This document shows, piece after piece, positions 1-64,000 of a stretch of DNA of 64,000 nucleotides. How positions within the stretch are numbered: position 1 is the first letter of the stretch; every line of letters starts with the position of its first letter. The position numbers and the translations under genes were made by a program. The notes beneath the pieces were generated by a model, which saw only the letters and a list, made by a program, of their open reading frames with translations, was not told the DNA's origin and searched no databases. The DNA comes from a virus, in the IMG/VR virus record IMGVR_UViG_3300025317_000002, positions 19,117 to 83,116 of that record; one strand, given 5' to 3'.

Positions 1-2
1 TC

Positions 3-281
3 CTCCAGGGAGAACCTATCTCCCAAGTGCTCGACGCAATTCTTCTCGAAGACGGAGCCAAAGTTGATTTCAGGGTAGTAAGAGAAGACGACTCCTCCTG
101 GAAGGTTTACAGAGTCAGTATCCTCCCTGGAAGATCCAGACCTAAATCCGAGGAGCTTGGAACATTTACCTCGGAAGAAGAAGCCAATACATTCGCGATT
201 TCTATGACAAAGGGAGTAGGTAAAGCCTACTTCCAGACCAAATTCGGCTCCGGTGCCGTCAGAACCCTAGACATAGATTAG
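3..281 (+). CDS. Small tail-region protein, 5' end cut by window
   Basis: The reading frame is open from the first bases of the window. The GTG at 27 has no ribosome site, and eight further in-frame codons lie upstream, so the gene most likely begins before the window and only its last 92 or so codons are seen. The product is small, polar and mixed alpha/beta, with no motif I recognise. It ends 9 nt before the tail tube gene, in the position where contractile phages usually have sheath and tube genes, so a tail role is likely. A specific function cannot be given. Confidence 0.6.
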   Translation, partial: LQGEPISQVLDAILLEDGAKVDFRVVREDDSSWKVYRVSILPGRSRPKSEELGTFTSEEEANTFAISMTKGVGKAYFQTKFGSGAVRTLDID

Positions 282-290
282 GAGAATCAT

Positions 291-854
291 ATGGCTGTTG
301 ATAACATGTCGGCTCTCCACATTGCTCAAGGTGGCGACAACGGAGAGTATGAACCACAGCGAGCAAATAACTACAGAGTCGAACTCTACTTGGACGATAT
401 TCCAGGGGCACAAGAGGTGATCACGCTCTCTATAATCGCTGGATTTCTTCCTACAGAGTCAAATGAGATTATCCGGATCGATTATCTGAATGAGTATGTG
501 AAGGTCGCAGGTAAGGCTGCTTGGGAGAACGGCCAGCTTGAGCTTGTGGATTATGCTGATCGGCCTACAGCCAACTCTATCCGAGCCTGGCGGCAGAAGG
601 TCTACGATCCCCAAAACGGTAGAATCGGACTTGCCAAGGCCTACAAGAAACCAGGCTCCATCATTCTCATAGCTCCAGATGAATCAACTACAAGAGAGTG
701 GCAGCTTATTGGCTGCTGGCCTGCTCAGGTCAACTGGGGCAAGCTCGATATGGCGGCAAGAGACGCTTTAGTTCGAATGGTCATTATGCTTTCTTTCGAC
801 AAGGCTATTTTCGTCCAACCTCTTCCCGCCAAGAACTTTAGCCTCTCGGCTTAA
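291..854 (+). CDS. Tail tube protein, T4 gp19-like
   Basis: 187 residues. The protein has the layout of T4 gp19: an N-terminal NNYRVEL strand, a central strand-rich segment followed by a long loop (about residues 75-115 with RPTANSIRAWRQKVYDPQNG), and a late GCWPAQVNWGKLD element, which matches the GLWPTxVGELxLDW element of the gp19 family. Such proteins stack as hexameric rings inside the sheath to form the DNA conduit. A ribosome site (GGAG) precedes ATG 291. Its place directly before the chaperone and tape measure genes is the standard tail order and supports the call. Confidence 0.85.
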   Translation: MAVDNMSALHIAQGGDNGEYEPQRANNYRVELYLDDIPGAQEVITLSIIAGFLPTESNEIIRIDYLNEYVKVAGKAAWENGQLELVDYADRPTANSIRAWRQKVYDPQNGRIGLAKAYKKPGSIILIAPDESTTREWQLIGCWPAQVNWGKLDMAARDALVRMVIMLSFDKAIFVQPLPAKNFSLSA

Positions 855-892
855 CATCTAACCTGACACCTCTTCCTACAAGGAGAAGCACC

Positions 893-1702
893 ATGGAAGA
901 AACAGTGGAGTTCCAGGAATTGGAATCCAAACCTATCCCTTTACCTACCGTTACCCTCCCCTCTCGAGGCATTCTTTACGGGGAGAGTGCCCCGGATGGA
1001 GTTGTAACGGTGTTTCCAACAGGCACAAAAGAGGACAAACTATTTGCCTCGATTACCAGAACTTCTGGAGAAGAGATCTACAATCGAATTTTTAGCTCCT
1101 GCATCCAGCCAGCCATAAACCCAACTGAGCTTATTGCAGGAGATAGAACATTTCTCATGCTTTGTATTCGAGCCATCTCCCACATCTACCCTTATCAGTT
1201 TCCTACGAGATGCATAATGTGTGGCTGGCAGGACAAGTTCGAGATCTCAATTCATAAGGATCTTCTCACAGAAGAAAGAATCAAGTATCTTCTAGAAGGC
1301 TTTACAGAACCCTTTGAGGTCGAGCTTCCTTATTCCAAGACGTCTGTGCAATGCAAGCACCTTCGTGGTACTGATCTTCAGGCCATTGCTTCCTATGGAG
1401 AAAATAGAGTTAAGTTAGGTCAAGATGCAGAAGAAGCCAAATACATCTATCGCTTCGTCAAGCATATTGTCTCGATCGAGGGGAAACCCAAAGTATCCCT
1501 ATCGGATAAGCTCAGCTTCGTGGAGGGCCTAAAATCAATTGACACGGATGCGCTCCGAATGGGAATCAACAAGAACTACTGTGGCGTAAATACCACACTT
1601 CGCCCGACTTGTAAGCGGTGTGGCTACATAGACGAAATTCGGCTTCCGATCTTGCCGGAGTTTTTTCGTCCTACCCTCCGAGGTGTATTCGGCGATTCTT
1701 GA
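893..1702 (+). CDS. Baseplate hub/tape-measure chaperone, T4 gp26-like
   Basis: 269 residues, similar in layout to the T4 gp26/gp51 base plate family. The N-terminus has the characteristic short PxxxxLPSRGxxY segment (residues 17-29), followed by a helical body with a DKLFAS segment. Two cysteine pairs, CIMC (about residues 104-107) and CKRC (about residues 240-243), probably bind one zinc ion. It lies between tube and tape measure, the slot of the tail assembly chaperone in most long-tailed phages, so it probably coats or delivers the tape measure during tail assembly. A short overlapping frame at its 3' end may extend it by frameshifting. Confidence 0.7.
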   Translation: MEETVEFQELESKPIPLPTVTLPSRGILYGESAPDGVVTVFPTGTKEDKLFASITRTSGEEIYNRIFSSCIQPAINPTELIAGDRTFLMLCIRAISHIYPYQFPTRCIMCGWQDKFEISIHKDLLTEERIKYLLEGFTEPFEVELPYSKTSVQCKHLRGTDLQAIASYGENRVKLGQDAEEAKYIYRFVKHIVSIEGKPKVSLSDKLSFVEGLKSIDTDALRMGINKNYCGVNTTLRPTCKRCGYIDEIRLPILPEFFRPTLRGVFGDS

Positions 1703-1838
1703 TCGAGAGTACGCCCTCGCACGTCACACAAGCTTTACCTACGCGGACATGGAGGGGATGACGTTTCAAGAGCTAGATGCTTTCTATAAGAGGCTCGCCA
1801 GGGAAATGGAAGAGCGCAAGAAGAAAATGAAGGGCTAA
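1683..1838 (+). CDS. Overlapping small frame, possible +1 frameshift extension of the tail chaperone
   Basis: An open frame runs from 1632 to the TAA at 1836-1838, one base ahead of the chaperone frame (equivalent to +1 or -2). Reading from GTG 1683 gives 51 residues: an aromatic segment (YADMEGMTFQELDAFYKRL) and a very basic and acidic tail. Its stop lies one base before the tape measure ATG. No convincing ribosome site precedes GTG 1683 or ATG 1749, but a run of six T followed by C (1661-1667) sits in the chaperone frame as TTT-TTT-C, a site where tRNA-Phe could slip forward. The position equals the frameshifted T segment of lambda G/GT. The coding nature is well supported; the mechanism is inferred. 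Confidence 0.5.
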   Translation: MYSAILDREYALARHTSFTYADMEGMTFQELDAFYKRLAREMEERKKKMKG

Positions 1839-1839
1839 G

Positions 1840-4026
1840 ATGGCCGTTGAAGAGACCGCAGATTTCATGGGCATGAACATCGATTTCAACCTGAGCACTT
1901 CAGGTTCCTTCGAGCACATGCATCAAGCTGTAGATCTCTGGGACGGAATGCTTGATACCTTCTCAGACGTAACCAGACGTGCTGGCTTCACCAAGGACTC
2001 CATCAACAGCCTCACAAATTCTTTCGGCGACCTCTTAGACGACCTTCCTACCGTTGCTGAGATGCTAAAGGGCGTAAAGGACGTCCTTCCTGACATAGGG
2101 GTTGGCTTATTTGGACTGTTGCATCCGAAGATAGTGGAAGCTGCTGCAACGCTCCAGGAGCAGATCATCAACCTCAAAAACACTGCCCAAGGCATGGAGG
2201 AAGTAGCTGATTCCTTAGCCAAGGCAGCGAGAGATCTGGCAGCGGAAACAAAGGGAGTCTTTGACCCCGTTGCTACCCTCCAGGTGGCTCAGTTTTGGGC
2301 CAATCAAGGAGAGCAGATCGATGAGGTCATTCTTAAGCTTGTCAAATACGGAGAGGTCTTCAGCCAGGTTACGCACCAGAATAGATTTGCCACAGCCGAC
2401 TTTATGAGGGAACTCAAAACTACGCTCGGTATGTCCGAGACTGAGCTTGTAACTCTCCTTGCAAGCATCAACGCAGTCAAGAGTCTGAAGGGAATTCCAG
2501 GTTTCATGCCAGAAGACATTCAGCAGATCCTAAGAGCTAATGTTGGGGCACTGGGCATCATCAATCCTGAAGCCAGGACGAAAGCGATGGGAGACATTAT
2601 CGGTATGGCGGGAGCACTCAAGGCCGCAGGATTTACTGGGGATGTAGGGGGCATCTTCAACCAACTCTTAGTCGGTCTTCAGGCCCCATCAGAAAGTGCG
2701 GGATTCCAACGCATTGCGAAGCCACTTTCAATTGCTGGAGTGCCAATTGAGCCTATGCAGCGAGCAATGGATCGAGGAGACGTAAGAGAAGTCCTTGAAC
2801 TCTTTATCACAGGCCTTCGGGATTTGCTAAACACCACTGGAGGTGCTGGAAAACTTGCCGGCCTCACTAATGTAATGGGGATGAGCCCAGAAGAGGCTGC
2901 TAAGTTCGCAATGGTTCTTCCCCGCTTCGATCCAAAAGAAGCAGACAGAGTAATTGAAGTTTGGCAAAATATCAGCAAGAACATGCAACTTATGCTCGAG
3001 CAGTTTGACAGAACTCAAACAGGTTTCAATAAGGCTGTAGAGAGAAACAGAAATCTCATGACTCTCATCCGTCAGGATCTTGGAGTCGAGACTTTGAATC
3101 CCCTTACTTACGGACTAAATACCATAAATGAGCTTCTCGTCAAACTCCACACCTGGCTTGAGAAGCAAGATGAAGCAACTAAGAAAAACATTATAAGCTT
3201 CATTGGTTGGGGTGAAGCCATCTTAGGTCTCGTGGCTTCAGGCGGAGCACTTCGCATTCTGACTGGAGTTCTTGGAGGAGGAGCTGCTGCAGGTGGAATC
3301 TTTAGCCTTGGAGTTCTTGGGATGCTTATCGCTATTACGGCTGCCTTGACTGCAGGATACCTGGTTTGGAAGAACTGGGAGACAATCCTTCCTGTTATTA
3401 CAGCTCTACTTGGAAAGTTTAATGACAAAGCACTTGAAAACCCAGACTTTAATCCGCTTGGCCTCGGTGCAGTCTCTAGGAGTATGGATAAGTATATTCG
3501 AGAACAGATTGCTGCTGGAAACAAAGATCCTAATATGTGGGGTTGGGTTTGGGACACTCTCAAAGAATACTCCAATGTTAGGCCAGAAAATTCTCAAGAA
3601 GCCAGGATAAGAGGAGAACAAGAGAGAGCTTATCAACTAGAACTGGACAAGAGATACGGAGAAAAGCATGGCACAGGAGATTACTTTGATGAGCAAGGTT
3701 ATCATGCTCCTACAATTGAGGTCAAAATTGAGCCTGTAATACCAGATCCATTTCATCCTGGAAGAGTTGTAACCCCCTCAGAGCTGGCACCAGGAATCTT
3801 TGAAGACCTCAAATCTCTCCTTCAAGGAAACAATGTTTCCAAAGAGACAATCCAGAAGTTCGAAAAAGCCATCTCGGAAAATGCTGCTGCTTCCAAGGAA
3901 CACACTGAAGCAGTAAAAGCTGTTCGCCAGGCTCTTTTGGAAGAGGGAATTCTAATCAAGAGCAATCAGACAGATATACTCTTTCATTACGCTAGTATGC
4001 CCTCAAGACCCTATGTTCCATTCTAG
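1840..4026 (+). CDS. Tail tape measure protein
   Basis: 728 residues. The N-terminal half is long amphipathic helix with few aromatic residues. It is followed by a strongly hydrophobic region of two to three membrane-like segments (about residues 445-508, rich in Gly, Ala, Leu and Ile), then a variable polar tail with a final helix. This is the usual profile of tape measure proteins, which fix tail length and enter the host membrane during DNA injection. At about 0.15 nm per residue it predicts a tail near 110 nm. No lysozyme or peptidase motif was seen. It lies directly after the chaperone, as expected. Confidence 0.8.
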   Translation: MAVEETADFMGMNIDFNLSTSGSFEHMHQAVDLWDGMLDTFSDVTRRAGFTKDSINSLTNSFGDLLDDLPTVAEMLKGVKDVLPDIGVGLFGLLHPKIVEAAATLQEQIINLKNTAQGMEEVADSLAKAARDLAAETKGVFDPVATLQVAQFWANQGEQIDEVILKLVKYGEVFSQVTHQNRFATADFMRELKTTLGMSETELVTLLASINAVKSLKGIPGFMPEDIQQILRANVGALGIINPEARTKAMGDIIGMAGALKAAGFTGDVGGIFNQLLVGLQAPSESAGFQRIAKPLSIAGVPIEPMQRAMDRGDVREVLELFITGLRDLLNTTGGAGKLAGLTNVMGMSPEEAAKFAMVLPRFDPKEADRVIEVWQNISKNMQLMLEQFDRTQTGFNKAVERNRNLMTLIRQDLGVETLNPLTYGLNTINELLVKLHTWLEKQDEATKKNIISFIGWGEAILGLVASGGALRILTGVLGGGAAAGGIFSLGVLGMLIAITAALTAGYLVWKNWETILPVITALLGKFNDKALENPDFNPLGLGAVSRSMDKYIREQIAAGNKDPNMWGWVWDTLKEYSNVRPENSQEARIRGEQERAYQLELDKRYGEKHGTGDYFDEQGYHAPTIEVKIEPVIPDPFHPGRVVTPSELAPGIFEDLKSLLQGNNVSKETIQKFEKAISENAAASKEHTEAVKAVRQALLEEGILIKSNQTDILFHYASMPSRPYVPF

Positions 4027-4056
4027 GGAAATGGAACATACTTAGAGGAATAGGGA

Positions 4057-4614
4057 ATGCCAAATCTCACTTCTGCATACATTGTCGATCTCGACAATCC
4101 TCAGGACAAGCTGGAGTTCCAGTTCATGCCTCCTGAGATCGAAGAAGACAAGATTGCAGATTGGGAACACTTTACCATCATCGGGAGATCTGAACCTGTC
4201 CAAGGTTGGGGCTCGAGTGGACCCAGAACATTCAACTTGACTTTGAGATTCATTGCAGGTGACTTAACTCCTGAGGAAGTCAAACAAAAGGTTGACTTTT
4301 GCAGGTCACTCGTTTATCCTGATTATGCGGCAAACCTTACCCCGCCTCCTGACCTTCTCTTGATTGTGGGTAAGCTATTCTCGTCTCAAGTGATCTGCAA
4401 GAGCTACCGAACCAAGTATATGTCTCCTTGGGATACGATAACTCTTCTTCCCTATCAAGCTGAGGTTACTTTCACCTTCGAGGAAGTCAACCAGTTCCCA
4501 TTTGGAAAGAAGGAAGTGAGATCAGGTAGAGACATATCGAGACAACCTGTAATCCAAAAGGACGAACCTATTAAAAACGTTGATTTCGCAATTTCAACAG
4601 AAAATCTGGCTTAG
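4057..4614 (+). CDS. Baseplate/tube adaptor protein, contractile-injection tube-like fold
   Basis: 185 residues. The pattern is that of tube-initiator proteins of contractile systems (Afp7 and T4 gp48/gp54 type): an N-terminal strand with FQFMPPEIEEDK, a GRSEPVQGWGSSGPRTFNLTLRF segment at about residues 43-65 (the x-G-x-GPRT-x-x-L-x-L-x-F signature of that group), and two further strand blocks ending in EVTFTFEEVN. Unlike many relatives it has no C-terminal LysM domain. It follows the tape measure by 30 nt. It probably caps the baseplate and starts tube polymerisation. The role is inferred from pattern and position. Confidence 0.55.
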   Translation: MPNLTSAYIVDLDNPQDKLEFQFMPPEIEEDKIADWEHFTIIGRSEPVQGWGSSGPRTFNLTLRFIAGDLTPEEVKQKVDFCRSLVYPDYAANLTPPPDLLLIVGKLFSSQVICKSYRTKYMSPWDTITLLPYQAEVTFTFEEVNQFPFGKKEVRSGRDISRQPVIQKDEPIKNVDFAISTENLA

Positions 4615-4616
4615 AC

Positions 4617-5183
4617 ATGATCATTGCACTAGACATTCAACATCTAAATAAACCTCCTTCGGCTTCTAACCCCAAGAGTTCTAAAGATAGAGGGGTAGCT
4701 TACGGCACTTTGACCGAGGTAGACATTTCGACCGTCTATGCCAACCTCGCAAGGCAGCTTCTCGATAAAGCAGGTCATACTGTCTACATGGGATTTACTG
4801 GAGAATACTCAGAGAGACAGTCTCTGGCGGTCAGGATGAAAACAGATGTCTACATCGCCTGTCATGTCAATGCTGGAAAGGGATCTTATTCTCTTATCGA
4901 GATCAAGAAGAAGTCCTCTGGAAAAGATCTTCCCTATGCTCAGATTCTTCTTGACGCACTTCTATCCAAGCTCGGAACAAAGAAAGCTTCAACTCCCATC
5001 TGGGAACTCCAGGAAGGGGATAGGGGGTTTAGTTGTATCTCAAACACACAGATGGTTTCCTTGCTCCTCGAACCCTTCTTCATTGATAATGATGAATACT
5101 ACAAGAAGGTGCTCACAGGTGAACTCCAAGAACAAATTGCCCAAGCGATATTGGAGGCCGTAACAAAATGGAGCCAAAAGTAG
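4617..5183 (+). CDS. N-acetylmuramoyl-L-alanine amidase (Amidase_3 type)
   Basis: 188 residues, about the size of a bare Amidase_3 catalytic domain. The zinc ligands are visible: His9 (ALDIQHL), Glu34 (TEVD) and His83 (ACHVNAG). The catalytic Glu is Glu152 in LLEPFFIDN. It cleaves the amide bond between N-acetylmuramic acid and L-alanine in peptidoglycan. There is no cell-wall-binding domain and no signal peptide. Its place inside the tail operon, next to a small protein with one hydrophobic segment, fits either a lysis cassette endolysin or a virion-associated wall hydrolase. I favour endolysin. Confidence 0.85.
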   Translation: MIIALDIQHLNKPPSASNPKSSKDRGVAYGTLTEVDISTVYANLARQLLDKAGHTVYMGFTGEYSERQSLAVRMKTDVYIACHVNAGKGSYSLIEIKKKSSGKDLPYAQILLDALLSKLGTKKASTPIWELQEGDRGFSCISNTQMVSLLLEPFFIDNDEYYKKVLTGELQEQIAQAILEAVTKWSQK

Positions 5184-5545
5184 AATTCCCGAATGAAACC
5201 AAAGCAGAGATCCTCAAATCTCTTGAGGATGCACTTTTAAATTCTGCTTCTCAGTATAATCTTTCTCTTCATGAAGTAAAGAATCTCTTTTTCACAGGGT
5301 TAGGGGAAGCTGAAAAGCTTGAAGATCTCTATTCTAAAGAAGAAGGAGACCTGAAATCCCTAGAGTGGCATAGGGCCATGAAAAGTAAACTCTCCCCTGA
5401 GCCGTGGTATGAAAAAATTCCGGGTTGGATCATTGACCTAGTTAAAGTCGTTGCAGTAGGAGCAGTAAAAGGCTACCTCCTAAGAGACCACTACTCTTTC
5501 TTCGAAGAGGCAAAGCGTCATGAGCACACCAAGAAGACTTCATAG
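5168..5545 (+). CDS. Small protein with one hydrophobic segment, holin candidate
   Basis: 125 residues, overlapping the amidase gene by 16 nt. The N-terminal 80 residues are charged and helical. A single hydrophobic stretch of about 20 residues (GWIIDLVKVVAVGAVKGYLL, about residues 85-104) precedes a short basic tail. A one-span protein translationally coupled to an amidase suggests a holin or membrane anchor for lysis, but the segment contains two lysines and the protein has no recognised family. Two other membrane proteins at 14211-14955 are alternative holin candidates. Confidence 0.45.
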   Translation: MEPKVEFPNETKAEILKSLEDALLNSASQYNLSLHEVKNLFFTGLGEAEKLEDLYSKEEGDLKSLEWHRAMKSKLSPEPWYEKIPGWIIDLVKVVAVGAVKGYLLRDHYSFFEEAKRHEHTKKTS

Positions 5546-5912
5546 ATTCGGTAAGGAAGAAACAACCTTCCTACGAACCGTAACAGCGGATGATACTATC
5601 CCTCCAATTGAAGGTATGTTTCAAGCTGAAGCAGAGGGATACGAAGAGACCAATTATTATCTCAAGTTTGCCAGCACTGACTTTGTCGTAACGGCTCATA
5701 TCTATATTTGGGTGGAACCGGAAGCCTTCGTAACGGGTAGTAAAGCAAGTCATCCTGATTTTCCGATTCTCTTTGTGGACCCTATTCCTGGGATCAAAGA
5801 CTCGACGCTTCTCACAGTAAATTCCAGAGGAAAGAAAACCGCGCTTCTTCTTACAAAGGACTCTGGGACGAACATGAGCGTCAACATCTATTTCGATGGT
5901 AACAACTATTAG
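5520..5912 (+). CDS. Hypothetical small beta-rich structural protein
   Basis: 130 residues, overlapping the previous gene by 26 nt. The sequence is rich in alternating hydrophobic and polar strands (for example YYLKFASTDFVVTAHIYIWVE) and ends in a Gly/Asn-rich strand, as in small phage decoration or baseplate proteins. No catalytic motif was found. It immediately precedes the giant fibre gene, so it may be a fibre attachment or baseplate accessory protein; that is only position-based. Confidence 0.5.
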   Translation: MSTPRRLHRFGKEETTFLRTVTADDTIPPIEGMFQAEAEGYEETNYYLKFASTDFVVTAHIYIWVEPEAFVTGSKASHPDFPILFVDPIPGIKDSTLLTVNSRGKKTALLLTKDSGTNMSVNIYFDGNNY

Positions 5913-5929
5913 AAAGTCTGGAGTATCTT

Positions 5930-8900
5930 ATGTGGCCGCTTGTAGGATTCATCTCGAATTATCTCACAACTCCTGAGGGAGACAAGAGATACACCAAGCT
6001 TGTCTCTTTTGCCGTTTCCAAGTCCGATATCCCTTCCCTTAAAGCTGTTCCGGCAGCGGAAGCTACTCCTGTAGGGGACGTTTACATTGACCACCAGTCT
6101 AGGTGGGTGGAAAATGTTACTGGAATGACGACCCCTACTATCCCAACGATTGCACAGCAAGGAACTCCAGGAAGTGCAACTTATGGCTACCAGGTTGCTG
6201 CTGTTAGTGCGAATGGGGAGACTCCTCTTTCTCCGGAAAGAGAAACTACAACAGGGCCTACCACTCTCAACGGAACAGATTTCAATAGAATTACTTGGTC
6301 CGCAGTGACAGGAGCCACATCCTACAAAGTTTACCGAACCACGTCGTCTGGTTCAGGCGACCAGACCACACTTGGTTTGATTGGAACCATCTCTGCCCCC
6401 ACAACTCAGTTTGACGACCAGGGAGGAGTCTCCACCGCAGCTATTCCTCTTGGCCGTGGTTCCCATTATGTCTTTGATGCTCAAGCCACAGCAGTTTCAG
6501 ATGGCATTCTTGCAGTTAGGCCGGATGATATTGCAAATGATACCATCCCAGGCCGCTGGATTCAAACTCCCTTTGAAGTAACAATTGATCATAATCTTCT
6601 TGATAATCTCGATCAAGGAGACAAGCATACCCAATATACTCTTCTTGCGGGTCGTTCCGGTACAGCCAACGACATAATTCTTTCGACCACGGCTTCTGGC
6701 AAACTTTCTGGTTCTTCTGCTTCTGGTCAAGGGCTTACGCTCCAATCTACAATACATGGAACTAAAGGCCCAATCTCATTTGGGGCCAGTTCTTACAATG
6801 AAGTAAATGACTATGTGATATTTGGTGGATCTGCATCCCTTGCTAACGTATTTAGTATAAAGACATCTGGTACTCTTGATTCTGCTACTGCCCTTTCTAT
6901 TGCAGGTCTTAATATTGAGCAAGCTTTAGCTGCTGGCTCAAATAACAATGAACGCGTCTATGCTATGCGTGTGGTGCCGTCATTTCTTGATCTTACTAGA
7001 ACAGGAATGGCCCACTATGGGTTTGTATGCTCAGATGGACTTTCGGGGTTCCAGACTCTTACTCCTACAGCAATTCTAGAAATAGTATCTAGTCAAGTAT
7101 CAGGAACCCAAAATGCGATTACTTCTGGATCAAGTACAACTGTAACTACAACTGCCAATGCTTTTGCGAACGTCCATGTAGGTGCCCTTATTACAGCTAA
7201 CTCTCTTACAAGAATGGTGGTGGCAAAGGCGTCTACTACATCTCTTACAGTAGACACAGCAGTAGATTGGGATAACACCGGAGCGGGGTATGCATTTACC
7301 TTCAAAAACCCCATACTCAATCTGACCGATACCTCAACAGTTCTTGCCTTTCTTGCAACAGATGGCGGATTGGCTATTCGAGAAACAAGTGCGGTCTATA
7401 AAATAGCAAATCATGGGCGTGTCTACACAAAGGATGTTTCTGGCATTACCGAGTTGTTCTACATGGATAGTGCGGGGGCAGAAGAACAAATTTCTTCTGG
7501 GGCAGGAGGGCCGGTAGAAGGTTCTGGCACGTTAAATTTCCTTTCCAAGTGGACTCCGGATGGAAATACTATCGGCGATTCTCAGATAGCTGATAACGGG
7601 ACAATTGTTTCCATTACAAAGAGTGGAGCAGGAACTCTCGATCTCTTCCGATTTGCTTCTTCCCAAACTGCTGCAAATAATAGTGGCACAAATATTTTAT
7701 TCAATGCACTCCGGACCACTTCTGGAACTACGGATGTAGCAAGCGTAGCAGGACTTATCACCGACATTACAGATAATGCCTACAAGGGAGCCCTCCTTTT
7801 CAAAACATCCAATAATACTGCTCCTGCTGAAGTTGCCAGATTCGATTATCTGGGCAATCTTCTATTTGCTGCTGGAGAGACGGGAAATATAGGAGCGGTC
7901 GGAGCGACAAGACCGGATAATGTTTATGTCAAAACCTCAGTCGTAATTGGTTCAACTACAACAGTCACTACCGATACTGTAGCATTTTCGGCTGGTGGCA
8001 CTGTATCTACAGTAGGAGCAAATCTTCTTGTTAATCCTGGAAACTCTATTGTCTCATTTGGAGGAAATACAGCTTCCTTTCCTGCCTTAAAAAGAAATGC
8101 GACTGCTCTTAACTTTCGTCTTGCAGATGACTCTGCTGATGCTCCTTTTACTTCTGGATCTGGAACTCTATCTGGCCTTCTCTCATTTTCAGGTACTACT
8201 CACGCTGGATTACGGCTCAATACTCTTACTACTACACAGAGAGATGCCATCTCTCCTATTGCTGGGGATCTCATCTATAACTCTACGACCGCCCAGTACG
8301 AGAAGTATGAGGGAGCAGCTTGGAAGTCTCTCGGTCCTACTGGAATTGCAAGTGGAGTTGGAGTTTTAAATTCACCAGCTTATTGGAATGGCACAGACAC
8401 GCTGGCAGGAAACTCTAATTGGGTATGGGATAATACTAATGTTAGGATGGGGGTTGGAAAATCGGTTCCATTAGCACCTCTTCACACTTTAAAATCCGCT
8501 GCACCTTCAACACAAACTTTTAATTTTGAAGATGGGACTGTTCAGGGTTGGACCGGGGATTTTGTTCCTGGTAATACAGACCCACATGGTGGATCATGGA
8601 TGATTGAAACGGGTACGTCATCATCCAATACTTATAATGCATCATATGCATCCATTACTGTAGGTCAATCATCTACGTTTTCTGCATGGGTGAAGGGGGG
8701 TAGCACCGGAAATTGGTATTTAGTTGTGGATGGGGTGCAGCAGGCAAGTACAGGATCTCATGGTGAATGGGATCAAATAAGTGTTGCTTTGTCTGAAGGA
8801 ACTCATTCGTTAGGGGTAAGAATTATCCGATCTGGAGGTGGAACAGCGAATGCGCGGATTGATGATATAACAGTAACGAATACTACTCCTCCTGACTACA

Positions 8901-11900
8901 CAGCGGTTAACGCTTTATTTGAAGGGTGGGTAGGAATAGGTGGCACCACATCCCCGGATGGAATACTAGAAATCGCTCCTCCGGCACAATCGAGGTCAGT
9001 GGAAACTCCGTTTTTAATTGTGGATGGGGCGGAGAATCTTCTTACTCTGACTGACAATATCACAGATCAGAGATGGCTATCGATTCCTGCCCCTACTATC
9101 TCCATTTCAAGTGCAAAGACTGTAACAAGAGGAACATCTCTTTACATTGGGGGTGCTCCTTCTAATTCTGGTGCGGGAACTCTTTCTGCTGCATATTCCA
9201 TATTTTCGGATAATGGACTTGTCCGATTCGATAGAGAGTCTATTGGGGCTACACCAACCGATGGAATTCAACTCCTAAACAATACCGCTGCTGCGGACGG
9301 AGCCCAGCAGTATGGACCAGCCCTTCACCAAGGGGGGTATGGCTGGAAGACAGATGCCACTGCTGCTTCTCAAGCAGTAGATTGGATGCTATATCCTACT
9401 GCTGTTCAAGCCGCGGCGAATCCTACATCTGTCTATAATTGGGATTTCTCAGTAAATGGTGGGGCCTATGCTACCAAGCTGTCCCTATCATCGGCGGGTC
9501 TCTTGACTTTAACCCAAGTTAAGATTACTGGGGGGACCCCCGGCATTGATAAGATTCTTACAGATTCAGATGGAACTGGCTTAGCAGTATGGAAAACTCT
9601 AGGAGAGTTAGGAACGGCAGTAGATAAAGTAGGGACTCCGGTAGATGAGCAGGTAGCAATCTGGACTGATGCTAATACTATTGAGGGCAAAACACTTACT
9701 CAAACGGCCAATCAAGTACTTATTGTTCAAGATGCAACAACCGTTACTTTTTCTACTCCTCAAAGTATTCATACTGCTGCTACTCCTCAATTTGCTAAAT
9801 TAGGGCTTGGGCTGGCGGCTGGATCTGAAGCATTAGATATACTAGGTAGAATAAAGTTTGGGATGAGTCGAGCTGATGCAACTCAGAAGGATGCTTATTT
9901 GCTTGTTCCTCATTATACTAATGTTGAAGAGGAGCTTCTAGCATTCTATGGAACATCTTCTGCTACTGGTAATACTCTGGTATTTGGGGGTGGCGGATCG
10001 GCTTTTAATGCCGCAACTGTAATATTATTCAAGACAGCAGCAAATACTACTACTCTCAATGGAACAGAACGATTGAGAATTGATAGTACTGGATTACTAA
10101 AATTTTCTGCCTATTCTACAGGCATTCTCCATTCTGACGCAGATGGAGATATTACCTCGTCAGCTACTAACCTAGCAAGCGCAGATGTGACTGGGCTTCT
10201 TCCCCTGGCGAATGGGGGATTGAATGCTAACTTAACAGCTTCTAACGGTGGAATTTTCTATTCTACTGCAACTGCCGGAGCTATTTTAGCAGGAACTGCT
10301 ACGGCTAACAAAATTCTCCTCTCCGGCTCTAGTGCGGCTCCTGCATGGTCAACAGCTACGTATCCCACTACGACTACAATCAACCAAATTCTTTATTCTT
10401 CAGCAGCTAATACAGTGGTAGGACTGGCTTCCACTGCCAGTTCCATTTTAGTGACCGATGGAAGTAGTGTTCCTTCTCTAGCAACCGATATACCCACTGC
10501 TATAACGATTGGGGGAGCTTATATTTACAGAGCAAGTGGAACGGATGTTTCTCTAGCTGATGGAGGTACTAACGCTTCCCTAACTGCTGTAGCTGGGGCA
10601 GTAGCCTACTCTGGGGCCTCCGCAATAGTTTTTAATGCTGCTGGCAATAGTGGTGAGTTTCTAAGAAGTGGAGGTACTGGTTCACCCACATGGTTTGATC
10701 TTTTCACTACTGCTAATACATTTACAGCAGCACAGACAATAAACAACGGAACAACTCCAGCAGATAATCTCATTCTTACAATTGCGGCAATAGGCGTTGC
10801 TGGAACAAGGGATTCTCATTCCATTAGGTTTACTGGGGCATCCGATGATGGATTTGCTCATATTGTAGATTGGAAGCTCTTCAATGACGTTACATCTAAT
10901 GCCGGAGCTTCTACTTTTACATTTCAATCAAGAGTGGACGTAGCAAGTCTTACAACGAGATTTTCCTGTACCGATGCTGGTATATTTAATCTTATGTCGG
11001 GAGGTGTTTACCAAGTCAACGGCATAGCAATAAAAGATCTTGCAGAGACATTCCAGAACAAGACCCTTGACAATACCAACACCGTCAACCTTAAAGACAC
11101 TCTTTTTACACTTGAGGATGATGGTGATTCCACCAAGAAGCTTCAGTTCCAGCTCTCCGGAATCACAACAGGAAACACAAGAACACTCACAGTCCCGAAT
11201 GCAAGCGACGTTATCGCAGTTCTTGGGCTTATTCAAACGTTCCAGAATAAGACGCTGGACAATTCGAACACTTTCAATGCGAAGGATACGCTTTTCACCC
11301 TGGAAGACGACGGGGATGCAACCAAGAAGCTCCAATTCCAATGTTCGGGGATTACTGGCGGACAAACTAGAACTCTTACTGCCCCTGATGCTTCAGGAAC
11401 CTTAGCCCTCTTGGGTTTAGCCCAAACATTCTCTGCCGCGCAGACATTTTCTTCGGATGTTTCGTTTGGTGGAAATATTCTCTTTACTGGAACAGCCAAG
11501 GCATTTGAGATAAAGACCAGCTCTGTTCTTGTAGAGGATAACCATATCTACTTGAACTCTGGGTATACTGCTGATACAGCGCAGACAGGTGGTTTTGTGA
11601 TCAATTATGACCCGACTACAACCACTGATACGGTAGCTGCAACAGGATTTGTCGCAGGAGTAGCTTCTACCAGTAATCCTACCGTGATTACAACTGGATC
11701 TGCAACTTTTTCGGCGCATGATTTGATTCAAATATCTGGGGCAGAGAACCCAAATAATAATGGACTCTTTGAAGTTCTGACGCATACTGTAACAACACTT
11801 ACCATAAAAGGTATTGGAACAACTGCGACTACTCAAGATTGGGTTCAGAATCAGTTTGTAACTGATACGACGGTTGCGGGATCAATTTACAAAGTTAATG

Positions 11901-13477
11901 TTTCTGTTCTTCGATGTGGGTCTGATGGAGTATGGGAGGTAGTAAAGGGTTCATCTACGTCTGGGATGTCTTTCGTAGACCTAGTGGATCTTTCTTCATC
12001 TCAAACTTTGTCTTCTAAAGTATTGACTGCTCCAGACATCAACGCAGGCACAGCAGATTCACTCACCAGTCTTTCTATTCGGGATACATCAGCGGCATTT
12101 GATGTTACCTTCGCTGCAACGTCTTCTTCCGCTCTTACTGCTGGAAGAACAGTGACCTGGGATGTAATAAATGCAGCAAGATCTATTAAGCTTGCTGGCG
12201 ACATTGACATTGCCCATAATTTTATTACATCAGGGGCTTACGCCCTGACTTTGACTACTACAGGGACTACTGGAGTCACGCTTCCTACTACAGGAACTCT
12301 TGCAACACTCATTGGAATAGAATCGCTTCAGAACAAAACCCTAGATAACACCAATACTCTTGAACTAAAAGACACACTTTTTACACTCCAGGACGATGGA
12401 GACGCTAACAAGAAAGCCAAGTTTCAATGCTTTTCTATTACATCCGGTCAGACAAGAACCTATACTCTTCCTGATGCGTCTGATGATATTGTTGTAAGAA
12501 CTCTTGCCCAGACTATTGCTACAAAGACTTTCGATAATACTAATACTTACAATGTGAAAGATACTCTCTTTACTCTTCAAGATGATGGGGATGCAACAAA
12601 GTTGGCTGCATTCCAATGTTCCACGATTGGGACTGGAGTGACCAGGACATTTACTTTCCCTAATGCTTCTGGAATCTTTGCACTTTCTCAAGCAGCGGAG
12701 ACATTCATTTCGCTTAACCTTTCCGCTAACTCTAATCAGATAGTTTTTGATTCTGATGGTGCCGCTTCAGGAACTCTAACTTGGTCCCCCACAACATCTG
12801 GAAAGACTCTTACACTTCCAGATATTACAGATACAGTGGTTACAAAGACATCCTCTGATACGCTGACCAATAAGGTTCTAAGTGATGCAACTTGTAAGTT
12901 CGGAGACGATGGAGATATTACTAAAGCATTGGTATTCTCCTTGGGTGGAGCGACTACAGCCAAAACCCTAACTCTGATCTCGTCTCATACAGATAATCGA
13001 TCGATTACCTATCCGGATGCCACAGATACGCTGGTCGGAAAAGCCACTTCAGATACCCTCACAAATAAGTCCTTCGACTGTGACGGAACCGGAAATGCTC
13101 TTACTAATGTGAATGGAAATGAGCTAGATCCCAGTGCTGCAACCACCGGAGCTTACGGGATTCCTATCATAGTCCCCATCGTCAATTCTGGTTCTACAGA
13201 CATCAATGTCTTCGGTGGCAACGTACCATTCAAGTTCCGTATCATTGATGTTTGGGCGGTCAACACAAAAGCTGGAAATGCGGGGAACTGGAAATTGACT
13301 GATGGCACAAATGACATCACCGGCGCCGTTACTTATGGTGCTAGTGACAAAGCTCTTACAAGAACAGCAGAAATCGACGACGCCCAGCATGACATGACAG
13401 GTGAAGCCCTACACCTTATCAATTCAGATGGCACAGATACCGCGATTGTTTACGTATCCGTATTGAGAGTTGACTGA
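5930..13477 (+). CDS. Giant modular tail fibre / receptor-binding protein
   Basis: 2515 residues. Modules in order: an N-terminal attachment region (residues 1-60) with KRYTKLVSF; a fibronectin-III-like domain (about 70-175, with GYQVAAVSANGETPLSPE and SYKVYRT); a long Thr/Ser/Gly-rich shaft of short strand repeats; a jelly-roll or carbohydrate-binding-like module (about 863-985, FEDGTVQGW to RIDDITV); more shaft; tandem repeats of about 62 residues with QNKTLDNTNT and DTLFTLxDDGD (from about 1706); and a C-terminal strand-rich tip. No signal peptide is present. This is the architecture of long trimeric side fibres that bind host surface glycans. Confidence 0.75.
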   Translation: MWPLVGFISNYLTTPEGDKRYTKLVSFAVSKSDIPSLKAVPAAEATPVGDVYIDHQSRWVENVTGMTTPTIPTIAQQGTPGSATYGYQVAAVSANGETPLSPERETTTGPTTLNGTDFNRITWSAVTGATSYKVYRTTSSGSGDQTTLGLIGTISAPTTQFDDQGGVSTAAIPLGRGSHYVFDAQATAVSDGILAVRPDDIANDTIPGRWIQTPFEVTIDHNLLDNLDQGDKHTQYTLLAGRSGTANDIILSTTASGKLSGSSASGQGLTLQSTIHGTKGPISFGASSYNEVNDYVIFGGSASLANVFSIKTSGTLDSATALSIAGLNIEQALAAGSNNNERVYAMRVVPSFLDLTRTGMAHYGFVCSDGLSGFQTLTPTAILEIVSSQVSGTQNAITSGSSTTVTTTANAFANVHVGALITANSLTRMVVAKASTTSLTVDTAVDWDNTGAGYAFTFKNPILNLTDTSTVLAFLATDGGLAIRETSAVYKIANHGRVYTKDVSGITELFYMDSAGAEEQISSGAGGPVEGSGTLNFLSKWTPDGNTIGDSQIADNGTIVSITKSGAGTLDLFRFASSQTAANNSGTNILFNALRTTSGTTDVASVAGLITDITDNAYKGALLFKTSNNTAPAEVARFDYLGNLLFAAGETGNIGAVGATRPDNVYVKTSVVIGSTTTVTTDTVAFSAGGTVSTVGANLLVNPGNSIVSFGGNTASFPALKRNATALNFRLADDSADAPFTSGSGTLSGLLSFSGTTHAGLRLNTLTTTQRDAISPIAGDLIYNSTTAQYEKYEGAAWKSLGPTGIASGVGVLNSPAYWNGTDTLAGNSNWVWDNTNVRMGVGKSVPLAPLHTLKSAAPSTQTFNFEDGTVQGWTGDFVPGNTDPHGGSWMIETGTSSSNTYNASYASITVGQSSTFSAWVKGGSTGNWYLVVDGVQQASTGSHGEWDQISVALSEGTHSLGVRIIRSGGGTANARIDDITVTNTTPPDYTAVNALFEGWVGIGGTTSPDGILEIAPPAQSRSVETPFLIVDGAENLLTLTDNITDQRWLSIPAPTISISSAKTVTRGTSLYIGGAPSNSGAGTLSAAYSIFSDNGLVRFDRESIGATPTDGIQLLNNTAAADGAQQYGPALHQGGYGWKTDATAASQAVDWMLYPTAVQAAANPTSVYNWDFSVNGGAYATKLSLSSAGLLTLTQVKITGGTPGIDKILTDSDGTGLAVWKTLGELGTAVDKVGTPVDEQVAIWTDANTIEGKTLTQTANQVLIVQDATTVTFSTPQSIHTAATPQFAKLGLGLAAGSEALDILGRIKFGMSRADATQKDAYLLVPHYTNVEEELLAFYGTSSATGNTLVFGGGGSAFNAATVILFKTAANTTTLNGTERLRIDSTGLLKFSAYSTGILHSDADGDITSSATNLASADVTGLLPLANGGLNANLTASNGGIFYSTATAGAILAGTATANKILLSGSSAAPAWSTATYPTTTTINQILYSSAANTVVGLASTASSILVTDGSSVPSLATDIPTAITIGGAYIYRASGTDVSLADGGTNASLTAVAGAVAYSGASAIVFNAAGNSGEFLRSGGTGSPTWFDLFTTANTFTAAQTINNGTTPADNLILTIAAIGVAGTRDSHSIRFTGASDDGFAHIVDWKLFNDVTSNAGASTFTFQSRVDVASLTTRFSCTDAGIFNLMSGGVYQVNGIAIKDLAETFQNKTLDNTNTVNLKDTLFTLEDDGDSTKKLQFQLSGITTGNTRTLTVPNASDVIAVLGLIQTFQNKTLDNSNTFNAKDTLFTLEDDGDATKKLQFQCSGITGGQTRTLTAPDASGTLALLGLAQTFSAAQTFSSDVSFGGNILFTGTAKAFEIKTSSVLVEDNHIYLNSGYTADTAQTGGFVINYDPTTTTDTVAATGFVAGVASTSNPTVITTGSATFSAHDLIQISGAENPNNNGLFEVLTHTVTTLTIKGIGTTATTQDWVQNQFVTDTTVAGSIYKVNVSVLRCGSDGVWEVVKGSSTSGMSFVDLVDLSSSQTLSSKVLTAPDINAGTADSLTSLSIRDTSAAFDVTFAATSSSALTAGRTVTWDVINAARSIKLAGDIDIAHNFITSGAYALTLTTTGTTGVTLPTTGTLATLIGIESLQNKTLDNTNTLELKDTLFTLQDDGDANKKAKFQCFSITSGQTRTYTLPDASDDIVVRTLAQTIATKTFDNTNTYNVKDTLFTLQDDGDATKLAAFQCSTIGTGVTRTFTFPNASGIFALSQAAETFISLNLSANSNQIVFDSDGAASGTLTWSPTTSGKTLTLPDITDTVVTKTSSDTLTNKVLSDATCKFGDDGDITKALVFSLGGATTAKTLTLISSHTDNRSITYPDATDTLVGKATSDTLTNKSFDCDGTGNALTNVNGNELDPSAATTGAYGIPIIVPIVNSGSTDINVFGGNVPFKFRIIDVWAVNTKAGNAGNWKLTDGTNDITGAVTYGASDKALTRTAEIDDAQHDMTGEALHLINSDGTDTAIVYVSVLRVD
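11049..12700 (+). repeat. About 62-codon tandem repeats in the fibre gene
   Basis: Two adjacent pairs of units begin at about 11049, 11235, 12328 and 12514, each about 186 nt. Each unit encodes a xFQNKTLDNTNT strand, a DTLFTLxDDGDxxKK block, a GQTRTxTxPDAS block and a short linker. Later partial copies occur after 12700 with TLTNKxxD. The 11.8-12.3 kb spacer between the pairs holds a different beta-rich insert. The repeats are well conserved in protein but diverged in DNA, so they are old structural shaft repeats and not a recent duplication. Confidence 0.75.
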
Positions 13478-13478
13478 G

Positions 13479-13619
13479 ATGGGGATGTGGGAGGGGACTA
13501 TTGGTTTTGAGACTTCCACCGCAGGAACATTTCTTCTGCAGTGGGCTCAGAACGCATCAGATGCTAATAATTTGATGATTCAACGTGGATCATCTCTCAT
13601 TACTAAGAAATTGGCGTAA
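13479..13619 (+). CDS. 46-codon frame, remnant or coupled fibre C-terminal segment
   Basis: ATG 13479 begins 2 nt after the stop of the giant fibre. The 46 residues (MGMWEGTIGFET, then GTFLLQWAQNASDANNLMIQ and a RGSSL end) match the last beta-hairpin seen at the C-terminus of many phage fibre or collagen-like proteins, where a WAQ-xxS-xA segment is followed by a Gly-Ser-x-Leu strand. It may be the broken-off tail of a longer fibre domain, or a separately translated tip subunit. The preceding GAG at 13466-13468 is a weak ribosome site at best. Confidence 0.45.
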   Translation: MGMWEGTIGFETSTAGTFLLQWAQNASDANNLMIQRGSSLITKKLA

Positions 13620-13685
13620 TCCATGTTCGTCTAGATATACGATCAGATTCCGTTCTATCAAGAACCTTAGAAAGCGATCTAACAT

Positions 13686-13701
13686 AAGCTCAATTGAGCT
13701 T
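13686..13701. promoter_or_regulatory. 16-bp perfect palindrome before the response regulator gene
   Basis: The 120-nt gap between the fibre remnant and the response regulator gene holds AAGCTCAATTGAGCTT, a perfect 16-bp palindrome, 39 nt upstream of the TTG start. It has no loop and no following T run, so it looks more like an operator for a dimeric protein than a terminator. The rest of the gap is AT-rich with no clear promoter. Function is inferred. Confidence 0.35.
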
Positions 13702-13740
13702 CATGACAAGTTACATGATTGATAAAAAGAGGGACTGGTC

Positions 13741-14193
13741 TTGAATCCAAATATCCTCGTTGTGGAGGATGATCAAGTATTTGTGCTCCTAATTCAGAAT
13801 TATCTGAGCAAAAACAGCTACAGATTTGACCATGAGTCTACTTTTGCCGGAGCTTTAAAAAGATTAGGCCAGAATGTCTATGAGGCTATCCTCTTAGATC
13901 TCGTTCTTCCCGACTCATTTGGATTAGAAGTCATTAGGGGGATAATGGAACTATGTCAAACAACTCCTATCATTGTAATAACGGGGATAGAAGACTACAA
14001 CCTTGCTTCCGAAGCAATCAAGATCGGCGTTGAGGATTGCTTGTTTAAGACAAACAGTCTTTTCTCGGGACATATTTTAGATGGAATTATCAAGAATTCT
14101 ATCACAAGGTTTGAGAGGCACAAAAGAATGACCCAAGAATTCAACAAGCTAAAGAGTTTAGCAAATATTATTGAAACAAAGATGAATTGTTAA
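13741..14193 (+). CDS. Stand-alone response regulator receiver protein (CheY-like)
   Basis: 150 residues. All receiver-domain landmarks are present: acidic pair Asp10/Asp11 in VVEDDQ, phosphoacceptor Asp53 in LLDLVLPD, Thr81 in VITG and Lys103 in CLFKT. The fold fills residues 3-120. The remaining 30 residues form a basic helix with no DNA-binding output domain. The TTG start follows a GAGGG ribosome site. It probably receives a phosphate from a host histidine kinase and acts by protein-protein contact, as CheY or Spo0F do. Finding one inside a virion-protein operon is rare; no kinase is visible in the window. Confidence 0.85.
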   Translation: MNPNILVVEDDQVFVLLIQNYLSKNSYRFDHESTFAGALKRLGQNVYEAILLDLVLPDSFGLEVIRGIMELCQTTPIIVITGIEDYNLASEAIKIGVEDCLFKTNSLFSGHILDGIIKNSITRFERHKRMTQEFNKLKSLANIIETKMNC

Positions 14194-14210
14194 TTATCAC
14201 GGAGCTTTGG

Positions 14211-14606
14211 GTGGAAAGACAACAAATAGTGGATCAAGAAACGCTCAACAATCTAGCTTCAGCGTTGTCTTCAGCGTGCAATCTTATTCAGGATCTCGGA
14301 GAAGAGATAAAGAAAGGAAGAGAAGATAACCGGGAGAGTGCTATCCAGATAGCCCTCATCAATCACAATGTCAAGGACATGACCGAAACTATAGCTTCGG
14401 TCTTAAAGTATGTTCGAGATGGAAATGGTAAACCTTCTCTTCTCTCCAGAGTAGAGTTCTTGGAATCAAAAGAAATAGTCGGGAGAGAAAAGATCAGAGG
14501 ACTTTGGATATTTCTAGCGGCAACAGTTGGAGGACTGTTTGGATTCATAGGACAAATTATTTCAAGTTGGTTTTCCTCTTATAGTGGAAAACCTCCTATT
14601 CCATAA
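14211..14606 (+). CDS. Coiled-coil protein with C-terminal membrane segment (XhlA-like)
   Basis: About 131 residues from GTG 14211, chosen because GGAG at 14201-14204 precedes it; a TTG at 14187 would overlap the response regulator. The N-terminal 80 residues are a coiled coil, followed by a GNGKPSLLSRVEFLE motif, a common signature of small phage proteins in lysis cassettes. A single hydrophobic span follows (about 20 residues, LWIFLAATVGGLFGFIG). The topology matches XhlA/hemolysin-like accessory holins. It is followed closely by another membrane coiled-coil gene, and the two may act together at the membrane. Confidence 0.55.
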   Translation: MERQQIVDQETLNNLASALSSACNLIQDLGEEIKKGREDNRESAIQIALINHNVKDMTETIASVLKYVRDGNGKPSLLSRVEFLESKEIVGREKIRGLWIFLAATVGGLFGFIGQIISSWFSSYSGKPPIP

Positions 14607-14616
14607 GGTAAATATA

Positions 14617-14955
14617 ATGCCCAAAGAAGAAAGTACTGGGATCAACGTCTCGATATCGATTAAACAACTTATCATGATTCTTACGATTTTTACAGGGGTA
14701 AGTATTGGAGGAAATAGCTTCCTTTCTACCTTTGGAGAGAAAGCTCAAACAATACACTCTTTTTTGGAGAAAGATCTTACTAACCTCGAAGTCAAAGTAG
14801 ATACACTTAGTAAAGATTTCAAAACCCTAACGGCTAAAGTCGAGGAGATCTCTTTTCTAAACCAGAATCTCCTCATAGAAAACAACAAAGTTCTGGAGAA
14901 AAACATTGACCTTACTGAAAGGATATGTGCTACCTCCAGAAGGCAAACAAAATAA
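14617..14955 (+). CDS. N-terminal membrane anchor plus coiled coil, spanin- or holin-like
   Basis: 112 residues from ATG 14617, preceded by AAGG; the longer frame from 14584 lacks a ribosome site and would overlap the preceding gene. One N-terminal hydrophobic span (LIMILTIFTGVSIGG) is followed by a long heptad-type helix (about residues 40-105) and a basic tail. This is the shape of inner-membrane spanins or of membrane-anchored coiled-coil receptors. Its neighbours (response regulator, another membrane coiled coil, a soluble coiled coil) form a compact cassette. Family not recognised. Confidence 0.5.
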   Translation: MPKEESTGINVSISIKQLIMILTIFTGVSIGGNSFLSTFGEKAQTIHSFLEKDLTNLEVKVDTLSKDFKTLTAKVEEISFLNQNLLIENNKVLEKNIDLTERICATSRRQTK

Positions 14956-14966
14956 GGAGAAGTATT

Positions 14967-15242
14967 ATGGTTGATAACAACACACTTCAGGAACAGGAAA
15001 CCAAAACTCGCTCTGAATTCGATGATCTTTCAAAAGCTTATCAGGATCTTATGAATCAAGCTCACTCTCATCAGGTTCAAGCTCAGAATTTCCAAAAGAG
15101 AGCAGAAGGATTCGTGCCAAGAATTCAGCAGCTCGCGGGCAAGTTGGAAACCTATGCTGAGATTAAGCTCCTAAATAGCGCTGAGACCAAAGAGACGCAA
15201 GAGCACAAAGACGTTCCTGCATCTCCGGAGTCCATTCACTAA
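14967..15242 (+). CDS. Small soluble coiled-coil protein
   Basis: 91 residues from ATG 14967, which has an AGGAG ribosome site 9 nt upstream (the longer frame at 14925 lacks one). It is almost wholly charged and Gln-rich helix (TRSEFDDLSKAYQDLMNQAH), with a disordered acidic C-terminus rich in Thr, Lys and Pro. No known family. It is the last gene of the response regulator cassette and lies just before the homing endonuclease, so it may be a partner of the two membrane coiled-coil proteins. Confidence 0.5.
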   Translation: MVDNNTLQEQETKTRSEFDDLSKAYQDLMNQAHSHQVQAQNFQKRAEGFVPRIQQLAGKLETYAEIKLLNSAETKETQEHKDVPASPESIH

Positions 15243-15261
15243 GTTTCAATCTGGGCCGGAT

Positions 15262-15320
15262 ACCTCGACGGAGGGAAAAGTCAGAACCCTACTGGCCTTT
15301 CGGCCCTAAAAACATAGGGC
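15262..15320 (+). other. Cluster of short hairpins upstream of the homing endonuclease
   Basis: The 91-nt gap between 15242 and 15334 can form CCTC-GACG-GAGG (15263-15274), GGCC-TTTC-GGCC (15294-15305) and GCCCTA-AAAACA-TAGGGC (15303-15320). The last two share bases and exclude each other, as in an attenuator. A ribosome site (AAAGGGAG) follows. It could reflect intron or insertion boundary structure, or a translational control region. No complete group I intron core was found. Confidence 0.35.
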
Positions 15321-15333
15321 TCATCAAAGGGAG

Positions 15334-16431
15334 ATGAAAATGCAGCAGATATATCTATACGCACTAAGTGATGATTTAGAACCTGAGAATTACAGATACA
15401 TCGGAATAACGAAAAATCCCCATCAAAGGCTCCAGAAACATCTCTTGGAAGTGAAAAGGGACTTGAAGACTTATAAGACAGATTGGATACGAAAGACCAT
15501 TACAAATGGTTCAAACTTAAAAATGACTATTATCGAAGCACATACTGACTCTGATCAGGCAAAGCAACGTGAGCGTGAACTAATTGCTCTATACAAAGAA
15601 AGAGGCTATCGTCTTACGAATGCTACTGAAGGAGGAGATGGAATTTCAAATCCCTCTATGGAAATCCGCAAAAAGATAGGAGATGGAAATAGAGGAAAGG
15701 TTATGTCTCCAGAAGCTCGCTTAAAGATTGGTTTGGCTAGTATAGGAAGAAAACGCACTCCTGAAGCAAACGCAAGAATAGGCTTAGCTCATAGAGGAAA
15801 AACTATTTCTCTAGAAGCAAGAAAGAAAATGAGCGAAGCTCATAAAGGGAAGTCTCTATCTGAGGAACACAAGCGACACATCCGAGAAGCTCGAGAAAAC
15901 ATGTCTCCGGAGATGAAAGAGAAAATACGACTTAAACAGGTAGAGGCATTAAAAAATAGAGTCATAACTCAGGAAACCAGAGAAAAAATGAGACAGGCTC
16001 GTTTAGGCAGAAAATTCTCTGAGGAGACTAGAACTAAACTATCGAGAGCTAAGCAGGGTCGAAAACTTTCTGAAGAGACAAGAAAGAAAATGAGTGAGGT
16101 CCAAAGGAAAATTCAATCTCCTGAACGTAGCTTACGAATAAGCTCAAAGCTTAAAGGACAAAAGCGGTCTTCAGAATTTTGTCAACGGATGAGCCAAGCT
16201 CGTAGAGGTAAAATAAAAGTTGACTTAACAGGTCAAACGTTTACTCGTCTAACTGTGATTAAGTTGGACTCAATAACTAAAGATGGGCATACTCGTTGGT
16301 TATGTCAATGCAGTTGCGGAAATCAGAAAGTGGTTTGCCGTTGTAATTTACTCAAGGGAGGTATAAAAGGATGCGGATGCTTATTGAAGGAAACTAACGA
16401 AAATCGTAGGAAGGTGAAAAATGAGCAATAG
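15334..16431 (+). CDS. GIY-YIG homing endonuclease with NUMOD3 repeats
   Basis: 365 residues. The N-terminal GIY-YIG nuclease (about 1-105) shows YLYAL, a clear YIGIT, and the late LTNATEGGDG motif. It is followed by five to seven NUMOD3 DNA-binding repeats (GKxxSxExRxKxSxAxxG pattern, about 115-290) and a C-terminal domain with cysteines (CQCSCGNQK to GCGC, about 330-355) often found in phage HNH/AP2 and GIY-YIG proteins. It is probably a free-standing mobile nuclease that cuts an allele lacking it. It overlaps the next gene start by 11 nt, so insertion was precise. The first GIY half-motif is degenerate. Confidence 0.85.
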   Translation: MKMQQIYLYALSDDLEPENYRYIGITKNPHQRLQKHLLEVKRDLKTYKTDWIRKTITNGSNLKMTIIEAHTDSDQAKQRERELIALYKERGYRLTNATEGGDGISNPSMEIRKKIGDGNRGKVMSPEARLKIGLASIGRKRTPEANARIGLAHRGKTISLEARKKMSEAHKGKSLSEEHKRHIREARENMSPEMKEKIRLKQVEALKNRVITQETREKMRQARLGRKFSEETRTKLSRAKQGRKLSEETRKKMSEVQRKIQSPERSLRISSKLKGQKRSSEFCQRMSQARRGKIKVDLTGQTFTRLTVIKLDSITKDGHTRWLCQCSCGNQKVVCRCNLLKGGIKGCGCLLKETNENRRKVKNEQ

Positions 16432-17038
16432 AATTATCAGTGTGCATCGCGCATGCGTGGACGTGATCGAGTATTTCGACTTTGATGGCACCACACTTCT
16501 CCAAGGTAAAAGCGACTTTACCACTCTAGTCTTAAAAGATGGAGTCAAAGTCACAAGCCCAACCCCTATCATAAATGAGCTTGGAGTTGCCCCTAATCCC
16601 GTGGATGCTACACTCCGTGGTCTCTACAAGTTTGCGCTTACCCCAGACTCCAAAGGAAACTGGTTCGTCCGTGTAGTGCTTGGAACTACGGGAAGAGTAT
16701 GGACACTTGGCTTAGAGGTCACAGGAGAAAGCATTGCGACCGTAGTCTATGAAGGAACGGTTTCCGAGAACTCGGGAAGCGGAACAAGCTTCAAAGACAC
16801 CAATGCAGGAAGTGTGGGTAACCTCTATAAAGGCTGCGTGGCAGTTGTCATGACTGGAAGCACTCTTAGATACATCGGCCAGGTCATTGCCTACAGCGAA
16901 TCTAACACTACCTTCACTGTAAATCCTGCTGCTCCAGGAAGCTATACCTTCATGCAAAACGATACCTTCTATCTTCTCTCCAATCTCGTGGCTGCTGTCA
17001 CAGGGCAGGTATTTCGGTCTCCTGGAGGCCCCACTTAA
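16421..17038 (+). CDS. Beta-rich structural protein, baseplate region
   Basis: 205 residues with GGAAGG before ATG 16421. Many short strands with Thr, Val and Gly, and an SGSGTSFKDTNAGSVGNLY segment of the kind seen in phage fibre or decoration domains. No motif identifies it. It opens the uninterrupted baseplate operon that continues to 28166 and lies 10 nt before a pair of related proteins. Probably a virion component. Confidence 0.55.
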   Translation: MSNRIISVHRACVDVIEYFDFDGTTLLQGKSDFTTLVLKDGVKVTSPTPIINELGVAPNPVDATLRGLYKFALTPDSKGNWFVRVVLGTTGRVWTLGLEVTGESIATVVYEGTVSENSGSGTSFKDTNAGSVGNLYKGCVAVVMTGSTLRYIGQVIAYSESNTTFTVNPAAPGSYTFMQNDTFYLLSNLVAAVTGQVFRSPGGPT

Positions 17039-17047
17039 GGAGCGTCT

Positions 17048-17581
17048 ATGCGCTACACATTCGATATAGGAGAGCCTGTTCCTATCGTGGTGGAGGTCAA
17101 GGACCTGAATACTGGTCTTCGCCTGGAAGACCTCTCCGACGGAAATCCAGGAGTCACAGTCAAGGTCTTGAGTCCTGCCAGGGCAGTCATTGTCTCTGCG
17201 GCTAAAATGGTAGAGATTGAGAACATGAAGGGCCACTATGAATATGTTGTCCCTGGAACATCCATCACTGAAGCTGGGCTTTGGGTTTACGACGTGACTG
17301 GAAACAACGTGAACGTGGAAAACAAATCTGGTTCTTTCCTTGTGGCTCCTATTTGGATCACAACGCTCAAGAAGATATTCGGACTTGCACATGGCAATAT
17401 TCACGAGGACAGTCTAACTTATGACCCCCTCGTTCCGAACAGAAAAACAGGTTCCCGTATTCGAATCTACTCTCAGGCCGCTTCCGTAGGCACAGACAAC
17501 GATGTGCTCGCAACTTATACGTTTATTGCCACCTACTCTGAAGATGGCCTTGTAAAGACATTCAGTTGTAAGGAAACCTAG
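17048..17581 (+). CDS. Structural protein, first of a paralogous pair
   Basis: 177 residues. N-terminal immunoglobulin-like strand pattern (YTFDIGEPVPIVVEVKDLNTG, then a V-x-V-x-SPARAVIVSA block). A C-terminal segment (LAHGNIHEDSLTYDPLVPNRKTGSRI to ATYTFIATYSEDGLV, about residues 115-170) has a clear counterpart in the next gene. The two probably arose by duplication and may form a heteromer in the baseplate or its appendages. Exact function unknown. Confidence 0.55.
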   Translation: MRYTFDIGEPVPIVVEVKDLNTGLRLEDLSDGNPGVTVKVLSPARAVIVSAAKMVEIENMKGHYEYVVPGTSITEAGLWVYDVTGNNVNVENKSGSFLVAPIWITTLKKIFGLAHGNIHEDSLTYDPLVPNRKTGSRIRIYSQAASVGTDNDVLATYTFIATYSEDGLVKTFSCKET

Positions 17582-17583
17582 TC

Positions 17584-18144
17584 ATGGCAGCATCTAGAAT
17601 CTATTTTCCTCGTCAGGTCAAGAAAAGTGAGTCCTCAAAGTTTAGAGTATTCATCTCGAATAGCTCAGATGATTCTGCTAAGACAGGTATGCTTTACACA
17701 GATGCTACAATCTACTACGCCAAGGCTTCAGGAGCTGCTATCCAAAAGGTAATTCAAGCTTCAGAGTGGGCTGAGATTGGAAACAACATGCAGGGCTGGT
17801 ATGACATTATCTTCTCTGCATCAGATCTTAATACCCTGGGCCAATTTATCTTTCGGATCACAGGAACCGGAATCAACATGGTCGAAGTAGGGGGAATCGA
17901 AGTAACAGATGCACACTTAAGCGACCTTGCTAGGATCTTAGGGTTGTCTCATCATAATTGGAAAGAGCTTTCAGTAGTTTATGATGCAGTAAATCCTCAA
18001 CGTAAGCTGTCTTCTACGATCAAGCTCTACCCAACTGCGGCAGATGTGGATACAGATACAAATGCATTTGCTTCGTATACATTCACCGCTACCTATGGAA
18101 ATGATGGGCTGCCTTCTGGATTCTCTTTCAAGAAGGTAACTTAA
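17584..18144 (+). CDS. Structural protein, second of a paralogous pair
   Basis: 186 residues, starting 2 nt after its paralogue. Its C-terminal third (LSHHNWKELSVVYDAVNPQRK to ASYTFTATYGNDGLP) aligns with the same region of the preceding protein, including the Y-x-P/N-R-K turn and the ATYTFxATY strand. The N-terminal half is a different beta-sandwich-like block with AQ-type surface residues. Probably a baseplate-associated virion protein. Confidence 0.55.
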   Translation: MAASRIYFPRQVKKSESSKFRVFISNSSDDSAKTGMLYTDATIYYAKASGAAIQKVIQASEWAEIGNNMQGWYDIIFSASDLNTLGQFIFRITGTGINMVEVGGIEVTDAHLSDLARILGLSHHNWKELSVVYDAVNPQRKLSSTIKLYPTAADVDTDTNAFASYTFTATYGNDGLPSGFSFKKVT

Positions 18145-18145
18145 T

Positions 18146-18769
18146 ATGTCTTCTGCCCACACCCTCACAACAGGAATTTGGCACCACAATGCTAATATCT
18201 ATTCTTCGGGTGGGCACTTCATCGATGCCGAATATGCAGATGACACGCTAAAGCTAAATCCACCCCCCCTTCCTCCTGGAGTAGATATATCTCACTCCAG
18301 AAATCTCTACGGAATCACGGATCTCTCTTTCCTCCGAAGTGTGGTTTCCGAGATGGCATTCTTATACTGGCCGATTGTAAAATACTATAGGCTAAATCGG
18401 TCTCAAACAATGACAGATTCTCTTTATGGCAAGGCCAAGGAGTATATATTTCTTCCCTCGCTTTCTATCAACATGTTTGTTATTTATGAGGAATTACCAG
18501 ATCCACATACCAAGTTCGGAACAGACGCAACAGAGAAGGTTGAAGCCTGGATTCCGTGGAAAGCCCTAATTGACCAAGACTTCGTTCCCGATAAGGGAGA
18601 TAGATTTAGTTATGCAGGATATGAGTTCCTGGTTACGGGAGTTTCTGCCCAGGCAAAATCTGAATATATGACCTCAAATGCCTTCACCTACTTTACCATA
18701 TTTGCGGAGATGGCTCATCCTGGATATATCTCCGAGGATGCTACAAACGTTGGGCGAATTAAAGCATGA
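18146..18769 (+). CDS. Baseplate or neck-associated structural protein
   Basis: 207 residues. It starts 1 nt after the previous stop and its own stop overlaps the next start by 4 nt. The N-terminus is loop-rich with a Pro run (PPPLPPG, about 40-46). The core has strands around EAWIPWKALIDQDFVPDKGDRFSYAGYEFLVTGVSAQ, a small barrel-like pattern resembling head-tail connector or neck proteins. No family was identified with confidence. Confidence 0.45.
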   Translation: MSSAHTLTTGIWHHNANIYSSGGHFIDAEYADDTLKLNPPPLPPGVDISHSRNLYGITDLSFLRSVVSEMAFLYWPIVKYYRLNRSQTMTDSLYGKAKEYIFLPSLSINMFVIYEELPDPHTKFGTDATEKVEAWIPWKALIDQDFVPDKGDRFSYAGYEFLVTGVSAQAKSEYMTSNAFTYFTIFAEMAHPGYISEDATNVGRIKA

Positions 18770-19242
18770 GCACCTGGAAACCCAAACAAGGAGACCACTT
18801 CACAAGCAGAGGCTACGTGACAAATGACGAGCAGGTCTATACCTCGTGGTTTCATATCCCAAGTACCTCAAATATTGTAACTCCAGCTAGGGCCAGCTTT
18901 GTCTCTGAAAGCTTGGGGGAGCTTATTCAGGTCCTTGATCCTGTGGACATTCCGGTAGATTCAACTTTTAGAACTACAGATCTTTATGACGAGGAGGGAA
19001 GACGGTTCTTTGACCATTTGTCGATTCTAGATATTCTCCCTCACCCAACAGATTTACTTGTCTCTGTTTTATCTGGTGAGGAAAATAGACTTGATCTCTT
19101 TGCGTTCAGGGTATACCAAAACGACAACCTTTGGCCAATTATTGCCATCGCCAATGACATCTATGACCCATTTTATCTGAAACCTCGGACGATTCTGAGG
19201 GTGCCTTCACTCTCTAGAATCTACTCGGAGATTCTACCTTGA
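18766..19242 (+). CDS. Baseplate wedge protein with LysM-like domain (gp53-like)
   Basis: 158 residues. Residues 105-152 read as a LysM fold: FRVYQNDNLWPIIAIANDIYDPFYLKPRTILRVPS, with the D-x-LWxIA, DP-x-L and P-x-T-xLRVP elements. T4 gp53, which clamps neighbouring wedges in the baseplate, also carries a LysM-like domain and has a similar length. It sits directly before the hub gene and overlaps it by 4 nt. LysM here probably mediates protein packing, not peptidoglycan binding. Confidence 0.6.
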   Translation: MSTWKPKQGDHFTSRGYVTNDEQVYTSWFHIPSTSNIVTPARASFVSESLGELIQVLDPVDIPVDSTFRTTDLYDEEGRRFFDHLSILDILPHPTDLLVSVLSGEENRLDLFAFRVYQNDNLWPIIAIANDIYDPFYLKPRTILRVPSLSRIYSEILP

Positions 19243-20609
19243 GTAACGAAATTCGAGATTTCGTTCTTCCTTTACACCTTACTCCCATAGTCTACATGAC
19301 GCTGGGAGAAAAGAATCTCATGACAGTTCCCCCTCAATGGATTCAGTCTCTCGAGTATGAAGACAACATGGGAGAAGGTGGAGGGGACACTTGGTCTGCA
19401 ACAATCCTAGACCAGACCTTTAACGAGGTAGAACGGGCTATCATTTCCTCAGGGGGGATAGGCTCACTTTCCTGGGGTTACTTGAATGGGCCCATTACTC
19501 CCCTTCGCAAGATTCAAGTTATCGACTGGATGCCGCGGCTAACGACAAAGGGAAGGCTTCTTACAATCCGAGGATTTGATCTATCGTGTCAGATGCGTTG
19601 GTTCTCTGCTTTTGAGGATGATGGTACTACTCCAAAGAACAAGCAAGAGTTCTCTGGAATAGGTTATCATGGCAAACCTTCGGAAGTTGTGGCTAGAATT
19701 GCAAGCGAATACCAGGAAGAAGGGATTCTCTCAGATTCCAACCCTGAGATAGAGGATACGCAGTCTATACTGGTAGATGACTACACCAAAGAAGAAGGTG
19801 ACAAGAAACCAATGGACTTTGTCCAGGAAAGAGATATGACAGACGAAGCTTTCATAAAGAGTCTCATTCCTCTTTCCAGATCCGTGGATTACGATCCAGA
19901 AGATAAAAATGCCAAGCTCATAAATACATACTATCTCTACTTTACGCCAGACAAAGTAGGAAAGCCAATCCTGCACTTCCACCCCCCGAGGTTTGATGCC
20001 CCTGTTCACAGGCGCTACAACTTTCGAGGTCAAATTGGCTCCATAAAGAGCTTCGAGCCAAACATAAATGGAATGCTAATCGGCATGCTCGCAGGAAACA
20101 TTACCTTCTCTGGTATGGATTCTTATACTGGAGCTTTCTACGAGGTTTCTGTCACATCAGAAGGTCTGACTGTAAGAGAAGATGGAAAAGTGAAGCGACA
20201 ATCCACAAGAAGACTTGCCATAGGAAGTATGGCTCTGAATAATCCCTACAGAAAGAGAGGAGGAATCTCTGCACTTTATCCATCTCATTTTAGCACTTCC
20301 GAGGAAGCGGAAAGAGCGGCTATAGCTTTATGGGAAGCTTGGAATATCCGAACCTTTCAAGCCAAAGCTACAATCATGGGAGACCCAGAGCTAATTGCAG
20401 GAGACATGGTTTATCTCAATATTCTTCTTCCCAATGGAATTCCAGATTATACTTCTGGAAAATATCTAGTCATGAAAGCGATCCATCATGTGCGAAAGGC
20501 GTTTACCATGTCTTTGGATTGTCTGTCCTCTCATGCGAGATCAGGTAACCAAGTAGCAACAGGACCAGATTTCAAGGTTGTAACTGGGCCAAGGAGAGTC
20601 TCCAGGTGA
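19239..20609 (+). CDS. Baseplate hub protein (gp27 / gpD-like)
   Basis: 456 residues. An N-terminal barrel with LEYEDNMGEGGGDTWSATILD, a second barrel with GRLLTIRGFDLSCQMRW, and a late QIGSIKSFEPNINGML to GDPELIAGDMVYLNILLPNG block match the hub family of T4 gp27 and P2 gpD, which forms the trimeric ring carrying the spike. GDPxLxAGDxVxL is a strong family signature. The stop overlaps the spike gene by 4 nt, suggesting coupled translation of the hub-spike pair. Confidence 0.7.
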   Translation: MSNEIRDFVLPLHLTPIVYMTLGEKNLMTVPPQWIQSLEYEDNMGEGGGDTWSATILDQTFNEVERAIISSGGIGSLSWGYLNGPITPLRKIQVIDWMPRLTTKGRLLTIRGFDLSCQMRWFSAFEDDGTTPKNKQEFSGIGYHGKPSEVVARIASEYQEEGILSDSNPEIEDTQSILVDDYTKEEGDKKPMDFVQERDMTDEAFIKSLIPLSRSVDYDPEDKNAKLINTYYLYFTPDKVGKPILHFHPPRFDAPVHRRYNFRGQIGSIKSFEPNINGMLIGMLAGNITFSGMDSYTGAFYEVSVTSEGLTVREDGKVKRQSTRRLAIGSMALNNPYRKRGGISALYPSHFSTSEEAERAAIALWEAWNIRTFQAKATIMGDPELIAGDMVYLNILLPNGIPDYTSGKYLVMKAIHHVRKAFTMSLDCLSSHARSGNQVATGPDFKVVTGPRRVSR

Positions 20610-21739
20610 CTGATCCTACTTCTCAAAAGAGATACTACTTTGGGTTTTTCAAAGGGAGAATCGAAGACAACGTCGATCCGAGAAATCTGGGAAGACTAAA
20701 AGTCAGAGTCCCGGAAATTCATGGCCCTGAAGTTCAAATTCCCAACGATCAGCTTCCTTGGGCAAGACCAGCCTTCAAAGGGCAATATGCTTATGATGTG
20801 CCTGATCCTGATGGAGTCGTCTGGGTAGGATTTGAGCATGGCTTAGCAGATAAGCCCGTCTGGTTTGGGTGCCTTCCTCTTGAATATGAACCAGAATTTG
20901 AGCCAGTTCCTCCTCCTGTTATAGGGCCCGTTGCAACAGCAGAGACAGAAACAACAGGCACACAAACAAGCCAGGCCCAAACAAATACTGGAACCCCAAC
21001 TTTAAATGGAGTAATAGCTAAGAGCTCCTATGACTATATCATAGACACCGGTGTTACGAGTTTTCAATTTGGACCTATTATTGCCTTTCTCCTCAAATGG
21101 ACAACGAACAAAGAGACCAGTTCTCCTCTTTGTCTAGCCGATACAGAAAACGGCCCAAAGCCAGGTATGACAATTGAATTTGAAGGAGGTAAAGCAGACG
21201 GATTCCAATCCGTCATTACACAAGCTATAGGGAACAAAGTGGAGTTTGAATCCATCCAATATGCACCAGATATAGGAAGTGTCTACAAGATCTATAACAA
21301 AGGAAATCCCCCAATCCCGAAGAGACTAAGGACTTATGACGGAACGGGCGACAAGTCAGGAGTACTCCCAGTTGGAAAGTTTGTGACTCCAACCCGACAT
21401 GCTCCTTACAGTAAGGTGAACGGAACTGTCAACAAGGAAACCAAGGTCGTTCAAACCCAAGCAATAAGCAAGGAGCCTGGGGGGGAAACACAAGTCTTTG
21501 AGAACAACCAAGGTGGTAGGATCGAACTGAATGCCACAGAACAAAGCGCAGAAGTGAGTTCAGCTCAAGATGTAATGATTAGAGCTGGAAAGAATACGGA
21601 AATAACAGCAAACGATATTCTTCTTATAGACGGAGGAGACGGCACCATCATCATTCATGCTAATAAGGCAATTTCCATTGTCGCTCCAAGCGTTACAATC
21701 AACAAGAGAAAAGTAAGAAACGATACTACGGATATATAA
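20606..21739 (+). CDS. Central spike protein, gp5/gpV OB-fold type without lysozyme
   Basis: 377 residues from GTG 20606. Residues 10-95 form the gp5 N-terminal OB fold (FGFFKGRIEDNVDPRNLGRLKVRVPEIHG, then LPWARP and VWVGFEHGLADKPVWFGCL). A Thr/Gln-rich linker (about 105-140) and a middle beta domain follow. The C-terminal 70 residues (FENNQGGRIELNATEQSAEVSS to VAPSVTINKRKV) are the repeat pattern of a triple-stranded beta-helix needle. T4 gp5 has an inserted lysozyme; none is present here. It punctures the outer envelope. Confidence 0.8.
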   Translation: MTDPTSQKRYYFGFFKGRIEDNVDPRNLGRLKVRVPEIHGPEVQIPNDQLPWARPAFKGQYAYDVPDPDGVVWVGFEHGLADKPVWFGCLPLEYEPEFEPVPPPVIGPVATAETETTGTQTSQAQTNTGTPTLNGVIAKSSYDYIIDTGVTSFQFGPIIAFLLKWTTNKETSSPLCLADTENGPKPGMTIEFEGGKADGFQSVITQAIGNKVEFESIQYAPDIGSVYKIYNKGNPPIPKRLRTYDGTGDKSGVLPVGKFVTPTRHAPYSKVNGTVNKETKVVQTQAISKEPGGETQVFENNQGGRIELNATEQSAEVSSAQDVMIRAGKNTEITANDILLIDGGDGTIIIHANKAISIVAPSVTINKRKVRNDTTDI

Positions 21740-22653
21740 TGGCAGATACATTTGATAAGATAGTTCAAGTTTCAGTCCCATTGGGGGCTGATTTTAATCT
21801 CAATACTGAAACTGGGTCCCTAGATCCTGAGTGTCCTTCTATAGCTGATTTTGAGGAATTTCTCATTAGAAAGATCAAGTTTCCTGGAGGGTTTGATATC
21901 GACCCTATTACCGATTTTACGGACAAACACTTTACGAAATGCACCTATGTCATCGATCTCACAAAACAAATTCAGCCCATTTTGGTTGCACTCCAGCCAA
22001 TCTTCAAGATTATGGAGTGCATTGTTAAAGTGCTAGATTGCATAAAGGCTATCAAAAAGGCTGTTAAGCCTCCAAATCCAAGGAAGATTACAAGTGCCCT
22101 CAAAAATCTGGCAGAATGTATCAGCGTCTTAGAAATATTCTTTCCGCTTCTCTCAGTGCCTCCTATGCTTTTATCCTTGATTGATACTTTCATTTTGGTC
22201 ATGCAATGTTTGCAGGAATACATAACAAACACCTTGACATTTCATGTAGATTTTTCTAAGATGGCTCAAGACGCCCACAAATGCTCTAACGTTTCCACAG
22301 AAGAAAATCCAGTTCTCCAGGCTCTTCTTTGTTCTTGGAATGAGATTGTTCATGGTTTCAACAATCAGATGCTCTCCATGCAGATGCTAAATACTCTCGT
22401 TGTTCTCTTGAATACCATGATTGATGTAATTTCGCAGATGGTGGATAAAGAACCCAAAGCACATTTCCCCTCTTTCGATGCTTTTGGTAATATTGGAAGC
22501 GGTGATATTCTAGATCTTATCGATTCGGATAAAGTCAAGGCTTTTCAGGATAAGCTGGTAGATATTGTAAGAGAAATTGACAAAATCATTGTTGTGCTCT
22601 CTACTCTCAAGGACTTTATCTTGACATTTAGTGTTGTAAAGGAGGAATCCTAA
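21739..22653 (+). CDS. Hydrophobic helical virion protein, unknown
   Basis: 304 residues, starting on the last base of the spike gene stop. Residues 75-180 contain several Leu/Ile-rich helices with regularly placed cysteines (IMECIVKVLDCIKAIKKAV, LAECISVLEIFFPLL, LVMQCLQ); the C-terminal half is also helical (LNTLVVLLNTMIDVISQMV). It could be a membrane-interacting component delivered by the spike or a hub-plug protein, since it lies between spike and gp25. No known family. Confidence 0.5.
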   Translation: MADTFDKIVQVSVPLGADFNLNTETGSLDPECPSIADFEEFLIRKIKFPGGFDIDPITDFTDKHFTKCTYVIDLTKQIQPILVALQPIFKIMECIVKVLDCIKAIKKAVKPPNPRKITSALKNLAECISVLEIFFPLLSVPPMLLSLIDTFILVMQCLQEYITNTLTFHVDFSKMAQDAHKCSNVSTEENPVLQALLCSWNEIVHGFNNQMLSMQMLNTLVVLLNTMIDVISQMVDKEPKAHFPSFDAFGNIGSGDILDLIDSDKVKAFQDKLVDIVREIDKIIVVLSTLKDFILTFSVVKEES

Positions 22654-23033
22654 TGGCTGCTCCAATTGGTCCAGGGTTTCCTTTTAAATATGGACAGGGG
22701 GGATACTTTAACGTCCAAAAGAGGTCAAGCCTTATCAAGGCATCCCTCAAGCAGATTTTTGGCACCAAAAGAGGAGAACGAGTTAGAAATCCAAGGTTTG
22801 GATCGAGAATCTATCTTCTCGAGTTCGAACCAAACGATGACATCTTCATCGCTCTGGCAAGTTTCTACGCCTGGGAGGCTGCTTCACAAGAACTGAGAAT
22901 CATTACAGATGACATTCAAATCATTCCGGATACCGGAGTTACAGGTCATGAAGGAAGAATTGTGATCAATTTCACAGAGAAAGAGACAGGTATTCCTGAT
23001 GATTTTATCTACACAGTAGCTCGAGGTATATGA
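22653..23033 (+). CDS. Baseplate wedge protein, gp25/gpW-like
   Basis: 126 residues, the usual length of the gp25 family. The family core is visible: a helix SSLIKASLKQIFGTKRGERVRNPRFGSRI with the conserved R-x-NP-x-FG (EPR-type) signature, then LLFEPND-like LEFEPND and a strand block GHEGRIVINFTEKETG. gp25-type proteins nucleate sheath contraction at the inner baseplate and are conserved in all contractile systems. It overlaps the next wedge gene by 4 nt, the canonical W-J order. Confidence 0.85.
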   Translation: MAAPIGPGFPFKYGQGGYFNVQKRSSLIKASLKQIFGTKRGERVRNPRFGSRIYLLEFEPNDDIFIALASFYAWEAASQELRIITDDIQIIPDTGVTGHEGRIVINFTEKETGIPDDFIYTVARGI

Positions 23034-24514
23034 TGAGCGCAAAACCTATTGTATATCTGGCAAAAGACTTTGACGCCATCTTGAACGACCTCCAGATTCA
23101 GGCTCAGGCAATCTTCCAGAAATATGGACTCAAAACCTGGAATGATTACCTTCCTAGTAATCATGGCGTGGTCAACCTCGAGGCATTTGCTCGAGCAATG
23201 GAGTTTCTTCTCTATTATCAGGATAGGCAAGCCAACGAATGCTTTGGAAGTAGAGCTAAAATTCGAAAGAATATTATTGCGCTTCTCAAATGGATTGCCT
23301 ACCAGATGCATACTCAAAAGAGCGCAACAGTCACAGCTACGATCACTCGCCCCACACCTCACACGAAAAACATCTTGATGATCGACTCTGATGGTGTTTC
23401 CCCTATCTTAGCTAAAACTGAGACAGACGGAGCTATCTTTCGGGCAACAGATACGACCAAAGTTCTAGTTGCAGGTGCAAATTCTATTGATATCCCCTTT
23501 AAGCATTCTCGTTCTGAGGCAGAGGCATTCATCTCGAATGGCACGGCCAAGCAGACCATCAAGCTTTCTCAGACTCCCTTCCTTCACGACAACACAACTG
23601 TCGTTACGGTAAATGGTAAGACCTGGACTCTAAAAGAACACTGGCTCGCTTCCAAACCGGAGGACAAACATTATCTTATTTCCATCAATGGAAAAGGAGA
23701 GGGTATTGCTGAGTTCGGAGATAATGTCAACGGAATCATCCCTCCTCTAGGGTCTACAATCGAAATCGTCTATGAGTATGGAGGGGGCTCTCTTGGTAAC
23801 ATTCAAGTAGGAGAACTAACCAAGATCATCTCTTCCATTAAAGATATAGATGGGGCCGTTCAAACCCTCACGATTACAAACAAAGTAGAGGCTACCCCTG
23901 GTTCGGATGAAGAGACCATTTCCCATGCACGAATCTCTGGGCCGGCTACTCTTCGCACAAATTTCAGGTCTATTTGTAACGACGATTATATCACAAATGC
24001 ACAATCTGTGGCCGGAGTAGCCAGAGCATTTGTCGTCACTTCCAAAACTGACCCAACTGTCTTGGAAAATACTGTCTTGGTCCTCGTGTTGCCTACAACT
24101 TCTTCCATCAAACCATCAGATGACCTTCTCACTCTCGTGAGAGCCACGCTTCTCACTACCTATCCTGGAAGAGCAACAGGAGAGATCATCATCTTGGGAT
24201 TTACTGAACTCTTTGCTAACCTGAGTTTCTCTATTACCCTGGACAGCAGTGCCAATACACCCGTCAAAAAGTCAATTGTCGAGGCACAGATTCGAGCCGC
24301 CATTGCCGGACTCGTAGATTACAAGGCTCAAGATGAAGATGGAAATTTCAAGCGTCCTATGGGACAAACGCTCTATCTTGATGAGATAGAATGCGCGGCA
24401 AGAGTAACAGGAGTTAAAAGTGCAACGCTCACAAACCCAACAGTACCTATCACGCCAAAGCAGACAGAGCTTATCTCCATTCCTGCTTCAGCGGTATCGC
24501 TCAGCTTCGTATAG
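23030..24514 (+). CDS. Baseplate wedge protein, gpJ/gp6-like
   Basis: 494 residues. Follows gp25 as gpJ does in P2-type and gp6-related phages. The N-terminus has NDYLPSNHGVVNLEAFARAMEFLLYYQDRQANE, typical of the J family. The middle has an FGDNVNGIIPPLGSTIEIVYEYGGGSLGNI segment, the fingerprint G-D-x-x-G-xx-P-x-G-x-x-I-x-x-x-Y-x-x-G-G-G. The C-terminus carries dimer-type strands. J proteins form the ring around the hub that starts contraction. Start at 23030; an ATG at 23033 is equally possible. Confidence 0.8.
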   Translation: MMSAKPIVYLAKDFDAILNDLQIQAQAIFQKYGLKTWNDYLPSNHGVVNLEAFARAMEFLLYYQDRQANECFGSRAKIRKNIIALLKWIAYQMHTQKSATVTATITRPTPHTKNILMIDSDGVSPILAKTETDGAIFRATDTTKVLVAGANSIDIPFKHSRSEAEAFISNGTAKQTIKLSQTPFLHDNTTVVTVNGKTWTLKEHWLASKPEDKHYLISINGKGEGIAEFGDNVNGIIPPLGSTIEIVYEYGGGSLGNIQVGELTKIISSIKDIDGAVQTLTITNKVEATPGSDEETISHARISGPATLRTNFRSICNDDYITNAQSVAGVARAFVVTSKTDPTVLENTVLVLVLPTTSSIKPSDDLLTLVRATLLTTYPGRATGEIIILGFTELFANLSFSITLDSSANTPVKKSIVEAQIRAAIAGLVDYKAQDEDGNFKRPMGQTLYLDEIECAARVTGVKSATLTNPTVPITPKQTELISIPASAVSLSFV

Positions 24515-24523
24515 GAGGCTATC

Positions 24524-26626
24524 ATGGCTATTAACTTAGACAGGTTCCATCAACTTGCACATCGTTTTACCAATGCCTTTGGGAGCGATGCACTCTTCAT
24601 CTGCGATCTCATGGTTCAAGTTGTTGACCCTCTTCTAGATGGAAGAGATTACCTGATAAGGCCACTTGCCACATCCATCACAAATGTCGCAAACATGTGG
24701 GACGGAAATGAAGGCACCTATGCCACATTTACAGATGGGGGAATGTTTGCTCGTCTTTTCAAGCGAATTCTTCTCATAGATGGGGTGGGCCTAGCCAAAA
24801 CGGGAGGAACTCCTTATTTCAATGCAAATTACTCTCTCTATTACCTAAACCCTCAAAGCAATGGCGATCCAGACGTAGAAGCCAACTGGGTTTTGATTAG
24901 TATTTCTCCTGGAAATATTTCAACTTCAGGAGGAGTTTATCATTCATTTGGACCCTTTTTCACCAGAGGAATCAGATTAAAGAGAACAGGAGGCATCTCT
25001 GGCACAAATGACGGTGTTGGGGAATTTCATATCTATAATTCTTCCCTTGGCCCAGGAGGATTCGTCTCTATAGGAAATGCAGAGAATAGTGCCGACAGCG
25101 ACTTTGAGGCAGATCTCTATCTCCCTGCCCCTAATGCAACTATGATGACAAACGCCCCTCCCCTCTCTAACTCTCTGGCAGAATCCTATATGGATCTTGG
25201 AGCAGAAACCCGAGTTCAGGAGCTAAGAGCCTATTATGAATCTCCATCGAATACGATCCTCTCTGCCCACGTTCGAGCAACCGCAAGTGACCCTTGGGCA
25301 GCCCTTACCTTCTCAGACCATCTTATACAGGTCAATGCAGACATTCAAGGACTCACAAGTTTTTCTCTGAATAACGTTGTTCCGGATTCCAGCAATTGTA
25401 TTCAGCTTACTGCGGGACAAGTTGCCCTTATTCCCATTCTCAATCCAGAAGCAAGCAGCACATTCTCTTTGATTTCTGGAAGACATACTATTCCAGGTCA
25501 ACTAACAAAGATAGAACTCTGTCTTTATGCAAATTTCGTCGGAGCCCAAGGAAGAGCATCTACACAAATTTACGTCGTTCGGAGATCTGTTGATGGAAAA
25601 TATTATCGAATTACTCAAGGAAACAATCTACCCCTTGCTACAATCGGAGTAGCAAATAATGTTGACGCTTTTGATCTATATACCTTTGCTACAACCGGCT
25701 CGGGCTCATTGGGATCTAAGTATGTGTTTGCTACCAATGGAACTGTAATTACAGGTGTGAGACCAACAGATTATATTGCAATCTATAATCATGCAACTTA
25801 TGATGGAAACTCCGGACAACCTTTAAGTATTGCAGTTCCTTCCGCAGCAGGGAAATCATTTGTTGCAATTGGGACATGGAGCGTTCATGATACTCGTGTA
25901 GCTCCGAGTGGGCTAACAGCAGAAGACGCAACCGCCAACCCCCAAATCAAGATCTATGGAATTTCTTACAGAAAGGCAACTCTCTCGGCCAAAAATATTC
26001 GCTACCTCAAGATTTCTCACGGACAGCTTCAAAATGGTGAATACCAAGGGCTCTATGCGATCAAGCCTATGAACAAGGACTCAACCACCTCACCAGATGC
26101 CTCCGGCAATCCTGACCTCATCGATTACTTCACAAGTGCGGATGTGGAGATTACAAGCCCCCTTGTCGTCCCAGTATCCAATTTTGGAGATGGCTCTCCC
26201 GTTGAGATCAAGGTCAAAAACCAAGGCACGATCAGTAAAACTGGTATTGTCGTTTCCATTGACCCAGATGGTACAGAGGGCTCTTTCTACTCCAAGATTG
26301 CCACCCAAGATGTTACAGGTCCTTACATTGGGCATTGTAAGAATAATGGATTCACATCTTGCACAAAGGGAAATACAAATTTCCAGAAGGTCATGGATAT
26401 GAGCAAGGGAATTGTTGGATGTAGCAGATTCTGCACACAACAAAACGGTGGAGGAACTGGGGGATTTGAGGTCGATACTTCTTCTCCCACTTCTATGAGC
26501 CCAGTCACACAAGGAAACACAAAATCGATCTGGGTAAGATCTCATATCCCGAACAATGGCTCCAGTCTTGGGGGAACCAGAAAGGCCAAAATCAGAACGT
26601 CTTGGATATCGAGTTCCTTGGATTAA
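24524..26626 (+). CDS. Large baseplate/appendage structural protein
   Basis: 700 residues in the baseplate operon between J-like and I-like genes. It is beta-rich with glycine-turn blocks (SYMDLGAETRVQELRAYYES, KYVFATNGTVITGVRPTDYIAIYN). A C-terminal region (about 630-690) has closely spaced cysteines (CKNNGFTSCTKG, CSRFCTQQNGGG) that may bind a metal or form a knot. The C-terminal SHIPNNGSSLGGTRKAKI tail is common in phage surface proteins. It is probably a wedge or fibre-connector protein; family not recognised. Confidence 0.5.
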   Translation: MAINLDRFHQLAHRFTNAFGSDALFICDLMVQVVDPLLDGRDYLIRPLATSITNVANMWDGNEGTYATFTDGGMFARLFKRILLIDGVGLAKTGGTPYFNANYSLYYLNPQSNGDPDVEANWVLISISPGNISTSGGVYHSFGPFFTRGIRLKRTGGISGTNDGVGEFHIYNSSLGPGGFVSIGNAENSADSDFEADLYLPAPNATMMTNAPPLSNSLAESYMDLGAETRVQELRAYYESPSNTILSAHVRATASDPWAALTFSDHLIQVNADIQGLTSFSLNNVVPDSSNCIQLTAGQVALIPILNPEASSTFSLISGRHTIPGQLTKIELCLYANFVGAQGRASTQIYVVRRSVDGKYYRITQGNNLPLATIGVANNVDAFDLYTFATTGSGSLGSKYVFATNGTVITGVRPTDYIAIYNHATYDGNSGQPLSIAVPSAAGKSFVAIGTWSVHDTRVAPSGLTAEDATANPQIKIYGISYRKATLSAKNIRYLKISHGQLQNGEYQGLYAIKPMNKDSTTSPDASGNPDLIDYFTSADVEITSPLVVPVSNFGDGSPVEIKVKNQGTISKTGIVVSIDPDGTEGSFYSKIATQDVTGPYIGHCKNNGFTSCTKGNTNFQKVMDMSKGIVGCSRFCTQQNGGGTGGFEVDTSSPTSMSPVTQGNTKSIWVRSHIPNNGSSLGGTRKAKIRTSWISSSLD

Positions 26627-26640
26627 GATAGAAAGCAAGG

Positions 26641-27201
26641 ATGTCAATTCAAACGACAGACTATGTCGAATATGGGTTCTCGATTGTTGAGACGCAGGAT
26701 GTTCTCAACGCTGAGTTTTCTTGTGTTGAAACAGGAGATGCCCAAGAATTCATATTCTCTGGAATTGAGACTGCGGATGTTTTGGACCTTACCTTCTTTG
26801 GGGCCGAGACGACAGATGTTCTGGAAGCATCCTTGGGTTGTTCGGAGGATATTGAGCCTCCCTTGGTTTTAAATGAAATTCCACTTCGAGGCTCAATCAA
26901 CAATTCTCCAACAACAAACATTGCGCTTTCCATTAGGGACCTTGGAGATTGTCCTACTGGGGTAAACATCAAAACTGTCAAAATCTATGTCAATGACCTC
27001 TTGGCTTTTGATGGAACCGTCTCAGATGTTACGGAAGGCACCGTGTCTAGCTGGGTGAAGGGAATTCAAAGCGGCTTCGATGGCCCAGCCAAGGATGCCT
27101 ATGCAGATGGAAATGGAATTCGGGTTGTGCTCGACCCTCTTGGACCATTTCCTCCTGCCAGTATCGTCACAGTTAGAGTTATTGCCTCAGATAAGGGATA
27201 A
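26641..27201 (+). CDS. Repeat-plus-Ig-like structural protein
   Basis: 186 residues. Residues 3-67 consist of five consecutive 13-residue repeats with consensus x-E-T-x-D-V-L-E-x-x-F-S-x. The rest (about 75-186) is an immunoglobulin-like domain of the type in bacterial surface proteins: PLRGSINNSPTTNIALSIRD, GVNIKTVKIYVNDLLAFDG and ASIVTVRVIASD strands. Similar Ig domains decorate many phage tails and help adsorption. It sits between two baseplate genes and probably decorates the baseplate periphery. Confidence 0.55.
   Translation: MSIQTTDYVEYGFSIVETQDVLNAEFSCVETGDAQEFIFSGIETADVLDLTFFGAETTDVLEASLGCSEDIEPPLVLNEIPLRGSINNSPTTNIALSIRDLGDCPTGVNIKTVKIYVNDLLAFDGTVSDVTEGTVSSWVKGIQSGFDGPAKDAYADGNGIRVVLDPLGPFPPASIVTVRVIASDKG
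26647..26841 (+). repeat. Five 39-nt (13-residue) coding repeats
   Basis: Units begin at 26647, 26686, 26725, 26764 and 26803. Each encodes an acidic E-T-x-D core followed by alternating hydrophobic residues, suggesting one short beta strand and turn per unit (a small solenoid). DNA identity among units is only moderate, with a shared GAGACxxxxGATGTT core in the first, fourth and fifth, so the array is not very recent. Confidence 0.7.
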
Positions 27202-27326
27202 CATTGGAAGAAACAAACTCATTTGAGCTTACAGTTGAAGAATTTCTGAAAGGGTTTTATTAGAGAATTTCCCGAAGACATCTCATCGAAGACTTAAAGA
27301 GGCTTTTGGAAGAATAGAGAACCATA

Positions 27327-28166
27327 ATGGCTGTGAACATCCTTGACTACGTATACCAATTTTCCATTATTGGAGTTCCTGAAGAGGAAAATGTTGACGA
27401 TTGTCCAAAGGGTGCTTTCGGAGATTGTGGCGAAATCGACTACCCAGGAAGACTTCTTTACGACCTCTATCCCCAACTCTACAAAGATGCAGATGAAAAG
27501 GAAGGTTCCCCTCTTCGCGCTCTCTTGGATGCAATTGACTATGCTTTCGCCCTGGCTTACAAATCCGTAGCAGCTTTTACCTGCATCATTGATCCTGACG
27601 CTGCCCCCGCTCAGTTTCTGGAGCACTTTCTATTATCTCTAGGAGATCCGTTCGGATATGTTACCCAAAGTGCAGATTGCACCAGAAAGAGGAAGATTGT
27701 CAAATCCCTCACTAGACTCTACAAGTATAAGGGCACAGTTCAAGGAGTAGAATATGCCCTGAATCTTCTTCTTGGGCTCAGAGCCAAAGTCAAATCATTC
27801 TGGAGGGACTGCTGGAAGGTAGGAGAAACAGAAATGGGAAACGAAGACTTTGTTCTAGCTCCGGCTTCAACTACATGGCTCCTTGGAAGAGGGAAACTTG
27901 GCACAACTACTAAACTTAGAAGCAGAATTGCTAGAAAGTTTATCTACACCGCCCAGATCTTTGTAGATGCAACCAAGAATAATGAGACAGATGGCTATAT
28001 AAGGAAGATCATCGAATTCATGCTTCCTGCAGACGACAGATATCTCCTCACATATTCTCTAGGTTCAGTTTCACCTGGAATTGAGACATTTGAGGATTAC
28101 TATGAGCTTCAGGTTGTGCCAGAGACGCTGCTTAGCGCAACCGAAACTTACGCGAATTATACCTAA
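27327..28166 (+). CDS. Tail protein I-like baseplate component
   Basis: 279 residues. The N-terminal half has YPGRLLYDLYPQLYKDADEKEGSPLRALLDAIDYAF, and later IDPDAAPAQFLEHFLLSLGDPFGY and KRKIVKSLTRLYKYKGTVQGVEYAL. This is the conserved core of P2 gpI-type tail proteins (LP-x-x-Y, ADP-x-x-LP-x-LA, R-x-x-x-x-x-L-x-x-x-KGT-x-xG). They sit on the baseplate rim and connect fibres to wedges. Following J-like and preceding the fibre genes, it keeps the canonical J-I-fibre order. A 125-nt gap before it has no gene I can support. Confidence 0.7.
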   Translation: MAVNILDYVYQFSIIGVPEEENVDDCPKGAFGDCGEIDYPGRLLYDLYPQLYKDADEKEGSPLRALLDAIDYAFALAYKSVAAFTCIIDPDAAPAQFLEHFLLSLGDPFGYVTQSADCTRKRKIVKSLTRLYKYKGTVQGVEYALNLLLGLRAKVKSFWRDCWKVGETEMGNEDFVLAPASTTWLLGRGKLGTTTKLRSRIARKFIYTAQIFVDATKNNETDGYIRKIIEFMLPADDRYLLTYSLGSVSPGIETFEDYYELQVVPETLLSATETYANYT

Positions 28167-29146
28167 TGGCAAACACATATTGGCATGGCGCAAAAACTTC
28201 ATTTGTAGGAGTAGTTCCAAAGACTACCACCCTCCAATTCCTTCATCGAGAATTCACTGCTGAGCTATCTCTTGCTTTAGCTGCAGGAACCGAGCTTGGA
28301 ATTGGAAAGTATCGTTACAAGATCTCTTATGCCAATTCCCTTGGAGAATCGAAACCGAGCTTTGCTTCTACCGAGCTTAAGACCAAGACCAAGCAACAAC
28401 GAATTTCGATTTCCAATATTCCGCTCGGCCCAAGCGGCACACAATCCAGGAAGCTCTACCGCACGGAAGTGGATGGGAAAGTTTACAAGTATTTAGCTAC
28501 AATCGGAGACAATACCACTACCACTTATTCAGATCAAACAGCAGACTCCACACTTGGTGGAAACCTGTCTGACCCTATTCCTGGTGAGAATCGGGCAATA
28601 GAAGTTAGACATGGACTAGGCGCAAACATTATCATTTCCTACAGGAAAAACGAATATTTACGTACCTGGCAGTTAAGCAGCAAGATATTTGTCTCCGCTT
28701 GGATAAAGGATTTGGAAGGTGCTGGGCTCTATCTTTGCATCCAAGGAGGAGGAGCGGACAGCCCTCTTCCAGGATACCCGTCTTACTACATTATTCGAGA
28801 AGCCTCTGATTGGAAGCTCAAGAAGGGAAACTTTCCAGCTTACACTCCAGCAGCGACAACACTTCTTAGCTTGGTACCTTCTTTATCTCTAACAGATGGC
28901 TATTACAATTTTGGGCTGGCAGTTGAGACAAGAAATTCCACGGTATTTCTAGCTCTCTACGAAACGAAGATTCTAACACCAGAGTCTTTCTATGACTACA
29001 AGGAGATGCCAGATATGCGCTATGAGGATGCAAGTTCCCCTTACCTTTCTTCCGTAGGAGCAGGAATTGTGTCTTACAGCGCATCGGGAAACGTCAGTCA
29101 CATATTCGACCACATTCTCCACACGGAGAATTTTGAGATAAGGTAA
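28166..29146 (+). CDS. Fibre/appendage protein with fibronectin-III-like domain
   Basis: 326 residues, overlapping the previous stop by 1 nt. Residues 35-130 are a fibronectin-III-like domain: GKYRYKISYANSLGESKPS and RKLYRTEVDGKVYKYLATIGDNTTTTYSD. The giant fibre has a related domain. The C-terminal 190 residues form a beta-sandwich (LGANIIISYRKNEYL to GNVSHIFDHIL) that looks like a carbohydrate-binding lectin fold. Likely a receptor-binding or fibre protein. Confidence 0.55.
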   Translation: MANTYWHGAKTSFVGVVPKTTTLQFLHREFTAELSLALAAGTELGIGKYRYKISYANSLGESKPSFASTELKTKTKQQRISISNIPLGPSGTQSRKLYRTEVDGKVYKYLATIGDNTTTTYSDQTADSTLGGNLSDPIPGENRAIEVRHGLGANIIISYRKNEYLRTWQLSSKIFVSAWIKDLEGAGLYLCIQGGGADSPLPGYPSYYIIREASDWKLKKGNFPAYTPAATTLLSLVPSLSLTDGYYNFGLAVETRNSTVFLALYETKILTPESFYDYKEMPDMRYEDASSPYLSSVGAGIVSYSASGNVSHIFDHILHTENFEIR

Positions 29147-29150
29147 TTAA

Positions 29151-29807
29151 ATGGCTCTCGTTGATCTTATAGAACTTTCCTCTGGTTCAACTCGGGCAAT
29201 CGAGGCAGGAGTTGGCCCAGGAGGTATCGATGTAATCAAATGGACTCATGAGCCAACGAGCCCTGAAGGAGGAGGCAGAGCCCTTGTGGTTCGAAAATCG
29301 ACTTCTCTTGTTTCCTGGGAAAATATGACAAGTGGCCTTATTGGGTCCTGGATTCAAGACACAAATGGAGGAGGACTTATAGGGAGACTCCTCCCAGTTT
29401 CCATCTCCGCTCAGGGCTACTACCTCCTTCGCTCAGATGATCTCGCAATCAAGGGGGACAAATCTTACAGGTGGGGTTTGGTTCGAGGTTACCCAAAGCG
29501 AGACGTCTCTTCAGAGAAAGTTCTAGCGGTCTTTGATACAATTCCTACTTTGGCAGTAGAAGGCTATGTAAACTTAGGGCTAGAAATCTGGAATGATACT
29601 TATCTGAGAGTAAATATCACCGTCAAGCAAACGAACGTAACTAACCCCATATATAGTGACTATAGGAACGTGATCTGTGAGTTCCAGGATATAGAAGGGG
29701 TTAGGCTTACCCGAGGGGGAGTCTGGGGAATCTTGGGAGTATCTTCCTCCACCTCTGCTCAAACTACAACAAGACATGGAAACACCGTTTGGTTTCTGTC
29801 AAGCTGA
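29151..29807 (+). CDS. Fibre/appendage protein, beta-sandwich
   Basis: 218 residues, starting 4 nt after the preceding stop. It begins with VDLIELSSGSTRAIEAGVGPGG, similar in place to the RAIEVRHGLGAN junction of the preceding protein, and has the same order of strands (LIGSWIQDTNGGGLIGRLL, GYVNLGLEIWNDTYLRVNI, GGVWGILG). It is probably a diverged paralogue of that protein's C-terminal domain lacking the fibronectin-like part. Role inferred as adsorption or baseplate decoration. Confidence 0.5.
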   Translation: MALVDLIELSSGSTRAIEAGVGPGGIDVIKWTHEPTSPEGGGRALVVRKSTSLVSWENMTSGLIGSWIQDTNGGGLIGRLLPVSISAQGYYLLRSDDLAIKGDKSYRWGLVRGYPKRDVSSEKVLAVFDTIPTLAVEGYVNLGLEIWNDTYLRVNITVKQTNVTNPIYSDYRNVICEFQDIEGVRLTRGGVWGILGVSSSTSAQTTTRHGNTVWFLSS

Positions 29808-29816
29808 GAGTCCACC

Positions 29817-31490
29817 ATGCAAAGACAAAAATACTACCACGATCTCGAAGTCGATGAATTTATCTTAAACGAGTTTCAGGACAACATCGAGAAAACCACC
29901 CACGATAGGACCAAGTATTTAACGGGCTTTGGTCTTGTAGTAAAGAGCGCCACTTCTGAAGTTCTTCCTTATGCGGATACCCCTCCTGATTTCGGGGTGA
30001 AAATTCCCGCTCTTCAGGGATGCGACATCTTAGGTAGACTCACCCAGCTTGGTGCTATCTCCGATCTTTCTCTCGCTAAAGTAGGCTTTACTGAAATTGG
30101 AGCCTTCGTGGGAATCGGAACAGGGACTACTGTTACCTTCCCGGAGACCGGAAAAACCAAGTGGCTAACTATTCTCATTCACTACACTACAAAAGAATCT
30201 GACAAGAAGTATGATGGATTTGGTCAACCAGTCTACTTCAAGCAAGAAGAGTCTTTTCGTTTCGAGATTCGAGAAGGTGCCAGCGCTGCAAATGATGTAA
30301 ACGGAGCATCCCAAGCCGTAAGACCCACTCTAAATACTTCTACGGAAACTGGACTTTTCTTGGCAGATGTTCTCATGGTTCCTGGAGAATCGACGATCAC
30401 GAATACCAGAATTGACGTAACAAGGCAGAGCTACCTATATCGTCAAAGTGCCCTTTCGCTTGAGCATAGCCCAACTGGAATCCATGACGATGCGAAGCTC
30501 GGGCAGAGATTCTTGAGGCTCGCAGGGACACTCACTGGTTACCCTGTGACTGGAAACGTCGAGATCTCTTCCGGTATTACATTCGACGGCTACGACATTT
30601 CGAATTTGACCAAGGAGCATAATGCAGACGGCACGCACAAAGGTAGCATCACCTTTGCTAAGAACACTCATGATGGAATCGATGGAGGACCTAAACTTCT
30701 TCAGGCCAACACGCACGAAGATCCAGACACAAATACCACAGGAGCTATCCATCATACAATTGGGCCACTCTCTTCTCAGGTCTGCTCCGGAGATGGCACC
30801 TACAACAACGTTTTCAAGCTCGATCGAGATGGCTCTAGCGCAACTGCTCCTGATCAATACGTAGAATTTCGCTCCGGGGGCCAAACATGGGGCCACCATC
30901 TGTGGTATCGAAGCGCATCCGGTGTGCTCTACGTCAAGGATAGGGATAGTGGGAACGAGCCCTGGAGACTTGGAAGGTGGAGAGAAGGGGAGCGGCTCTA
31001 TATTGTTCCTCTTACTTCTGTAATCAAGAACGTAAATTCCACAGCGGATTTTACTTACATTGAGGGAGGGGGAATAGGTGCAACAGGCTCCGGAACTGGA
31101 TTTGCTAATCCACAAGGAGGAATTGGACCATTTTTCTTCCCAGATGGCTTTAAGCTTGTTTCTGTTTCCATCCAAACCAGAATTGTAGAAGATGGTGCAG
31201 GTGGCCCTGGAACTCCAACAGCTAGATTTATCATGCAAAGGCATACCAAGACAAATGATGTTACCACATGGGGAGTGACAACCATCTTGGATGTTTCTCA
31301 TACCATCACTCAAAATACGAGCGGAGCGGTAAGATATTCCCTCTTGACTGGAGAAGAGTTAGTAGATAATTTCAACAAGCAATATTCCATGAAAATTGAA
31401 ATATCAGGACTTAGTATAGTTAGTAGTGACTTAGTTCAGATCATGATCATTGCACTTGGTGTCATTCCCAATTCCTCTTCCACCGTTTAA
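29817..31490 (+). CDS. Large appendage protein, first of a paralogous pair
   Basis: 557 residues, GAGAG ribosome site. The N-terminal start (MQRQKYYHDLEVDEFILNEFQDNIEKT) and KYLTGFGLVVKSATSEV strand, and the C-terminal WRLGRWREGERLYIVPL, IGPFFFPDGFKL and VIPNSSSTV blocks, match the next protein block by block. The middle has GTHK and HxIGPLSS segments typical of phage fibres. Together they probably form two related fibres or a hetero-oligomer at the baseplate. Confidence 0.6.
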   Translation: MQRQKYYHDLEVDEFILNEFQDNIEKTTHDRTKYLTGFGLVVKSATSEVLPYADTPPDFGVKIPALQGCDILGRLTQLGAISDLSLAKVGFTEIGAFVGIGTGTTVTFPETGKTKWLTILIHYTTKESDKKYDGFGQPVYFKQEESFRFEIREGASAANDVNGASQAVRPTLNTSTETGLFLADVLMVPGESTITNTRIDVTRQSYLYRQSALSLEHSPTGIHDDAKLGQRFLRLAGTLTGYPVTGNVEISSGITFDGYDISNLTKEHNADGTHKGSITFAKNTHDGIDGGPKLLQANTHEDPDTNTTGAIHHTIGPLSSQVCSGDGTYNNVFKLDRDGSSATAPDQYVEFRSGGQTWGHHLWYRSASGVLYVKDRDSGNEPWRLGRWREGERLYIVPLTSVIKNVNSTADFTYIEGGGIGATGSGTGFANPQGGIGPFFFPDGFKLVSVSIQTRIVEDGAGGPGTPTARFIMQRHTKTNDVTTWGVTTILDVSHTITQNTSGAVRYSLLTGEELVDNFNKQYSMKIEISGLSIVSSDLVQIMIIALGVIPNSSSTV

Positions 31491-31500
31491 GGATTAAGCC

Positions 31501-32988
31501 ATGAATAGGCAACAATATTATCTTGACAGGAAACCCTCCCCTGAAGATCTCAAGGAACTTCAGACTTATACTGAAAATGCTATGAACCAGCGTGCGGCTG
31601 ACATCTCAGGCTACGGTCTCAGGGTAAAGAGCGTTGTCTCAGAAGTTGCACCGGAGGGCAACCCAGATACAACTATGAGCATAAAGTTCGCCACCCAAGG
31701 CGAAGTAGTTGCTCTTGATTATCAGGGAAGACGGATCACCATCCCAGCTCTTGCCACAATCTCCATCGCCAAGCCAGGTAGTACTCCTACTGGACAGCTC
31801 AATGCCTCCGTCACCACAGCCGGGGTTGGAGACATCACAATTCCTCTTACTGGCCTCTACAAGTATATTACGGTTCTTATGCACTATGATACTTTGGGGA
31901 CCGGGACGAAGAAGGATAAAGACGGAGTGGATGTGAACTTCAATTTGCTGGAGTCCTTCTACTTCGAGATCAGAGAAGGTGCAGAGGGAGCTTCGCCCAG
32001 CCCAGTTATCTATGATCCTAAGGTGGATGGCATTCTTCTTGGAGATGTTCTCATTGGAAACAGTACTCTAGGATCTCCTCAGCAAATCACAACTTCTATG
32101 ATCTCAACCTCCAGGCAAAAGCACATCTACCCTGCCAACACTTATCCTATAGGCCACAATCCAGATGGCTCACACAAGGACCCCTTCAACATTTCTTATT
32201 CCACGAATACACATAAAGGAGGAATAACAGGTCCCATACTTGATCAAGTCGATACTCATCAGAATGCAGATACCAACACAAGCGCGTCTTCCATTCATCA
32301 CACTATTGGGCCTTCTTCCACCCAAGCATGCTCTGGAGCCGGTACACACGCCCAAACATTCAGCACGGACCTTATTGGTACATCAGAGCCAGGTCCAGAT
32401 CAGTTTCTTCGAGCAAGAAAGGGCTACAACAGCCTAACAGAGATTCCAACGTGGTCCTATATTCAGTTTGAAGGGACTACCGGTTACTGGAAGGTTCTGG
32501 AAAATTCTCTATCGTGGAGACTGGGAAAATGGAAAGATGGAGTGAGGAGCTATACGGTCCCTCTTGTTTCAGGAAAAACTAGACTAGCACCAGGTAGTCC
32601 TATCTTTATCTCAGCAGCGGGAGGAAGGCTCCAAGCCCAATCAAGCTTTGGGGCATCTCCTTATGATCCTCAAGAGATCATAGGGCCCCTATTCTTTCCA
32701 GATGGATTCAAGCTTGCGACCTTGGATATGAATGTGACGATTGTTGGGTCTGGAACGGCAACAGCGAAGCTCATGAGGACGGCTAAATCTGATTTTACTT
32801 CCACTCAGATTGGAATCTGTACGGCCAGTGCTTCAGGAAATGCAGCTCAGGACGATTTTGCGGACCACACGGTTGATAACGTAACTTACCTCTATTCTAT
32901 CGATGTGCTTACCACTAATAATAACGGTACGATCACTTTCAACTGGGTTTCTATCGGAATTGAAGCCAACTCGAGCAGCACGATCTGA
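31501..32988 (+). CDS. Large appendage protein, second of a paralogous pair
   Basis: 495 residues, last gene of the plus-strand operon. Shares with its neighbour the start (MNRQQYYLDRKPS), the DISGYGLRVKSVVSEV block, the TLLGDVLIG block, HHTIGPSSTQACSGAGTH, WRLGKWKDGVRSYTVPL, IGPLFFPDGFKL and the C-terminal SSSTI. It lacks some of the loops of its longer paralogue. Its stop is adjacent to the stop of a minus-strand gene, so the two transcription units converge with no spacer and no terminator. Confidence 0.6.
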   Translation: MNRQQYYLDRKPSPEDLKELQTYTENAMNQRAADISGYGLRVKSVVSEVAPEGNPDTTMSIKFATQGEVVALDYQGRRITIPALATISIAKPGSTPTGQLNASVTTAGVGDITIPLTGLYKYITVLMHYDTLGTGTKKDKDGVDVNFNLLESFYFEIREGAEGASPSPVIYDPKVDGILLGDVLIGNSTLGSPQQITTSMISTSRQKHIYPANTYPIGHNPDGSHKDPFNISYSTNTHKGGITGPILDQVDTHQNADTNTSASSIHHTIGPSSTQACSGAGTHAQTFSTDLIGTSEPGPDQFLRARKGYNSLTEIPTWSYIQFEGTTGYWKVLENSLSWRLGKWKDGVRSYTVPLVSGKTRLAPGSPIFISAAGGRLQAQSSFGASPYDPQEIIGPLFFPDGFKLATLDMNVTIVGSGTATAKLMRTAKSDFTSTQIGICTASASGNAAQDDFADHTVDNVTYLYSIDVLTTNNNGTITFNWVSIGIEANSSSTI

Positions 32989-33225
32989 TCATTTCTCAAT
33001 CCAATGGCATGTCTTGTAAATGCTTCTTCTTAGTTTTCCATCCTTATCGATCTTTCTTACCACCACAAAAGGAACCCCTCGTTCGAAGAAATGCTGTGCC
33101 CAGTTTCGGATGATCCATTCTTCGTTGGCATCGCAATCCTGAATGAGTCGATTCTGATCCCACATTCTCACTTCGTTTATTGTATTATGGCAATTGATGT
33201 CCTTCGCATCGATTTCTTCATACAT
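32989..33225 (-). CDS. Small hypothetical protein
   Basis: 78 residues, basic C-terminus (KIDKDGKLRRSIYKTCHWIEK). Its stop codon abuts the last tail gene, and its start overlaps the end of the kinase gene upstream by 8 nt, so it is translationally coupled to it. Pattern of a small alpha/beta protein, with no known domain. As the last gene of the minus-strand unit it has no downstream spacer. Confidence 0.5.
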   Translation of the reverse strand: MYEEIDAKDINCHNTINEVRMWDQNRLIQDCDANEEWIIRNWAQHFFERGVPFVVVRKIDKDGKLRRSIYKTCHWIEK

Positions 33226-34111
33226 GGTGGAACAACCTCCATTCTTGCACAGCCGAAAGCATTTCTCTCACGGACTTGATTCCCACTCCTTTTACTTTTA
33301 GAAGCTCATCTCGAGAGAATTTGCTTAACTCTTCCCAGGATTTGATTTTAGCATTCTGAAGAAAAGCACAAGTTCGTGTGCTCCAATAACTCCAGTTTGC
33401 TACATCAGGTTTAGCATTCTCTTTGAGCGATTTCAAGGCAACGTCTTTGAATTTCGTATGATGTCCCCAATCATCCTTACGAGAAATTTTCTCTTCAATT
33501 ATAGAAAGAATCTTGCCAAGATCAGACTCCTCATTCCAATCTACCTTCACGAGCTCCGTGACTGAGCCCATATAGCTTACGTAGCCTTGATAGGCATCTT
33601 CCAATCCCTGAAGGTAATCCAGAGTCAATCCAGCTTCCATGCTCCGCCCTCGCTTTCTGGCCCTGGCCAGAGCAACTTCTGGCCTCACATCCAGATAGAT
33701 GACAAGATCAGGAAGTGCGACCTTATCTCGAAGCAAAGTCAGAACCTGCTGATAGATTTCCATGTCGGAATCAGAGATATGCCCATCCCTCGCAAGGAGG
33801 AGCGAGAAACAGAAGTCTTCACAAGGGGTTCTATCCACAATAATTCCTGGATGGTAGAGCTTCATGGTTCGAGCAATGTTGCTTAGCTCAAATCTGGCAG
33901 CTAGAAAAGCCATCTGAAGAATGAAGGCGCTTCTGGTCTTGGTGCAGGTTCCAGCTTGGAGATCCTGGTAAAATTCCTCCAGGTGTGGCCGAAGCGCATC
34001 TACCGGCTCAGGAAGCATAGGCCAGCCAAGGTGCCTTTGAAGCTCCTCACAGAGGCTCGATTTTCCCGAACCCAAAAGGCCAGCAATTCCGACATAGAGC
34101 CCTTCAGACAT
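33218..34111 (-). CDS. Deoxynucleoside kinase fused to an RNAP alpha-CTD-like HhH domain
   Basis: 297 residues. Residues 1-215 are a deoxynucleoside kinase of the dGK/dAK/dCK family: P-loop GLLGSGKS (11-18), PEPVD, a QMAFLAARF helix, DRTPCEDFCF (the DRS/ERS motif), and a basic lid ARARKRGRSMEAG. It would phosphorylate deoxynucleosides to dNMPs for phage DNA synthesis. Residues about 232-297 (WSTRTCAFLQNAKIKSWEELSKF, RDELLKVKGVGIKSVREML) match the RNA polymerase alpha C-terminal helix-hairpin-helix domain (the S-R-x-x-x-x-L-x-x-x-x-I-xx-xxL and LL-x-x-x-xG-x-KS motifs). The fusion is unusual. The start has no strong ribosome site but is the only ATG. Confidence 0.8.
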   Translation of the reverse strand: MSEGLYVGIAGLLGSGKSSLCEELQRHLGWPMLPEPVDALRPHLEEFYQDLQAGTCTKTRSAFILQMAFLAARFELSNIARTMKLYHPGIIVDRTPCEDFCFSLLLARDGHISDSDMEIYQQVLTLLRDKVALPDLVIYLDVRPEVALARARKRGRSMEAGLTLDYLQGLEDAYQGYVSYMGSVTELVKVDWNEESDLGKILSIIEEKISRKDDWGHHTKFKDVALKSLKENAKPDVANWSYWSTRTCAFLQNAKIKSWEELSKFSRDELLKVKGVGIKSVREMLSAVQEWRLFHHV

Positions 34112-34132
34112 ATCTATTTCCCCCTCAATAAA

Positions 34133-35119
34133 TCAGAATGCAATAATAGTTTCAGAGGCAACCAGAAACTGAAACAACCTCGCCATACCAAGCCCAGCTC
34201 CGGATCTTGGATAATATCCCTGCTCAAAAAGCTCGAGATAGGGCTCAAAGTAACAAAGCACACGATCAGGATTAAAGCCCTTCTCTGATGCCAAATCTTT
34301 TAAGTGCAAGAGCATTGGAGAATCAAGAAGCTTCTCTCTCAAGATCCTTGAATCTGGTTCTCGCTCCGACCCACCAATTGTCTCTCCAGGTCCAACCTTA
34401 TCTGTTTCTGCTTCTCCAGGGAGGAGCAGATCGACGCAATCCACTTCACCTTTGTGCTCAAGAGATCTAGAACGCCTCATATTCCAGAACTTGATGCTTT
34501 CCGGGTAATGTGTGACCTGAACGATGCCATAAGTCTGAGTAAGAATGTTTTCCGCTTTGGCGTCGAGATCATCTCCATATTCAAGTTCAAAGCACTTGTC
34601 TTTCAGAGTTTGGATCGCCTCCTTGTAAGTGATTCTGGAAAATCCTCTTCTCCAGTGAGTATAGAGGGACCAATGCTGCCTTCTATTCAGAAGCTTGGAT
34701 CTTAGCACTCCTTGAATCACATAAGCAAGAAGATCTTCGTTGTAGTTCAGAAGATGTTCCAGATTTCCATCCAGGAATTCATACTCAATGAGTTCAAACT
34801 CCGTTTTATGGCGCCCGTCATCCCATTTACGCTCCTTCCTGAAGGATCTCCCTATGATATAGGCTCTGGATAAGCCACTACTCACCAGAAAATGTTCCAT
34901 ATCGAGCTGGCCAGTCTGACGTAGAATAGAAAATTCAGAACCACTCTCCACATAGAACAAATTAGCTACTACCTCGCACCCTCCAGAGATATTGACAATC
35001 TCGTTCAGGAATAGCTTCAGAAAGCCCTTGGAGTCCATCCACTCCTCAACCAGCTTCATGACATAGGCTTTAAGCTTTAGCTCATCCATAAGCGTCAAAC
35101 CAGAAAGCCCTACATTCAT
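34133..35119 (-). CDS. Asparaginyl-tRNA-synthetase-like class II catalytic domain
   Basis: 328 residues from ATG 35119, which has a perfect AAGGAGG-type ribosome site. The class II core is clear: motif 2 IGRSFRKERKWDDGRHKTEFELIEYEF (about residues 90-115), a VxxYPESIKFWNMRR segment like the AsnRS YP-x-x-IKPF block, PGETIGGSERE (GEIIGGSxRE), and motif 3 PRSGAGLGMARL (about 304-315). The N-terminal OB anticodon-binding domain of AsnRS is absent, as in archaeal AS-AR asparagine synthetase. It could make asparagine, aminoacylate another acceptor or form an aminoacyl-adenylate. Motif 3 has Ala where Glu is usual. Confidence 0.75.
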   Translation of the reverse strand: MNVGLSGLTLMDELKLKAYVMKLVEEWMDSKGFLKLFLNEIVNISGGCEVVANLFYVESGSEFSILRQTGQLDMEHFLVSSGLSRAYIIGRSFRKERKWDDGRHKTEFELIEYEFLDGNLEHLLNYNEDLLAYVIQGVLRSKLLNRRQHWSLYTHWRRGFSRITYKEAIQTLKDKCFELEYGDDLDAKAENILTQTYGIVQVTHYPESIKFWNMRRSRSLEHKGEVDCVDLLLPGEAETDKVGPGETIGGSEREPDSRILREKLLDSPMLLHLKDLASEKGFNPDRVLCYFEPYLELFEQGYYPRSGAGLGMARLFQFLVASETIIAF

Positions 35120-35120
35120 A

Positions 35121-36230
35121 TTATTCTCCTTCCTCCTTGCAACGTTCCAACCAAATATAGCCACATCCTCCACATTTCCGGTGGAGATGCTCCCCCTTTA
35201 CTCCAAATTGTAGAGCACAAAGAGAACTTTCATCTACTCCCGCACAGTAAACCGAGGTCTTGATTCCGTCCCACCCACATTTTCCGCATGGAGTCCAATT
35301 CGATAAAGGGGGGAGATCAAGATTGTTGAGAAATACCATTCTCCAAGATAAAAGCCTTCGCCTCTTCTCCTCGTAGGAATGCCCATCCCATTTATCTGGA
35401 TAATTGGGAAGAAACTCAAAGAGATCCATATTACTCTCTTCGATTAACCAGCTTACTTGCCCATTAGGAAGTTTCATGTAAAGGCTAGAATACAAACCAG
35501 AGTTGGAAAGTTGACTGGGTAGGATATAAGTCCCATCGGTATTAGCTGCTTCCAAGATAGCTTCCTTGTATGTCTGGTAAGCCGTATAAGCATCCTCTTC
35601 TTTCTCGAAAGTGCCAATTATTTTCTTCTTCCCGCCAATACTGGCATAAGCTCGGTATCTGCTCCCGTGCAACTCATAACCTTTCCCTTCAAAGGCTCGG
35701 TTTAGCATCTGCCCACGCTTCGTGGCAAGCCGAAGGTTCTGTCTCGTATTATTTAGCGGATTTCTGTCTATATGATCTACGGTATAACCATCAGGAATGC
35801 CTCCAAACATTCGTTTGGCAATCTGCACATGAAGATACTCGTCTGTAGTATGGTTTCGCACATAGCCTTTGTGAATGACAAGAGGGGAGCAGATTCCTAC
35901 ATCACAAAGCGATACTTCAATCGAAACCTCTTCCTTTCCATCTGGGCTAACTACTCTAAGGGAGGTCGGAGTCCAATCTACCCCGCCTTCCTTTGTTCTT
36001 CTAGCTACTCCAGTCTCCCAGCCTAAAGATAAAACCAATCGGGACAAGAATGCCAGAATCGTATCTCGATCCCAGCTTAGCTCACCTCGCAATGCCTGAA
36101 AACTTACAGCTTCCTCTTTTTCTTCAGGCTTGACTTCCAAGAAAATCTCCTTGGGATGTGTGACTTGGCACATCACACAAAGTCCATCTTCTACAGCTTG
36201 AGCCCCATGACACATCTTACAAATGTCCAT
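35121..36230 (-). CDS. HNH nuclease with AP2 domain embedded between zinc-finger segments
   Basis: 369 residues. The N-terminus has a CKMC...CVMC zinc finger (4-21). Then comes an HNH endonuclease core (VDHIDRNPLNNTRQNLRLAT, about 154-173), and an AP2-type DNA-binding domain (RYRAYASIGGKKKIIGTFEKEEDAYTAYQ, about 195-225). The last 110 residues hold CGKCGWDG, YCAGVD and CGGCGYIW, cysteine-rich segments like those of zinc ribbons elsewhere in this region. The HNH/AP2 part resembles a mobile homing nuclease; the flanks look like a host protein into which it inserted in frame. It lies 1 nt from the synthetase gene. Confidence 0.75.
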   Translation of the reverse strand: MDICKMCHGAQAVEDGLCVMCQVTHPKEIFLEVKPEEKEEAVSFQALRGELSWDRDTILAFLSRLVLSLGWETGVARRTKEGGVDWTPTSLRVVSPDGKEEVSIEVSLCDVGICSPLVIHKGYVRNHTTDEYLHVQIAKRMFGGIPDGYTVDHIDRNPLNNTRQNLRLATKRGQMLNRAFEGKGYELHGSRYRAYASIGGKKKIIGTFEKEEDAYTAYQTYKEAILEAANTDGTYILPSQLSNSGLYSSLYMKLPNGQVSWLIEESNMDLFEFLPNYPDKWDGHSYEEKRRRLLSWRMVFLNNLDLPPLSNWTPCGKCGWDGIKTSVYCAGVDESSLCALQFGVKGEHLHRKCGGCGYIWLERCKEEGE

Positions 36231-36253
36231 GAATTTCCCAGATGTCCGAAGCT

Positions 36254-36883
36254 TTACTTTAAATTTACATTCAGCTCGTATAGTCTGCCAGATTCAATAG
36301 TAAGAGAATTCTCGTATTTAGAATATCCAGATACCTCTACTACGAGAATGTAAGATCCAGGATCAACAGGAAATGAGTATTTAGACCCAAGTATTCGAGA
36401 CTGGCCTCTCGGAACCCTGGTTATAGGGTCCAATAAGCTAATAAGAGCATCTTTTACCAACCTACCATCAGATGTAGTAATAGCAAGTTTTACAGTTGCT
36501 CTATCGCCGGCATACGCAGAATTTACTAAACCAAAATCAAGTAAGCTTCTGTTTTCAACAGGATTCAGCATCTCGGACCCTAAAGAAGGTGTGGGTGTAT
36601 AAGGCGTGCCAGCCATGAGTACACCCAATATTCCCATTCCCCTCATAAAGGATTGTTGTTGAGAAGATGGGATAAATACCAAAGCACTAATAGCGGTTAT
36701 CAAGATGATCAAGAATATAGAATAAACCGGAGGAAAGTATATTTGGAGGTTCTCAGACACCTTCTGGGAAATTTGTACTATTGAACTGGCAGGGCCCTTT
36801 TGAATTAGATCTATTATTGACATGACAAAAGCTCCACTACAAGCGCTGAGTAGTAACCACAGAGTTTTCACTTCATTTCCCAT
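36254..36883 (-). CDS. Membrane protein with C-terminal carboxypeptidase-regulatory-like domain
   Basis: 209 residues. Two hydrophobic segments (LWLLLSACSGAFVMSIIDL at 8-26, and VYSIFLIILITAISALVF at about 53-70) precede a Gly/Met-rich weak third. The C-terminal 85 residues (VKLAITTSDGRLVKDALISL, YSFPVDPGSYILVVEVSGY, YENSLTIESG) are the beta-sandwich pattern of carboxypeptidase D regulatory/PEGA domains, probably exported beyond the membrane. No catalytic residues. Possibly a superinfection-exclusion or envelope-decorating protein; function unknown. Confidence 0.5.
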   Translation of the reverse strand: MGNEVKTLWLLLSACSGAFVMSIIDLIQKGPASSIVQISQKVSENLQIYFPPVYSIFLIILITAISALVFIPSSQQQSFMRGMGILGVLMAGTPYTPTPSLGSEMLNPVENRSLLDFGLVNSAYAGDRATVKLAITTSDGRLVKDALISLLDPITRVPRGQSRILGSKYSFPVDPGSYILVVEVSGYSKYENSLTIESGRLYELNVNLK

Positions 36884-37581
36884 TTCGGCACAAGTTTTGG
36901 TTCAACAAGAGTAAAATCTTCGAAGCGGGTTACCTGGCTACAATCTGAGCAGGCTCCTTGGAGTAGCGACCCTTCCCCATTTCGAAGCCTAGTCAGCTTA
37001 TCCCCGATATAGCCACCACAAACCGTGCAGCAGTAATAGTGAATCAACTCGGCTGACAGTTCAAAAGCTTCTTCCTGAAATTTAGGAGGAAGGATTGCTT
37101 CCTTTTCCTCAAGCTCTTCTTCCTTCTCTTTGGGAGCGAGAAGCCCCTCAGCCATGCTCCGCGAGACTTGAACTTCAAATCCTGGAGAAATACTAGAGGA
37201 AGTTGGAGTTACAGTAGTTCCAGAGATCTCGAGTAAAGTAGGAAGCACAGCTTGCTCGGAAGATATTGATTCAAGTTCTACCTCGGTTTTATTTTCCTCA
37301 GAAAGAAGAGTAGGTTCAGACGAGGCGTGGGGGGAAGCAAATGTCACTTCCTCTTTGGGATCTCCCTGTTCTAGCCCTATCTGATTAGCCAAGGCATCTT
37401 CCACTTCCTTGGCACAAACATTCCAGATTTCTTGAGTAAGCCCCACCTTGGTAAAGAGGAAATGGGTAAGAACTCTCACCTGCCCATCCAAGGCAATATA
37501 GGCTCTGGCTAGTTCCTGGATGACCTCTTTTCGATTTGGCAGTTCTTTCCTCTTATTCAACGGTTTATTTCGATTTGCCAT
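36868..37581 (-). CDS. Zinc-ribbon protein with long low-complexity linker
   Basis: 237 residues. The N-terminus is basic and helical (NKRKELPNRKEVIQELARAYIAL). A long acidic, Ser/Thr/Pro/Glu-rich linker (about 80-165) follows. The C-terminus carries CCTVCGGYIGDK and CSDCSQVTRF, a four-cysteine zinc ribbon. Such ribbons in phages often bind DNA, RNA polymerase or transcription factors. It overlaps the membrane protein gene by 16 nt. No known family. Confidence 0.5.
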   Translation of the reverse strand: MANRNKPLNKRKELPNRKEVIQELARAYIALDGQVRVLTHFLFTKVGLTQEIWNVCAKEVEDALANQIGLEQGDPKEEVTFASPHASSEPTLLSEENKTEVELESISSEQAVLPTLLEISGTTVTPTSSSISPGFEVQVSRSMAEGLLAPKEKEEELEEKEAILPPKFQEEAFELSAELIHYYCCTVCGGYIGDKLTRLRNGEGSLLQGACSDCSQVTRFEDFTLVEPKLVPKWEMK

Positions 37582-37593
37582 AGTGCTTCTCCT

Positions 37594-37800
37594 TCAGACA
37601 ACTCTTGTGTACCCCCATCTATTCCCATTTCTTGAACAAGATTTACAGGATTTGGGTTTCGTGTTTTCATAGGCCCACTTATCGATTGATCTCTCTCGCC
37701 CACACGCACAACGAATTACATATTGCTTCTTACCTTTTGGACTGAGTTTTGCCTCTACAACCTCATAGAGACCAGATTTCGACCCAACTACTTCTTCCAT
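37594..37800 (-). CDS. Small zinc-finger protein
   Basis: 68 residues, ATG with GAGGAG-type site. Contains C-x-CG (CACGRER) and CKSCS, with many basic residues and a GNRWGY C-terminus. The CxCG...CxxC spacing is that of the zinc module found at the C-terminus of HNH, AP2 and GIY-YIG phage nucleases, including the GIY-YIG protein in this window. It could be a stand-alone DNA-binding module or the remnant of such a nuclease. Confidence 0.45.
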   Translation of the reverse strand: MEEVVGSKSGLYEVVEAKLSPKGKKQYVIRCACGRERSIDKWAYENTKPKSCKSCSRNGNRWGYTRVV

Positions 37801-37819
37801 AGGACAGCTCCTCTAGAAA

Positions 37820-38134
37820 TTACAGGATAGGTTTTTCATACTTACAAATATGATGCCCCTGTCCACAAAGATAAGAGATTCTGAATTGAAAGTTATCTAT
37901 CCCAGACATCTTCTCTATCTCATAATTCATAACGCGAAGTCTGGAGGTTAAGCCTCTTTCCAAGCAAAGAGGACATTCTTTCTTGTGTTTGCAGCATGAG
38001 CCACAAATCGTAGCTCCATTTCCACAAATATCACAATCTATTCTCCAAGAATTTGGTTCCTCAAGAATACTACCGCACAGCCTACAAGAAGCTTTAGTAG
38101 AATTTTCAAACTCAATAAAATCTATCTGGGACAT
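37820..38134 (-). CDS. Multi-zinc-finger protein (RING-like spacing)
   Basis: 104 residues with five cysteine pairs: CRLC (17-20), CDIC, CGSCC, CPLC and a final C near the end. Two zinc ions could be bound in a cross-brace-like way, as in RING fingers, but histidines are in unusual positions. This is probably a protein-binding rather than DNA-binding module. It lies in a run of small zinc proteins. Function unknown. Confidence 0.45.
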   Translation of the reverse strand: MSQIDFIEFENSTKASCRLCGSILEEPNSWRIDCDICGNGATICGSCCKHKKECPLCLERGLTSRLRVMNYEIEKMSGIDNFQFRISYLCGQGHHICKYEKPIL

Positions 38135-38142
38135 TGTTATCT

Positions 38143-38745
38143 CTAGGCATTTGGGATCATTGTCATATCTATTGAAGCTCGATTGGTTTGAGCTTCCTGA
38201 ATCCAGGCCATCGTATAGGTGGCTAAAAGGGAGTCTCCTTCAAAGATTCCTCCTGTAGCCATATGGAATTCGTCTTGACTCTTCCGAAACTCCTGAATAA
38301 CAAGCTCAAGTCTAAGAATATCCAGAGATCTCAAGATGTCTTCTAGGGAGATAAGAATAGAATGAATTCCTACTCGAGTAGAAGTCCAAGCTAAATAAGT
38401 TACTCCAAGTTGCATGTAGGTTTCATCAGGGGAAGCAGGATTGGTAAAAGTCAAAACTCTTCTTACATCCGGAGAATAATTTCTACCATTTAGTTCATTT
38501 GGTTTGGACTTAAAAAGCCACTCTGAGAACTCCTGAATCCAAGCTATCTTGGATATCGACACGTTGTAAGTTGAGGCAGCATAGAGATCAGAGTGAACAT
38601 CACCATTCCAGATCTCAGGAGTCGGGGAAAATAGTTTTATGATGTCTACAATTTGTACAAAGTCTAAAAGAGGACCTTTGTTCTCCATTGCTTCTTTCGC
38701 CAGGCTTTTCATAAGTTCTACCATTTCTTGAACATAGTTTTTCAA
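38143..38745 (-). CDS. Hypothetical helical protein
   Basis: 200 residues, overlapping the next upstream gene by 4 nt, so coupled to the 1054-residue LamG protein. Mostly amphipathic helix, with a Thr/Ser-rich middle (GVTYLAWTSTRVGIHSILI) and a C-terminal FEGDSLLATYTMAWIQEAQTNRAS. No motif recognised. Because it pairs with the LamG gene it may be its chaperone or binding partner. Confidence 0.45.
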   Translation of the reverse strand: MKNYVQEMVELMKSLAKEAMENKGPLLDFVQIVDIIKLFSPTPEIWNGDVHSDLYAASTYNVSISKIAWIQEFSEWLFKSKPNELNGRNYSPDVRRVLTFTNPASPDETYMQLGVTYLAWTSTRVGIHSILISLEDILRSLDILRLELVIQEFRKSQDEFHMATGGIFEGDSLLATYTMAWIQEAQTNRASIDMTMIPNA

Positions 38746-41700
38746 GAACCCTCCTCAAGTGGTGTTATTTTATATTTCAACAAGAAATGTGTATCATGTT
38801 TATCGAGCTCGACAAGAAGATTTTGGATCTCGACTCCATCTCGTGGGGCCCAAGCGAGCCTAAGAGGGCTCTTATCTATCGTAACTGGAAATTCAAATGT
38901 AATCTCTACAGAGCCTTCTGCATAGGTAAGCCTCACCTTTGAAACACCTCGATTGATATTAGAAATTTCGGGGTCTTCCTTCCCATCTACAAAGACAATA
39001 TGAAGTTCATCCTGAACGGAAAGAAGTGGGATACACTCATAGACTACTTCTGGAATAATAGGCCCAGAAGGAGGCCTATCTAACCAAATTTCAACAGCAA
39101 TGGACTCGTCTTGACTAAGATCATAGACCCTTCTTTCTCTTGGCTTCTTATCCAAATTCAGTCCCGTGATACGATCCTGGTCGTTCCAAAAGGTAAGTGG
39201 ACAGCTTAAAGACAAGAAGATCTTTGATTCTAGGTTAAACGAGACATCCCTCAATTCTGAGAAGGCTGAAGTTACAATCTCACCTTTATCCGTTCGTCCT
39301 ACTAGATGGTTATTTGGAATTTCCTTCCAACCGGGAAGCGTGCAAACTCCGTCTGCTCCTTTTTGGATGGTTGGATTCTTGGAACGATGAGTGTTGTTAA
39401 TAAAGCGGGAAATGATAGAGGCATACCATACTCCACGCTTCACCTGGAGAGATAAGGAAGTAAGGCCTGCTCCTCGGTAACCTCTATAGATCGAATTCGT
39501 AGGGTTGGTGAATGTGCAAAAGACCGCAGAATACTTAGGTCTGTGAAAGACAAAGAAATCTTCTTCCCCTGGGTCACCAAAAACATGTTCGGATCGAAGC
39601 CCTAATGTTGCAGGAGGTTCCCATTCCTCCGAATTTGGATTTAGTTCCTCACTCTTCTGAATCAGAGTTTCCAGATGGTCATTGTAATGAAGAAATACTG
39701 AGAGTGGATTGAAGTGTATCCATTTGTGCCACTGATTTCCTTCAGATCTCTTTTGACCTATCTCTCCCTTGGAGATAAACATATAGCCTGGACTAGCCAA
39801 GGTGCCTTCTATAGCTCGGGTAAGCCTTGATTTGAACTTCTCATAATCAGGATAGAGTTGTTCGAATCTTCTCTTAAGAAATGGCCAGGAATTTAGCTCA
39901 AATTCTGGAACGGAAAGATAGGGCACCGCAGCGGTTGAGCCATGCTCCTGCCAATAGGTGAAGCTATGAAGTGTGTTGGTCCGGTTGTCATAGCTATTTC
40001 CTGCAACATAGTTATTTCTCTGAAATCGCTTACTCCAATGTAAACCTTGAACTTGAGCTCGAAGGGAAGCAAGTTTCTGGATAGTTGCCCCAACTCTCTT
40101 TTGATAGACGGGATCTTCAATTTCTTCAGCAAGATTGAAAAGTTCAACTAGGTGGTCCATCATGAGCCCCATATAGGAACTATTAATCGTACCATCCATG
40201 AGCCCAACACCTGAAGAAGCAAATCCCTTAGTTCCTCCCGCAACACCAAAATTGGCTCTAGACTTTAGATCAACCAGAAGCTTCGTCCATTTTTCTCGAA
40301 TATTTACTACTTGCTGTATGTCCCTAACGCCAAATTTATTGAGGAGCCCAAGAAGGCGGGTAACAAAGCAAACGGCAGCCAGATCCATATCTGTTTCCAT
40401 GTCCCCAATCGAGAGATAATTCGTCTCGCTTGACGGGGCATGAAGAACATAGCCCATCTTTTCCAGTGTTCGGAGCCAGGCCATCTTCACTGGATCTGGA
40501 AGCGAAGAGTTACACATCCTCGTGAGAACAAAAGCGGAATAATTTAGATTGAAGCCAAGCGTCTTGAAAAGATAGAAACTCGATAGAGAAACGGAGTTCG
40601 AGATAAAGAGAAGATCTAAAAGGGACACAACAAGAACTCGGTTCAGAAGCTCATCTTGATAAGAGATAACTGGATTTGCTTTATCCTGCCAGGTACCAAA
40701 GTATGCTCCAATGGTTACAATATCTGGACGCACAGGAAGATGAATCGAACCTTCTTTGAAGACGCTCTCCCAAGTAAAAAGCTCAGGAGGAAGGAGCATG
40801 AAGTCTTTCAGGATTCCAAGGAGATTAGAGCCACCGTGAAGAGATCCTAGCATGTAAGCTGTCTTCCAGAGCCCAAATTGCTTATACCAGATTTCTCGCT
40901 TTTCTAAAGAGAAATCAAGTGCATCCTCTAAAATCTCAAAATTCGCTTTGTCTGAGGTGAGTTTCTTGAGATAAGCAAACAAAATTTCCTCATTCTCATC
41001 TTTCGGATAGAAATCTTTTGTATCTGGATCATACCGAAAGTAAACTTGATTTCCAAGAGTCTGAGTAACAGAGGAATTCTGAATATTAGGTTTGAAAGCA
41101 TATCCTCCTACCACATCCTGAAGATAATTTTCCTTCTTGAGATCATAAAGATCCCCCCCTTTCTGATCAAAAGTCCATTGTGCTCGAAGCCCGACTCGAA
41201 GTGAATTTGCTTGAGCTAAAGATGGTACCCTCCGAGAATCAACATTTCTATCTTCTCCACTATAGAGCCTAGCAAATTCTTGCCCAGAAAGAGAACGCTC
41301 ATAGATCCGCAGATCATCCATCCAGAATCCCACGGAACCATATTGGGTTTTGTTTGACCCACCACAACCAAGCATAATTGGAGTTGTAGGCTGGATAGTA
41401 GATGGAAAACTACTATTAGCTAGAGTTAAGATCAGATTTGATTTTCTACCATCTACGAAGAAGGCTAAGGAATCTTCCTCCCGATTGAGAGAAATAGCTA
41501 AATGGTACCAAACATTAGGCAAAAGCATTATAGACCCGAAAGTTGAGTAAAATGGATCGGCCCAAAGATCAGGAGTAATTCCACGATTTGCATCCGGGGC
41601 ACGAAATCCCACCACAAAAGCTCCAAAACCGAGGGAGAAGATCTTACCAACCTCAGAACCTATTTTCTTGATTGGGATGCACTTTCCTGTATAAGAAAGC

Positions 41701-41906
41701 CAGAAGGCTACGGAAAAGCTTCCCTGGTTAGGGGAGAGTCCTCCTTCTTGAAAGGAAGCTAAGGCTTCCTTGGGGAGGAGAAGGTAATCTTCAACGATTC
41801 TGGTCTTAGGAAGGTGGACAGCGTAATTTCTCTCCAGAAGATTATCCACAGGTAACTTTCTAACCAAATTTCCCCCGATCAGGCTTTCATCCCGACTACC
41901 CGGCAA
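38742..41906 (-). CDS. 1054-residue LamG-domain protein, possible polysaccharide-active
   Basis: N-terminal LamG/concanavalin-A-like domain (about 38-225: FSVAFWLSY, NVWYHLAISLNREEDSLAFFVDG, GFWMDDLRIYERSLSGQEF). The middle (about 290-620) is a helical toroid-like array (LMDHLVELFNLAEEI, GVGLMDGTINSSYM), and the C-terminal part (about 780-1050) is a beta-sandwich with YSAVFCTF and YRGYRGAGLTSL segments. LamG + alpha/alpha toroid + beta-sandwich is the order of some polysaccharide lyases, but the catalytic residues are not clear to me. No signal peptide. The TTG start has AAGGGA upstream. Probably a virion or surface-degrading enzyme; uncertain. Confidence 0.5.
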   Translation of the reverse strand: MPGSRDESLIGGNLVRKLPVDNLLERNYAVHLPKTRIVEDYLLLPKEALASFQEGGLSPNQGSFSVAFWLSYTGKCIPIKKIGSEVGKIFSLGFGAFVVGFRAPDANRGITPDLWADPFYSTFGSIMLLPNVWYHLAISLNREEDSLAFFVDGRKSNLILTLANSSFPSTIQPTTPIMLGCGGSNKTQYGSVGFWMDDLRIYERSLSGQEFARLYSGEDRNVDSRRVPSLAQANSLRVGLRAQWTFDQKGGDLYDLKKENYLQDVVGGYAFKPNIQNSSVTQTLGNQVYFRYDPDTKDFYPKDENEEILFAYLKKLTSDKANFEILEDALDFSLEKREIWYKQFGLWKTAYMLGSLHGGSNLLGILKDFMLLPPELFTWESVFKEGSIHLPVRPDIVTIGAYFGTWQDKANPVISYQDELLNRVLVVSLLDLLFISNSVSLSSFYLFKTLGFNLNYSAFVLTRMCNSSLPDPVKMAWLRTLEKMGYVLHAPSSETNYLSIGDMETDMDLAAVCFVTRLLGLLNKFGVRDIQQVVNIREKWTKLLVDLKSRANFGVAGGTKGFASSGVGLMDGTINSSYMGLMMDHLVELFNLAEEIEDPVYQKRVGATIQKLASLRAQVQGLHWSKRFQRNNYVAGNSYDNRTNTLHSFTYWQEHGSTAAVPYLSVPEFELNSWPFLKRRFEQLYPDYEKFKSRLTRAIEGTLASPGYMFISKGEIGQKRSEGNQWHKWIHFNPLSVFLHYNDHLETLIQKSEELNPNSEEWEPPATLGLRSEHVFGDPGEEDFFVFHRPKYSAVFCTFTNPTNSIYRGYRGAGLTSLSLQVKRGVWYASIISRFINNTHRSKNPTIQKGADGVCTLPGWKEIPNNHLVGRTDKGEIVTSAFSELRDVSFNLESKIFLSLSCPLTFWNDQDRITGLNLDKKPRERRVYDLSQDESIAVEIWLDRPPSGPIIPEVVYECIPLLSVQDELHIVFVDGKEDPEISNINRGVSKVRLTYAEGSVEITFEFPVTIDKSPLRLAWAPRDGVEIQNLLVELDKHDTHFLLKYKITPLEEGS

Positions 41907-42013
41907 ATTCCCTTCCAGTCCTTAAGTCTAGCAATCTTGATTGCCTCTTTCCGGGCATCACAGATAGTACCTGAAACCTCAACCCGTTCTTTGCCAATTT
42001 CAAATACCCACAC
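41879..42013 (-). CDS. Possible 44-codon gene or remnant
   Basis: On the minus strand a short open frame from GTG 42013 to TGA 41879-41881 encodes a plausible peptide of alternating strands and basic helix (VWVFEIGKERVEVSGTICD, then ARKEAIKIARLKDWKG). The frame continues upstream with protein-like sequence (AYIGPHR) for 8 codons to a stop, with no ATG, and no ribosome site fits GTG. It overlaps the start of the LamG protein gene. It could be a small gene with an unusual start or the 3' piece of a broken gene. The rest of the 41907-42104 gap has no supported feature. Confidence 0.3.
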   Translation of the reverse strand: MWVFEIGKERVEVSGTICDARKEAIKIARLKDWKGICRVVGMKA

Positions 42014-42104
42014 CCGGTGGGGACCAATATAGGCAAAGCCTCAAGGAGATTTACGAGGTTTCGATGATATCAATTGATCATTTCCCATTATCTTTATCTA
42101 GACG

Positions 42105-42854
42105 CTAACTTTTTCTATTTGGGCCAAATGGCTTTTCGTAGTAGAGTGCACAGACACACTGGGGAAAACAACGTAGCGATAAGGAACCGGGCACAGTTCC
42201 TAGAGAATATGAATTATAGGGAGAATTTCTTTCCATTCTAAGACAATCAGGACAATAGAATTCAGCTTCCTCTCTTACCCAATGAAATCTTACTTCGCCG
42301 CCAAGCGCGTTGGTAATGGAAATTACCCTGAAGACAAGTGCGATTCCCTTGAAAGCCGACAAATAGAGATCTAGATCTGGGGAAGCTCTGCTCCCTAAAA
42401 TCCGAGTAATTTCCTTGGACAATTTTGGAAGGGTAAGTTGAAGCTCCTCTTGAAATCTAGGATGTCTTACTAGGGAAGAAGAAGGCCTCTCCCCAAAGAG
42501 GGGAGGGATTGGGAAAAGGGGTTTGTCCTTGTCTACAAAGAGAGCCAAGGCCAAAAACACCCGGTTCAAGATTTTGAAGACATCCGAGCCTAGATTCGAG
42601 CGGCTTCCTATTATAGGATCTGATCCATAGACTTTCTCCTCCGCATCCACATTTACAAAAAGGAGATCTTGACTTGGAGAGAGATTCCTTTCTTTATCTT
42701 CTAAGGGAATCCTGGAAGGACTGACTCCGAGAAACTTCACGCGAAGTTGAAGAAGAGAGGAAGCTACCCTCTTCAACTCTAAATCCAAATTAGGAGGAAC
42801 TAAGATTTTCTTCTTATCCAAGAAGGAGGAGTTTTTCTTTGCTTTCGTCTGCAT
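42105..42854 (-). CDS. Putative head protein with C-terminal cysteine motif
   Basis: 249 residues from ATG 42854, which follows GGGAGG; a longer TTG start at 42902 would overlap more of the upstream gene. The C-terminus has CPDCLRMERNSPYNSYSLGTVPGS and CFPQCVC, a cysteine pair plus SPY-x-x-x-x-LP-x-P motif also found at the end of many phage head-morphogenesis proteins located near portal genes. The rest is helical with few landmarks. It lies two genes after the portal, consistent with a head or connector role. Confidence 0.5.
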   Translation of the reverse strand: MQTKAKKNSSFLDKKKILVPPNLDLELKRVASSLLQLRVKFLGVSPSRIPLEDKERNLSPSQDLLFVNVDAEEKVYGSDPIIGSRSNLGSDVFKILNRVFLALALFVDKDKPLFPIPPLFGERPSSSLVRHPRFQEELQLTLPKLSKEITRILGSRASPDLDLYLSAFKGIALVFRVISITNALGGEVRFHWVREEAEFYCPDCLRMERNSPYNSYSLGTVPGSLSLRCFPQCVCALYYEKPFGPNRKS

Positions 42855-43002
42855 TCTCAAATTTCCTCCCTGGTATTCTACATTGGCAGGAATATCGAAC
42901 AACTTCCACAGGATCTACTTGCCCTTTGAAATTACGTGGCATATATACAGGTCCCCCGCAGTAAGGGCAGCTTGAAACTTGCTTTAACTCTTCATTCTTC
43001 AT
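42814..43002 (-). CDS. Small zinc-ribbon protein
   Basis: 62 residues from ATG 43002, preceded by GAGGAAAAAG. It has CPYCGGPVYMPRNFKG and, about 20 residues later, CQC, an unusual CxxC...CxC set. Rich in Lys and Glu at the ends. It lies between the HU-like gene and the putative head gene, overlapping both. The role may be DNA or protein binding; not assignable. Confidence 0.45.
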   Translation of the reverse strand: MKNEELKQVSSCPYCGGPVYMPRNFKGQVDPVEVVRYSCQCRIPGRKFENADESKEKLLLLG

Positions 43003-43339
43003 TGTCTTTTTCCTCTTTCTTTTTCTCACACCTAATTTTTGGCCCCTCCTTCCAACCATAAACCAATCTTCCCTCTCGAACAAGTCGAGTTAGCTTTCGT
43101 CCCGGAATTATCTGAACTTTAACTCTCTCCCCAAGGTGGATGATTCCATTTGGGGTTGATTTGGTAATAGGCTTAGCAACAATCGGTCGAAACAAAAAGT
43201 CTCCACGTAGGAAAACGTAGTTACCTTGAGCCAGGGTTTCCATAATGACTTCCAGAGTCTTGTTGAGAACAGTCAAGACTTCTTCAAAGGGAATTGTGGT
43301 TTCCTTGGAAACTTGTTTGGCTAACTCACGTCTACGCAT
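42992..43339 (-). CDS. HU/IHF-family DNA-binding protein
   Basis: 115 residues from ATG 43339, chosen over the TTG at 43363 because GGCGGA precedes it and its first codons overlap the portal stop, as expected for coupling. The HU pattern is visible: RRELAKQVSKET, a helix VLTVLNKTLEVIMETLAQG, GNYVFLRGDFLFRPIVA, and a beta arm ending in VQIIPGRKL. HU proteins bend DNA. Here the arm tip is unusual and a basic C-terminal tail is added. Likely helps genome condensation or packaging, being next to portal and terminase. Confidence 0.65.
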   Translation of the reverse strand: MRRRELAKQVSKETTIPFEEVLTVLNKTLEVIMETLAQGNYVFLRGDFLFRPIVAKPITKSTPNGIIHLGERVKVQIIPGRKLTRLVREGRLVYGWKEGPKIRCEKKKEEKDNEE

Positions 43340-44960
43340 GAAGATCCGCCTTTTCGGGATCAAAGGAGTTAACGGAGCCTGGAGCAGGTAAAATATCCCG
43401 CCTCACATATTTTCCGCCACTGATCCTTCCCCTACAAGCTGCATCTAACTCTGTCAGATCTTTAAGGTGTCCAAGCCTTTGCACAAAATCTGGATCTTCA
43501 TCCAAAACATCCGCCACGATTTGGTTGGCCTTTTGCAGGTCCTCCATTGGCATATTCTTAGCAATATTGGAAGGGGCTCCAAGAACTGCCTTCGGGTCTG
43601 GAAATACTCTTTTTATCATCTCGTCTTCCATTCCCAGAATATTGGAGAGAATATAGAGCGTCCAAGTTGCAGGATTTAACATAAGTTGTGTGCCAACATT
43701 GAAGAGACGTTCCGCCACTCCTACTTTGATCTGTAGAGTTTCTAGTCTCTGCGTCTCAGCGAGCTGGGAGACAACCGTCATCATGAGCTGATAGATCAAG
43801 TGCTTTGGAATAAACCCTCGTGCAGCCATGTGAACGTCAATTGTTCTTCGAAGCCCGATTATGACTGCCTTTTGCACTTTGAGAATCGTTCTGGCATAGC
43901 GAATATCCTGCTGGGCTAAGCTTAGCCTAGTTACAAATGCTGCTGGAAGATCTGATTCCTGAGAAAGATAAACACGAGGAACCTTGAGTCCAGCATACAT
44001 ACGAGACTTGAAGTAATCGATTCCTCCAAGATCCCTTCCTCCGACTGTTCCGGGAAGCTTGACTACATCCGAAGTTGAGCCTGACATAACTGGCCACCAG
44101 ATATCGTCATCATAAATGGAGGCCAGCCAGTTGCTTTTGAATTCTCCGGTAACCGGATCAATGTAATTTCGTTTCTTGTAAGCCGAACGCCATCTCTTAA
44201 TAATACGCAGACGTTCTTCGGGAGTGGCGTTACCAGTATCGATCTTGTAGAGAAATCTGTCAGGTGCTCGAAGAATCTCGTAGATGAAGACATTATCTTC
44301 TAACATCTTGACCCGCTTCCAGTTATCCCGAATTGGAAGAAAAAGAGAATCTCCGTAGATAGAATCTGGAGTTCGGGAGGGAAGGATATAGTGTGTAAAC
44401 TCCCAGGGGTGAAGCTCCTTGTCAATTTTTGGCATAGGAACGGAAGAAACATCTCCCGAATTTATGATTTTGTAGCCTTTTGTATTTCCCATGAAATCAA
44501 CATTTTTCATTACATCTCTCGCTGGAAAATACTTAGCTCCGTAAACACCATCTCTGACAAAGAGCATGTCGAATACGTCCCCAAACTTAGCAAGGGTCCT
44601 GCAAAGAGAAGGAAGCCGCGAATCGATATTAAGAGAAGCCAAAACCCTCTCCCCTTCCTTAAGTATTGTCTTCTCTTTGGCATCGATCCAAGCGGAGGAT
44701 TGGTGTTGTGGGTCAATCTGAATAGCATCTTCCGCTACCAAATCCAAGAAAGCAGAAGTATCAGGATACTGATCCATGGCTTCATAATCCCGATACATCT
44801 GCAATCTAGAGAAATCTGGTTGGAACTGAGATTGAAGCCACTCATAGACTCCTCCCTGATAGAGAGCACTTCCATCCATACTGGGAGGAAGATCTGGCTT
44901 ACGGTAAGCAAATGTCTTGACAAGAGCATTAGACCAAACACTAGGATGACCGGAAACCAT
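43332..44960 (-). CDS. Portal protein, gp20-like
   Basis: 542 residues from ATG 44960, which overlaps the terminase stop (TAATG). Portal features: N-terminal clip region, DISYLSQ-type helices, a GVYGAKYFPARDVMKNVDF strand and a long central segment with DNVFIYEILRAPDRFLYKIDTG and ARTILKVQKAVIIGLRRTIDVHMAARGF, resembling T4 gp20. It forms the dodecameric ring through which DNA is packed. Following the terminase gene, it is in canonical head order. Confidence 0.85.
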   Translation of the reverse strand: MVSGHPSVWSNALVKTFAYRKPDLPPSMDGSALYQGGVYEWLQSQFQPDFSRLQMYRDYEAMDQYPDTSAFLDLVAEDAIQIDPQHQSSAWIDAKEKTILKEGERVLASLNIDSRLPSLCRTLAKFGDVFDMLFVRDGVYGAKYFPARDVMKNVDFMGNTKGYKIINSGDVSSVPMPKIDKELHPWEFTHYILPSRTPDSIYGDSLFLPIRDNWKRVKMLEDNVFIYEILRAPDRFLYKIDTGNATPEERLRIIKRWRSAYKKRNYIDPVTGEFKSNWLASIYDDDIWWPVMSGSTSDVVKLPGTVGGRDLGGIDYFKSRMYAGLKVPRVYLSQESDLPAAFVTRLSLAQQDIRYARTILKVQKAVIIGLRRTIDVHMAARGFIPKHLIYQLMMTVVSQLAETQRLETLQIKVGVAERLFNVGTQLMLNPATWTLYILSNILGMEDEMIKRVFPDPKAVLGAPSNIAKNMPMEDLQKANQIVADVLDEDPDFVQRLGHLKDLTELDAACRGRISGGKYVRRDILPAPGSVNSFDPEKADLHA

Positions 44961-46945
44961 TAGTTGTATTCCTTGTAGACCCATGAGTGATCATGAAGAT
45001 CATTCCAGGTAGAACTAACTGGATGAGACTTGATCTGGGCAAACGTTTGAGGGTCATTCAAAACTGGATGCATGCCTTTGTCTTCCAGGGCATGATAGAT
45101 TGCCCCCGAGAGTGTATCGGCTGAATCTTTTGACCCCTTTCCTTCGAAGTAGACTTTCTTCTTCTTCTTGTCATGTTTCAGGTGACTTAGTTCTCTAAGA
45201 AGAATAGGGTAATCATAGTAGCGAATCATTCCCTCCAAGATAGCTTGTTTGGTATGGACATAGGGAACATCCGTTCTTTCCAAGGAGAGGTGCCCCGCAT
45301 AAGCCGTGCTGTGTGAAATCTTGTTGGGAAGTTTCTTTTGAAAGAAGGTAAATCCATCTTTAACCAAAGTCTGGACGGCAAATTCAAAATTCCATCTATC
45401 AAGCGTCACTACCCGGATTGGCATCCCCATTCCGCGAAGATATAAGATAAAATCCAGGATCTTGGCTAGATCTGTTCTCATTCCTTCAATCGAGGGGATA
45501 TTCAAAGTAAGATCCATCTCGATTTCCGGGGCCATCACACTGTAGAGTGTACCATCCGGTCTAACTCGTTCTATATTTTTAAGCCTGCAGATATGAAGAA
45601 CTGTAAATGCTGCTGCACATTCTGTAGAGGCAAGATCAATATGAATTGCTCTTGGAGAACTTGGGCATTTGCAGATAACATAGCCTCCTACTCTTCTTTC
45701 AAAGAGTAGGTCGTATTTGAAGGCATCCTTGATGTCATAATCACACCCCACAGGAAGAGGTAAAGTTTCCACGGTAAAAGGATGAACCAAACTAGGATCA
45801 ATACAAGCTCCAATTGCATTTCGATCAGGAATGAGGAGTCTGTCTGGTAAAGTTGAAATCCCGGCAGAATTCTGGAGAAACTTATCTGGATCAATCAAGG
45901 CCTGGTGATAATGCTCAATGGGAGGGGTGATTAGACGATGGAGATTTTCTTCAGTCAGAACCTCCTCGTCAGATAAAATTCGAGTTGACTCAATCCCATC
46001 CCCAGCCAACATCCTGAATTTTTCTCCAGAATATGTCCCCTCCTCTTTCATATCCCAGATAGCAAATGCACTCTTGTGCGTAAGATAAGCAAGTTCGGGA
46101 TGGGATTTTAGCCGATCTAAATGCTCTTCCAGAAAGGAGGTCGTAAGGTCTGCAGAAGAAACAAGACACAAGAGTCCAGGAATTTTCCTACCTCGACGGA
46201 TGAATCTATTTTCAAGACGGGATTTGAGCTCAACATAGATGTTGTAGGCTACCCCTCGTTCCTCTACTGTCGCCCCATGTTTGTAGGCTGAGACCTCATC
46301 GAGTATCCCCCACATTATATTGAGACCCAAAGCGTGAAGCGTTTTGGAACCCTCGATTACACGAATATTGTTGGGAAAGAAGATTCCATCATCTCGAAGA
46401 ACGGCGGGGAAATTTTCTCTGAAATAAGGAGATTGGTGTGCGATGTTATGAAAGTTTACAAGATCGACAAGTTTAGACTGCTTTAATGTTGCATTGAAAA
46501 GGCCTCCCACAATCATGGAACCTGGGGCGAGCCCATAGTATTCCTGTGGGTTTCGAAGACAACTTGCTTCACAGATCTTATAGAGAATCGCCATGAAGGA
46601 AATAGTTGATTTTCCAGTAGAGTTACCTCCTGTCAGGATCCACTCTACAATACTACCTGAAACTACTTGCTCAAACTCTGGAATCCAGGCTTTACGAGCA
46701 AGATCAAAATATCCTCCCAGATAATACTTATCCAAGAGAAATGTAAGGGGGTTTGGAGGTTTTCTGGTATAGTCTCTTTGCCAGAGTCCCTTTAGAAGAT
46801 CGGACTCACCCTCCTCAAGCCATTGCCTAAGAATCTTTACTACCACCTCTCTCTCCATATCCGAGAGGCGATTCAGAAGCTCCATGTCCCCACTTTGGAG
46901 TTCTTGAGCAAGTTTATCAATCTTCTTTAGATCCATTTTCTTCAC
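44960..46945 (-). CDS. Terminase large subunit
   Basis: 661 residues. ATPase: Walker A GGNSTGKST (106-114), Walker B ILDEVS (Asp216-Glu217). Nuclease: RNase-H-type aspartates at Asp437 (AIHIDLAST), Asp516 (TLDRWNF) and around Asp607-Asp610 (GSKDSADTLSGA). The first is the usual DxxxT-type ligand. It translocates DNA into the prohead and cuts it. GTG 46945 and ATG 46936 are both possible starts, as the upstream gene overlaps by 29 nt. Motifs and neighbours agree. Confidence 0.9.
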   Translation of the reverse strand: MKKMDLKKIDKLAQELQSGDMELLNRLSDMEREVVVKILRQWLEEGESDLLKGLWQRDYTRKPPNPLTFLLDKYYLGGYFDLARKAWIPEFEQVVSGSIVEWILTGGNSTGKSTISFMAILYKICEASCLRNPQEYYGLAPGSMIVGGLFNATLKQSKLVDLVNFHNIAHQSPYFRENFPAVLRDDGIFFPNNIRVIEGSKTLHALGLNIMWGILDEVSAYKHGATVEERGVAYNIYVELKSRLENRFIRRGRKIPGLLCLVSSADLTTSFLEEHLDRLKSHPELAYLTHKSAFAIWDMKEEGTYSGEKFRMLAGDGIESTRILSDEEVLTEENLHRLITPPIEHYHQALIDPDKFLQNSAGISTLPDRLLIPDRNAIGACIDPSLVHPFTVETLPLPVGCDYDIKDAFKYDLLFERRVGGYVICKCPSSPRAIHIDLASTECAAAFTVLHICRLKNIERVRPDGTLYSVMAPEIEMDLTLNIPSIEGMRTDLAKILDFILYLRGMGMPIRVVTLDRWNFEFAVQTLVKDGFTFFQKKLPNKISHSTAYAGHLSLERTDVPYVHTKQAILEGMIRYYDYPILLRELSHLKHDKKKKKVYFEGKGSKDSADTLSGAIYHALEDKGMHPVLNDPQTFAQIKSHPVSSTWNDLHDHSWVYKEYN

Positions 46946-47447
46946 TATCCAGAGGAAGATCTTCGTTTCTTTTCTCGATAGAAGCCAAAAGTTCTTTTAT
47001 GACTTGTCTGGTGTTGTCTCTTTGTTGTGGTTTCAGAAGATCAAGCTGGGGATTATGGAGATGAAGATGAAGCTCATCATGCTGGGCTTTCTCTTTTGTG
47101 ACATTGTCTGCTGTTAAAATCTTCTGGACAAACTCGAGGCGTATCTTCATGGTGTCACTCATGGCTCTAAATGCCTTCACCTTGTCTTTGTAGTCGGCCC
47201 CAGCAATCCCGCTATAGACTTCAGATTCAATGGTATCTAGCTCATCCATCATTCGAAGGATTGAAATCATGGTTCTCTGTGCAGCCCCAACCAAGGAAAC
47301 AGAAAGCTTGAACTTATGAGCTTCTAGAACTTCCTCGACAGCTTGTCTCGCCATCTGGTCCGTAATTCCACCACGAAGCCATTTACGGATAAGCTCTACT
47401 TTCTCATCTAAAATCTTGGGAGAAATTGTTCTCGGATCGTCAGCCAT
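46917..47447 (-). CDS. Candidate terminase small subunit
   Basis: 176 residues. N-terminal helix-turn-helix-like IRKWLRGGITDQMARQAVEEVLEAHK (about 18-43), then a long helical oligomerisation region (SLVGAAQRTMISILRMMDEL, EFVQKILTADN). Small terminases have this small DNA-binding domain followed by coiled-coil helices and sit directly before TerL. The identification is by layout and position; no sequence signature is decisive. The stop overlaps TerL by 29 nt. Confidence 0.45.
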   Translation of the reverse strand: MADDPRTISPKILDEKVELIRKWLRGGITDQMARQAVEEVLEAHKFKLSVSLVGAAQRTMISILRMMDELDTIESEVYSGIAGADYKDKVKAFRAMSDTMKIRLEFVQKILTADNVTKEKAQHDELHLHLHNPQLDLLKPQQRDNTRQVIKELLASIEKRNEDLPLDSEENGSKED

Positions 47448-47862
47448 TTTTCGGGTCCTGTAGTTTCATCTTTTGAAGCTTTTTCTTAATCTTCTGATAA
47501 TGAGAGCCCATCTTTTTTGAATTTATAGAATCTAAGGAATCATAATCTTCCGTGAGAAGGGAACTGGTTTGCTTGGGATGCTCCACAGATAGTCTAGCAT
47601 GAATATCAGCATCTCGAATGGCCTTGAGGATATCTTCCATATAGGGTATCTTAAGAGTAGTACCTGCGAAGCGCTCCAGAAAATCCAGAAACTTCTCTTT
47701 ACCTAAGAACTCATAGATCTCAGGGACCAGACTATATTTCGTACAAACAAAAAATATGGCTGTTTGAAGCACATTAAGATTAGATGCTCTTTGTTTATCG
47801 ATCAGCCGAATGGGCTCCCTATCCTTCTCCAATTGTCTCTCAAAGAATTCAACTCTACTCAT
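47440..47862 (-). CDS. Hypothetical helical protein in packaging operon
   Basis: 140 residues. Mainly charged helix (FERQLEKDREPIRLIDKQRAS, FLGKEKFLDFLERFAGTT) with a basic C-terminal tail (KKKLQKMKLQDP). It overlaps both neighbours by a few bases and so is expressed with terminase genes. No known domain. Could be a packaging accessory or head assembly factor; not assignable. Confidence 0.45.
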   Translation of the reverse strand: MSRVEFFERQLEKDREPIRLIDKQRASNLNVLQTAIFFVCTKYSLVPEIYEFLGKEKFLDFLERFAGTTLKIPYMEDILKAIRDADIHARLSVEHPKQTSSLLTEDYDSLDSINSKKMGSHYQKIKKKLQKMKLQDPKNG

Positions 47863-48688
47863 CTGCGTTTCCTATCATGTCTATTACACCCTCAAGATCA
47901 AAGGGAACCTCGGAAGGATCAACTTCATCCATAGCATCCGAACCAGGGCTAAAGGTCTCATGAATTCTTCTTAGCTTGGTATCCCAGATTTCAAATCCCC
48001 AAGCATGCGCTCTAAGATATACCCGGATATGATAAGTAATATAATCCATGAAGAATTTGAGCTGAGTGAAAGTAACATCATACTTTTGTTTCAGAAGCTC
48101 TTTGTCAGCCTTTTCTCCGTTTTGAAACAGGCATAGAAGCTCAAGACAAAGAGAACGCTCATGCCCCTCGAATCTCAAATTCTCTGCAATTTCCTGCACC
48201 AGATTTTGGTTGACCTGAAAAGCATAGTAAGCATTCTCAAAATCGAGATGCTTTTCGAGTCTCCCGTAAATGGGCGGGTAGTTATTCCAAGCAAAGTCAA
48301 TGAGATTTAAGAATTCCTTAAGTTCCTTTCGAATCACATCCCGAATGATGAAAGAAATTCGACCCCACATATAATGAGTGATAAGCTTATTCTGAAGAAC
48401 AGTTGGTTCACAGAATATGAAGTACTTCCAAAGTTCAAGTAATACTCTACTCTCAATTTCTGCCTGAAACTCTGTCTCAAATGCTCGGCATCTCTTCCAA
48501 AGCTGCTTTCGAACTAAGGGAAGCCAAGCCAGATATGCTTCCTCAGCGGAAGCTTTTCCTGTGAAATAGGCAATGTAGAGATCAGTCGCCCTTTGTGCAT
48601 CTTTTATGTCAAAGCGAGCTGCAAGATGCTTGCGAAGTGCAGGCACTTGAGCCTCAAAGTTATATCTTTTCAAATCTGAGCGTGGCAT
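47855..48688 (-). CDS. Possible sigma-like or RNA-polymerase-interacting protein
   Basis: 277 residues, helical throughout. Residues about 70-135 (ESRVLLELWKYF, LITHYMWGRISFIIRDVIRKELKEFL) recall the sigma-70 region 2 pattern in which a helix is followed by Y-x-x-x-RI-x-x-x-x-x-x-x-x-R. A later segment (ELLKQKYDVTFTQLKFFMDYI) might be a region-4-like helix pair. No complete sigma signature such as LxxEDLxQEG is present, so this is tentative. A separate, clearer sigma-like gene is at 63356. Confidence 0.35.
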   Translation of the reverse strand: MPRSDLKRYNFEAQVPALRKHLAARFDIKDAQRATDLYIAYFTGKASAEEAYLAWLPLVRKQLWKRCRAFETEFQAEIESRVLLELWKYFIFCEPTVLQNKLITHYMWGRISFIIRDVIRKELKEFLNLIDFAWNNYPPIYGRLEKHLDFENAYYAFQVNQNLVQEIAENLRFEGHERSLCLELLCLFQNGEKADKELLKQKYDVTFTQLKFFMDYITYHIRVYLRAHAWGFEIWDTKLRRIHETFSPGSDAMDEVDPSEVPFDLEGVIDMIGNADE

Positions 48689-48782
48689 ATCTTAAGCATA
48701 GCATATTTTCGACTTTAGGTCTATGTCTTCTTTGGATGGGGATGAATTTGGAGAAAATAAGGAAGAAGGGAGAGGAAAGGGA

Positions 48783-49214
48783 TTAGGAAGCCTTAGTTCC
48801 ACATTCAGGAAACTTAAGCTCAAGCCAAGTCATAATATAGCCAACAAGACTGGTTGCCTTGGGTATATCTGGATTCGAGGTAAACCCATTGGGGCTAAAC
48901 TCCAATCCCTTCAGCCGACTTGAAATTATCTGAAGAGGAATTCCATATTGGAGAGCAAGGGAGGCAAGAATAGCAAACGTATTCATCATTCCCCACATGG
49001 GAGAGCCAATTTTATTCATAAAGATGAAGATTTCCCCCGGCCTTCTATCTTCATAGAGACTAACTGTCAGATATCCTTCATAACCCTCAATAGAGAATTT
49101 ATGCGTTACAGATTCTCTTTCCATGGGAAGCTCTTCCCGATAAAGAGCATGGCCTTTACCAGAAAAAGCATTCTGATTTTTCACAAGGATCAGTTTTGAA
49201 ATCATTTTAACCAT
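48783..49214 (-). CDS. Free-standing C-terminal domain of B12-dependent ribonucleotide reductase
   Basis: 143 residues. Residues 26-135 match the C-terminal domain of class II (NrdJ) reductases: REELPMERESVTHKFSIEG, GYLTVSLYEDRRPGEIFIFMNKIGSPMWGMMNTFAILASLALQYGIPL, and a FSPNGFTSNPDIPKATSLVGYIMTWL block. In NrdJ and in split NrdJa/NrdJb enzymes this domain helps regenerate the active site. Here it stands alone; the catalytic subunit is not in the window. It may work with a catalytic chain elsewhere in the phage or with the host enzyme. It supports nucleotide supply. Confidence 0.75.
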   Translation of the reverse strand: MVKMISKLILVKNQNAFSGKGHALYREELPMERESVTHKFSIEGYEGYLTVSLYEDRRPGEIFIFMNKIGSPMWGMMNTFAILASLALQYGIPLQIISSRLKGLEFSPNGFTSNPDIPKATSLVGYIMTWLELKFPECGTKAS

Positions 49215-49780
49215 TCCTTTCGAAGCGAAATTCTTGTTGGAACTTTCTTCATACGTAACCCCTCTTGAAACAATTCTTCTCCTAGATACTTGAGAGATAA
49301 CGCTCTAGTTTTTTCGTCTTGAGTTACGATCCACCAGGCTGCTTCTCCTTTACGCTCTATTCCAGATCGATATTTCTGAATAACGTTTGCAACATACTTT
49401 TCAGAGGCACCAGTCTCCTTAAGCTTTTCCAGAAGCTCTGGATAAGTAATACCTTCCAAAAGAAGCTCATGGATCTTAAAGACCGTTGTCCCTTCTCCAA
49501 ATGGATTTACTGGAATCTGACTTTGAACTTGAGAAGAACTATCTGGAATCTGATGAATTACTCTTAAAATTGCACGGAGGAGATGTGCTGGAATTACTCC
49601 CTCTCTTCCGAGATCCATGCCAAGCGTGAGAGCAGCATGCTTTCCTTTTGGGAGATGGAGATCTCGCAATGCTCGAACAAGAAGATCCGATCTTCCCTTG
49701 TAATTAGATTCCAAACGAGAAATGATAGTATCTATTGTCGTTTTCATCTTTTGTTCCAAGGCTTGAATGCTTTGATCCAT
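49202..49780 (-). CDS. Hypothetical protein with a helix-turn-helix-like segment
   Basis: 192 residues. A helical N-terminal half (QALEQKMKTTIDTIISRLESN) is followed by a patch, EGITYPELLEKLKETGASEKYVANVIQKYRSG (about 125-155), with the shape of a winged or simple helix-turn-helix. C-terminus basic. It overlaps the RNR fragment and HAD genes. Possibly a regulator of these metabolic genes or a DNA-binding phage protein. Confidence 0.4.
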   Translation of the reverse strand: MDQSIQALEQKMKTTIDTIISRLESNYKGRSDLLVRALRDLHLPKGKHAALTLGMDLGREGVIPAHLLRAILRVIHQIPDSSSQVQSQIPVNPFGEGTTVFKIHELLLEGITYPELLEKLKETGASEKYVANVIQKYRSGIERKGEAAWWIVTQDEKTRALSLKYLGEELFQEGLRMKKVPTRISLRKEWLK

Positions 49781-50100
49781 TCCGTTGTGGGAAACGTTCC
49801 TTTAAAACAAAATGCTCTATCATCAATTGTAAGATGTGCTGGGAGCTTCTGAGTTGGAAAATCAAGCTTCTCAACGAGGGCACCATGCTTCTTAAGATAA
49901 ACAATCATAGCTGGGAGTCCCCTCTTGGAACAAGAACGACTGGAATAGATTGCCACATTAAAATGTTCAACCATCTCGCAGAGCCATTCGATTGTACCTG
50001 GAACAGGTAGACCTGGAATAGCAGCATTCCCAAGCCAATCTGGACTATAGTTATGCAAAACCGAATCAAAATCGCACAAAATAGTCTTTCTAAATGACAT
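49744..50100 (-). CDS. HAD-superfamily phosphatase (small, PNKP/Swiss-army type)
   Basis: 118 residues. HAD motifs: DFDSVLH with the nucleophile Asp10 and acid Asp12 (ILCDFDSV), SSRSCSKRG (Thr/Ser motif II), KKHG and TIDDRAFCF (motif IV acidic pair). The P-x-PG-x-x-EWL and FPTTEW segments resemble the HAD phosphatases of phages that remove 3' or nucleotide phosphates. Small size leaves no cap domain. It is the first gene 3' of the structured RNA region on the minus strand. Confidence 0.7.
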   Translation of the reverse strand: MSFRKTILCDFDSVLHNYSPDWLGNAAIPGLPVPGTIEWLCEMVEHFNVAIYSSRSCSKRGLPAMIVYLKKHGALVEKLDFPTQKLPAHLTIDDRAFCFKGTFPTTEWIKAFKPWNKR

Positions 50101-50136
50101 AATTCATCCTTTCTCTAGAGAAATAAATCTCCCTAA

Positions 50137-50156
50137 CTTGACAATGCATTGTCAAG
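50137..50156. repeat. 20-bp perfect palindrome
   Basis: CTTGACAATGCATTGTCAAG is a perfect dyad. As RNA it forms an 8-bp hairpin with TGCA loop on either strand. No T run follows on the minus strand, so it is not a typical terminator. It could be a binding site for a dimeric regulator of the HAD gene, a processing site, or the last helix of the RNA. It contains TTGACA on both strands but no well-spaced -10. Confidence 0.55.
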
Positions 50157-50240
50157 CTAAGAATTGATATAAATGAAAGTATGGGAAACGAATCATAGAA
50201 CCCACACTTTTCTTAGCTTGGCTTGATTTATATCAATTCT
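50153..50240 (-). other. Interleaved inverted repeats forming a possible pseudoknot
   Basis: Segment 50160-50174 is the exact complement of 50226-50240 (15 bp), while 50153-50162 is the exact complement of 50211-50220 (10 bp). The two pairs interleave and share a few bases, as in an H-type pseudoknot, with a 9-bp hairpin between (50178-50209, one G-U). It marks the 3' part of the RNA region, before the HAD gene. Confidence 0.5.
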
Positions 50241-50246
50241 GGGAGA

Positions 50247-50358
50247 TGGCGACAGCAAGAGGAATCGAACCTCACTCACCTGGTCCCCCAGATGAAGCCA
50301 CCAGACTAGACAAAATCTTTGGCTCCGGAGCTACTTGATTTTGCCTTGTGCTGCTGCC
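50247..50358 (-). other. tRNA-like module 3: acceptor helix, T-arm and CCA
   Basis: On the minus strand GGCAGCA (50352-50358) pairs with TGCTGTC (50251-50257; one G-U), followed by G and CCA (50247-50250). The T-arm has a TTCGATT loop at 50258-50274 (4 bp plus a U-U mismatch). The interior has a 7-bp hairpin (50311-50317/50337-50343) and an 8-bp stem closed by a GGGA tetraloop (50276-50295). No usable anticodon arm. At 112 nt it is longer than any standard tRNA. Confidence 0.45.
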
Positions 50359-50485
50359 TTTGTGCAGGCACGCCGACCTGCGTCACCCGTCAATTGAAAA
50401 CGTAAACATAAGTCAGAACAGGGAAACCTGACTTTATTGTTTGACATTCCTGGATTTGGTAGTCCAGGTAGGCACACCTTGTGCC

Positions 50486-50628
50486 TAGAGGCAGCCTCCG
50501 GAGTCGAACCGACCTTGATTTGTTTAGACACGTTTAATCAAAGGGTAAGCCTGCTTTCTCGCAGCCGAATTCATGTCCGCCTCAGATTCTAAAGTCAGCA
50601 GGTATTTGCCCCATGCTCCCAGGCTGCC
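50486..50628 (-). other. tRNA-like module 2: acceptor helix with large insertion
   Basis: On the minus strand GGCAGCC (50622-50628) pairs with GGCTGCC (50490-50496), then T and CTA. A T-arm-like hairpin with TTCGACT loop precedes it (4 of 5 bp formed). The module is 143 nt; its interior contains two stems (50513-50520/50536-50543 and 50550-50555/50597-50602) and a TTTAGAA stretch that looks like a Leu anticodon loop but lacks a pairing stem. Could be a tRNA interrupted by an insertion, or a T-loop module of a large RNA. Confidence 0.4.
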
Positions 50629-50842
50629 AAAATCTCTCATGCTTGAGAACCAAAAGTAGCTAGGGGTAAGATATTCTTATGGGTAACATATCTTCTGTAA
50701 GCATGAGAGAATTCGTTCAAATCAAATTCCCTTATCATCTGTCGAAGTGAAGGTAAGAGCTTCTAGGTTGTTTTGGGGGACCTTACCTTCCTTACTTCGT
50801 CTCAAACCACCATCCGCGAAACTACGACTGATGATAAGGAAA

Positions 50843-50911
50843 TGGTGGGGATGTCAGGATTCGAACCTGATAAGGCCTAGACATGTCTCCCGTTCCAACA
50901 GTGTCATCCCC
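50843..50911 (-). other. tRNA-like module 1: perfect acceptor and T-arm, abnormal body
   Basis: On the minus strand GGGGATG (50905-50911) pairs perfectly with CATCCCC (50847-50853), followed by A and CCA (50843-50846). A 5-bp T-arm with TTCGAAT loop is at 50854-50870. Only 34 nt lie between, against about 41 in tRNA, and no anticodon stem can be formed. The 5' part (GGGGxTGAxxCTG to ACGGGA) faintly recalls the start of tmRNA. Functional decoding is unlikely; a structural or processing role is inferred. Confidence 0.5.
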
Positions 50912-50948
50912 CATATTTACTACCAACAAACCGGACACTTGATACTCA

Positions 50949-52727
50949 TCAAACAACGATCTCTGACGCCCCATTTACCTTTCTGACATGCCAGATAACT
51001 GGAATGGAGCTTTTCACAATAGGATTGTGGGAAGTGAGAATCACAGTATCATCAAAGTATCTCAGGATATAAGAGAGAATGCTTTGAATTCCTTCTGGAT
51101 CAAGCGTATCTAAGACCTCATCTAGAAATAAGAAGGGCAACTCGACTCCCGCTCGGAGTGCAAACTCTCTTAGAGAAAGCTGAACCATGAGATCGACTCT
51201 CCGTTCTTCCCCAGAAGAGAGAGATTTATAGAGATTCTCCTCCCCATCTATGAGAATCGAGATCTTTTCCCTCTGGGCACCGCTTTTGAGACTGGTTGTT
51301 GATTGAAGCGAGACAAGAAACGTTTGAAGCTCCTGGGAAAGAGTCTTCAGGAATCCATTCAGAAATTCAATCGAGCTATCCAGCATATAGCTTCTAATAT
51401 TGATAAAGCACTCTTTGACGTAAGACATAAGGTCCACAGACCTACTCAAAGACTCTTTCTCAGATTTCAGAGCTTGAATTACGTTTTCTTTCTCGGTCAA
51501 CTTAGCTTGAAGCTTCAGTTTAAGTTCTATAAACTCTGTCTTCTTGGAATTGTCTTGAAGAGATTTTTGCTTCAGACTAAGTTCTGTTCTAAGGCTCGTA
51601 ACCTTAGCCAAAGCTTCTTGATACAATATCTCGTCTTCTCGCATTTTGAAGGTATGCCCATCAATCTTTTGTTCCAAGATTCTCAACTCTTGAAGGAACA
51701 CGGCACTCTTTTGCAGAAGCATACTTTCCGATCTAATACATGTTTCAAGCTCAAAAGCAAGTTCCGCAACAAGCTTGGTTTGATTCTCCGGAGTAAGGGA
51801 TGCCCCACAAACCAGGCAAGTTTTGTTTTCCAGGAGTCTAGCTCGCTTCTTCTCTAAGACTTCCACCTTAGATTTTGCCTTTTGTGCATCTTGCAAGGAT
51901 GTGTTAGACATTCGTTCGGAAAGGCTCTTCTTTCGGAAGAGAATTTCCCACTCCTCCTGAAATGCTTTTCTTTGAGCTGATCTATCTTTCAGAGTTAATT
52001 CTGCAAGGTTTAGCTCTGCTTTGAGCTTATCTATTTCTTCAAAGAGCAGTTCCCGTTCAGAAGACATAACACTTCTAAGCTTTGCCTCAAGTTCCTCCAG
52101 ATGTAACTGTGCTTCTTTGGCCTCTACCTCCAGAAGCTCAAGTTTCCTGAGAACTGAAGACATAAGCTCGGATTTCTCCTCCAACATCTCCTTGGATTTC
52201 AGGATAAGTCGATCATAGATGGTGAGGCCCAAGATAAATTCCAAGGTCTCTTTCCTCATTTGGTCGGTGAGACCGGAAAACCTCCAGTTTACCTTGTTCG
52301 AGATGAAGGAAAGTTGAAAGAGTAGATCCGGATGCGTCCGAACGAGACGCCGAATGAGATCATTTGTCAGCGTCGCAGTATCCAAGGAGAGATCTTGAGG
52401 AGGTTCGCTGCCCACATCAAAGAACGTAACGCCATGCTTGATAAAACCATTGGATGAAGCTTTTCCGCGAAAGCGATTGACCTGGTAACGAGAATTACCC
52501 TTCTCAAAGAAAAGAACTACTTCAGAATTAAATTCCCCTCGGTGGAGAATGTCGTTTCCTGAGATGCCCTTGGAAGTAACCCCAAAGAGAGAATAAGGAA
52601 CAAGATCAAGAAGATTGCTTTTTCCTTCCCCATTCTTTCCAGAAAGCAAGATTACACTCCGAGGGAAATCCAAAGAGATCTCCTTAAAAGACATAAAGTT
52701 TGTGGCTGAGACAGATCCTATCCGCAA
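50949..52727 (-). CDS. SbcC/Rad50-like ATPase, T4 gp46 homologue
   Basis: 592 residues. Walker A GKNGEGKS (30-37), a central pair of coiled coils (about 190-460) with a CLVCG zinc-hook motif near 300, ABC signature LSSGEERRVDLM, and Walker B LFLDEVLDTLDPEG. Partner of the adjacent nuclease: together they resect and process DNA ends for recombination-dependent replication, as T4 gp46/gp47. Its start overlaps the nuclease stop by 10 nt. It lies directly upstream of the structured RNA. Confidence 0.9.
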   Translation of the reverse strand: MRIGSVSATNFMSFKEISLDFPRSVILLSGKNGEGKSNLLDLVPYSLFGVTSKGISGNDILHRGEFNSEVVLFFEKGNSRYQVNRFRGKASSNGFIKHGVTFFDVGSEPPQDLSLDTATLTNDLIRRLVRTHPDLLFQLSFISNKVNWRFSGLTDQMRKETLEFILGLTIYDRLILKSKEMLEEKSELMSSVLRKLELLEVEAKEAQLHLEELEAKLRSVMSSERELLFEEIDKLKAELNLAELTLKDRSAQRKAFQEEWEILFRKKSLSERMSNTSLQDAQKAKSKVEVLEKKRARLLENKTCLVCGASLTPENQTKLVAELAFELETCIRSESMLLQKSAVFLQELRILEQKIDGHTFKMREDEILYQEALAKVTSLRTELSLKQKSLQDNSKKTEFIELKLKLQAKLTEKENVIQALKSEKESLSRSVDLMSYVKECFINIRSYMLDSSIEFLNGFLKTLSQELQTFLVSLQSTTSLKSGAQREKISILIDGEENLYKSLSSGEERRVDLMVQLSLREFALRAGVELPFLFLDEVLDTLDPEGIQSILSYILRYFDDTVILTSHNPIVKSSIPVIWHVRKVNGASEIVV

Positions 52728-53782
52728 AACTCAGCCTCCGTGAAGGAAACCACATGACTCATTGCATCAAAGACTTCTTGCCAAGAGAATGGAATATTTT
52801 CAAGCTTCTCAAGATAATTCTCACAGTTCTCGATGATTTGATGCCCAGGAGAAACATAGGTTTGTCTTGGAGCCTGAACAATAGGCTTGTCGAACTGAAA
52901 GTCGATTCCTCGAAAGGAAGCAAGCTTCTCTCGCACAAGCTGAGACCTGGCTTTCAGCTCTGGGCTGAAAATCAACCTCAGATAGGTCTTTTCAGGTTCA
53001 GGATAAGAGAAAGTCAACCTCTCAAGAAAAGCTTCAAGCTCAGATTTCGTCTCTAACTTTACAGCCCGAAACTCTGGTGCTACAGAATTCACTACTCGAA
53101 GAATTGCCTTTGTATTCGTGTCATAGAGACAAATTCCTCTTCCCGTGTCTTTGTCCCCAAAGGTCTGATAGAGAGCGGAGCCTACAATCTCAATCGAACC
53201 AAGCCTAAGATGCGGGTGGATATGCCCCCCGAACATTTGAGTTCCCTTCCAATCACTTGGATTCAAGCCCAACTTCTGGACGGGCTTGGGTTTGAGGGTG
53301 CCTTGAACATCCTGATGAATAAATAGCGTATGGGCTTCCTGGGAGAGGATCTCCTCTATTGCCTTATTCATCTGGAGATCATCCCTAATAAAGGGAACAA
53401 ACCCACATCCTGATTTGTGAAGAGTAGGTTTGGTCGGAATGAAAGCGAAGCCTGAGAATGGGGAGAGAGAGTTGATTTCTTGGGAGAAAGTATCGTGGTT
53501 GCCAGGAAGGACCACATGCTCAGCTTGAACTTCCTGGCAGGCTTGAGAGATACCTTTCATAAAGTCTCCAGCCGCTGAGAGGGAAAGAGCACTGATATAG
53601 TGGTCATCATGAAAAACATCCCCACAGCAGACAACGAGACCCGGCTTATGAAAACGAATCATCTCAGAAATCCAAGCTCCGGTCTCTAGAATCTCCAGAA
53701 TTCGAGTTGGATAGGACTTCGTAGGCTTGGAAAATTCTGGATGCTCTCCGATATGAATGTCACTATAGATAAGGATCTTCAT
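52718..53782 (-). CDS. SbcD/Mre11-like nuclease, T4 gp47 homologue
   Basis: 354 residues. Metallophosphoesterase motifs: SDIHIGE (Asp8, His10), CCGDVFHDD, PGNHDTFS, IHQDVQG and GGHIHPH, the full set of two-metal ligands. Partner of the SbcC-like protein; makes 3' ends for RecA-type recombination. C-terminal 100 residues vary, with a YVSPGHQI segment that probably binds the partner. Order and overlap match gp47-gp46 of T4. Confidence 0.9.
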   Translation of the reverse strand: MKILIYSDIHIGEHPEFSKPTKSYPTRILEILETGAWISEMIRFHKPGLVVCCGDVFHDDHYISALSLSAAGDFMKGISQACQEVQAEHVVLPGNHDTFSQEINSLSPFSGFAFIPTKPTLHKSGCGFVPFIRDDLQMNKAIEEILSQEAHTLFIHQDVQGTLKPKPVQKLGLNPSDWKGTQMFGGHIHPHLRLGSIEIVGSALYQTFGDKDTGRGICLYDTNTKAILRVVNSVAPEFRAVKLETKSELEAFLERLTFSYPEPEKTYLRLIFSPELKARSQLVREKLASFRGIDFQFDKPIVQAPRQTYVSPGHQIIENCENYLEKLENIPFSWQEVFDAMSHVVSFTEAEFCG

Positions 53783-54132
53783 GGCGAGGGAATAGCCTCC
53801 AGCACATAGAGCGTTTCTTTATCCAAAGAGCCAGAGGCAGCAAGCCTCACCCCTGGAATATAGACAGGCTCCCCAGTTGACTCAGAGCGAACTGTTGCCA
53901 CCCCATGCTCAAGCCCGAGGACAAAGCTCACCACTCGTACAATACAGCCTACATTTGGGATCTCGTAAGCGAAAGTCGAAACCACTCTCGCATCTGCATT
54001 TTCCTCATCCTCATCTCCTGGAATCTGGTAATCCTTTTCTCCGTAAGAAATTCGCTTCCAGCTATGATTGCCTAAAGTCTGAAGATCAGACTCTGTATAT
54101 TCTTTCCATTTACTGACAAGTTGTAATACCAT
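53779..54132 (-). CDS. Hypothetical protein, paralogue of the 56029 protein
   Basis: 117 residues. Core pattern TFAYEIPNVGCIVRVVSFVLG, then a polar loop and a last ETLYVLEAIP strand; the protein encoded at 56029-56418 has the equivalent MYAYEIEGGGLLVKTLTMIYG and a KMFLVIAKIP end. Probably a small beta-barrel duplicated in this operon. Overlaps the nuclease start by 4 nt. No known family. Confidence 0.5.
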   Translation of the reverse strand: MVLQLVSKWKEYTESDLQTLGNHSWKRISYGEKDYQIPGDEDEENADARVVSTFAYEIPNVGCIVRVVSFVLGLEHGVATVRSESTGEPVYIPGVRLAASGSLDKETLYVLEAIPSP

Positions 54133-54134
54133 TT

Positions 54135-54662
54135 CTAATCCTTAGTCTGACGGCCATGCCAAGTCCGTCTAGCAAATTCAGCCATAAGAAGAGCATCAGA
54201 TCTGTTGTGATCATCCTTCTTGATTCTGATTCCTCGTTTGAGATTGGTGGTAGGAAAAAGAGAGTAAGCTCGATTGATTGAAGCGGCCTTCGTATCTTCT
54301 CCTGAGACAGCAAGCTCACGTTGCCAAGCAGTTGGGCGAACGACTATGAAGGACCAGTTGAGAGTTGTTAAGATTCCAATAATCAGACCAAAGCCCTCTC
54401 CAGTCGAGAAAGCAGATACGGCTCCTTGTTTGGGAAATACCTGTTGTTTCTCCACGACAGTTAAAAGAGGAACAAAGCCCAAAGGAATTTCAGAAACAGG
54501 AGAAGCAGGAATAGGAAGAAAAGATAAGAAGAGGTCTCGAAGTGCAGCCGGAACAAAGTTGCTTCCAACAACAGGCATATCCTCAAGGTAAATCACACAC
54601 TGAGTATCGTCTATAACAGCAACCGCACCGGATTTACCCGGATCAACTCCGATGAAGAACAT
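54135..54662 (-). CDS. RuvC-like Holliday junction resolvase
   Basis: 175 residues. RNase-H fold: first motif FFIGVDPGKSGAVAVIDD (Asp7), a second acidic strand TVVEKQQVFP (Glu at about 71), and a last acidic helix DDHNRSDALLMAEFARR (Asp and Asp near 157-162). The length equals RuvC proteins. It resolves branched DNA produced by recombination before packaging. Start has AGGTGGG site. Confidence 0.8.
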   Translation of the reverse strand: MFFIGVDPGKSGAVAVIDDTQCVIYLEDMPVVGSNFVPAALRDLFLSFLPIPASPVSEIPLGFVPLLTVVEKQQVFPKQGAVSAFSTGEGFGLIIGILTTLNWSFIVVRPTAWQRELAVSGEDTKAASINRAYSLFPTTNLKRGIRIKKDDHNRSDALLMAEFARRTWHGRQTKD

Positions 54663-54688
54663 TATCCCACCTCAATTTTATAGCCAAA

Positions 54689-55303
54689 CTAATAGTCATC
54701 CAAAAACCTAGAGGCAACTGCTTCACGGATCTTGAGATGAACCTTGGCAATCGTTTCTTCCCCATCTATTGCCAACCATGTTCTAGGGTGGTCTACCACA
54801 AAGTCAATATAGAGGCTTCTCACTTTTCCAAGGAAACCCATATTAGACTCATATTTATCGTTGATCTCACTTTTCCCTTTTCTCTCCATGGAAACAGAAG
54901 GGTCGATGTCTAAATAGATTGTGAGATCTGGATTCGGAAGAAAAGCCTCTAGTTGATCAATCCAGGCAGTTGGAACTTCTCCCCTTGCGCTACTATAAGC
55001 CACAGCGGATGCCTTGTAGCGATCTACAAGCACAAAATCTGTATATTGAAGCGAGGCACAAAGATCAGGCAAAGCTTCATATTTGTTGGTGGTGTAGAGT
55101 GTAGTAGCTGCTTCAATGGGAAGTGAAACGGAGCCTTGGAGATAAGATTTGATAAGTAATCCTGTTTCCGTCTGATAGTTGGGAAACTCAAAGAGACTTA
55201 CACTTAAATCTAGACTTTCCAGGTAGCTTTGAAGAAGTCCAACCTGGACCATTTTACCTGCCTTATCGATTCCCTCGAATGCAATGAATTGGGCTTTTTT
55301 CAT
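54689..55303 (-). CDS. Thymidylate kinase
   Basis: 204 residues. dTMP kinase features: FEGIDKAGKMVQ P-loop (10-20), an FEFPNYQTETGLLIKSYLQG segment, VDRYKASAVAYSSARG (DRY and lid region) and PDLTIYLDIDP. The P-loop ends GKMV where GKS/T-T is expected; the Ser/Thr that contacts the nucleotide-metal complex is replaced by Met. It should phosphorylate dTMP for DNA synthesis, but the altered P-loop makes activity uncertain. It overlaps the next gene by 4 nt. Confidence 0.75.
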   Translation of the reverse strand: MKKAQFIAFEGIDKAGKMVQVGLLQSYLESLDLSVSLFEFPNYQTETGLLIKSYLQGSVSLPIEAATTLYTTNKYEALPDLCASLQYTDFVLVDRYKASAVAYSSARGEVPTAWIDQLEAFLPNPDLTIYLDIDPSVSMERKGKSEINDKYESNMGFLGKVRSLYIDFVVDHPRTWLAIDGEETIAKVHLKIREAVASRFLDDY

Positions 55304-55749
55304 TTGGTCTTCTCAAATAGGTCCTGGGGGTCCAGGGGATTCCAATTGCATACTCTACAGTAGAGCCAACCCTTCATTGTGTCAAAGAGCCATGCACAAC
55401 ACCTCTCACAACGCAGATCTTTTTCATCTCCAATTTGTAAATTCTCAAACCAAATCTGACAACTCTTCCTGCATTCTGAGCAAACCATATGATAGAGGTA
55501 GCGATCTTCGATTGGATTTTGCTCACACCCAAAGCACCTTATTCCCATCTCCCTTGCAACCTGAAAAACAGTATCATGAAGAAGGGCAGTAGCTCGATCT
55601 TGGGGGTCAACTGTTCCAGTTTGATATTGGACAATACTCCCTTCTGTCTTGGTCAACCTCCCAGAGAGGTAATAAGAAACAGCTTTCCTTCCAAGAAGAT
55701 CCCCCGCTTCCTTCCAGGAAGAGTATATTTTCTCCACAGTAGGAGTCAT
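55300..55749 (-). CDS. Zinc-ribbon protein
   Basis: 149 residues from ATG 55749 with a GGGAAGGGGAG site (a longer start at 55767 has none). Helical N-terminus with an LLHDTVFQVAREMG helix, then three cysteine pairs: CFGCE, CSECRKSC, and CERCCAW with CRVCNW. Probably two zinc ribbons. Similar cysteine blocks occur at the end of the HNH-embedded protein at 35121. Function unknown, possibly transcription or DNA binding. Confidence 0.5.
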   Translation of the reverse strand: MTPTVEKIYSSWKEAGDLLGRKAVSYYLSGRLTKTEGSIVQYQTGTVDPQDRATALLHDTVFQVAREMGIRCFGCEQNPIEDRYLYHMVCSECRKSCQIWFENLQIGDEKDLRCERCCAWLFDTMKGWLYCRVCNWNPLDPQDLFEKTK

Positions 55750-56117
55750 AGTTTCTCCCCTTCCCATTCATAAATCTGTCGATAGATTCCATCCTCAGAG
55801 GCGATAGTTTCCATATAGCGATGTGTGGCTTCATCATGCCCATTTAGCCTTTCGCAACGCATGGAAGGATCTCCTGGGTTCTCATGAAGACAAAGGGGAG
55901 ACAATTTCTCTCTTAAATTCTCCAGATAATTATTGCTCACGACATACTCCTCAACGTCTCCTCCGAGAAAATAGTCCTCGGTTCTAGTCAGCTCCCAGGC
56001 CTCTACGAATTCTCGAAAGATATGACTCTCAAACAGCGGAGTTCCCTTTCCCTGAAGCCAGCTTTGACTTTGGAGGGCTTCTTCGAGAAACCTCTTTTTC
56101 TCTTGGAATCTTGGCGA
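55746..56117 (-). CDS. Small protein whose start is unclear; reading frame open far upstream
   Basis: A conventional start at GTG 55940 gives 64 residues (SNNYLENLREKLSPLCLHENPG). However, the same frame stays open to 56117, overlapping the end of the previous gene, and the extra 59 codons are protein-like (EEALQSQSWLQGKGTPLFES, EAWELTRTEDYFLGGDVEEY). No ATG, GTG or TTG lies in that extension, so a rare start or a +1 shift from the 56029 frame is possible. Annotated at its maximum extent; the true start is uncertain. Confidence 0.45.
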   Translation of the reverse strand, partial: SPRFQEKKRFLEEALQSQSWLQGKGTPLFESHIFREFVEAWELTRTEDYFLGGDVEEYVVSNNYLENLREKLSPLCLHENPGDPSMRCERLNGHDEATHRYMETIASEDGIYRQIYEWEGEKL

Positions 56118-56418
56118 TTACAAGAAACATCTTCCCTTCAAGGTTCCGTTCTTCGAGGCATGCCCACTCCATCGTTACAAGTGTCTCAGACATAAATCTT
56201 GGCTCGGGAGAGCTATCTTGCGTCTGACTCAAAGAGGGCCCATAGATCATCGTGAGTGTTTTGACCAAGAGGCCACCTCCCTCTATTTCATAAGCATACA
56301 TCTCTGATGTGGCAAGGGGGGTCTTATCTTCCGGGTCATAGACAGTGCCAGAAGAAATAAGCTTCCAGGCCAGGCCATCTGGCATTGGAGAATATTTAGA
56401 AGTGCTTGCATCATTCAT
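56029..56418 (-). CDS. Hypothetical protein, paralogue of the 53779 protein
   Basis: 129 residues. Central strand block MYAYEIEGGGLLVKTLTMIYG and final strand LEGKMFLVIAKIP match the paralogue at 53779. The paralogue stops two residues after this strand; here the frame continues with a low-complexity basic tail (REKEVSRRSPPKSKLASG) that overlaps the open frame of the next gene. The tail is suspicious and may not be the natural C-terminus. Confidence 0.5.
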   Translation of the reverse strand: MNDASTSKYSPMPDGLAWKLISSGTVYDPEDKTPLATSEMYAYEIEGGGLLVKTLTMIYGPSLSQTQDSSPEPRFMSETLVTMEWACLEERNLEGKMFLVIAKIPREKEVSRRSPPKSKLASGKGNSAV

Positions 56419-56599
56419 CTCTGTAATCTAGCTCCTCTTGTGCGGCATCAACCAACCAATCTTTTCCTTCGACGTTATCTACGACCCATCGCAGATAATC
56501 TGAAGGAATCTCTTCCAGTAGTTCCCCTTTGTGTTTACCAAAGGGCATTCGGACTCCCTCGTCAGAGTCATCTTCCAACTTGAGTTCGTATTCGTCCAT
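56411..56599 (-). CDS. Small acidic protein, DUF3820-like
   Basis: 62 residues. The RMPFGKHKGELLEEIPSDYLRWVV segment (16-39) is the signature MPFGKxKGxxLxxIPxxYLxWL of DUF3820-like proteins common in phages and bacteria. The rest is acidic. In phages such proteins often accompany recombination genes. Overlaps the next gene by 8 nt. Function unknown. Confidence 0.6.
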   Translation of the reverse strand: MDEYELKLEDDSDEGVRMPFGKHKGELLEEIPSDYLRWVVDNVEGKDWLVDAAQEELDYRDE

Positions 56600-56628
56600 A
56601 CATGACCTCTATTCTAAGATAGCACAGG

Positions 56629-57798
56629 TTATTCAGATTTAGAAGCTTCCTTTACTTTCTTGCCTGCGACCATATCCAAACCTAAGTCACACCTCATCTT
56701 CCAATCTTCCTCGACTTTCCTTTTGACGTAGCCAAAGAGGATCGGATCGGAAAACTTCTTTCTAATCTCCTTCTTCTGAATAGGCATTGGTTTTTCTTCG
56801 AAACCATGAAGATAGTACCAAGCCCCCTCTCTCGTAACAACCTTCGTGACTGGAGACTCCAACAGATAGTAAAATGCTTCCAGCTTTTGGTCGATTCCTC
56901 GGTCAGACATGAGAGGGAATCGGCAAGAACCATAGGGTCTTCCTACTCGACTCTTAGAAACTGTAGCCTGGACAATCCTCCCAGGTACATCTCCAGCTTC
57001 CTGGAATGGAGTTTCTGCTCTGAGGGAGATTCTCTGGGAGGAGGCATATTTAGGTCCAAGACCTCCATAGACTACATCGGCCTTAAAGAATGTATTTCCT
57101 ACATCCTGGTAGACTTGGTTCAGAATTACTAGAGAGGATTTCTTGACTCCCAGAATTCCCGTAACTTGCTTTAGACCTTTCTTGATAATGATGGCATGCC
57201 GGCCCATCCCATCCTCAGATGTAACACCAGATGGCACAACAATCACTTCCTCCCCCTCTTCCAATATATTCTCTATCCCCTTCTCAGAAGGCATTCCCTT
57301 CTTGGAGACTCTTACTCCAGCTTTCTTCAGAGCAGACTTTTTGGCCTGCTGAAAGAGCTTGACTCCCCCTTCCGGAGTAAAGGCCAAAGAATCGATAACG
57401 ACCAAACTTGGATCTGTGAGAGAGCCGAGATAAGTCAGGATCACAGAGAAGAGTTCAGCAAACGAGCTCGGATTTGCGACCGCAACGCTTCTCAAATCAA
57501 CTCCAAAAGCTTCAGCTCGTTTCTTGTCAAAGGTATACTCGGTGTCCGCATAGAAGATCGAGCCCCCAAACTCTTGCATGGACCTCATAAGATGAAGTGC
57601 CATCGTGCTTTTTCCGACCCCCTCACGACCATAGATCTCGGTCGTCTTTCCTCCTGCTACTCCTCCCGAAAGGGCAAGATCTAAGAGGAGAGAACCCGTC
57701 GAGAGGCGGTAAGGCACATCAGATGGATGATCCGAAGCACCCCGCCTTACGATGGGTTCTTTCATGAGGGTGTTGATTGAATCAACAAGATCCTTCAT
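56629..57798 (-). CDS. RecA/UvsX-family recombinase
   Basis: 389 residues. P-loop GREGVGKST (57-65), Walker B VVID (133-136), a YADTEYTFD segment and a VILNQVYQDVG strand for the DNA-binding loop region. It carries an insertion of about 45 residues (about 145-195, Lys/Gly/Glu-rich) after Walker B not found in cellular RecA, and a longer C-terminus with KKEIRKKF. It catalyses strand exchange for recombination-dependent replication, working with the SSB and the gp46/47 pair in the same operon. Confidence 0.85.
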   Translation of the reverse strand: MKDLVDSINTLMKEPIVRRGASDHPSDVPYRLSTGSLLLDLALSGGVAGGKTTEIYGREGVGKSTMALHLMRSMQEFGGSIFYADTEYTFDKKRAEAFGVDLRSVAVANPSSFAELFSVILTYLGSLTDPSLVVIDSLAFTPEGGVKLFQQAKKSALKKAGVRVSKKGMPSEKGIENILEEGEEVIVVPSGVTSEDGMGRHAIIIKKGLKQVTGILGVKKSSLVILNQVYQDVGNTFFKADVVYGGLGPKYASSQRISLRAETPFQEAGDVPGRIVQATVSKSRVGRPYGSCRFPLMSDRGIDQKLEAFYYLLESPVTKVVTREGAWYYLHGFEEKPMPIQKKEIRKKFSDPILFGYVKRKVEEDWKMRCDLGLDMVAGKKVKEASKSE

Positions 57799-57816
57799 GT
57801 TGTCCTCCTATAATCC

Positions 57817-58809
57817 CTAAAACGGAATCTCGTCTTCCGGAAACACTGCTGTGAGTTCAACTCCTGCTCCGTGCAGGCAAGGAACCACATGAGGACACGC
57901 CTGGCAATTCCTTTCATCTTTCAGTTCAGGAGTAAATTCCTCAAAGCACTCCTTAGGTTTGGCTTTTCCCGTCTTGGACATCTGGACAGAAGGGACCGGA
58001 TTGGCAGAACGCGATCCAAACGTCTGACTCCCTCCCTCTCCCCTATTTCCAAGTCTTGCCTTGATCTTGCCCGCCGCAGTTCGAAGCGCGCGGATATACT
58101 CATCATCCGGGGAGCGATAAAGCTTGTCGAGATTCACGAGCTTAGAGAGAAGCTCCGCTCTAGCCGCCTTGGAATCCGCAATCGGAGTCCGATCTGGCAA
58201 AAGGTTAGGATCGTAGCGTGTATCGTGTTGGGTTTTTCCTTTCCTCTCCAGCGAAACATCGAATCCCGTTTCCGGATGGGTGATATTTCCGATCTTGGGC
58301 TTCTTAATCTGGGAGATCAGCCACTCGTAAACAGTAGGGGGGAACTCATAGATAACCCAGTGATCTGTATGAGTCTCCCCCGTGGGAGATTCCAGAACGA
58401 GAATATTGGTCGTGCCGCGAAACTTGGCTGACATTCGCTTTACCTGCTCTTTGACTTCCTCTGAAGCTTCAGAAGAAACAGAGATCAAGGTATCACAAAT
58501 TGGACAGACAAACCCAGCCCCTTCAAAAGTCAGCGCAGGACAAGTCAGCTTGTTTCGGAGGGTATTTCGGACAGTTACCTCAGGAATTCCGAAGTGCTTG
58601 TAAACCTTCTTCACGAAAATCCCATCTTTGGACCAAGGAGGTCCGAAGCGAATCACAGAATCTCCAGGGGGGGGCGTCCACCAGACAAGAGATTCCCCAT
58701 CCGGAGCCACCCTGCCCTGCCTGAAGGATTCCCGCTTGGTTTCTCTTTCTTTGATCTCCTTTGCTTCCTTGTCAAGAAACTCGCTGTTCAACTCAAAATA
58801 GTCAGACAT
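57817..58809 (-). CDS. Single-stranded DNA-binding protein, gp32-like
   Basis: 330 residues. Core OB-fold with a CPALTFEGAGFVCPICDTL zinc region (Cys residues about 85-102), an IGNITHPETGFDVSLER strand, and a C-terminus ending in EDEIPF, the acidic DDDIPF-type tip that recruits partners in bacterial SSBs. The late part (NCQACPHVVPCLHGAG) is a second cysteine cluster. It covers ssDNA and aids RecA. It lies between the RecA gene and a UvsY-like candidate. Confidence 0.75.
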   Translation of the reverse strand: MSDYFELNSEFLDKEAKEIKERETKRESFRQGRVAPDGESLVWWTPPPGDSVIRFGPPWSKDGIFVKKVYKHFGIPEVTVRNTLRNKLTCPALTFEGAGFVCPICDTLISVSSEASEEVKEQVKRMSAKFRGTTNILVLESPTGETHTDHWVIYEFPPTVYEWLISQIKKPKIGNITHPETGFDVSLERKGKTQHDTRYDPNLLPDRTPIADSKAARAELLSKLVNLDKLYRSPDDEYIRALRTAAGKIKARLGNRGEGGSQTFGSRSANPVPSVQMSKTGKAKPKECFEEFTPELKDERNCQACPHVVPCLHGAGVELTAVFPEDEIPF

Positions 58810-58838
58810 ATTTCACCTCATGTTATGGTTCTTTTGGC

Positions 58839-59288
58839 TCAAAAATCTACGCCTTCTTTGCGTCTATTGATCGAGCACTGTTCGAGCATGGAACGTTTAA
58901 GGTCAATGAGCTTACAAAATCTAGTCATAGCTGCCTCAGCATCCAACAGCTTGGATTCTGCTTCATGAAGAGTCTGAAACTCGGGCTCAAGAATCGTAAG
59001 AGAACGAATCATTCCCTCTGTAGCAGATTTGCCATATTTCTCTTTGAGAGCCAGATAAGTCTTGGCTGAGAACCCTTCAATTTCTCCTTGAGCTTTCCGT
59101 AGCTCCCCTTCAATTTCAGAAAACTTGCTATAGAGCACAAATCCTATTCGAGGAAGAAGGAGGATCTCTTCATCCAAATCTTCCTCCGCGATATGAAGAA
59201 TTCGGATAAGCTCTTCCTGAAAGGGTAAAAGTAGCTCAGGAAGCTTAGACTCCTTAAGCAAGTTGTCTACGGCTCGAGAAAGATTCAT
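58839..59288 (-). CDS. Helical protein, possible UvsY-like recombination mediator
   Basis: 149 residues from ATG 59288 (a longer frame extends into the polymerase gene). Almost entirely helix, with TEGMIRSLTILEPEFQTLHEAESKLLDAEAAMTRFCKLID and LKRSMLEQCSI at the end, a pattern shared by small phage proteins encoded next to SSB and RecA. UvsY-type mediators load recombinase on SSB-coated DNA. The assignment is from position and pattern, not from a motif. Confidence 0.4.
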   Translation of the reverse strand: MNLSRAVDNLLKESKLPELLLPFQEELIRILHIAEEDLDEEILLLPRIGFVLYSKFSEIEGELRKAQGEIEGFSAKTYLALKEKYGKSATEGMIRSLTILEPEFQTLHEAESKLLDAEAAMTRFCKLIDLKRSMLEQCSINRRKEGVDF

Positions 59289-62118
59289 GATACTTTTTCT
59301 CTTGAGTGGAAGTAAGTGTAAGTAATTTGTCGTCCGCTTGAAACATTTGAGTCTTGAGGCAAGCCAGGGCATCAACGGAGGAGACGCACTCGAAAATTCT
59401 CCTCAAAACCTCATGCTCTCCAGATAAGGTCGCCTTGTAGCTCGAAAGAGATCCAAGTTCTGAAATAAGCTCCAAACTAGAGACCTCGACATGCTCACCC
59501 AAGCTCGTGCCGATCACGGCGTCGCCTTGGATAGGAACCAAAAGCCAAGGATTCTGATCGAAGGTCCAGACCTCCATGAGATACTTGAGCTTATAGAGAA
59601 CGGGCAAGACCTCTTTAGGAGGACAATCCACAGAGAAGGAATCGTGCACCGTGGCAAAGAGCTTGGATTGAAGACCAAGCTTCTCAACCCATTCCGAGAA
59701 CTCCTGAAGAATACTTTCCATCAATTTGGCTGCCGCGCCCTGAATAGGAAAGTTTCCCGCTTGATTCTCTCCACTCTTCCTCGCTTTTCTATTGGCGGAT
59801 TTAATGTCTACCATGATCCGTCTGTGCCCTGTAGGGGCGTAGACCATCCCTGTTTCACACGCCTCATCTACAGCACTTTGCATGTAACTCTTAACACCTG
59901 GAAACATCTCAAAGAAAGATGCAATGAGTGCTTCCGATTCTTCAAGAGTAAGCCCAGTTTCAGCGGAAACTCGGATAGGACCAGCGCCATACCCGATGCC
60001 AAAATTAAGTGTTTTCCCTACGGATCTTTCCCTTGAAGTAATATCTTGCTCTTCTTTCTTGTAGATACAACTAGCTGTGAAACGATGAAGATCCCTCTTC
60101 TGAATGAACGCATCAATCATACCTTGTTCCTTGGAAACAGAAGCCATTACCCGAAGCTCCATCTGAGAAGCGTCAATGGAAGCGATAAGCCAGTTCCGGA
60201 AACGGGGCACAAAAACTGTCTTAATAATATCTCCCTTAGGGATTTGTTGTAGGTTAGGATTTGAACAAGAAAATCGCCCCGTTCGGGTAGCGCCAAGATT
60301 AAACTTAGCATGAATTAAACCATCTGACTTCACATGAGTAATAAGCTTGGACCCAAATGCGCTATGAAGTTTTGTGGTTTTACTGTAATTATTTATGAGT
60401 TCAATGATCTCTTTTACTTCCTTGATATTGTAGCCTAAAGACCCGTCCGCCATCCAGATTGCATCTTCTTTTGTAATTCCAAGATCTGTAGGATTGGCCC
60501 CACTACAAAGGGCAATGATCTTATCTCTTGTATCTTCATCAGTAGATGGCTCACAGGTCTTCTCTGACTTTCTGAAAGCAGGAAGCTTAAGCCCATCAAA
60601 GAAAAGCATTCTAAGATGTCTCGTAAGATGGGACTCAAAGGATTTACCTAGTCTTCTTTCAACTCGCCTCACAGAATCAAATGTAGAAAGTTGACGTTTG
60701 ATGTCAATGAGCCTCACCTGATATTCTTCATCTACCAAAGCAAGCTTATCTGGATCAATCTTGACTCCATTTCGCTCCATCCGCACGACAGATTTGATCG
60801 AACGATTCGAATACTTGTAGTAGACCCCATAAAGCCCCTCCTCTATCAACTTCTTCTGTAGATAGACAAAGAGGCGATACGTTGCATCAGCATCTTTAGC
60901 TGCATAGGGATAGAGAATCTCAAGAGGCACGTTCCCATAATGTCTACTCTCTTTCTTGAGACTCGCTAAGACACTATGCACGGAGGATTTCCAACCCCCC
61001 ATCCCTAGAATGCTCGCTGCCATATCCTCCAGCCTGTTCGAACGAGAGTTGTCATAGAGCGTATGGTGAGCCAGCATCGTATCGAATAAAACAGAGCGAA
61101 TTTGGATGCCATAACGCTCAGCCAGAAAAAGCATGTCGAAACCAATATTTGCATTTATGACGGGAACCAAATCTAGAAGCTTAGCCAAGACACTAAGAAC
61201 CCGCTTCTGAGAGAGGGAATCCGAGATAGGAGAGTCCTTGTGGAAAATAGGAAGAACAACTCCTTCCTTCTCCCTCGTGGAAAATCCGACACAAAGAAGA
61301 ATACCGTTTGGATCATACGCATCCAGAGTAGTCGTTTCAATGTCAGCGACGATCCCAGGAATCTCACCCGACCGATAACGCTTTACGACCGACCGAGCAT
61401 ACTCCTCGAACTCTGAAGGGGTCTTGAGCATAGAGTAAGACGTACCATCATCTGAAACCTTTCCTCCCACAAACTTCCAGGCATGAGCAAGATCCTCCAT
61501 AAGGAGTGTATAGGCATTCCCATGACCTTTCCCACCTTGGCGAAGAACAAAGGAAGGATGAAGTGCTGGAATTACCGTAAACTCACCTTGTGGGTAAGGA
61601 GATGCCTTAAGTTTGACTTTTAGTTCTTTTCCCCGCATGACGGTGATTTGCTTTCTACCAGTAAGAGCCCCCATTGCAGTATTACCTAAAGTCACAATAA
61701 CCTTAGGATTTAGAGTCAAGATCTCATCATGAAGAAATGGAATGCAAGCATCAATTTCATGCTTCTCGGGAGGCCTGACCCCATAACCATTATGTGCAGA
61801 GGGTTTGCAACGTATCACATTCGTCCTTCGAACGGCTACTGGAGGAATTTGAAGCGTCTCCAAGATTTCATCGAGAATCTTCCCTGCTGGCCCAATGAAT
61901 GCCTCCCCCTTCTTATCCTCATCTGTTCCAGGGCACTCTCCCACGAGAAGAATGAGAGGTTGATTGGAGCCACGAGGGGTAACCATTATTGTCTTAGCAG
62001 ATTTTCCAAGAAGACAACGGCAACTTACCTTTGAACAGGGATTGATAGGTGCCCAATCTGGAGTAAAACTAGAAGAGACTTGAGGTGAAAATTCAAGATA
62101 CTCGATTGGAAAAGCCAT
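59254..62118 (-). CDS. DNA polymerase I family protein with N-terminal uracil-DNA glycosylase
   Basis: 954 residues. Residues 25-215 are a family 4 uracil-DNA glycosylase: GECPGTDEDKKGEAFIGPAG (60-79), HPSFVLR (187-193), and cysteines at 28, 33, 35, 104 and 125 able to hold a 4Fe-4S cluster. Residues 255-430 are a 3'-5' exonuclease (ADIETTTLD, Asp259 and Glu261; YAAKDADATY). The rest is a family A polymerase: motif A SIDASQMELR (Asp649), the O-helix RSVGKTLNFGIGYG with Phe706, and motif C TVHDSF (Asp826). Start ATG has a GGAGG site. It replicates the phage genome. The fusion is also known in SPO1-like phages. Confidence 0.9.
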   Translation of the reverse strand: MAFPIEYLEFSPQVSSSFTPDWAPINPCSKVSCRCLLGKSAKTIMVTPRGSNQPLILLVGECPGTDEDKKGEAFIGPAGKILDEILETLQIPPVAVRRTNVIRCKPSAHNGYGVRPPEKHEIDACIPFLHDEILTLNPKVIVTLGNTAMGALTGRKQITVMRGKELKVKLKASPYPQGEFTVIPALHPSFVLRQGGKGHGNAYTLLMEDLAHAWKFVGGKVSDDGTSYSMLKTPSEFEEYARSVVKRYRSGEIPGIVADIETTTLDAYDPNGILLCVGFSTREKEGVVLPIFHKDSPISDSLSQKRVLSVLAKLLDLVPVINANIGFDMLFLAERYGIQIRSVLFDTMLAHHTLYDNSRSNRLEDMAASILGMGGWKSSVHSVLASLKKESRHYGNVPLEILYPYAAKDADATYRLFVYLQKKLIEEGLYGVYYKYSNRSIKSVVRMERNGVKIDPDKLALVDEEYQVRLIDIKRQLSTFDSVRRVERRLGKSFESHLTRHLRMLFFDGLKLPAFRKSEKTCEPSTDEDTRDKIIALCSGANPTDLGITKEDAIWMADGSLGYNIKEVKEIIELINNYSKTTKLHSAFGSKLITHVKSDGLIHAKFNLGATRTGRFSCSNPNLQQIPKGDIIKTVFVPRFRNWLIASIDASQMELRVMASVSKEQGMIDAFIQKRDLHRFTASCIYKKEEQDITSRERSVGKTLNFGIGYGAGPIRVSAETGLTLEESEALIASFFEMFPGVKSYMQSAVDEACETGMVYAPTGHRRIMVDIKSANRKARKSGENQAGNFPIQGAAAKLMESILQEFSEWVEKLGLQSKLFATVHDSFSVDCPPKEVLPVLYKLKYLMEVWTFDQNPWLLVPIQGDAVIGTSLGEHVEVSSLELISELGSLSSYKATLSGEHEVLRRIFECVSSVDALACLKTQMFQADDKLLTLTSTQEKKYHESFSSRRQLA

Positions 62119-62205
62119 AAAACATACCTCCTTCTAGAAGGTTCATGAGGTCAATTATGTGATTTCTTTTATAGACGCCAAATATATTTATTTGGGCCAA
62201 GGAAT

Positions 62206-62715
62206 TTAAAGAGTCAAAAGGGAATTCAAGATAAATCGATCATGGAGAAGAAATACACGAGTGTGGACTTGCTTTCGAGTTACTACATAGGTCGAAGCAA
62301 GAAACCCCATTCCGATTGAGTCTGGAAAATATAGCATGAAATCGCAATCATTGGAGATAGCTAAAGTCAAGGCGGCATAGTTTCTGAGGATTTCTCGGCT
62401 GGGAAGCTTACCTAGAAGATCCATTCCCTCGAAGGTTTCAATTGCAGAAACCGAAGATGGAATAATTCGCCTCGTGAAGGAATCTTGAGTAGGTGGGGAA
62501 TTTCGAGAATAGAGAACGATGGTCTGTGTAACACCTGGAATAAGAGAGAGTTCCTGTAAAATTTCTTTTGGAAATAGGTCCTCAATAAGGAGAGCTTTCT
62601 TATCGCGGAGGGAAAGAGCAAAGATATAGTTGAGAATTCCCTCTTTGCACTCCAAAGGACAGTCTAAGCCAGGAAGAATAGCAACCCGCTTCACACTTTG
62701 GATAAGATCTTGCAT
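62206..62715 (-). CDS. Hypothetical protein, possibly nucleotide-binding
   Basis: 169 residues. Alternating strands and helices (KRVAILPGLDCPLECKEGILNYIFALSL, AALTLAISNDCDFMLYFPDSIGMG) suggest a Rossmann-like or NDT-like nucleotide fold. No catalytic residues recognised. It shares the general DxD-strand-plus-G layout with the protein at 62909. A nucleotide-metabolism role is possible. Confidence 0.4.
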   Translation of the reverse strand: MQDLIQSVKRVAILPGLDCPLECKEGILNYIFALSLRDKKALLIEDLFPKEILQELSLIPGVTQTIVLYSRNSPPTQDSFTRRIIPSSVSAIETFEGMDLLGKLPSREILRNYAALTLAISNDCDFMLYFPDSIGMGFLASTYVVTRKQVHTRVFLLHDRFILNSLLTL

Positions 62716-62718
62716 CGC

Positions 62719-62916
62719 TCAAGCCTCATCTAGACAAGTTCCACAGATATAGCCGTGGCAGATAAATGGGTGGAGATTCTCAAGTCTCTTCCAGTTTCCA
62801 CAGATAACACAAAGAATCTGGAGGGAGTCTTCTCTTACCTCTATCTTAATTTTCTGGGAGATGAGATCTAACCGTTTCAGATTTTCAAGAAGCCCAAGTA
62901 ACATTGTTCTATCCAT
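62719..62916 (-). CDS. Small zinc-finger protein
   Basis: 65 residues from ATG 62916, with AAGGAGAGG before it (a longer frame at 62970 lacks a site). A helical start (LLGLLENLKRLDLISQKIKIEV) precedes CVICGNWKRLEN and then CHGYICGTCLDEA, a CxxC plus CxxxxCxxC finger. Overlaps the next gene by 8 nt. Probably a zinc-dependent adaptor. Confidence 0.45.
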   Translation of the reverse strand: MDRTMLLGLLENLKRLDLISQKIKIEVREDSLQILCVICGNWKRLENLHPFICHGYICGTCLDEA

Positions 62917-63352
62917 GAGAGCCTCTCCTTGGGCTATAGGTAGCCATGATATAAGACAAGACATCTGCAAGATTTCGGTCTACCTTGAACTTGAGAACTG
63001 GTCCTAATCTGGAAAGTGCATCTTCGAGATCCAAGATAGTCACAAACATTCCTAGAAACATTTCAAAATGAGCAGGACGTGGAGTAGGAATAGAATTGGG
63101 ATAAAGAAGAATGAGTTTGTTTCTCCCATAAGCATAACCAATTTTGGGAAGAAGCTCCTCATTATCTCCATCTGTTACTACCAAGACGAGATCGCTTAGT
63201 TCAATGTTATTTAGTTCATCCTGGAGAGAACCTGGGGTTCTAAAATCTCTGGAGGAAGTATGAGAGAACCCAAATTTGAGAAGAGACCCCTTAACAAGGG
63301 GAAAGCTTTTGGAAGATCCAATGATTACATGGGCGAGAGGAGTATCTTGCAT
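62909..63352 (-). CDS. Nucleoside deoxyribosyltransferase-like protein
   Basis: 147 residues. The middle (SDLVLVVTDGDNEELLPKIGYAYGRNKLILLYPNS, about 55-90) matches the NDT/MazG-neighbour fold: D-x-VLxVxDGxx-E-x-GYAY-x-x-x-K-x-I. The N-terminal strand IIGSSKSFPLVKG fits the family. NDTs exchange bases between deoxynucleosides; phage variants help nucleotide salvage. The usual catalytic Glu is represented by Glu residues near 67 but is not certain. Confidence 0.55.
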   Translation of the reverse strand: MQDTPLAHVIIGSSKSFPLVKGSLLKFGFSHTSSRDFRTPGSLQDELNNIELSDLVLVVTDGDNEELLPKIGYAYGRNKLILLYPNSIPTPRPAHFEMFLGMFVTILDLEDALSRLGPVLKFKVDRNLADVLSYIMATYSPRRGSHG

Positions 63353-63355
63353 AAT

Positions 63356-64000
63356 CTAGCCCCTTCCAAGAGACTGAAGAATAGTCTTTGGAATTACTTC
63401 TTCCATTCCAGAACTTTGAAGGACTTTAGCAACCTTCTCCTGAACTCGTTGCATGAGACGTTTGGCACTAGATTTTGAGATTCCAAGAACCTCAGCATGA
63501 ATCTCGATGGAAGGATAATCCCTCTTACAGAGACCCTTTACCATCTGAGATTTCTTCTCATAAAGATCCCAGCTTCGAGAGTTTGTGTTGACCCTCTCAT
63601 GAAACAATATCGCTTCTTCAGGGTCCAGAGATTCAAGGATGCACTCTAGGATTTGGACGAGCTCAAGACTATGAGGTTGAAGAGTAACATCTGAAACCTC
63701 AATCTTTTCATCCTCAGTCATAATATCGAAAGAAAATTCCCTGTAACTATGAGACCCTCTTCCTCTCGTATATCTTGCCTTGGCTCTTCTTATGTCTCTT
63801 GCTACATAGTTAAGCCGCCAAAAGACAGCACGTTTAAATTTCATCTCAAGATCTTCAATATTTCCCTCTTCAATTCCCTTCAGCATAATATAAAGAAGCT
63901 TACGGCCTTCTTGCTCAAGATCTTCTGGTGTGAGATAACTACATTCGGATTTTCCCGAATAGGGGGCATATTTTCGAGCGGCTTGAACGATGGTCTTTTC
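63356..64000 (-). CDS. Sigma-70-like factor, 5' end outside window
   Basis: The reading frame is open from the window edge (64000) to 63356, and an internal ATG at 63886 is not the real start, because the upstream sequence reads YLTPEDLEQEGRKLLYIM, the sigma-70 region 2.2 signature (EDLxQEG). Further on a CARDIRRAKAR-like basic stretch and a C-terminal helix-turn-helix (SIEIHAEVLGISKSSAKRLMQRV, about 25 codons before the last tail) form region 4-like DNA-binding. It probably directs host RNA polymerase to phage promoters. Only the C-terminal 214 codons are in the window. Confidence 0.7.
   Translation of the reverse strand, partial: EKTIVQAARKYAPYSGKSECSYLTPEDLEQEGRKLLYIMLKGIEEGNIEDLEMKFKRAVFWRLNYVARDIRRAKARYTRGRGSHSYREFSFDIMTEDEKIEVSDVTLQPHSLELVQILECILESLDPEEAILFHERVNTNSRSWDLYEKKSQMVKGLCKRDYPSIEIHAEVLGISKSSAKRLMQRVQEKVAKVLQSSGMEEVIPKTILQSLGRG

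Follow-up and report, generated by a model that had tools for sequence, protein, structure and literature searches.

Three tRNA-like modules in an 848-nt gene-free gap of a phage contig, a possible array of tRNA-mimic RNAs

The gap and its neighbours

The DNA considered here comes from an 83,116-base IMG/VR virus record (contig L089), of which a 64-kb window (G000:C1:19117-83116) was analysed; positions are those of the window unless the contig is named. If ORFs of 90 aa or more are taken as its bounds, the gap occupies exactly 50101-50948 (848 nt) and is the largest in the window, the next measuring 290 nt. All genes flanking it lie on the minus strand, and it begins where an SbcC-like gene ends and stops where a 118-aa gene starts. 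In minus-strand order, the features are as follows.

50949-52727, minus strand: SbcC-like recombination nuclease subunit (PHROG_77, E 2.6e-59), upstream and co-directional
50843-50911, minus strand: tRNA-like module A, with acceptor GGGGATG/CATCCCC (7/7 Watson-Crick pairs), T-arm TCAGG-TTCGAAT-CCTGA and an encoded ACCA end
50716-50842, minus strand: spacer separating modules A and B, a long nested hairpin, CCTTATCATC/GATGATAAGG enclosing an inner stem GAAGGTAAG/CTTACCTTC (z -2.9; inverted repeat I1)
50629-50713, minus strand: hairpin spacer directly 5' of module B, CTCTCATGCTT/AAGCATGAGAG (z -4.85 over 50629-50722; inverted repeat I3)
50486-50628, minus strand: tRNA-like module B, with acceptor GGCAGCC/GGCTGCC (7/7) and a 4-bp T-arm with TTCGACT loop, without encoded CCA
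50359-50485, minus strand: spacer between modules B and C, with at least three hairpins (z -3.17)
50247-50358, minus strand: tRNA-like module C, with acceptor GGCAGCA/TGCTGTC (7 pairs, one of them G-T) and a 4-bp T-arm with TTCGATT loop
50101-50246, minus strand: 3' end, with an 18-nt inverted repeat, a crossing 11-bp helix, and a palindromic hairpin followed by a T-rich tail (z -7.2 over 50110-50246)
49744-50100, minus strand: 118-aa gene with weak PHROG matches, downstream and co-directional

Small ORFs are all that the gap offers by way of coding sequence. Their coding scores (-0.47 to 0.19, versus 0.24-0.40 in the four neighbour genes scored) are poor and they have zero matches in PHROGs and Pfam, which tells against a protein gene and agrees with the preliminary description of this DNA, where an 848-nt region without genes had been reported. 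A promoter search of the locus produced none that stands out. The same description had placed the virus among the myoviruses, an assignment that fits a weak tail-sheath match (contig L089 16465-18720; Pfam E 0.0014, which is under the family cut-off). Elsewhere in the window are a stand-alone 143-aa TSCPD-domain protein (48783-49214, minus strand) that matches part of vitamin B12-dependent ribonucleotide reductase, and an int-alpA RNA (15253-15319, plus strand) that scores above the Rfam gathering score and lies 14 nt ahead of the ORF at 15334-16431.

Folding of the gap and the three modules

Folded as a whole, the minus strand of the gap reaches a minimum free energy of -289.8 kcal/mol (z -5.45), which was equalled by 0 of 20 dinucleotide shuffles, and the plus strand gives z -3.9; the structural evidence for the gap, here and below, is single-sequence. 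Local 120-nt windows fall to z -6.5 at the 3' end, several more lying at -2.6 to -3.4, and hairpins are found throughout, so that the dense minus-strand structure of the preliminary description is upheld. The two stems that it had named are also present, as the inverted repeats 50726-50748/50821-50843 (87% complementary) and 50630-50644/50699-50713 (93%). At the 3' end, where it had seen a pseudoknot-type structure, the arm pairs 50160-50177/50223-50240 and 50153-50163/50210-50220 (11 bp, 100%) do cross each other, in what is a possible pseudoknot, and these crossing helices compete with a terminator-like palindromic hairpin (50134-50159). The 3'-end element stands just ahead of the next gene. 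The strongest predicted helices of the gap are local, lying inside modules or spacers.

The modules were delimited by scanning both strands of the 64-kb window for T-arms that have a TTCRANY loop and are directly adjoined by a 7-bp acceptor. This pattern has three sites (50911-50843, 50628-50486 and 50358-50247), all on the minus strand and all within the gap, and CCA follows two of the three (modules A and C). Random sequence with the same dinucleotide content yields approximately 0.7 sites per 64 kb, none with CCA, while 20,000 dinucleotide shuffles of the gap region produced one module 64 times and two modules never. The three tRNA-like modules noticed at the outset are therefore real and beyond chance, with the qualification that their 5' acceptor strand could be partly a chance match, the T-arm and CCA being the firmer part.

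A 7-bp acceptor that abuts a T-arm with a TTCRANY loop is what the three modules share with canonical tRNAs; a four-arm cloverleaf with D-arm and 7-nt anticodon loop was not found, and none of the interiors of modules A, B and C yielded a standard D-arm together with an anticodon arm. Module A has an interior of just 34 nt, from which a standard D or anticodon arm is absent. Several hairpins occupy the interior of module B (108 nt), including one immediately ahead of the T-arm, and the interior of module C (77 nt) contains one of 10 bp and, again immediately ahead of the T-arm, one with the sequence CATCTGG-GGGA-CCAGGTG; module C ends with a discriminator G and CCA. Folded separately, module C has z -3.17, and modules A and B alone (z -1.1 and -1.4) fold little better than shuffles. 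Forcing the tRNA-like fold on the modules costs just 1.7-3.3 kcal/mol.

Known RNA families, T4 species 1 RNA and the search for relatives

Searches for tRNA genes came back empty at standard settings. ARAGORN finds no tRNA and no tmRNA in the 64-kb window by default and no tRNA in the window in mitochondrial mode, and the Rfam tRNA model (RF00005) detects no canonical tRNA across the 83-kb contig. Lowered ARAGORN thresholds bring up weak intron-bearing tRNA fits only, together with tmRNA candidates that appear only at the 60% threshold and have no identified tag, so intron-bearing, mitochondrial-type or permuted tRNAs and tmRNAs were rejected, nothing convincing having been obtained with this program. 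The best RF00005 score in the gap is 19.5 bits (cut-off 29) and concerns module A only. Both tmRNA and permuted tmRNA resemble the modules in that their tRNA-like domain lacks a normal anticodon arm. The gap scores below the tmRNA_permuted cut-off (18.6 versus 47 bits), with a match restricted to model positions 36-93 (T-arm, acceptor and spacer). What the sequence itself shows is that the modules are present, that they do not occur at random, and that the locus has neither coding capacity nor canonical tRNAs.

Rfam as a whole has nothing at gathering score in the gap, and up to E 10 the only meaningful matches are weak tRNA-like ones on module A. The preliminary description had suggested a divergent member of the GOLLD or ROOL classes, which lie by tRNAs in phage genomes, or a new class, and had proposed the covariance-model check. 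These two models, run with permissive filters, have no match to the gap down to E 10, and canonical tRNAs, as stated above, are lacking from the contig, which tells against both membership and a GOLLD/ROOL-like site. More generally, the lack of a meaningful Rfam match in the gap leaves GOLLD, ROOL, tmRNA and known ribozymes without support, and Rfam families, none of which matched, were rejected. GOLLD and ROOL RNAs are phage-encoded, structured, roughly 650 to >800 nt long and of unknown function (PMC12286853). The gap resembles them in being phage-encoded, in size and in being structured, but differs in having no Rfam match, no adjoining canonical tRNAs and a modular anatomy instead of one fold. 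What stands of the large noncoding phage RNA first proposed is thus a structured, noncoding and tRNA-related locus, but its anatomy looks more like an array than like a single giant RNA.

A closer parallel is offered by species 1 RNA of T4 (rnaC), a phage RNA that has been confirmed by Northern blot and whose function is unknown (PMC9697503). T4 rnaC (139 nt; L103 1909-2047), against which no Rfam family scores above its cut-off, was aligned with six relatives, making seven sequences from T4-like phages. In this small alignment, covariation is seen in the acceptor stem, in the T-arm and in a hairpin that immediately precedes the T-arm (both sides change in 12 of 20 pairs), and 90% of cells are paired versus 36-43% on sliding by 1-3 columns; all but one of the seven sequences have mismatches at the two central acceptor pairs. 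The alignment supports covarying closure of rnaC by an acceptor stem that abuts the T-arm, and the hairpin immediately ahead of the latter.

This layout (acceptor abutting T-arm, hairpin directly 5' of the T-arm and non-tRNA interior, in a phage-encoded RNA) is that of modules B and C, module A being without a clear hairpin ahead of its T-arm, and the size of rnaC (~140 nt) is that of module B. There are differences too, since rnaC sits within the tRNA cluster of T4 and its relatives, where one such RNA is found in T4 beside real tRNAs, whereas the gap has three, in a contig from which canonical tRNAs are lacking. Kinship to the rnaC family, in sequence or structure, was not found for the modules. 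With default filters, our rnaC model (R1) finds T4 only and has no match to the gap, and unfiltered it gives 12.3, 3.5 and 3.3 bits for modules A, B and C, scores that are carried mainly by the T-arm. The gap RNAs may work like rnaC, by an analogy of layout that falls short of demonstrated kinship.

No homologous locus was found by phage DNA search or in GTDB genomes. IMG/VR was searched (i) with both flanking proteins and the polymerase, (ii) via terminase alignment, where the closest terminase is 34% identical, and (iii) with DNA patterns drawn from modules A and B and from the second RNA region described below, and no record carrying the gap RNA or a homologous locus emerged; nor is the RNA carried by any of 18 related records that were compared by DNA. 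Several terminase-related IMG/VR records share the gene order gp47-gp46-terminase-portal, and in the regions examined these relatives have no RNA gap between gp46 and terminase. A relaxed module A pattern did retrieve a 63-nt tRNA-like element, present in nine IMG/VR contigs (L110-L118) that belong to a different phage group. This element has a GGGGATG...CATCCCC acceptor and a T-arm, shows no evident D-arm and is not called a tRNA by ARAGORN; it was rejected as a homolog of the gap locus. On a terminase-related viral contig (L048), ARAGORN places a 531-nt tmRNA* with the tag AKNNVLVMAKAAVKKVADLFAPDMQLAFAA at 2787-3317, next to two tRNAs.

Processed tRNA mimics and competing explanations

The explanation towards which we lean, if only slightly, is that tRNA-mimic RNAs, encoded in the gap as an array and released by processing, work like T4 species 1 RNA. 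The minus strand would encode three such RNAs, co-transcribed in line with the neighbour genes, each consisting of a tRNA acceptor stem and T-arm that close a non-tRNA interior; strong hairpins would part the members of the array, and the terminator-like hairpin would close it. Host enzymes of tRNA processing (RNase P, cutting at the 5' side of the acceptor, and those of 3' trimming and CCA maturation) could recognise the acceptor/T-arm helix of the modules, and the encoded CCA ends of modules A and C suggest processing into pieces. The products would be stable RNAs like T4 species 1 RNA, which might serve as tRNA mimics and, for instance, keep host enzymes that bind tRNA or defence nucleases that cut it occupied, or divert them. 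Three RNAs of rnaC layout in a phage with no canonical tRNAs, if indeed present, would point to a device that recurs among phages, in which RNAs other than tRNAs are closed in tRNA fashion, and the gap locus would provide an independent system for finding out what such closure is for (stability, processing, or decoying of tRNA-directed enzymes or defences).

An unlikely alternative, in which the acceptor/T-arm modules would be building blocks, is that the whole gap is one ornate RNA of ~850 nt, GOLLD/ROOL-like and possibly self-assembling. The full-length minus-strand z of -5.45, a size matching GOLLD and ROOL, the hairpins throughout and the existence of a second, larger structured region in the same phage speak for such an RNA, but neither Rfam model matches, the strongest predicted helices remain local, and the CCA encoded on modules A and C points to cutting into pieces.

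Somewhat less likely again is a decayed tRNA cluster, in which the anticodon domains of former tRNA genes would have disappeared or given way to insertions. Instability is a known trait of phage tRNA clusters, and T-loops of tRNA type, CCA ends and the weak intron-bearing fits of ARAGORN at lowered thresholds are consistent with such an origin. Neutral decay, however, would not leave just acceptor and T-loop intact, and it is precisely the acceptors (7/7 in all three) and the consensus T-loops that are preserved around non-tRNA interiors, in a contig that retains no intact tRNA and between spacers that are strongly structured. It is improbable that the modules are processing punctuation, where RNase P and 3'-end cuts would separate the flanking messages or release the spacer hairpins, which would then be the actual products. 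The co-directional genes on both sides and the structured spacers would suit this role, but three modules exceed the need and punctuation does not require interiors that are large and structured.

One protein of the window is a possible partner of the modules.

34133-35173, minus strand: class II aminoacyl-tRNA synthetase catalytic core, AsnRS-like, 346 aa (Pfam tRNA-synt_2, E 3e-32), 15 kb from the gap

It covers positions 134-436 of the 451 of the asparaginyl-tRNA synthetase profile, aligns with residues 135-414 of PDB 1x54, and has readable motifs 2 (FRKE, RH..EF) and 3 (GAGLGMAR) in its translation. The N-terminal anticodon-binding domain is missing, and the gene upstream is HNH-endonuclease-like; P-SSM2 has a similar core-only protein, annotated as a tRNA ligase. 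As tRNA-Asn carries a G discriminator and CCA, like module C, this core might charge at least one anticodon-less module, the charged RNAs serving something other than decoding, a scenario that we consider very improbable, and a role as asparagine synthetase is as likely as, or likelier than, a link to the modules.

The second RNA region lies outside the window, at the start of the contig, whose bases 1-1480 are G+C-rich and gene-poor. Its minus strand folds with z -8.3 (60-1000) and -11.6 (700-1480), the plus strand being weaker over 700-1480 (z -4.9), and it has no match in Rfam or the phage collection. Contig bases 60-1480 on the minus strand (about 1.4 kb) are the strongest giant-RNA candidate of this phage, ahead of the gap. 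Inside this region, on the minus strand from contig position 179 to ~114, there is a fourth tRNA-like module, which combines a 7-bp acceptor (GGCGCTT/AGGCGCC) and a 6-bp T-arm with a UGCGAGU loop and one long middle arm. After the region come six copies of a 19-bp repeat (contig 1902-2020).
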